NCBI GenBank assembly: GCA_016176845.1
Contig: JACOWJ010000007.1
Location: 1 to 20,074 of the forward strand
Source: Nitrospinota bacterium
GTDB taxonomy: Bacteria > 2-12-FULL-45-22 > JACOWJ01
Reading direction: 5' to 3'
DNA length: 20,074 nt
Shown: one piece after another, positions 1 to 20,074 of the stretch
How the letters are laid out: each line of letters opens with the position of its first letter
Numbering within the stretch: the stretch's first letter is position 1
Notes under the pieces: model-generated
What the model saw: the letters and a program-made list of their open reading frames with translations, nothing else
The model's database searches: none
Told to the model about the DNA's origin: nothing
Made by a program: the position numbers and the translations under genes

Positions 1-358
1 GCTCGTCTTCAAAAGGCAGCCGGGTGATATCCTCGACTCGGATTTCAACTCGGTCCGACAGTCCCTCCTGCCTGAGCGTTCGCTCGGCCTGGGCGAGCAT
101 CCCCGGGGAGAGATCGCATAAAACCACCCGGTAGCCCATTTTGGCGAGGGGCAAAGTCCACCTTCCTGTCCCCCCTCCCGCGTCGAGGATGCAGGAATTT
201 TTGTCTTGTGGAAGATATTGCGTCAGATGCTTCCAGGTAACCAACCCAAACACCCGGGCCTCGAGGCCCTGCAGGTAGACATCATCGTAATCCAAGCAGA
301 TCTGATCGAATAGGGCCCTGACCACCTCGTTGGCTTCCTCTTTTTCTTTGCCGTGCAT
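1..358 (-). CDS. Class I SAM-dependent methyltransferase, N-terminal part (cut by window edge)
   Basis: The reading frame is open from ATG at 358 to the left edge, giving 119 visible residues. AGGAGG sits just upstream of the ATG, which decides the start. About residues 50-62 read ILDAGGGTGRWT, the glycine-rich SAM-binding motif I. A hydrophobic strand ending in VVLCDLSPGML follows (acidic ribose-binding residue of motif II), then VEDITRLPF, the motif that usually precedes the substrate region. The fold is therefore a Rossmann-type methyltransferase of the UbiE/Methyltransf_11 kind. The substrate cannot be told. It is the last visible gene of a minus-strand group with a radical SAM enzyme and a VOC-fold protein, which suggests a shared small-molecule or peptide modification role; that is inference. 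The C-terminus is missing only because the window ends. Confidence 0.9.
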   Translation of the reverse strand, partial: MHGKEKEEANEVVRALFDQICLDYDDVYLQGLEARVFGLVTWKHLTQYLPQDKNSCILDAGGGTGRWTLPLAKMGYRVVLCDLSPGMLAQAERTLRQEGLSDRVEIRVEDITRLPFEDE

Positions 359-540
359 GACGTCCTCCTGCAAGTCGGCCTCCTCCTAAATATGAAACAA
401 AAGGGGGATATCGAGGTGAATTGAGTGGTGCTCCACTTTCACCGATTGAATTCCCTCCTCCGGGGAAAAATGAGGTCTTATCTCCCCTCCATGAAACTTC
501 GGCACAGGAAATAGGCCTCTTCGACAGGCATCGGACCAAG

Positions 541-554
541 GGGGTCAGCCCCCG
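541..554 (-). other. Intercistronic GC hairpin between radical SAM and methyltransferase genes
   Basis: A perfect 5-bp G/C stem with a 4-base loop (GGGGG-CTGA-CCCCC on the minus strand) lies in the 249-base gap between the radical SAM stop (608) and the methyltransferase start (358). No T-run follows, so it is not a canonical intrinsic terminator. It may be an mRNA-processing or attenuating hairpin. The gap also contains a short cysteine-bearing open frame, described under findings. No confident gene is seen there. Confidence 0.35.
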
Positions 555-607
555 GCCGGCAGATTTCCCGGACCTCCCCCCGTCGCCGGCCAGGGGGCGA
601 TCCTGGA

Positions 608-1690
608 CTACGAGAAACAGAGCTCCCGAGCCTCCGGGTTAAGCCAGCACTTGGGGTCGGAGGCGGTGAGGTCGCCCAGGAAGTGGTGGGCCCGGGAGCG
701 ACAGCCGAAGCAATGGTCATTCCGCTCGCAACTCGCGCAGGCCCCCTTGACCTCGAACTTGAAGGAGATCTGGTCGCGCTTCTCCTCCAGGATCCGGGAC
801 AGGGGCTCCCGGTAGAGGTTGCCCACGGGCATGTCCTGGAGGAATCCGCAGGGATTGACGTTCCCGTCGGCGGTGATGTAGATCATGGTCTGGCAGAAGA
901 ACTTGGTGATGTCGATGGGGCCGACCTTATCCCAGTCTGGGCCCAGGAACCGGGTGCGCAGCTCGAAGGCCCGCCGGACATCCGACAGGCCCGGCTCCCA
1001 CTCCCGGTACCATTGCTTGCCGTGGCCCTGGGGGGTGAGCAGGGGCAGGTTGATCCAGTAAGGCCGGCCCACTTTCTGGATGAACCACTCCATGGTCTCT
1101 TCGATGGAAGCCAGGGCCGGCCGGGTCAGGCAGATGATCAGAACCAGCTGCTCGGGGGGAAAGCCGGCCTCCAGGAGGTGGTCCAATCCCTGGAGCTTCT
1201 GGGCTAATCCACGGGGATGGGTATGAAGCTGGTTGTAAACCTCGGGGGAGATGGTGTCCAGATGAACGTTAACCATGTGGATGTACCCCCGCCGGTAGTG
1301 CTCGACCAGCCGCCGGGCCACCTTGGCGGAGATCAGGCCGCTGGTCACCACAAAGTTGTGGAGGCCCTTCCCGCCGGCATACTCCATGATCTCGAAGAAG
1401 TCGGGGTGGAGCAGAGGGTCCCCGCCGGGCCAAGTCACATGCCGGATGTGGCAGTCCCAAATCTGGTCGACCACCTCAAAGACCTTCTCTTTGGGCATGG
1501 TGGTATGGATGAAGTCCTCGGAGGCCGTGTAGCAGTAACGACAGGCGCCGGCGCAGCGGGTGGTGATGTCGAAATCGGCGCAGAGGACGCGTCCCTCCTC
1601 GGCCGCCCTGCGGATGGCCTCGTTGCTCATCACCCGGAAGAATCGATCCTCGCAGGCCCCTTGAATGGGCCGATTGTCAGGTCCGGTCAT
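608..1690 (-). CDS. Radical SAM protein with SPASM domain
   Basis: This 360-residue protein starts at ATG 1690, preceded by AAGGAGG. The radical SAM signature CAGACRYC (Cys46, Cys50, Cys53) would bind the 4Fe-4S cluster that cleaves S-adenosylmethionine. WPGGDPLLHPDF at about 87-98 is the SAM-contacting GGEP-like motif. The C-terminal third carries a SPASM/auxiliary cluster domain: Cys266, Cys281 in NPCGFLQDMPVGNL, then Cys318-x2-Cys321-x5-Cys327-x2-Cys330 and Cys348. SPASM enzymes typically modify peptides or act in cofactor and haem pathways; which applies here is not visible. It begins 12 bases after the VOC gene stop, so the two are almost certainly co-transcribed, with a methyltransferase downstream. 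A RiPP-type system is possible, but no clear precursor peptide is seen. Confidence 0.93.
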   Translation of the reverse strand: MTGPDNRPIQGACEDRFFRVMSNEAIRRAAEEGRVLCADFDITTRCAGACRYCYTASEDFIHTTMPKEKVFEVVDQIWDCHIRHVTWPGGDPLLHPDFFEIMEYAGGKGLHNFVVTSGLISAKVARRLVEHYRRGYIHMVNVHLDTISPEVYNQLHTHPRGLAQKLQGLDHLLEAGFPPEQLVLIICLTRPALASIEETMEWFIQKVGRPYWINLPLLTPQGHGKQWYREWEPGLSDVRRAFELRTRFLGPDWDKVGPIDITKFFCQTMIYITADGNVNPCGFLQDMPVGNLYREPLSRILEEKRDQISFKFEVKGACASCERNDHCFGCRSRAHHFLGDLTASDPKCWLNPEARELCFS

Positions 1691-1702
1691 GTGGAATCCT
1701 CC

Positions 1703-2128
1703 TTATCGGCCCAAAGCCGCCCTGGCGGCGCCGCTTTCCTCCTCGTACTCGCAGAGCTCGATCATCACTCCATGAGCATCCCTGGGATGGAACTGGGCCT
1801 CCTTGATCTTGCCCAGCGCGATCCGGCTCACCAGCGTCAGCCCCTTGGCCTGGAGCTCCTTGACCGCTTCCTCGAGGTCGGGCACCTTCAGGGAGATGGC
1901 CGCCAGCCCCTCCCCCCGCTTCTGGATGGTCCGGGAGACGGGCCCATCCGGCGTGATGGACTCGACCAGCTCTAACCCCAGCCGATCCAGGGACGACCGG
2001 ATGTGAAAGACGTTGTCATCCACGATGATGTCGCTGAACTTGGTGCCCAGGACATCGCTGAAGAGGGTGATGGCCTTCTCCAGGTCTTTGACGTAAATAT
2101 GAATATGGTCGATCTTCTCGATTCGCAT
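1703..2128 (-). CDS. VOC/glyoxalase-fold protein, methylmalonyl-CoA epimerase-like but lacking a metal His
   Basis: This 141-residue protein starts at ATG 2128 with GAGGAGG upstream. It has the two-module vicinal-oxygen-chelate layout: KIDHIHIYVKDLEKAI at 5-20 (metal His8), GLELVES at 51-57, a second module from about residue 72, and GVMIELCEY at 120-128 (metal Glu124). Length and overall pattern match methylmalonyl-CoA epimerases. However, the conserved G-x-G-x-H-H motif of that family reads GEGLAAISLKV here, so the second-module His is replaced by Ala. Epimerase activity is therefore doubtful; a divergent lyase or binding role is equally possible. It is first in the minus-strand operon and has its own promoter (2183-2191). 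Confidence 0.85.
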   Translation of the reverse strand: MRIEKIDHIHIYVKDLEKAITLFSDVLGTKFSDIIVDDNVFHIRSSLDRLGLELVESITPDGPVSRTIQKRGEGLAAISLKVPDLEEAVKELQAKGLTLVSRIALGKIKEAQFHPRDAHGVMIELCEYEEESGAARAALGR

Positions 2129-2182
2129 CTTGTTTCCTCCTCTCTTTCCAAGGTTTCGGTTTTCTGTATTTAGAACCTATCC

Positions 2183-2191
2183 GATTATAGC
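2183..2191 (-). promoter_or_regulatory. Extended -10 promoter for the VOC/radical SAM operon
   Basis: The minus strand reads TGCTATAAT, a consensus -10 hexamer with the TGn extension, about 55 bases upstream of the VOC start codon. No good -35 hexamer is found at 16-18 bases, as is usual for extended -10 promoters. Sequence-based prediction only. Confidence 0.6.
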
Positions 2192-2340
2192 AGAGATTGG
2201 GTGTAAGAGAGAGCGAGAAGTTGGCCCTGTCGCTGGCCTCGCCTCAAATTGCCCATCTTGACAGCGGAGAAGCCATCCCCTATACTTACCGAGCCTGCGC
2301 TACTCCGCGCGGGGAGATAGATCCGAAGGAGCGAGAGTTT

Positions 2341-2397
2341 AGGGACTCTAGAAAAAATAAATAGCCCTATATAGCCCGTTATTTTTCGAAAGTCCCT
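2341..2397. repeat. 57-bp imperfect inverted repeat, MITE-like or hairpin
   Basis: The outer arms are AGGGACT...GAAAAAATAA (2341-2360) and its near-complement ending in AGTCCCT (2379-2397), about 17 matching positions. The A+T-rich middle contains ATAGCCC twice. It lies 26 bases before the metalloprotease-like gene and could be a miniature transposable element end pair or a 5'-leader hairpin. Confidence 0.6.
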
Positions 2398-2423
2398 TAA
2401 AGATAGAATGTGGGGGCAGGCCC

Positions 2424-3638
2424 ATGATCAGGATTCAGGGCATCGTGAGGCTCGCGAATACGGTCCGACAGAACCTTCAGAACGGGATTCCTTCGGGGGA
2501 AGCCAGGGCCTTCCAGGATCTCGTCCGCCAGAACGTGAGGCTCATTGAGGACCTCTGCCAACAGGCAAGAACCACCCCCCGGGCCCTCCCTTCTCCTTCC
2601 CGGCAAGCCTACCTCTTCCTGAAGAACCTGGACCTGGACCACCTTCCCTTGCACCAGGACGTTGAAGCCCCTCTTCCCGCGAAGCGGATCCGGATCAGCA
2701 ACATCGTCAAAGGCTATAAGGTCCTGCTGGAGTGGATCTCTGCGGCGGCCTCCAACCCGGCGTCTGCCCCGACGGAGGGGAAGCGGATCGCTCAACGCCT
2801 GTGGGGCGAGGTGGAGACGATCGAGCGGCTCTGCGCGGACAGCCATGGCTCCCCCCAAGATCTGGAGGAACCCTCCCGCCGGGCCTACGGATGGATGAAG
2901 TTCCTGACCCTGGAGGATCACCTCGAGCGCCACCTCGATGCCGTCTCCCGCGGGGCAGAGATATTTCAACGAGTCGGCTCCGGCTGTCGCCTGGGCCCCC
3001 GCAAGCCCCTCTTCCAGCTGGCCCACCTGACGAGGATTTACCGCCGGAAGACTTACCGCGACGCCCTCGTCGTCCAGGCCAGCGAGGGCTTCCTGGACGC
3101 CGGCGACGAGGTCCTGGAGGCCATCGCCCGCTGCGCCCTGCTCGGCAAGGACCGCCGGTGGCTCCAACGGATCGAGGAGTACGTGGACTCCGAGGCTTAC
3201 GGGGATATTCTCTTCGAAGTGGAGACCGCCGCCGGCCTGAACGGTCTGGAAGGCCAGGGAAGACACTACGGCCTCGGGGCGCTTTTCGAGAAGGTCAACA
3301 CCGAGCAGTTCCGGGGGAAGATGCAGCGGCCGGGACTGACCTGGAGCCGGAGCTTCACCTTCCGTAAGTTCGGCCACTACCACCCGGCGCGCGACCAGGT
3401 GATGCTCTCCCTGACCTTGGATGACCCGCGGGTCCCTCCCTTCGTGGTGGAGTTCGTCCTCTACCACGAGCTGCTCCACAAGAAGCTGGGGGTCGAGCGG
3501 AGGGGCTCGACGAGGCGCGCCCACACCGACGAGTTCCGGCGGGAGGAACGAAAGTTCCCCCGCTTCGAGGAGGCCGAGGCTTGGTTGGCGCGGCTGGCGA
3601 CGGACCTCCGGACCGGGAAAAACCCCTGGAGGTCGTAA
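2424..3638 (+). CDS. SprT-like zinc metalloprotease-type protein
   Basis: The protein has 404 residues. Its C-terminal domain carries FVLYHELLHKKLG with HELLH at 348-352. A third candidate zinc ligand, His367, lies in RRAHTDEFRREER. This spacing and the AHT-x-EF pattern are typical of SprT-like and related gluzincin domains. The N-terminal 170 residues are helical and contain an internal repeat: IEDLC...PSRQAY..LK.L.L at about 41-73 and IERLC...PSRRAY..MKFLTL at about 133-163. No signal peptide or membrane segment is seen, so it is probably cytoplasmic. The ATG at 2424 follows a weak GGGGGCAGG leader; an ATG at 2408 is out of frame. Its 3' end (3606-3630) is duplicated at 5433-5457 on the far side of the AbiE pair. 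Substrate unknown. Confidence 0.8.
   Translation: MIRIQGIVRLANTVRQNLQNGIPSGEARAFQDLVRQNVRLIEDLCQQARTTPRALPSPSRQAYLFLKNLDLDHLPLHQDVEAPLPAKRIRISNIVKGYKVLLEWISAAASNPASAPTEGKRIAQRLWGEVETIERLCADSHGSPQDLEEPSRRAYGWMKFLTLEDHLERHLDAVSRGAEIFQRVGSGCRLGPRKPLFQLAHLTRIYRRKTYRDALVVQASEGFLDAGDEVLEAIARCALLGKDRRWLQRIEEYVDSEAYGDILFEVETAAGLNGLEGQGRHYGLGALFEKVNTEQFRGKMQRPGLTWSRSFTFRKFGHYHPARDQVMLSLTLDDPRVPPFVVEFVLYHELLHKKLGVERRGSTRRAHTDEFRREERKFPRFEEAEAWLARLATDLRTGKNPWRS
3606..3630 (+). repeat. 25-nt direct repeat, copy A (3' end of metalloprotease gene)
   Basis: This segment encodes the last residues LRTGKNPW of the upstream gene. It matches 5433-5457 at 24 of 25 positions (C versus A at the ninth base). The two copies flank the AbiE toxin-antitoxin pair. 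Confidence 0.8.
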
Positions 3639-3777
3639 AGGCAGGCAGAGGAAAAGGTCTTTTATTTGTTGCCCATCCTCTTCTGGTCACCTTTGCCTTG
3701 CCCTAGCCTTCTGAAAAGGCACCTTGAAGCTCCTCGTCCGTGACGACAGGGGATGACCTTTCGCGCTCTAAAAATTA

Positions 3778-3806
3778 TTGCAAAAACATGCCATTTCTGG
3801 TATTTT
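3778..3806 (+). promoter_or_regulatory. AbiE promoter, probably leaderless, with imperfect inverted repeat
   Basis: TTGCAA (3778-3783) and TATTTT (3801-3806) are separated by exactly 17 bases. The expected transcription start falls on or next to the A of the AbiEi ATG at 3813, which implies a leaderless message. No Shine-Dalgarno sequence precedes that ATG. The stretch is an imperfect palindrome (AAAAACATGCC facing GGTATTTTTTT). AbiEi antitoxins are known to repress their own promoter by binding inverted repeats, so this may be the operator; that is inference. Confidence 0.55.
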
Positions 3807-3812
3807 TTTCGT

Positions 3813-4454
3813 ATGAAGTTCAGCCAACTGGTCGAGATGGTGGATGACGAGCCGGTATTCGAGACCGGTCTGCTGCTGGCGGGCAACCTCGACCCAGAGG
3901 ACGTGCGCCGCCAGTTGTCGCGCTGGACGCAGGCCGGCCGGATCTACCTGTTGCGACGCGGTCTGTACGCGCTGGCACCCCCGTTCCAAAAGGTGAGGCC
4001 CCATCCGTTCGTGATTGCCAATCGCCTGGCGCGCGGCTCTTACGTGAGCTGCCAGTCGGCCCTGGCTCACTACCACCTGATCCCGGAACATGTGCCGGTG
4101 GCCACCAGCGTCACGACGGGACGCCCCGGCCGTTGGGATACCCCGCTGGGCAGCTTCGAATTCCGGCACATCCAGATCGGCCTCTTGCGCGGCTATCGGC
4201 TGATGGAACTGGGAGAAAGACAGCGGGCGTTCGTGGCCACGCCGGAAAAGGCCCTGCTGGACCTGATCTATCTGCAACCCGCCGGGGACTCACCTCTCTA
4301 CCTCCACGGACTGCGTTTGCAAAATTTGGACATCCTGAACCTGGACGAACTGCGGCGGCATGCCGACCTCTCCCACAGACCCAAACTGCGACGGGCAGCA
4401 GAACGCGTGACCGCTCTGGCACGCGCTGAGGCCCTGGAATATGAGAGCCTGTGA
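3813..4454 (+). CDS. AbiEi-type antitoxin / transcriptional repressor
   Basis: This 213-residue protein is the antitoxin and autorepressor of a type IV toxin-antitoxin system. I chose ATG 3813 over the longer frame from 3753 because the family domain begins at MKFSQLVEMVDDEPVFE and the extra 20 residues would overlap the promoter. Residues 17-54 (GLLLAGNLDPEDVRRQLSRW...LLRRGLYAL) are the N-terminal winged helix. Residues about 140-160 contain ATPEKALLDLIYL, the conserved motif of the C-terminal domain. Its stop codon overlaps the toxin start as GTGA, giving translational coupling. Confidence 0.9.
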   Translation: MKFSQLVEMVDDEPVFETGLLLAGNLDPEDVRRQLSRWTQAGRIYLLRRGLYALAPPFQKVRPHPFVIANRLARGSYVSCQSALAHYHLIPEHVPVATSVTTGRPGRWDTPLGSFEFRHIQIGLLRGYRLMELGERQRAFVATPEKALLDLIYLQPAGDSPLYLHGLRLQNLDILNLDELRRHADLSHRPKLRRAAERVTALARAEALEYESL

Positions 4455-5266
4455 AGGAATATCTCACCCATTGCGTACGCGCCGCCCTCACGCCCATCCA
4501 TGGTCGCAATGTGGTCCGCGAATACCTGCAGGCCCGGATCCTGGGCACTCTCCAGCGCGCCGGGGCGATGATCCCGCTTGCCTTTCAGGGCGGCACATCG
4601 TTGCGTTTCCTGTATTTTATTCCCCGCTATTCGGAAGATCTCGACTTTACGCTCGAACGGGCCGCGTCTTCGTATGATCTCCGGGCCTACCTGTGGGCCA
4701 TTCGGGCGGAGATGGCCCCAGAGGGCTATGCCGTCGAGCTCAGGGTGAACGACAAGAAAACCGTTCACCATGCCTTCATTCGCTTTGCCGGGTTGCTACA
4801 CGAGCTGGGGCTGTCGCAACATCGGCAGGAAGCGCTCTCCATCCGGATCGAAATCGACACGAACCCACCTGCCGGTGCAGTCTTGACAACCAGCCTCGTC
4901 CGTCGCCACCATGTGACGCTCCGACTCCAGCATCACGATCGCGCCTCCCTGCTGTCCGGTAAGCTGCACGCCATCTTGTGGCGGCCTTACGCTAAAGGAA
5001 GGGACATCTACGACCTGCTCTGGTATCTCAGCGACCCGGACTGGCCGGCGCCAAACCTGACGTTGCTCAACAACGCCCTGCAGCAAACAGGCTGGAGGGA
5101 CGCCTATCTGACGGAACACACATGGAGAGGAGCTGTCTGCAAACGACTGCAAACGTTGGCCTGGGACCAACTGGTGGCTGATGTGCACCCCTTCCTCGAA
5201 CCGGGGACCGATCCTGGCCTCTTGACCCGTGAAAATGTGATGCTGGTTCTCGGGTGCGAAGCGTAA
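4451..5266 (+). CDS. AbiEii/AbiGii-family nucleotidyltransferase toxin
   Basis: This 271-residue protein starts at GTG 4451, overlapping the antitoxin stop by four bases. It has the DNA polymerase beta-like nucleotidyltransferase core: FQGGTSLRF at 45-53, SEDLDF at 61-66 (catalytic Asp63 and Asp65) and SIRIEIDTN at 130-138 (third acidic residue Asp136). These are followed by LLSGKLHAIL at 167-176 and KGRDIYDLLWYL at 182-193, hallmarks of AbiEii/AbiGii toxins. Known relatives are GTP-binding or tRNA-modifying nucleotidyltransferases that cause abortive infection or growth arrest. All expected residues are present, so it appears active. The GC-rich composition is close to its neighbours. Confidence 0.93.
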   Translation: MKEYLTHCVRAALTPIHGRNVVREYLQARILGTLQRAGAMIPLAFQGGTSLRFLYFIPRYSEDLDFTLERAASSYDLRAYLWAIRAEMAPEGYAVELRVNDKKTVHHAFIRFAGLLHELGLSQHRQEALSIRIEIDTNPPAGAVLTTSLVRRHHVTLRLQHHDRASLLSGKLHAILWRPYAKGRDIYDLLWYLSDPDWPAPNLTLLNNALQQTGWRDAYLTEHTWRGAVCKRLQTLAWDQLVADVHPFLEPGTDPGLLTRENVMLVLGCEA

Positions 5267-5392
5267 ACGGGGACCCCTCTCGACTTTTTCCAGCCTCGGG
5301 TATATAGTCCCTCAAAAAGCAAATGCCTGTTCTCAAACGCCAAATGGATTTGCGAGAAATCATGTTGGTCGATTGAACCGCTTAGCCTACCT

Positions 5393-5437
5393 CTACTGCC
5401 TCTCTCGAATCAGAGAGCGGATCAGGTCCGCCCTCCG
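5393..5437 (-). repeat. 45-nt repeat, copy of the 3' end of the hypothetical gene at 6826-7182
   Basis: 43 of 45 bases match 6826-6870, including the stop codon and the final codons for the tail DLIRSLIRERQ. No gene body is attached here. It fuses directly to the second 25-nt repeat (5433-5457), making a chimeric junction. The segment contains a near-palindrome, CTCTCGAATCAGAGAG. Confidence 0.8.
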
Positions 5438-5457
5438 GACAGGGAAAAACCCCTGGA
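5433..5457 (+). repeat. 25-nt direct repeat, copy B (detached tail of a metalloprotease-type gene)
   Basis: This segment reads LRTGKNPWKA-stop in the plus frame, as if it were the 3' end of a second copy of the gene ending at 3638. It matches 3606-3630 at 24 of 25 bases. No upstream portion of such a gene is present. Confidence 0.75.
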
Positions 5458-5467
5458 AAGCTTGAAC

Positions 5468-6559
5468 CTATGGCAGCGGGTCCTTTAAGGACGGTGCGCA
5501 GAGGCCCCCCATCGCCCTCGCATCCAACACCTCCGGCCCAAATTGGTTGCGTAGAAACACCCTTATCCTTTTAAAGGGTGATTGCGATGGGACCGCTTTG
5601 GAACGCGTTATTTGGTAACACACGAGATGGTTGGCAGGGTTTTTAATCTCCTCAGCTCCCTCTCCATCCCGTTCCTTCTTAACCGGATTGCAAAGCAGAG
5701 TCGGCTTTGTCACCGTCACCGTCATCGGCCCAAACTGATCCTCCAGCTTCACGTCAAAGGGGGTGAACTTCGGGAGAGGTTCCCCTCCCTTGGGGGCTTT
5801 TGCGACCGTGATTCCGTAGCACTTGTAATGGTCTACGTTGTTTGAGTCGGGCGGGAGTGGCGGGTCCTTTTCCAGGGATTTGCCGGTGGGGACAAGAAGG
5901 AGGTCTACTTTCGCGGTGTCAACCACAATGCCCTCGCCGAACTCCGAGGTGCTAAAGTTGATGGAGTCGGTCGCTGTCGCGGTGCCGCTGGTATCGGTGC
6001 CGAAAGGGAAAGGAATATTTGCCCTATGGTGATTGGCCCAACTTCTTCTATTGATGCATCTGTAATCCCAGCAATGCGACTCTTAATCAGGTCGAGCTCG
6101 AAATTATCAAGCATCCAGGCGTTGATTATCGTTTGCTCGGGTGGACAAAACACCCCTTGAGATTCCTGATCACGCATTGCCTTTATATCTGCAGTCGAAA
6201 TTATAGTACCAGCAACCCCGGGGAATTCAACTGGCAGCAGAGTATTGTAGAGTTTCAGCAGGTTAGCTATACTAGCACTAGAGGAGCTGGGGATTGGCTT
6301 TCTTATCGAAATTAACGAGGTCAGGAGGATCTCCTCCCCCCGTAGTTGCAACCCAAATATAATAGCCAATCTCACCACCCCCCACAAAGATGACGGCTGT
6401 ACCCAAGAAGCACGAACCTACTGTGGCGCCCACCGCTACTACATCGGTTACTGTTGCCTTTGCAGGCGTTGCCAGGAGAGTGATGACGACCAAAACCGAA
6501 ATGACGGCGCATATTTGTACATATCGACCCATCGTATGTCTACCTGCTAAGCGTTTCAT
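5468..6559 (-). pseudogene. Secreted protein with C-terminal Cys-containing repeat domain, two frameshifts
   Basis: Three minus-strand frames join into one sensible protein. Part 1 starts at ATG 6559 (AAGGA upstream), with a signal peptide ending in LLATPAKA and a hydrophobic stretch GSCFLGTAVIFVGGG; it runs to a stop at 6278-6280. Part 2 continues in another frame from about 6300 (ASIANLLKLYNTLLPVEF to EEVGPITIGQ) and breaks near 6015-6030, where an extra AT would explain the shift. Part 3 resumes PFPFGTDTSGTATATDSINF and ends at 5468. The C-terminal 110 residues hold two copies of a unit: DHYKCYGI...DQFGP...LLCNPVKK, then HLVCYQI...NQFGPE...GLCAPS. This resembles the DUF7450-type extracellular domain. 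Function unknown. It is either a true pseudogene or carries sequencing indels. Confidence 0.6.
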
Positions 6560-6622
6560 GAGTTTATCCTTCATCTTACGCATTAGATGTTGGTGCTGGA
6601 AGCGCGGCCATCCCCGAATCAA

Positions 6623-6681
6623 CCCTGGATCGAGTCCAGGGCGGGGCAGGCTTGGCCGCTCTTTGCGGGCGGGACGCCCGC
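6623..6681. repeat. Two adjacent intergenic hairpins
   Basis: CCCTGGA/TCCAGGG (6623-6641, 5-base loop) and GCGGGCG/CGCCCGC (6665-6681, 3-base loop) are perfect 7-bp stems. Both resemble common dispersed intergenic palindromes of environmental bacterial genomes. The rest of 6584-6825 contains no supported gene. Confidence 0.6.
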
Positions 6682-6825
6682 GTTCCCAGGGGGTCAACAT
6701 GAAAATGCCTCGGCCACTTTCATGGGCTCGGGTGTCCCAAGGGGTATGGGGGATTGACACAAATGCAGCCGATCAGGCCTGACCCTTGAAAAATGCGAGC
6801 AGGCTCTTCGCCATGAGGTTCATGA

Positions 6826-6870
6826 CTACTGCCTCTCCCGAATCAGAGAGCGGATCAGGTCCCCCCTCCG
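6826..6870 (-). repeat. 45-nt repeat, parent copy within the hypothetical gene
   Basis: This is the 3' end of the 118-residue gene and matches 5393-5437 at 43 of 45 positions. The two copies bracket the broken secreted-protein gene. Confidence 0.8.
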
Positions 6871-7182
6871 ACCCAGGCTCTCCTTGGGGGCCGGCCTGAC
6901 CTCGACCACGATCTCCTCCTCTTCTGGAGGAATCTCGCCCAAGACCTTGATCCTCCAAGGGTTATCCGGACGCTCCTCGGGCTTGTGGCCCGCCCGGCCG
7001 TAAAGCCAGAGGAGGTCTTCTCCGGGGAGGCCTTCCCCGCTGCGCGAGAGGATGGCCCGGATCCGCTTCTCCTCGAAGGTGTCCGCATCTCGGACCTGCA
7101 GCTCCACCGGCTCTCCCTCGGGGGGGTCCTTTTCCATCTCTCCCCACCCTTTCCCTTTGATCAGGTGATACTCTTTCGTCAC
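6826..7182 (-). CDS. Hypothetical acidic/basic 118-residue protein
   Basis: The start is GTG 7182, with GGGGGGAG about seven bases upstream. I do not recognise the family. The protein is highly charged, without signal peptide or membrane segment. The middle part, residues about 35-66, reads EEKRIRAILSRSGEGLPGEDLLWLYGRAGHKPEE in overview. A Glu run EEEEIVVEVRP is followed by the basic tail GDLIRSLIRERQ. The first residues KEYHLIKGKGWGEMEKDPPEGEPVELQVRD suggest a compact beta-rich start. Its last 45 bases, including the stop, recur at 5393-5437. Codon use is GC3-rich like the neighbours, which supports real coding. Confidence 0.6.
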   Translation of the reverse strand: MTKEYHLIKGKGWGEMEKDPPEGEPVELQVRDADTFEEKRIRAILSRSGEGLPGEDLLWLYGRAGHKPEERPDNPWRIKVLGEIPPEEEEIVVEVRPAPKESLGRRGDLIRSLIRERQ

Positions 7183-7213
7183 GTTTCTGCTCCCCCCTAA
7201 CCTCTAGCCCCGT

Positions 7214-7362
7214 AAAAAAAGGAAATTCCTTTACGATGAACTTAGATTCCTCGCTTCGCTCGGAATGACAGCCACACGATCTGTCATTCCTCAGTAGGGG
7301 CGACGCATGCGTCGCCCCTACTGAGGAATCTGGAAAAATGGAAATTCCTATGCCATCAAGAT
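7214..7362. repeat. Intergenic repeat module: two copies of an A-rich motif around a palindromic insert
   Basis: Motif copies with core GGAAATTCCT lie at 7214-7245 and 7334-7362. Between them are a TTCCTCGCTTCGCTCGGAATGACA-type segment (7247-7270), which in translation gives the familiar spurious peptide HSERSEES, and the perfect palindrome at 7286-7329. The same motif recurs three times at 10501-10719. Confidence 0.7.
7286..7329. repeat. Perfect 44-nt palindrome
   Basis: Two 22-base arms meet at GCATGC with no spacer. The core GTAGGGGCGACGC is mirrored exactly. It would form a very stable hairpin in RNA or a cruciform in DNA. It lies about 50 bases downstream of the alcohol dehydrogenase stop and could end or stabilise that transcript. 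It lacks a T-run on either strand. Confidence 0.9.
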
Positions 7363-7381
7363 ATCTCTCGCCCATCAAGCC

Positions 7382-8479
7382 CTACGCGTAAACGATGACG
7401 CTCCGGGCCACCTCGCCCCGCTGCATTGCCCCAAAGGCCTCGTTGATCTTCTCCAAGGGATACGTGCAGGTGACCAGGCGGTCCAGCTCCAGTTTGCCCT
7501 CTAAATAAAGGTTGACGTAACGGGGGATATCGATGGCCGGCCGCAGGGAGCCCGCCGGGGTGCCCACCAGGGTCTTCTCCATCAGGAGCGAGAGGGCATC
7601 CACGCTCACCTTAGCCCCCATCGGGGCTGCGCCTACGATGACCGTCTTGCCCCCGGCGCGGGTGGCGTCGAAGCTCTGGGACATGAGGTCCGGGTGGCCG
7701 ACGCACTCGAAGACGTAGTCGGCTCCTCCCTCCGTCAGTTCCTGGACCCGCTGGACAAGGTCCTCCCGGGAGCTATCGATGGTATGGGTCGCTCCAAAAT
7801 CCTGAGCAATCCTCAGCTTGCGCTTGGAGATATCGACCCCGATGATTTGGAGGGCCCCGGCCAGTTTGGCCCCCAGGATGACGCTGAGGCCCACGCCCCC
7901 ACAGCCGACGACGGCGACCCGCGTTCCGGCCTCCACCCTGGCGGTGTTCAAGACGGCCCCAATCCCCGTGGTCGCCCCGCAGCCCAGGACGGCCATCTTC
8001 TCCAGAGGGGCCTCCTTGCGAATGGGGACGGCGGACCGCTCGGTCACCACGGCATACTCGGCGAAGGAAGATTGGGCGAAGAGGTGGCTCAGCTCCTCCC
8101 CCTCCCGATTGCGCAGCCGCCTGGTACCATCCATCATCGTGCCGGAGAAGATCACCGGCCAGGACCGCTCGCAGATGTAAGGCCTCCCGCCCACGCAGGG
8201 GGCACATTGGCCGCAGGAGGGCAGGACCGCCAGCACCACGTGATCTCCCGGGGAGACGGTGGTCACCCCCGGCCCGACCTTCTCCACGATCCCGGCCCCC
8301 TCGTGTCCCAGGACGACAGGTAGGGGCACCTGGATATCCCCCTTGATCACGTGGAGGTCGCTGTGGCAGACCCCGGTGGCTACGACCTTCACCAAAACTT
8401 CTCCCGCATGCGGCTCGGGGACCTCCACTTCCTCGATGGCCAATGGTTGATTAAACGCGCGCAACACAGCAGCTTTCAT
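7382..8479 (-). CDS. Zinc-dependent medium-chain alcohol dehydrogenase
   Basis: This 365-residue oxidoreductase has full MDR family features and an ATG at 8479 after GAGGAGG. Catalytic zinc ligands are Cys38 (GVCHSDLHV), His59-Glu60 (GHEGAGIV) and Cys167 (LGCGATTGIGAV). The structural zinc lobe has Cys89, Cys92, Cys95 and Cys103. The NAD(P)-binding Rossmann motif is VVGCGGVGLSV at 190-200, with Asp216 at the end of the second strand, which favours NAD. It belongs to the class III / S-(hydroxymethyl)glutathione dehydrogenase-like branch, oxidising primary alcohols or reducing aldehydes; the physiological substrate cannot be read. All key residues are intact. It appears monocistronic, bounded by repeat-rich spacers on both sides. 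Confidence 0.95.
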   Translation of the reverse strand: MKAAVLRAFNQPLAIEEVEVPEPHAGEVLVKVVATGVCHSDLHVIKGDIQVPLPVVLGHEGAGIVEKVGPGVTTVSPGDHVVLAVLPSCGQCAPCVGGRPYICERSWPVIFSGTMMDGTRRLRNREGEELSHLFAQSSFAEYAVVTERSAVPIRKEAPLEKMAVLGCGATTGIGAVLNTARVEAGTRVAVVGCGGVGLSVILGAKLAGALQIIGVDISKRKLRIAQDFGATHTIDSSREDLVQRVQELTEGGADYVFECVGHPDLMSQSFDATRAGGKTVIVGAAPMGAKVSVDALSLLMEKTLVGTPAGSLRPAIDIPRYVNLYLEGKLELDRLVTCTYPLEKINEAFGAMQRGEVARSVIVYA

Positions 8480-8524
8480 CGTTCTCCTCCTCAGAGGATC
8501 TAAACCCAGAATTGAAACAGGTTT

Positions 8525-8569
8525 TAAGTTTTAGGTTTTAGGCGCTTAAAACTTAAAACCTAAAACTTA
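8525..8569. repeat. A+T-rich inverted repeat upstream of the alcohol dehydrogenase
   Basis: A perfect 16-bp stem, TAAGTTTTAGGTTTTA (8525-8540), pairs with 8554-8569 across a 13-base loop. The arms are built from the repeated word TTTTAGG/TTTTAAG. It lies 46 bases upstream of the dehydrogenase start, so it may sit in the promoter or leader. Confidence 0.85.
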
Positions 8570-9155
8570 TTAAAATGGAGTTAGGATTTCTCAGTCGCTT
8601 GGCTCCTTCGAAATGACATTTACGGAGGTTTATTCGCGATAAAGTCTCCTTTTTCGGGGGGAGTAAGGTTTGCCTCGCCAAAGTTATGGAGCAGTTTCAA
8701 GGTGAGAGAGGGAAATCGCGTGGTTCTAAGCACGGCCTCGTTCAAACCATTGGCAATCGAGGTCTGGAAGCAATACAGCTATGCGATGGATATGTCGGCA
8801 TCAACGACTATCCGCGAAAACGGGGAGTTTTACCGTGAAAATGCCCGAGTCTTCCGGGGGCCATGTTCATTCCCGGGGGCGGCCAACTTCGGTCGGCCAT
8901 GTCGGTTTACTTTGACTCAAAGGCCGAAAGAATAAGCTCATTGACCCTCAGCCCTTTTCAAGGCACACGTAGCTCCCCGAGCGCGGTTCCCAGCAGCATT
9001 CAAGCCGGGGTTGCGTGAAAACGGTGGCTTCGTTCATCAGGCCGCTGGGTTCATATTTTCCCCGAGCTCAGCCGGCAACCTGAATCAGGCCGCCCGGGAC
9101 CGCCGGGCTCCGGCCCGGCCGATTGACTTTCCCCGAAATCAGCCGGCAGCATGAA
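8570..9155. other. Long spacer with mobile-element-like debris, no supported gene
   Basis: The 8572-8584 stretch AAAATGGAGTTAG looks like a collapsed copy of the A-rich motif seen at 7214 and 10598. The 8586-8622 stretch GATTTCTCAGTCGC...CGAAATGACA is a divergent relative of the segment at 7247-7270. The rest, with many short inverted words and the 34-nt repeats at 9057 and 9128, resembles the multiple-repeat ends of insertion sequences such as IS21-type elements. No transposase remnant could be identified. An open frame at 8702-8935 has no recognisable content. Confidence 0.45.
9057..9090 (+). repeat. 34-nt direct repeat, copy A
   Basis: This begins TTTCCCCGAG and ends CTGAATCAGGC. It matches 9128-9161 at 30 of 34 positions. 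A strong G/C hairpin (CCGGGC...GCCCGG) lies between the copies at about 9092-9118. Confidence 0.8.
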
Positions 9156-9161
9156 TCAGGC
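9128..9161 (+). repeat. 34-nt direct repeat, copy B, overlapping a stop codon
   Basis: This begins TTTCCCCGAA and ends ATGAATCAGGC. Its last bases contain the TGA stop (minus strand, 9156-9158) of the tandem-domain gene, so the repeat supplies that gene's end. Confidence 0.8.
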
Positions 9162-9938
9162 AGAGCGCCACCAGCTTTCGTGCTCGCTCTCCATCTCGGC
9201 CACAGTGGGCAGCGCGTAGAAGATCAGGTCCGAGCCGGCCGCGAACCAGAAGCCCGTATGCAGGTTGCGGTAGGAGAGCAGGGGCAAAATGCTATCGAGG
9301 CTGATGGTCTTGGTCTTCTTGTCTGGATTGTCCACCAGTGCTCGGATGCCCTCCTTGAGGTGGCCCAGGTTCACATTCGGCAACGGCGAGGAGATCTCGT
9401 ACTTCTTCGAGTGGAGCAATTCGTCGACATTGAGCTCGACCTGGGTGAAAAAGAGGCGGGGAGCCCCCTTGGTCTTAACCTCGGTGGTTAGAAACTTTCC
9501 GAAATCCGGGGGGGTCAAGTTGGATGCCACCAACACGTGGAGGGGTGCGATCTCCTGGTACACGCAGACCAGCCTGCACGGGGGCTCCTTGGGGTATTCG
9601 CGCGACCCCCGAATGCCAAGCACTTTGCCATCCACGGTAACCAGGTAGAGGTCCTTGAGCTGGTTGACGTCGATGTGCTCGAGGACGCGGTAGGAGGAGA
9701 TGAATTTGGTGCGCTTGGGCACCTTGCCGCCGTCCTTCTCGGTCCGGGCGAGTATAGCGTCGATATCGAAGTACATGTGCCGGAAATTGATATCGACCTC
9801 AGCGAAGATCACCTTGCCGCTGAAATGGCGAGGGCTGCCCACCGCATAGTGCTTGCCGAACTCCTCCGGGGTAAGCTGCGAAGCGACGAGTGCCTCATTG
9901 GGGTGAAGGATCAGATAAAGGTGCTTTTCAAAGGCCAT
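9156..9938 (-). CDS. Unrecognised protein made of two tandem copies of one domain
   Basis: The protein has 260 residues; ATG 9938 follows GAGAGG. I do not recognise the family. The two halves are clearly homologous. ALVASQLTPEEFGKHY (16-31) and VLVASNLTPPDFGKFL (135-150) correspond. KVIFAEVDINF (42-52) and RLFFTQVELNV (161-171) correspond. PKRTKFISSYRVL...LYLVTVDGKVLGI (74-109) and KKTKTISLDSILP...FWFAAGSDLIFYA (207-242) correspond. Each repeat is about 125 residues and looks alpha/beta without catalytic-type Cys/His clusters, signal peptide or membrane helices. A good promoter lies upstream (10020-10048). The C-terminal WWRSA lies partly within a repeat element, so the original end may have been replaced. 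Confidence 0.8.
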   Translation of the reverse strand: MAFEKHLYLILHPNEALVASQLTPEEFGKHYAVGSPRHFSGKVIFAEVDINFRHMYFDIDAILARTEKDGGKVPKRTKFISSYRVLEHIDVNQLKDLYLVTVDGKVLGIRGSREYPKEPPCRLVCVYQEIAPLHVLVASNLTPPDFGKFLTTEVKTKGAPRLFFTQVELNVDELLHSKKYEISSPLPNVNLGHLKEGIRALVDNPDKKTKTISLDSILPLLSYRNLHTGFWFAAGSDLIFYALPTVAEMESEHESWWRSA

Positions 9939-10019
9939 AGCGTCCGAACCTCTCAGCTAGGGGGAAGCTCCAAAAAGGGTACAGGGTACCCGTTAATTAG
10001 AAAAATCTACTTTGTGGAG

Positions 10020-10048
10020 AGATTAACTCGGAGGACAGAGAAAGTCAA
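10020..10048 (-). promoter_or_regulatory. Sigma70-type promoter for the tandem-domain gene
   Basis: On the minus strand, TTGACT (10048-10043) and TAATCT (10025-10020) are separated by 17 bases, about 80 bases upstream of the start codon. Prediction from hexamer match only. Confidence 0.45.
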
Positions 10049-10142
10049 GGGGTTTTTTCGAGCTACGTCAGGTGGAAAGGCCTTCCAGTCGTGGTTTTGA
10101 TCGGTCATGGGATAGGGTCTCCACCCTGAAGACAATATAAAG

Positions 10143-10170
10143 TTGACACATTTCATTATTCGTATACATT
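10143..10170 (+). promoter_or_regulatory. Sigma70-type promoter for the selenoprotein gene
   Basis: A perfect TTGACA (10143-10148) is followed by 16 bases and TACATT (10165-10170). The start codon lies about 45 bases further on. The overlapping GTATACAT is an alternative -10 at shorter spacing. Confidence 0.5.
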
Positions 10171-10215
10171 AGAAGTGCATGGGTCAATCGATTGGGTAAG
10201 GGGGTGAAAGGGATC

Positions 10216-10437
10216 GTGGAGAAGGTCATCGTGTTTGGGAAGAAGGGCTGACATTACACCCAGGCGGCCAAAGAGGATCTCGCCAAGCGCAAGGTTGCCT
10301 TCGAGTATTACGACGTTCTCGAGGACCAAGAGGCCATGAAGCGAATGCTGGAGCTATCCCGGGGGAAACGAGAGGTTCCGGTCCTGGTCGAGGATGGAAA
10401 GGTAACATTGGGCTTTGGTGGGACCTGATCGGTATAG
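10216..10437 (+). CDS. Uxx-star glutaredoxin-like selenoprotein with two in-frame TGA (Sec) codons
   Basis: Read through TGA, this frame encodes a 73-residue thioredoxin-fold redox protein. It starts at GTG 10216 (an in-frame GTG at 10204 is possible), with AAGGGGG and GAAAGG upstream. It begins EKVIVFGKKG, then TGA at 10249 (Sec12) and HYTQAAKEDLAKR, in the place of a glutaredoxin CxxC/CxxT active site. FEYYDVLEDQEAMKRML follows, then REVPVLVEDGKVTLGFGGT, the cis-Pro strand and GG end typical of glutaredoxins. A second TGA at 10426 is followed by exactly two codons and TAG, matching the Sec-x-x-stop ending that, as I recall, names the Uxx-star family. Hairpins suited to bacterial SECIS elements follow both TGAs. 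A Cys replacement or pseudogene is less likely, since codon usage and motifs are intact throughout. Confidence 0.8.
10263..10284 (+). promoter_or_regulatory. Candidate SECIS element for the first Sec codon
   Basis: Starting 11 bases after TGA 10249-10251, GGC pairs with GCC and GAG with CTC (10273-10281) around a GAT loop, with an unpaired stretch on the 5' side. This is the position expected of a bacterial SECIS, but the fold is weaker than the second one. Confidence 0.4.
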
Positions 10438-10441
10438 CCAT

Positions 10442-10456
10442 CCGGCTGGAAGCCGG
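10442..10456 (+). promoter_or_regulatory. Candidate SECIS hairpin for the C-terminal Sec codon
   Basis: A perfect 6-bp stem, CCGGCT/AGCCGG, with a GGA loop begins 13 bases after TGA 10426-10428. Bacterial SECIS elements lie just 3' of the UGA with a small G-containing apical loop. No T-run follows, which argues against a simple terminator. The element falls mostly beyond the TAG stop, consistent with a Sec codon at the extreme C-terminus. Confidence 0.55.
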
Positions 10457-10467
10457 GGGGAGAAGTT

Positions 10468-10499
10468 AGCTCATAGCTCGTAGCTCAAAGCTCAAAGCC
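10468..10499. repeat. Word repeat of the AGCTC(A/G)TAGCTC type
   Basis: Tandem near-copies of a 7-10 base word (AGCTCAT, AGCTCGT, AGCTCAA, AGCTCAA) occur here. The same word family recurs at 14549-14595 after the cyclase gene. Confidence 0.7.
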
Positions 10500-10500
10500 G

Positions 10501-10775
10501 AAAAAGAAAATTCCTATACAATTAAATTAGGGGTTAGGGATTAGGGGCTAGTGAAGAAGAACTCTGCTAGCCCCTGGCTCCTAGCCTCTATCCCCTTAAA
10601 ATGGAAATTCCTATGCGATCAAGTTAGTATCACCCCCACCCTAACCCTCCCCCTGACCCCTTCATGGGGGGAGGGGTCAGGGGGAGGGGCACAAAAAATG
10701 GAAATTCCCTTCCAGTTAGCAGGGATCAGTTGACGGGGATCAGCGAAAGATCGCTTATCCCTGGCCCCTGGAAAC
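10501..10775. repeat. Modular array: A-rich motif alternating with inverted repeats
   Basis: Motif copies lie at 10501-10530, 10598-10627 and 10693-10719, with core TGGAAATTCC and an end like AAGTTAG. Between copies 1 and 2 is an inverted repeat of AGGGG/TTAGGG words (10529-10551 with 10567-10596). Between copies 2 and 3 is a perfect 17-bp stem (10645-10661 with 10672-10688). After copy 3 comes another stem, CAGGGAT/ATCCCTG (about 10720-10762). No gene is present in this 350-base spacer. Confidence 0.8.
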
Positions 10776-10793
10776 GGCGATCGAGGAGGCAAG

Positions 10794-12209
10794 TTGCTAG
10801 ACAAGGGTCTGGTCAGAGACGTGCTGGATCAAGCCCTCTCGAAGGGGGGTGATTTCGCGGAGGTCTTCGCGGAAGAGACCGCCCGGACGATGATCCAGTA
10901 CAGCAGCAACGAGGTGGAGAAGGCGCTCTCCGGCAGGGAGTATGGGGTCGGGATCCGGATCCTTTTCGGCCGCCAATCCGCTTACGCTTACACCAACGAC
11001 CTCTCGCGCGAAGGCCTGATCAGAGGGGCCGCCGTTGTAGCCGCGGCGGCCCCCGGCCCTCCCGCGAAGGCGGCTCTTTCCATGGGAGGAGATTTCGATC
11101 GCTCGTCCCCACACGGCATGGTTTTGAGTAGACCCGAGCTTAGGGGACTGAAAGTCCAAGGGGTGGCGCTTCAGGAGAAACTGGCGCTGATCGAGATCGC
11201 CAACCGGGAGGCCCGGGCCCACCACACGCTGATCTCTCAGGTCCAGGTCTCCTACCTGGATGAGATCCAGCACGTTCTGATTGCCAACAGCGATGGGCTC
11301 TGGGTGGAGGACGACCGGGTGCGGACGCGGCTCCACATGGCGGCGGTGGCCTCTAAAGGGGCGGAGAAGCAGGTGGGCTCGGCCGGCCCCGGGGCCTGCC
11401 AGGGCTTCGAGCTCTATTCGGGACTGGATATCCCCGGAATTGCCCGGGAAGCCGCCGAAACCGCGGTCGTGATGGTCCAGGCCGATTACGCCCCCGGCGG
11501 CAAGATGGCCGTGATCATCGACAAGGGCTTCGGGGGCGTGATCTTTCACGAGGCCTGCGGTCACAGCCTGGAAGGATACGCGGTCTCCCGCAAGGCCTCG
11601 GTCTTCGCGGAGAAGTTGGGACAGGAGGTGGCCTCCCCCCTGGTGAACGTGGTAGACGACGGGACGCTGGAGAATACGTGGGGCTCGACCCGCGTGGACG
11701 ACGAGGGCGTCCCCACCGAGAGAACCCTTCTGATCGAGCGGGGCATCCTCCGCTCCTTCATGCTGGACCGGCTCTCGGGGCGGATCCTGGGCCTGCGGAG
11801 CACGGGCAATGGTCGCCGCCAGTCCTATCGCTTCGCCCCGGTCTCCCGGATGCGCAACACTTTCATCCTGCCCGGGACCAGCCGATTGCAGGAGATGATC
11901 GAGGCCACCCCTGCGGGGCTTTACGCCAAGAAGATGGGGGGAGGGAGCGTCAACCCAGCCACGGGGGAGTTCAACTTCGCAGTGATGGAGGGCTACCTGA
12001 TCCACGAGGGGAAGATCGAGAAGCCTGTCCGTGGCGCGACCCTAATTGGCAACGGCAAGGAGATCCTCCACAATATCGACATGGTGGGGGACGAATTGCA
12101 GCTGGAGCCAGGGATGTGTGGGGCGGCCAGCGGCAGTGTGCCGACTACGGTGGGTCAGCCCGTCATCCGCGTCCAGGGACTGGTGGTGGGAGGAAGAGGG
12201 AGAAATTGA
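10794..12209 (+). CDS. tldD: TldD metalloprotease subunit
   Basis: The protein has 471 residues. The start is TTG 10794, chosen because GAGGAGG ends five bases upstream and the family N-terminus (DQALSKGGDFAEVFAEE) follows directly. TldD is the catalytic half of the TldD/TldE protease, which cleaves unfolded peptides and matures some RiPPs such as microcin B17. The zinc motif HEACGH (HExxxH) is at 252-257, in FGGVIFHEACGHSLEG. Other family blocks are NVVDDGTL...GSTRVDDEGVPTERTLLIE, MGGGSVNPATGEFNF and the C-terminal MCGAASGSVPTTVGQP. Length is normal. TldE lies 205 bases downstream across a repeat-filled spacer. Confidence 0.96.
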   Translation: MLDKGLVRDVLDQALSKGGDFAEVFAEETARTMIQYSSNEVEKALSGREYGVGIRILFGRQSAYAYTNDLSREGLIRGAAVVAAAAPGPPAKAALSMGGDFDRSSPHGMVLSRPELRGLKVQGVALQEKLALIEIANREARAHHTLISQVQVSYLDEIQHVLIANSDGLWVEDDRVRTRLHMAAVASKGAEKQVGSAGPGACQGFELYSGLDIPGIAREAAETAVVMVQADYAPGGKMAVIIDKGFGGVIFHEACGHSLEGYAVSRKASVFAEKLGQEVASPLVNVVDDGTLENTWGSTRVDDEGVPTERTLLIERGILRSFMLDRLSGRILGLRSTGNGRRQSYRFAPVSRMRNTFILPGTSRLQEMIEATPAGLYAKKMGGGSVNPATGEFNFAVMEGYLIHEGKIEKPVRGATLIGNGKEILHNIDMVGDELQLEPGMCGAASGSVPTTVGQPVIRVQGLVVGGRGRN

Positions 12210-12400
12210 AAAATGCAAAATGCAAAATGAAAAGTGCAAAATGCAAAACGAAAAAAAATGAGAAGGAAGACAAAGGCAAAAACGAAGGCAAAGTTCTTCC
12301 ATCTTGCACTTTGCGTTTTTCATTTTGCCTTCCTTTGACCCCTGTGGTCCAAAAGTTCTTCCATTCTGCATTTTGCACTTTGCATTTTTCATTTTGCATT
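12210..12400. repeat. Self-complementary word repeat between tldD and tldE
   Basis: The left half repeats words like TGCAAAATGCAAAATG and AAAAGTGCAAAATG. The right half carries their complements (CATTTTGCACTTTGC, ATTTTGCATTC) twice, at about 12299-12336 and 12358-12400. The transcript would fold into a large A/U-rich structure between the two cistrons. Open frames here give only the repetitive peptides CKMQNEKCK or FCILHF and are not genes. Confidence 0.85.
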
Positions 12401-12414
12401 CCAGAGGTTAAAAG

Positions 12415-13782
12415 GTGGTCGAAAAAGCCGATTGGATGGCGGAGGCCCTGGATTTGGGCCGGCAGAGGTCTCAGGGAGAGGTGGAGCTTTACCTCCTCCG
12501 GGAGCGGAGCCTGCACATCAAGGTCTTCGAGGGAAAGGTGGATAGCCTCGACGTGGCGGAGTACCAGGGGCTGGGGCTGCGGGTGATCCGAGAAGGCCGA
12601 TGCGGGACCTCTTACACCGAGAGGCTGGAGCGTGAGGCGATCGAGGAGGCGATTCGCGGGGCGATCGAGAACAGCACCATCAGCCCCGCCGATCCGTTTC
12701 AGGGGCTTGAGGGAGCCGATCCCTCCCTGGGGCAGATTCCTCCACTGGAGCTGCTGGACGAGGAGATCGCGCAGCAGGGGGAGCAGAAGAAGATCGACCT
12801 GGCCCTGGCCCTCGAGCAGACCGCCCGGGACTTCGATCCCAAGATCGTCAACGTGCCCTACGCCTCTTACTACGAGGCCTTCCGGGAGGTCCGGCTGATG
12901 AACAGCCGCGGGCGAGAGGGCGCGTACGCCCGGGGCGGGGCGGGCCTGGCCATAGAGACGATGGCCCAGGCGGGGGACCAGGTCAAAAGTTGCTATCAAT
13001 CTCAATATGCCCTCCATTTCGGAGATCTGGACGCGAAAGAGCTCGCCAGGAAGACCGCGGAGGAAGGGATTCGCCGACTGGGGGCCTCGGAGCTGGATTC
13101 GGCATCATACCCGGTCGTCCTCCTGAACGAGGTCACTCGGGGCTTGCTGGCCACCTTTTCCAGCAGTTTCTCAGCCAGGAACGTTCAGAAGGGGCTTTCC
13201 CTCCTGGCCGGCAGGATGGGGGAAGCGGTGGCCCGCCCGGAGCTCACTCTCCGGGATGATGCCCTTTTGCCCGGCGGGTATGCCAGTCGCCCCTTCGATG
13301 ACGAGGGCACCCCTTCCCGGCAGCTCGATCTGATCCGGCAGGGGACGTTGAGTGGCTACCTGTACAACGGCTATGCGGCCCGCAAGGATGGTGTAGTCTC
13401 CACAGGCCATGCCGCCCGCGGCTCGGTCAAGTCCGCGGTCGAGATCGCCCCCTCCAACCTCTATCTGGTCCCGGGAGAGAAGAGCCTGGAGGAGCTCTTG
13501 AGCGCAGCCGGCTCCGGGGTGCTGATTGTGGACGTGGAAGGGCTTCATAGTGGGGCGAACCCCATCTCGGGCGACTTCTCCTTGGGCGCCCAGGGATACC
13601 GGTTCGATGCCGGCGGAACCAAGCGCCCGGTCCACAACTTCACCGTTGCCGGCAACTTTTACCAATTGCTTAAGGAGATCGTGGAGATCGGCCGCGACCT
13701 GGAGTTTTCGCCTCCGATGGGAGGGACCGCCGTAGGGTGTCCCAGCCTACTGGTTTCCCGCATGGCCTTAAGCGGAAAATAA
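12415..13782 (+). CDS. tldE: TldE/PmbA protease subunit
   Basis: The protein has 455 residues. The start is GTG 12415, with AGAGG eight bases upstream. TldE (PmbA) is the non-catalytic partner of TldD; as expected it has no HExxxH motif. Family blocks seen are VELYLLRERSLHIKVFEGKVDSLD near the N-terminus, GLGLRVIREGRCGTSYT, PVVLLNEVTRGLLATFSSSFSA, the DDEGTPSRQLDLIRQGTLSGYLYN region, and GANPISGDFSLGAQGYR near the C-terminus. It is expected to assemble with the neighbouring TldD. Co-transcription is likely despite the spacer. Nothing is missing. Confidence 0.95.
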   Translation: MVEKADWMAEALDLGRQRSQGEVELYLLRERSLHIKVFEGKVDSLDVAEYQGLGLRVIREGRCGTSYTERLEREAIEEAIRGAIENSTISPADPFQGLEGADPSLGQIPPLELLDEEIAQQGEQKKIDLALALEQTARDFDPKIVNVPYASYYEAFREVRLMNSRGREGAYARGGAGLAIETMAQAGDQVKSCYQSQYALHFGDLDAKELARKTAEEGIRRLGASELDSASYPVVLLNEVTRGLLATFSSSFSARNVQKGLSLLAGRMGEAVARPELTLRDDALLPGGYASRPFDDEGTPSRQLDLIRQGTLSGYLYNGYAARKDGVVSTGHAARGSVKSAVEIAPSNLYLVPGEKSLEELLSAAGSGVLIVDVEGLHSGANPISGDFSLGAQGYRFDAGGTKRPVHNFTVAGNFYQLLKEIVEIGRDLEFSPPMGGTAVGCPSLLVSRMALSGK

Positions 13783-13802
13783 TCCATAGAGGAGAGAACC
13801 TG

Positions 13803-14546
13803 ATGCCATCATCCGGACTGTTCGCGCGCCTGGCCCCCAAAGAGCCCCTTCCGCTCATCCAGGCCGAGGCCATCTCCCCCGCAGTGATCCTCTTCGCCGA
13901 CATTTACAATTACGAGGAGCTGATCCGCCCCCTGCTCTCTTGGGGCCGCCTCCCGGCGCTGGTCCAGGGATTTAACCAGCTGATCTCCTCGATGACCGCG
14001 GTGATCCTTCGCCATCAAGGGTACCTGATCCAGACCACGGGGGAGAGTTATCAGGCCCTCTTCGGTGCGCCCACCACCTTCTCCGATCCCGCTCAGGAAG
14101 AGGAGTCCTTCCGCCAAACCATCGCCCAGGCCTTGCGGGCGACCTTGGAAATGATGGAGGCCCTGAAGAACTTCCCCTCGACGGGGGCCGGAAGCTTGAA
14201 GCTGAGCGCGGGGATCGACTGGGGGGAGGCATACTTGCTCCTGCGGGGGGATTCCCTCCAATCGCCGGCCCAGGAGATCCTGTTGGCGGGAGAGACGGCT
14301 TGCATGGCCCGCCGGTTGAACGAGTTGGCCCGAGACAACGAGGTCGTCATCACCAACCTGGTGGACGAGGCCGATCGCCAATTCGTTCAGGAGGTGATCA
14401 GCGCCTCCGGCTTCCGGATGTTCACCCAAAAAACGGAGATGAAGGGGAAGAAGGGCAAGATCCTGCGGATCCTGGAAGAGGGCAAGGAGGAGCCGGCCGG
14501 GGGCCCTGCGGATCTCTGGAGCCAGATGTTCCCCTTCCCGAGATAA
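13803..14546 (+). CDS. Class III nucleotidyl cyclase-like protein with altered active site
   Basis: The protein has 247 residues. ATG 13803 is chosen over an upstream GTG at 13737 because GAGGAGAG precedes it and the upstream part overlaps tldE. The class III cyclase fold is evident: ILFADIYNYEEL at 29-40 (first metal Asp33), GYLIQTTGESYQALFGAP at 73-90, LKLSAGIDWGEAYL at 132-145, GETACMARRLNELA at 163-176, and a C-terminal ILRI strand. In active cyclases the second block has Gly-Asp-x-x-M/L and the fourth has V-N-x-A-x-R-L. Here the second metal Asp is Glu81 and the Asn is Cys. It may be inactive, a sensor, or of changed specificity. It sits 20 bases after tldE and is probably co-transcribed. 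Confidence 0.8.
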   Translation: MPSSGLFARLAPKEPLPLIQAEAISPAVILFADIYNYEELIRPLLSWGRLPALVQGFNQLISSMTAVILRHQGYLIQTTGESYQALFGAPTTFSDPAQEEESFRQTIAQALRATLEMMEALKNFPSTGAGSLKLSAGIDWGEAYLLLRGDSLQSPAQEILLAGETACMARRLNELARDNEVVITNLVDEADRQFVQEVISASGFRMFTQKTEMKGKKGKILRILEEGKEEPAGGPADLWSQMFPFPR

Positions 14547-14846
14547 GCTCATAGCTCGCAGTTCATAGCTCGTAGCACAAGATGTAGCACAAGATACCGG
14601 ATCCCTTATGACGAGATTTGGACTAGCGAAGCTCCGCCTCAAACCAACCAGAGGGGCCCCGGCTTGCTCTGGCATCATGATTTGGTTCAAATCGAAACTT
14701 GACTCGTTTGTAAAGATTCTCGCTTATGAAGCGGGCTAGACACCTTGGCAAAAATTATTTTATGGTTTATCATAGGCCCATCAGAGCACTCACAGAGTAC
14801 GCACAGTAAAGTAATCCATACCTGATGGGAGGAAGCCAACATGAGG
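14547..14846. other. Spacer after the cyclase gene: word repeat, then no recognisable content
   Basis: 14549-14595 repeats AGCTCATAGCTCG-type and GTAGCACAAGAT words. The following 250 bases, A+T-richer toward 14740-14790, show no coding pattern or RNA gene that I can support. A TGGTTCAAATC segment near 14691 resembles a tRNA T-loop but lacks the rest of a cloverleaf. Confidence 0.5.
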
Positions 14847-15002
14847 GACCCCAGGGGGAGCATACCCTATTTGTCCAGAGCGAGGTAGGGGAGGCTTTAG
14901 CCTCCCTTTATTCCTTATATATGGGCGACTAAAGTTGCCCATACCCGTTGGCCTCTGGTAGATTTTACGGGACAAATAGGGTATGCTCCCACCCCAGGGG
15001 TC
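14847..15002. mobile_element. MITE-like element with 30-33-bp inverted repeats
   Basis: The left arm at 14847-14876 and right arm at 14970-15002 share a perfect 21-bp inverted core (GGGAGCATACCCTATTTGTC plus C) and outer GACCCC ends. The right arm has a three-base insertion. The 93-base middle has its own stem (GGGAGGCT...AGCCTCCC at about 14889-14905) and no gene. Its right arm abuts the IS630-type transposase remnant. The inverted repeats may therefore be that element's ends, with the MITE derived from it. Confidence 0.7.
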
Positions 15003-15567
15003 CACAACCTGTATCGATTCAGCTTACCGATCGGCACCGAGCCATCCTGGAGGAGATTGTACGTTGTCGGCGTAGCCCCCAATATAAAGTCACGCGGGCC
15101 ACTATCATTCTAAAGGGGGATTCTGGGGCGCGGAACCACCATATTGCCGATGATTTGGATATCTGCGAACCAACGGTACGGACCTGGCGTGCTCGTTGGG
15201 CAAAAGCCTCAGAGCAGTTGGCAGAAGCAGAGTCGGAGGTAGACGATAAGGAGTTACGGGGTCTGATCCAGAATGTGTTAAGCGATGAACCCCGCAGTGG
15301 TCGGCCGGGGACTTTTACCCCGGAGCAGATTTGCCAGATCATTGTGGTTGCCTGTGAGTCTCCTGAGTTATCAGGACGACCTGTAACCCACTGGACCCCA
15401 ACGGAGTTAGCCGACGAAGTGGTCAAGCGTAAAATTGTAGAAAGCATTTCTCCCCGAAGCATCGGGCGTTTTTTTAAAAGAAGCGGACTTAAAGCCCCAT
15501 CAGTCTCGCTATTGGCTCAACAATGAAAGGGCAGATGATCCTAACAAGCTTTGCCTTAGAATTCCCC
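14948..15567 (+). pseudogene. IS630-type transposase, N-terminal fragment with frameshift
   Basis: The frame from about 15018 encodes QLTDRHRAILEEIVRCRR, then a helix-turn-helix region (HHIADDLDICEPTVRTWRARW). RSGRPGTFTPEQICQII and a second HTH-like part ending RSIGRFFKRSGLK follow; this is the DNA-binding half of IS630/Tc1-like transposases. At about 15492 the frame breaks. The next frame continues PHQSRYWLNN, the conserved sequence at that point, and then homology fades by about 15550. The catalytic DDE domain is absent, so the gene is dead. The nominal start TTG 14948 overlaps the MITE arm, so no proper start survives. Loss of the 3' part coincides with the truncated 5' end of the kinase gene. 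Confidence 0.75.
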
Positions 15568-15708
15568 TCATTATAGTGCTTAATAGAATCCAAAACTATC
15601 CTCCCAAAAATTCCAGAGTAACAGGTAATTGCCCTTTCAGGGGATCGCAGGTCGAAAAGATGGCTTACTCTGGGGCGTCTAAATCAGCTCTGAAAACTTT
15701 CCCGGTTT

Positions 15709-18484
15709 TTGGACCCCCAAATTTTTGGCTTTATCCCATCTTGGCTTAGGAGGATTTCACGAGGGACTAAAACCGGGCAACGAATTGGGGTAATTTTGGG
15801 CCTTTTTGGACACCCCACACCAGAGGTTGTTAAAGGAGGATTGAGTGTAGCTGATACCCATTCGGATATATATTCTCTATGTGCTTCACTGATATTATTA
15901 TTCCAATCGAACAATGATTTATGTAATGCTGCACTCGAACTATTAAATGAAGGGATGATTGAAGATCCTGGCAATAGAATCTCATTGCGTGAGCTTGCAG
16001 AGCAATTTGATGCCTTACAACCGGAAACCGTTATTGAGATAAAACCGCCCGAAAACGAAGCAATTGCTACGCAATATTGGGATGAGGATGTCGAAATATT
16101 CTTTCAGAATTCTTTTTACAAAATCATCAACCAACTTGGATCCGGTGGAATTGGAAAAACGTTCAAAGTTGTCCATGTCGACAAGAAAAATGGGATAGAA
16201 TATGGCACTTATGTGGCAAAGGTCATCTCCCATCCGGAAGATGGGGATGCAGCATTGCAAGCTTACCGTAAAGTCCGTGCCCATACGGCACATCCGCATT
16301 TGTCGGTTATCCATGAGATCGCGCCAGAGTGGGATAAAAATAGTTTTGTCGCACTGATGAAGTGGGTACCGGGAATACCGTTGTCTGACCTGACAGGGGT
16401 TCTGCCCCTCCATGCTGAAGATCAGGGCGAAGTTTCCTGGGAGTCGATGGTGTTGCGCTGGGTAGATGCGCTTTGTGACGCGTTGGGCTCTTTGCACCGG
16501 GTTGGGCTGGTCCATGGCGACGTTACTCCGAAAAACATTATCGTTTCAGGCGGCGAGGTGATCTTGACAGACTATGACGCAGTGATTGAAGCCGGAGGCA
16601 AACCAAGAATTGACAACGCCTGTTATAGTTCTCCCACTGTTCAACAATTTGAAAAAATCGAGCCCTCTGATGATATTTTTGCCTTGGGAGCATCCTTTTT
16701 CCATGTGCTTTTTGACCGCGAGCCTTTCCGATTTGATGGCGAGTTCCGCAAAACTTCAGGGGTAAATTTTGAGGGGATCAGCCTGGAAGAGATGCCGTTT
16801 GTGGCCCAATTTCTAAGTCGGGCCACCTCTCTCGATCAGAGCCAGCGCTTTGGAAATGGGATGGAAGTGAGGCTTTTTATCAGGCAGCTCACGTTATCCG
16901 AAACGGAAGAGACTTCGCCTCTACCATTTATTCCAGAGCAAGAGATTCGGTTGGCAAAAAATGAGGTGCCGCGCCTGCTGGATATTCTGCGCACCTATCC
17001 CGGCTCTCTTAAGGGAAACGATGAGACGCGTGGCCTGGATTCCAAATTTGCTGAGCAGACTTATGTGGAAACCCGTCTGGATCAGATCCTTGTTGATCAA
17101 ATCAAGAATCACGAGGTCAGCCTGGCCATCCTTTTTGGCAATGCCGGAGATGGCAAGACCGCCTTTCTACAACATCTGGCCATGCAGCTTGGATTGAAAA
17201 AGCATCATTCATCCGAACGACTGTGGAACCATACATTATCCAACGGAATCCGGATAAAAGCCAATCTGGACGGCTCGGCCTCCTATCAGGGAAAGACCGC
17301 AACCGAGCTGCTGGACGAATTTTTTGCCCCTTATCAAAATTGCACCCCGCCGGGCAACCTGGTTCACCTGCTCGCCATCAATAGTGGCCCGCTTCAAGCC
17401 TGGATACTGGATTACGAGCAAAGACAGGGAGAGACCCGCCTCACGGAGCAGTTGCAGGCAGTGCTGGATGGCGATCTCTCTCAATTGGATCACAAATTTC
17501 GCTTTCTGGACTTAAACAATCGCTCGCTGGTCGGCGGCCTGATTGAAGGGTCGGAGGGAATCTCCACCGATTTCCTGGACCATCTGCTGGAGAGGTTGCT
17601 GAGCGACGATAAGGGAGAGGATCTGTGGTGGCCCTGTCCTGCCTGTCGAGCCAAAAGTCGTTGCTCAGCCTGGGAATCGGTGAGTCTGTTGCAGGATCCA
17701 GAGAAAGGAAGCACACTGCGGCAACGTTTTTACGAGGCGCTTCAAGCGGCCCACCAGCGCGGCGAGATCCACATCACTGCCCGTGAGTTACGAGCAACGC
17801 TCAGCTATATCTTTTTTGGACTCCCCTACTGCACCGACCTGCACGAAAACCCAGGCCCCGTTTCTGGCCATTATTACGATCGAGCCTTTGATCCAGATTC
17901 GCCCGGGAGGCAGGGCGAACTGCTGCAGGAAATGCTTTTCCTCGACCCCGCGCTGGAGGCGCACCCCCAAATCGACCGTTACCTGCTAGGCCATGGTAAC
18001 GCACAGGGCACCATCTCTTCGTCCCCCTATCCCGGTCTGCCGTTGAAGTCGGCCAGACGGCGGGCATACTTTGAATGGAGAAATCGGGATATTGTACTGG
18101 ACAAGACCTCCTTGGGTACCGTTTACGCGATTCTCTTTGTCGGCCAGATTTGAGGCAACGGCGCAGGGTCTGGAAAGGCTGCATACCCACCTGGAGCTGA
18201 CCTATCGCTATGCCGACGGAAGCGAAGAGAAATTGCTGATGGGCGCGGAGCTATTCCATATCCTGATGGAGCTGAAAGACGGCGTACAGCTTTCGGATGC
18301 CGCTTCGGAAGATACTTTTGCCAACCTGTCGATATTCACCCAGCGCCTGGCACAGGAAGACAGCCGGGAATTCTATGCCTGGAGCCCGATCGAGGAGGAA
18401 AGAGTGTTCCGCATCTCCGCCAGGCTGGAAGACGGAGCGCAGAAAATCTTCTGTGAGCTGTTTGAGAGGGAGGGCGAAGAATGA
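15709..18484 (+). pseudogene. Tandem protein kinase / P-loop ATPase of an anti-phage-type operon, N-truncated and frameshifted
   Basis: Residues about 36-104 are only the C-lobe of a first Ser/Thr kinase: HPTPEVVKGG (APE-like), DTHSDIYSLCASL and a NRISLRELAEQ end. A complete second kinase follows: GSGGIGKTFKV (144-154), VAK with Lys171, HGDVTPKN (Asp271, Asn276), DYD in place of DFG (288-290) and SDDIFALGAS. A P-loop ATPase domain has GNAGDGKT at 477-484. A CPAC-x5-C zinc-type cluster is at 643-652 and SARRRAYFEW at 781-790. This frame stops at 18153, but the C-terminal domain continues in the next frame (RFEATAQGLERL to FEREGEE) to 18484. The architecture resembles kinase proteins of BREX type 2 (PglW) or MADS (MAD6). 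The missing N-terminus and the first kinase N-lobe were probably lost with the adjacent transposon remnant. Confidence 0.75.
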
Positions 18485-20074
18485 ACACAACGAAAGGCAT
18501 CGTGGAGAGCGTGCTCGGAATCCCGACTACAAAGAAGTTATGGACGGTCAATTACCCACCAGCCCTTCCATTTACTCCAGAGCATTTTACCATGGGAGGG
18601 GTGTTGCCGGCTGTGCTCTACATGTTCCGGTGGGGACACCGGCGGGGAAAAGGGGCCTTTGCCAAAACCTTCGGGAAAGAGCTGGAAGACAAGAAGATGT
18701 CCCCTCCAACCATTGAGGATGTCCTCAGCGAACTTGCAAAAAGGAACGACTGGTTTGAGGGATTCGAAAGCACAACCGGGAAAACCATCCTGGGGGATAT
18801 GCTTTTGACCTTTTGCCTCGAAAACAAAAACCATCAAACAGGGAGAGTCGAACAGATTCAAAGGGCTTTCGCAACGCACTACCTTGCAAGCTGGATCGAT
18901 CTTCCTGATTCCGTGGCTAATTTACGCTATATTCCTGAAATGTTGGTGGCCCTTCTGGTTCATCAAAAGGAGGGAGAGCTTATTCAACAGAACTCCAAAC
19001 CATCGATCTTCTCCGTAGGCTCCGGTTTTGAGGAAAATGTCCTCCTAAAGCTATTTGGGAATTCAATGCAGATTAAAGGACCATTTAAAACTGATTTGAC
19101 ATCCGATTATTTTCATGAAACGAATGATCCGGCCCATTCTGTTGGTTTGGACCAGTTACTTACCGTGCGAATTGCTCAAGCCTGTGGGCAGGCGCCGACC
19201 AAGGCGAAAGGCGGCGGGGAAAGCGAGAAGATTGAAAATCAGTACCCACTGGCCCAAAAGGCTGCAAAGGATTTTCGTGAGGACCTGAATGTTTTTATTC
19301 AGGCTTACGGAGAGACGATTCCAAGGCAGGCCTTTCTACAAATGATGGAGTCCTGCATTGCTTTGGGACTAACCAATATCTATTTTTCGACAATAAAGCT
19401 TCTTTTGGAGTGGGAGCAGACCGGAGTTTTAACGGAACAACGAGAACAGAATCCATGGCCGATCTTTGTAGATTGTTCCTGTGGCAATGAGCATAAATTA
19501 AGAAATTCCGCAGAAGAATCCATGGCCGATTTTCTCAGACGTTTTGAGCGCGTTCCAGTAGTTATGATGTGCCTTAGAATTTTAGATGACAAGGTTCGTT
19601 TCATCAAAAAGTTGAAAGACTCGCTTCCCAAAACCTGTCCGGATGCCACCGAATTTATCAACCTCCTGGGGAGCATATTTCATGGCCCCCATTCCTATTC
19701 AGAAAAAATCCTTGATGATCTGGATGAGCTATGTAGCAGGCTGGCAGATGAATTGGAAAAAGCAGAGGAAGCCCTCGAAGTTCAAGAGCTCCTCACAGGA
19801 AACGGGAATCCTGTGGCACGTTTGGCTGAAGCGATCTGCCTCCTCATGGGGGATACGATTCAAAAAGCCCATTATTTGAAAGCGATCCACTCATGCCTCA
19901 TGATCGACCGGCCCAACGGGCTCGCCAAGAGAAGGAAGGTTCAACGGAGGGATGCCTCGGGGAAAAGGACCAGCGCGGATGCCCGCTCGATGGTCTTGAC
20001 CAATACCCTGCTCGATTTCCTGGTCCACCGTCACCTGCGAAAAGCCGCCAAAGGGAAAGGAGCGGCCCCGCTGA
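18481..20074 (+). CDS. Large uncharacterised protein coupled to the defence-type kinase (cut by window edge)
   Basis: ATG 18481 overlaps the kinase stop as ATGA, and the frame stays open for 531 codons to the right edge. I do not recognise a domain. It opens with TTKGIVESVLGIPTTKKLW. There is a C-x-C motif at Cys332 and Cys334 (VDCSCGNEH), and a helical, probably coiled segment with DELCSRLADELEKAEEALE at about 416-440. A strongly basic region, LAKRRKVQRR, lies near 481-490, and a basic tail HRHLRKAAKGKG near the end suggests nucleic-acid contact. No signal peptide or membrane helix is seen. Its A+T-richer codons match the kinase and differ from the left part of the window. By position it could be the MAD7-like partner of MADS; that is inference from gene order only. 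Confidence 0.7.
   Translation, partial: MNTTKGIVESVLGIPTTKKLWTVNYPPALPFTPEHFTMGGVLPAVLYMFRWGHRRGKGAFAKTFGKELEDKKMSPPTIEDVLSELAKRNDWFEGFESTTGKTILGDMLLTFCLENKNHQTGRVEQIQRAFATHYLASWIDLPDSVANLRYIPEMLVALLVHQKEGELIQQNSKPSIFSVGSGFEENVLLKLFGNSMQIKGPFKTDLTSDYFHETNDPAHSVGLDQLLTVRIAQACGQAPTKAKGGGESEKIENQYPLAQKAAKDFREDLNVFIQAYGETIPRQAFLQMMESCIALGLTNIYFSTIKLLLEWEQTGVLTEQREQNPWPIFVDCSCGNEHKLRNSAEESMADFLRRFERVPVVMMCLRILDDKVRFIKKLKDSLPKTCPDATEFINLLGSIFHGPHSYSEKILDDLDELCSRLADELEKAEEALEVQELLTGNGNPVARLAEAICLLMGDTIQKAHYLKAIHSCLMIDRPNGLAKRRKVQRRDASGKRTSADARSMVLTNTLLDFLVHRHLRKAAKGKGAAPL

Follow-up and report, generated by a model that had tools for sequence, protein, structure and literature searches.

The window analyzed here is a stretch of 20,074 nucleotides, contig C9 of a 1.53-Mb draft metagenome assembly that is 68% complete. 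At positions 10216–10437 of its plus strand lies a predicted double selenoprotein gene of the glutaredoxin-like UXX-star family 1, with a GTG start, 73 residues and a TAG stop. There are exactly two in-frame TGAs within the gene, and both are conserved in homologous loci. The first, at 10249–10251, is the putative codon for Sec12 in the active-site motif U-H-Y-T, which occupies residues 12–15 of the product. The second, at 10426–10428, is the putative codon for Sec71 close to the C-terminus, where the gene ends in TGA-TCG-GTA-TAG, read as U-S-V-stop, with TAG at 10435–10437 as the true stop. The read-through product is VEKVIVFGKKG-U-HYTQAAKEDLAKRKVAFEYYDVLEDQEAMKRMLELSRGKREVPVLVEDGKVTLGFGGT-U-SV-stop. 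We take the GTG at 10216 as the start because in the alignment it lines up with the ATG starts of relatives, which begin with MSEKV, MPEKV or MTDKV. The TTGACA promoter described earlier as intact is present as a motif on the plus strand at 10143–10170 (TTGACA-16 nt-TACATT, with 10 of 12 matches in a pattern scan), but a shuffled region would hold 0.8 such sites by chance, and we regard it as weak evidence for a possible sigma-70-type promoter.

The surroundings of the gene hold several further features. On the minus strand, a gene for a 260-residue protein without a Pfam match adjoins it at 9156–9938. The spacer on its 3′ side carries dispersed repeats (10501–10627 and 10463–10530), which begin right after the second hairpin described below; the repeated element is about 100 bp long, and about 40 further copies with 68–90% identity occur across the same genome. 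Elsewhere in the window, at 3753–5266, a 233-residue ORF that has no Pfam match lies directly upstream of a gene matching AbiEii (E 4e-27), which is the arrangement of a type IV toxin–antitoxin pair.

The 73-residue product scores 111 bits (E 2.4e-32) against the NCBIfam model NF041114, “UXX-star selenoprotein family 1”, whose cut-off is 72, and the match covers profile positions 1–70 of 70. It also matches the Pfam Glutaredoxin family (PF00462, E 2.4e-13). The two matches exclude chance as an explanation for the reading frame. The whole-model match and the homologs likewise place the gene in the Uxx-star family with its C-terminal Sec-x-x-stop, which the preliminary description had suggested. 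Its novelty was overstated there, as NCBI already curates this family. A 2026 review includes UXX-star family 1 as a family with two Sec, and its Table 1 gives NF041114 with the motif UxxT and two Sec under the heading “Predicted with high confidence” (PMC13188914). The family is also called Distant Grx-like protein 1; the review refers for it to the 2008 GOS paper, in whose main text the phrase “Distant Grx” was not found.

With this family the window gene shares the UxxT motif, the two Sec residues, the C-terminal U-x-x-stop and a length of about 73 residues. It differs in its GTG start and in having His directly after the first Sec, where Pro is usual; this substitution is also found in two other loci, L024 and L105. 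The gene is thus a clear member of an already described NCBI family, from which it departs only in family-level details. UXX-star families 2 and 3 (NF041211 and NF047338) and the HUGP/GUXX-star fusion (NF045501) have the same glutaredoxin-like domain and tail, but their matches to the product reach 57–68 bits and are all below the respective cut-offs of 100, 97 and 325 bits. Families 2 and 3 are reportedly the subject of a 2025 paper by Haft and Tolstoy. Classical selenocysteine glutaredoxins (UxxC) share the fold and likewise begin their active-site motif with Sec, but carry Cys where the window protein has Thr, have a longer C-terminus and lack the C-terminal Sec. NrdH redoxins are similar in fold (4fiw, Z 10.2; 1h75, Z 10.0), but have a CxxC motif and no Sec, and the window protein scores 30 bits against the NrdH family, for which the cut-off is 85.75.

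We assembled 46 distinct homologous loci, the window included, from two kinds of search. One set of 23 loci comes from 386 sampled genomes. The other, of 24 loci, comes from named genome contigs and includes one locus, L087, that duplicates L054. The closer relative L054 served as the query in the named-contig search, and a contig scan with the window protein alone as query gave no matches. Phylum-level searches around three genomes (G000, G049 and G059) covered one or two genomes each. The titles of the named records include Methylomirabilota, Acidobacteriota, Deltaproteobacteria, Planctomycetota, Binatia, Dehalococcoidia and Nitrospirae. At the C-terminus, 43 of the 46 loci have a TGA, two further codons and then a stop, and Cys occurs at the TGA site in none of the 46. 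The active-site codon is TGA in 36 loci and Cys in 10. One of the Cys forms, L027, comes from the same order; its active site reads CPYC and its C-terminus UTV-stop. Only L026, L064 and L065 are without the C-terminal TGA-two codons-stop; they represent a single lineage in which the family fold is retained, the active site carries Cys and the C-terminal Sec tail is missing. This pattern of conservation indicates that both Sec sites are features of the family and not errors. The preliminary description had made its reading depend on homologs with Cys or Sec at the TGA positions, and such homologs are found for both.

The second TGA is followed by a SECIS-type hairpin on the plus strand at 10441–10457 (TCCGGCT-GGA-AGCCGGG), downstream of the TAG. 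Its stem of 7 bp, its loop GGA at 10448–10450 with G as the first nucleotide, and its spacing of 19 nt from the TGA all lie within the published ranges for bacterial SECIS elements, namely a loop of 3–9 nt with G in the first two positions, a stem of 4–16 bp and a spacing of 16–37 nt (PMC13188914). Most loci have a small-loop hairpin here, often with GGU or GGUC in the loop, that starts 15–24 nt after the second TGA; L091, L100, L101 and L108 are among the few without a clear one by a simple measure of contiguous stem. In the first set the contiguous stems average 6.67 bp, compared to 3.49 bp in dinucleotide shuffles (z 8.6, 0/500), and in the second set they average 6.05 bp, compared to 3.27 bp (z 8.6, 0/500), although the loci are related by descent and the z-scores of all these hairpin tests, including those given below for the first site, overstate independence. 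The stems vary in sequence, with 33 distinct sequences among 38, and at the six inner stem positions 5.63 of 6 are paired within a locus, compared to 3.18 for arms taken from different loci, which indicates covariation. Choosing the best hairpin for each locus inflates the within-locus figure, and since the shuffles choose likewise, the shuffle test is the main control. The CCGGCT/AGCCGG stem noticed earlier is real in the window, and covarying stems occur at this place across the family. Since this hairpin lies beyond the true stop, the message would need its 3′ untranslated part. A search of the window against Rfam at gathering thresholds gave no match.

For Sec12, the candidate SECIS region lies within the coding sequence on the plus strand at 10262–10287, and could form as GGC...GAG-GAT-CTC-GCC or as AGA-GGA-TCT, with the loop near 10275–10277. 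Compared to the same bacterial SECIS model (PMC13188914), its best contiguous stem is 3 bp with the loop GGA, and a longer stem forms only with a bulge. Taken alone, the window’s first hairpin is no better than shuffles. As a group, however, the Sec forms have a mean stem of 4.50 bp at this site, compared to 2.94 bp in shuffles (z 6.9, 0/500), while the Cys forms have 2.89 bp at the same place, compared to 2.98 bp (z –0.2). Judged from its sequence, the hairpin suggested earlier for the first TGA is weak in the window, and support for it comes mainly from the family.

The machinery for Sec insertion, which the preliminary description proposed to look for, is present in the same genome. SelA (608.5 bits), selB (377.6 bits), selD (381 bits) and tRNA-Sec (70.4 bits) all score above their cut-offs, and ARAGORN assigns the anticodon TCA to the tRNA. 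The selD gene (L017, on the reverse strand of its locus at 1501–2424) has one in-frame TGA, in SHGAGUACKL, followed by a strong hairpin, and because of these two features its product is probably a selenoprotein as well. For the gene at 10216–10437, the NCBIfam match, the homologs, the SECIS-type hairpins and this machinery bear out the proposal of two Sec codons. We conclude with high confidence, from sequence comparison, that it is very probably a genuine double selenoprotein gene decoded through SelB and SECIS elements.

In a draft metagenome assembly of limited completeness, one might suspect that the gene is a decayed glutaredoxin pseudogene or that sequencing errors produced two TGAs by chance. 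Both TGAs, however, fall on the two Sec positions of the family, the frame is otherwise intact and conserved, and the complete Sec machinery is encoded in the genome. We therefore rejected this explanation, which is very improbable. That the source organism has reassigned TGA to an ordinary amino acid is less credible still: 4 of the 11 main window genes checked use TGA as an ordinary stop, which argues that the code is not reassigned, and tRNA-Sec, SelB and SelA are present. Reassignment was rejected on these grounds. It could also be that Sec is inserted at only one TGA, with the N-terminal TGA as the less certain of the two; if that one were not decoded, the product would be an 11-residue peptide. 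The weak first hairpin of the window and the Cys at the active site of 10 of the 46 relatives point in this direction, but TGA stands at exactly the active-site codon in 36 relatives, and the first-site hairpins exceed shuffles as a group where those of the Cys forms do not. If translation stopped at the first TGA, the C-terminal Sec site would also be of no use despite its conservation, nor would the hairpin that follows it, and we consider decoding of a single TGA very improbable. Decoding of both TGAs as Sec is the reading that we adopt.

An AlphaFold model of the protein with Cys in place of Sec (mean pLDDT 92.5) has a glutaredoxin fold that ends after β4, with the thioredoxin-like topology β-α-β-α-β-β and without the usual last helix. 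The best solved structures are the thioredoxin-like BC3987, cGrx1 and NrdH, with Z 10–11 over 65–67 residues; 3zij superimposes with Z 10.9 and an rmsd of 1.6 over 66 residues, and structures of both cGrx1 and cGrx2 are among the best fold matches. In glutaredoxins, the GG motif after β4 is a glutathione-binding element close to the active site. From the position of this motif, one would expect the Sec71 tail to lie close to Sec12. In the mechanism that we propose, SelB would deliver Sec-tRNA-Sec at both UGA codons, each guided by the hairpin downstream of it. Sec12, which heads helix 1, would serve as the nucleophile of the active site, and a three-residue tail after the GG motif would present Sec71. 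The two could then act jointly. They might form and open a diselenide reversibly during thiol/selenol exchange, in line with the diselenide-type enzyme proposed in the preliminary description, or they might be a ligand pair for a soft metal or metalloid; we hold such joint action to be possible, at a little under an even chance. The review proposes, as a possible role for the Sec of UXX-star proteins, the binding of metals or of unknown substrates (PMC13188914). The sites and hairpins themselves argue for Sec insertion and not for any function.

The gene neighborhoods, compared within 4–9 kb of the homologs, contain no conserved arrangement that hints at a substrate. No neighbor is common with the window apart from one at L097, a distant alcohol dehydrogenase match to a window neighbor with 29% identity. 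Genes that by eye resemble aldehyde ferredoxin oxidoreductase lie within about 5 kb of the UXX-star genes in five loci (L068, L074, L076, L077 and L106), and a ferredoxin-like gene, also named by eye, is nearby in four of these.

The interest of the finding lies less in the window copy than in what the family as a whole does. In UXX-star family 1 an active-site Sec is combined with another Sec placed two residues ahead of the stop, and the SECIS element of the latter extends beyond the coding sequence or lies wholly outside it. The C-terminal Sec is retained in nearly all loci, while the active-site Sec is replaced by Cys in some, and from this we tentatively suggest that the C-terminal Sec, and not the active-site one, may be essential in the family, perhaps as part of a diselenide, a selenylsulfide or a soft-metal pair acting on some substrate; this is a possibility to which we give rather less than even weight. 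Such genes are overlooked or cut short when gene callers lack Sec-aware models, and every well-supported example therefore aids annotation. The alignment and the covarying hairpins offer a ready basis for a biochemical test of the role of the family.
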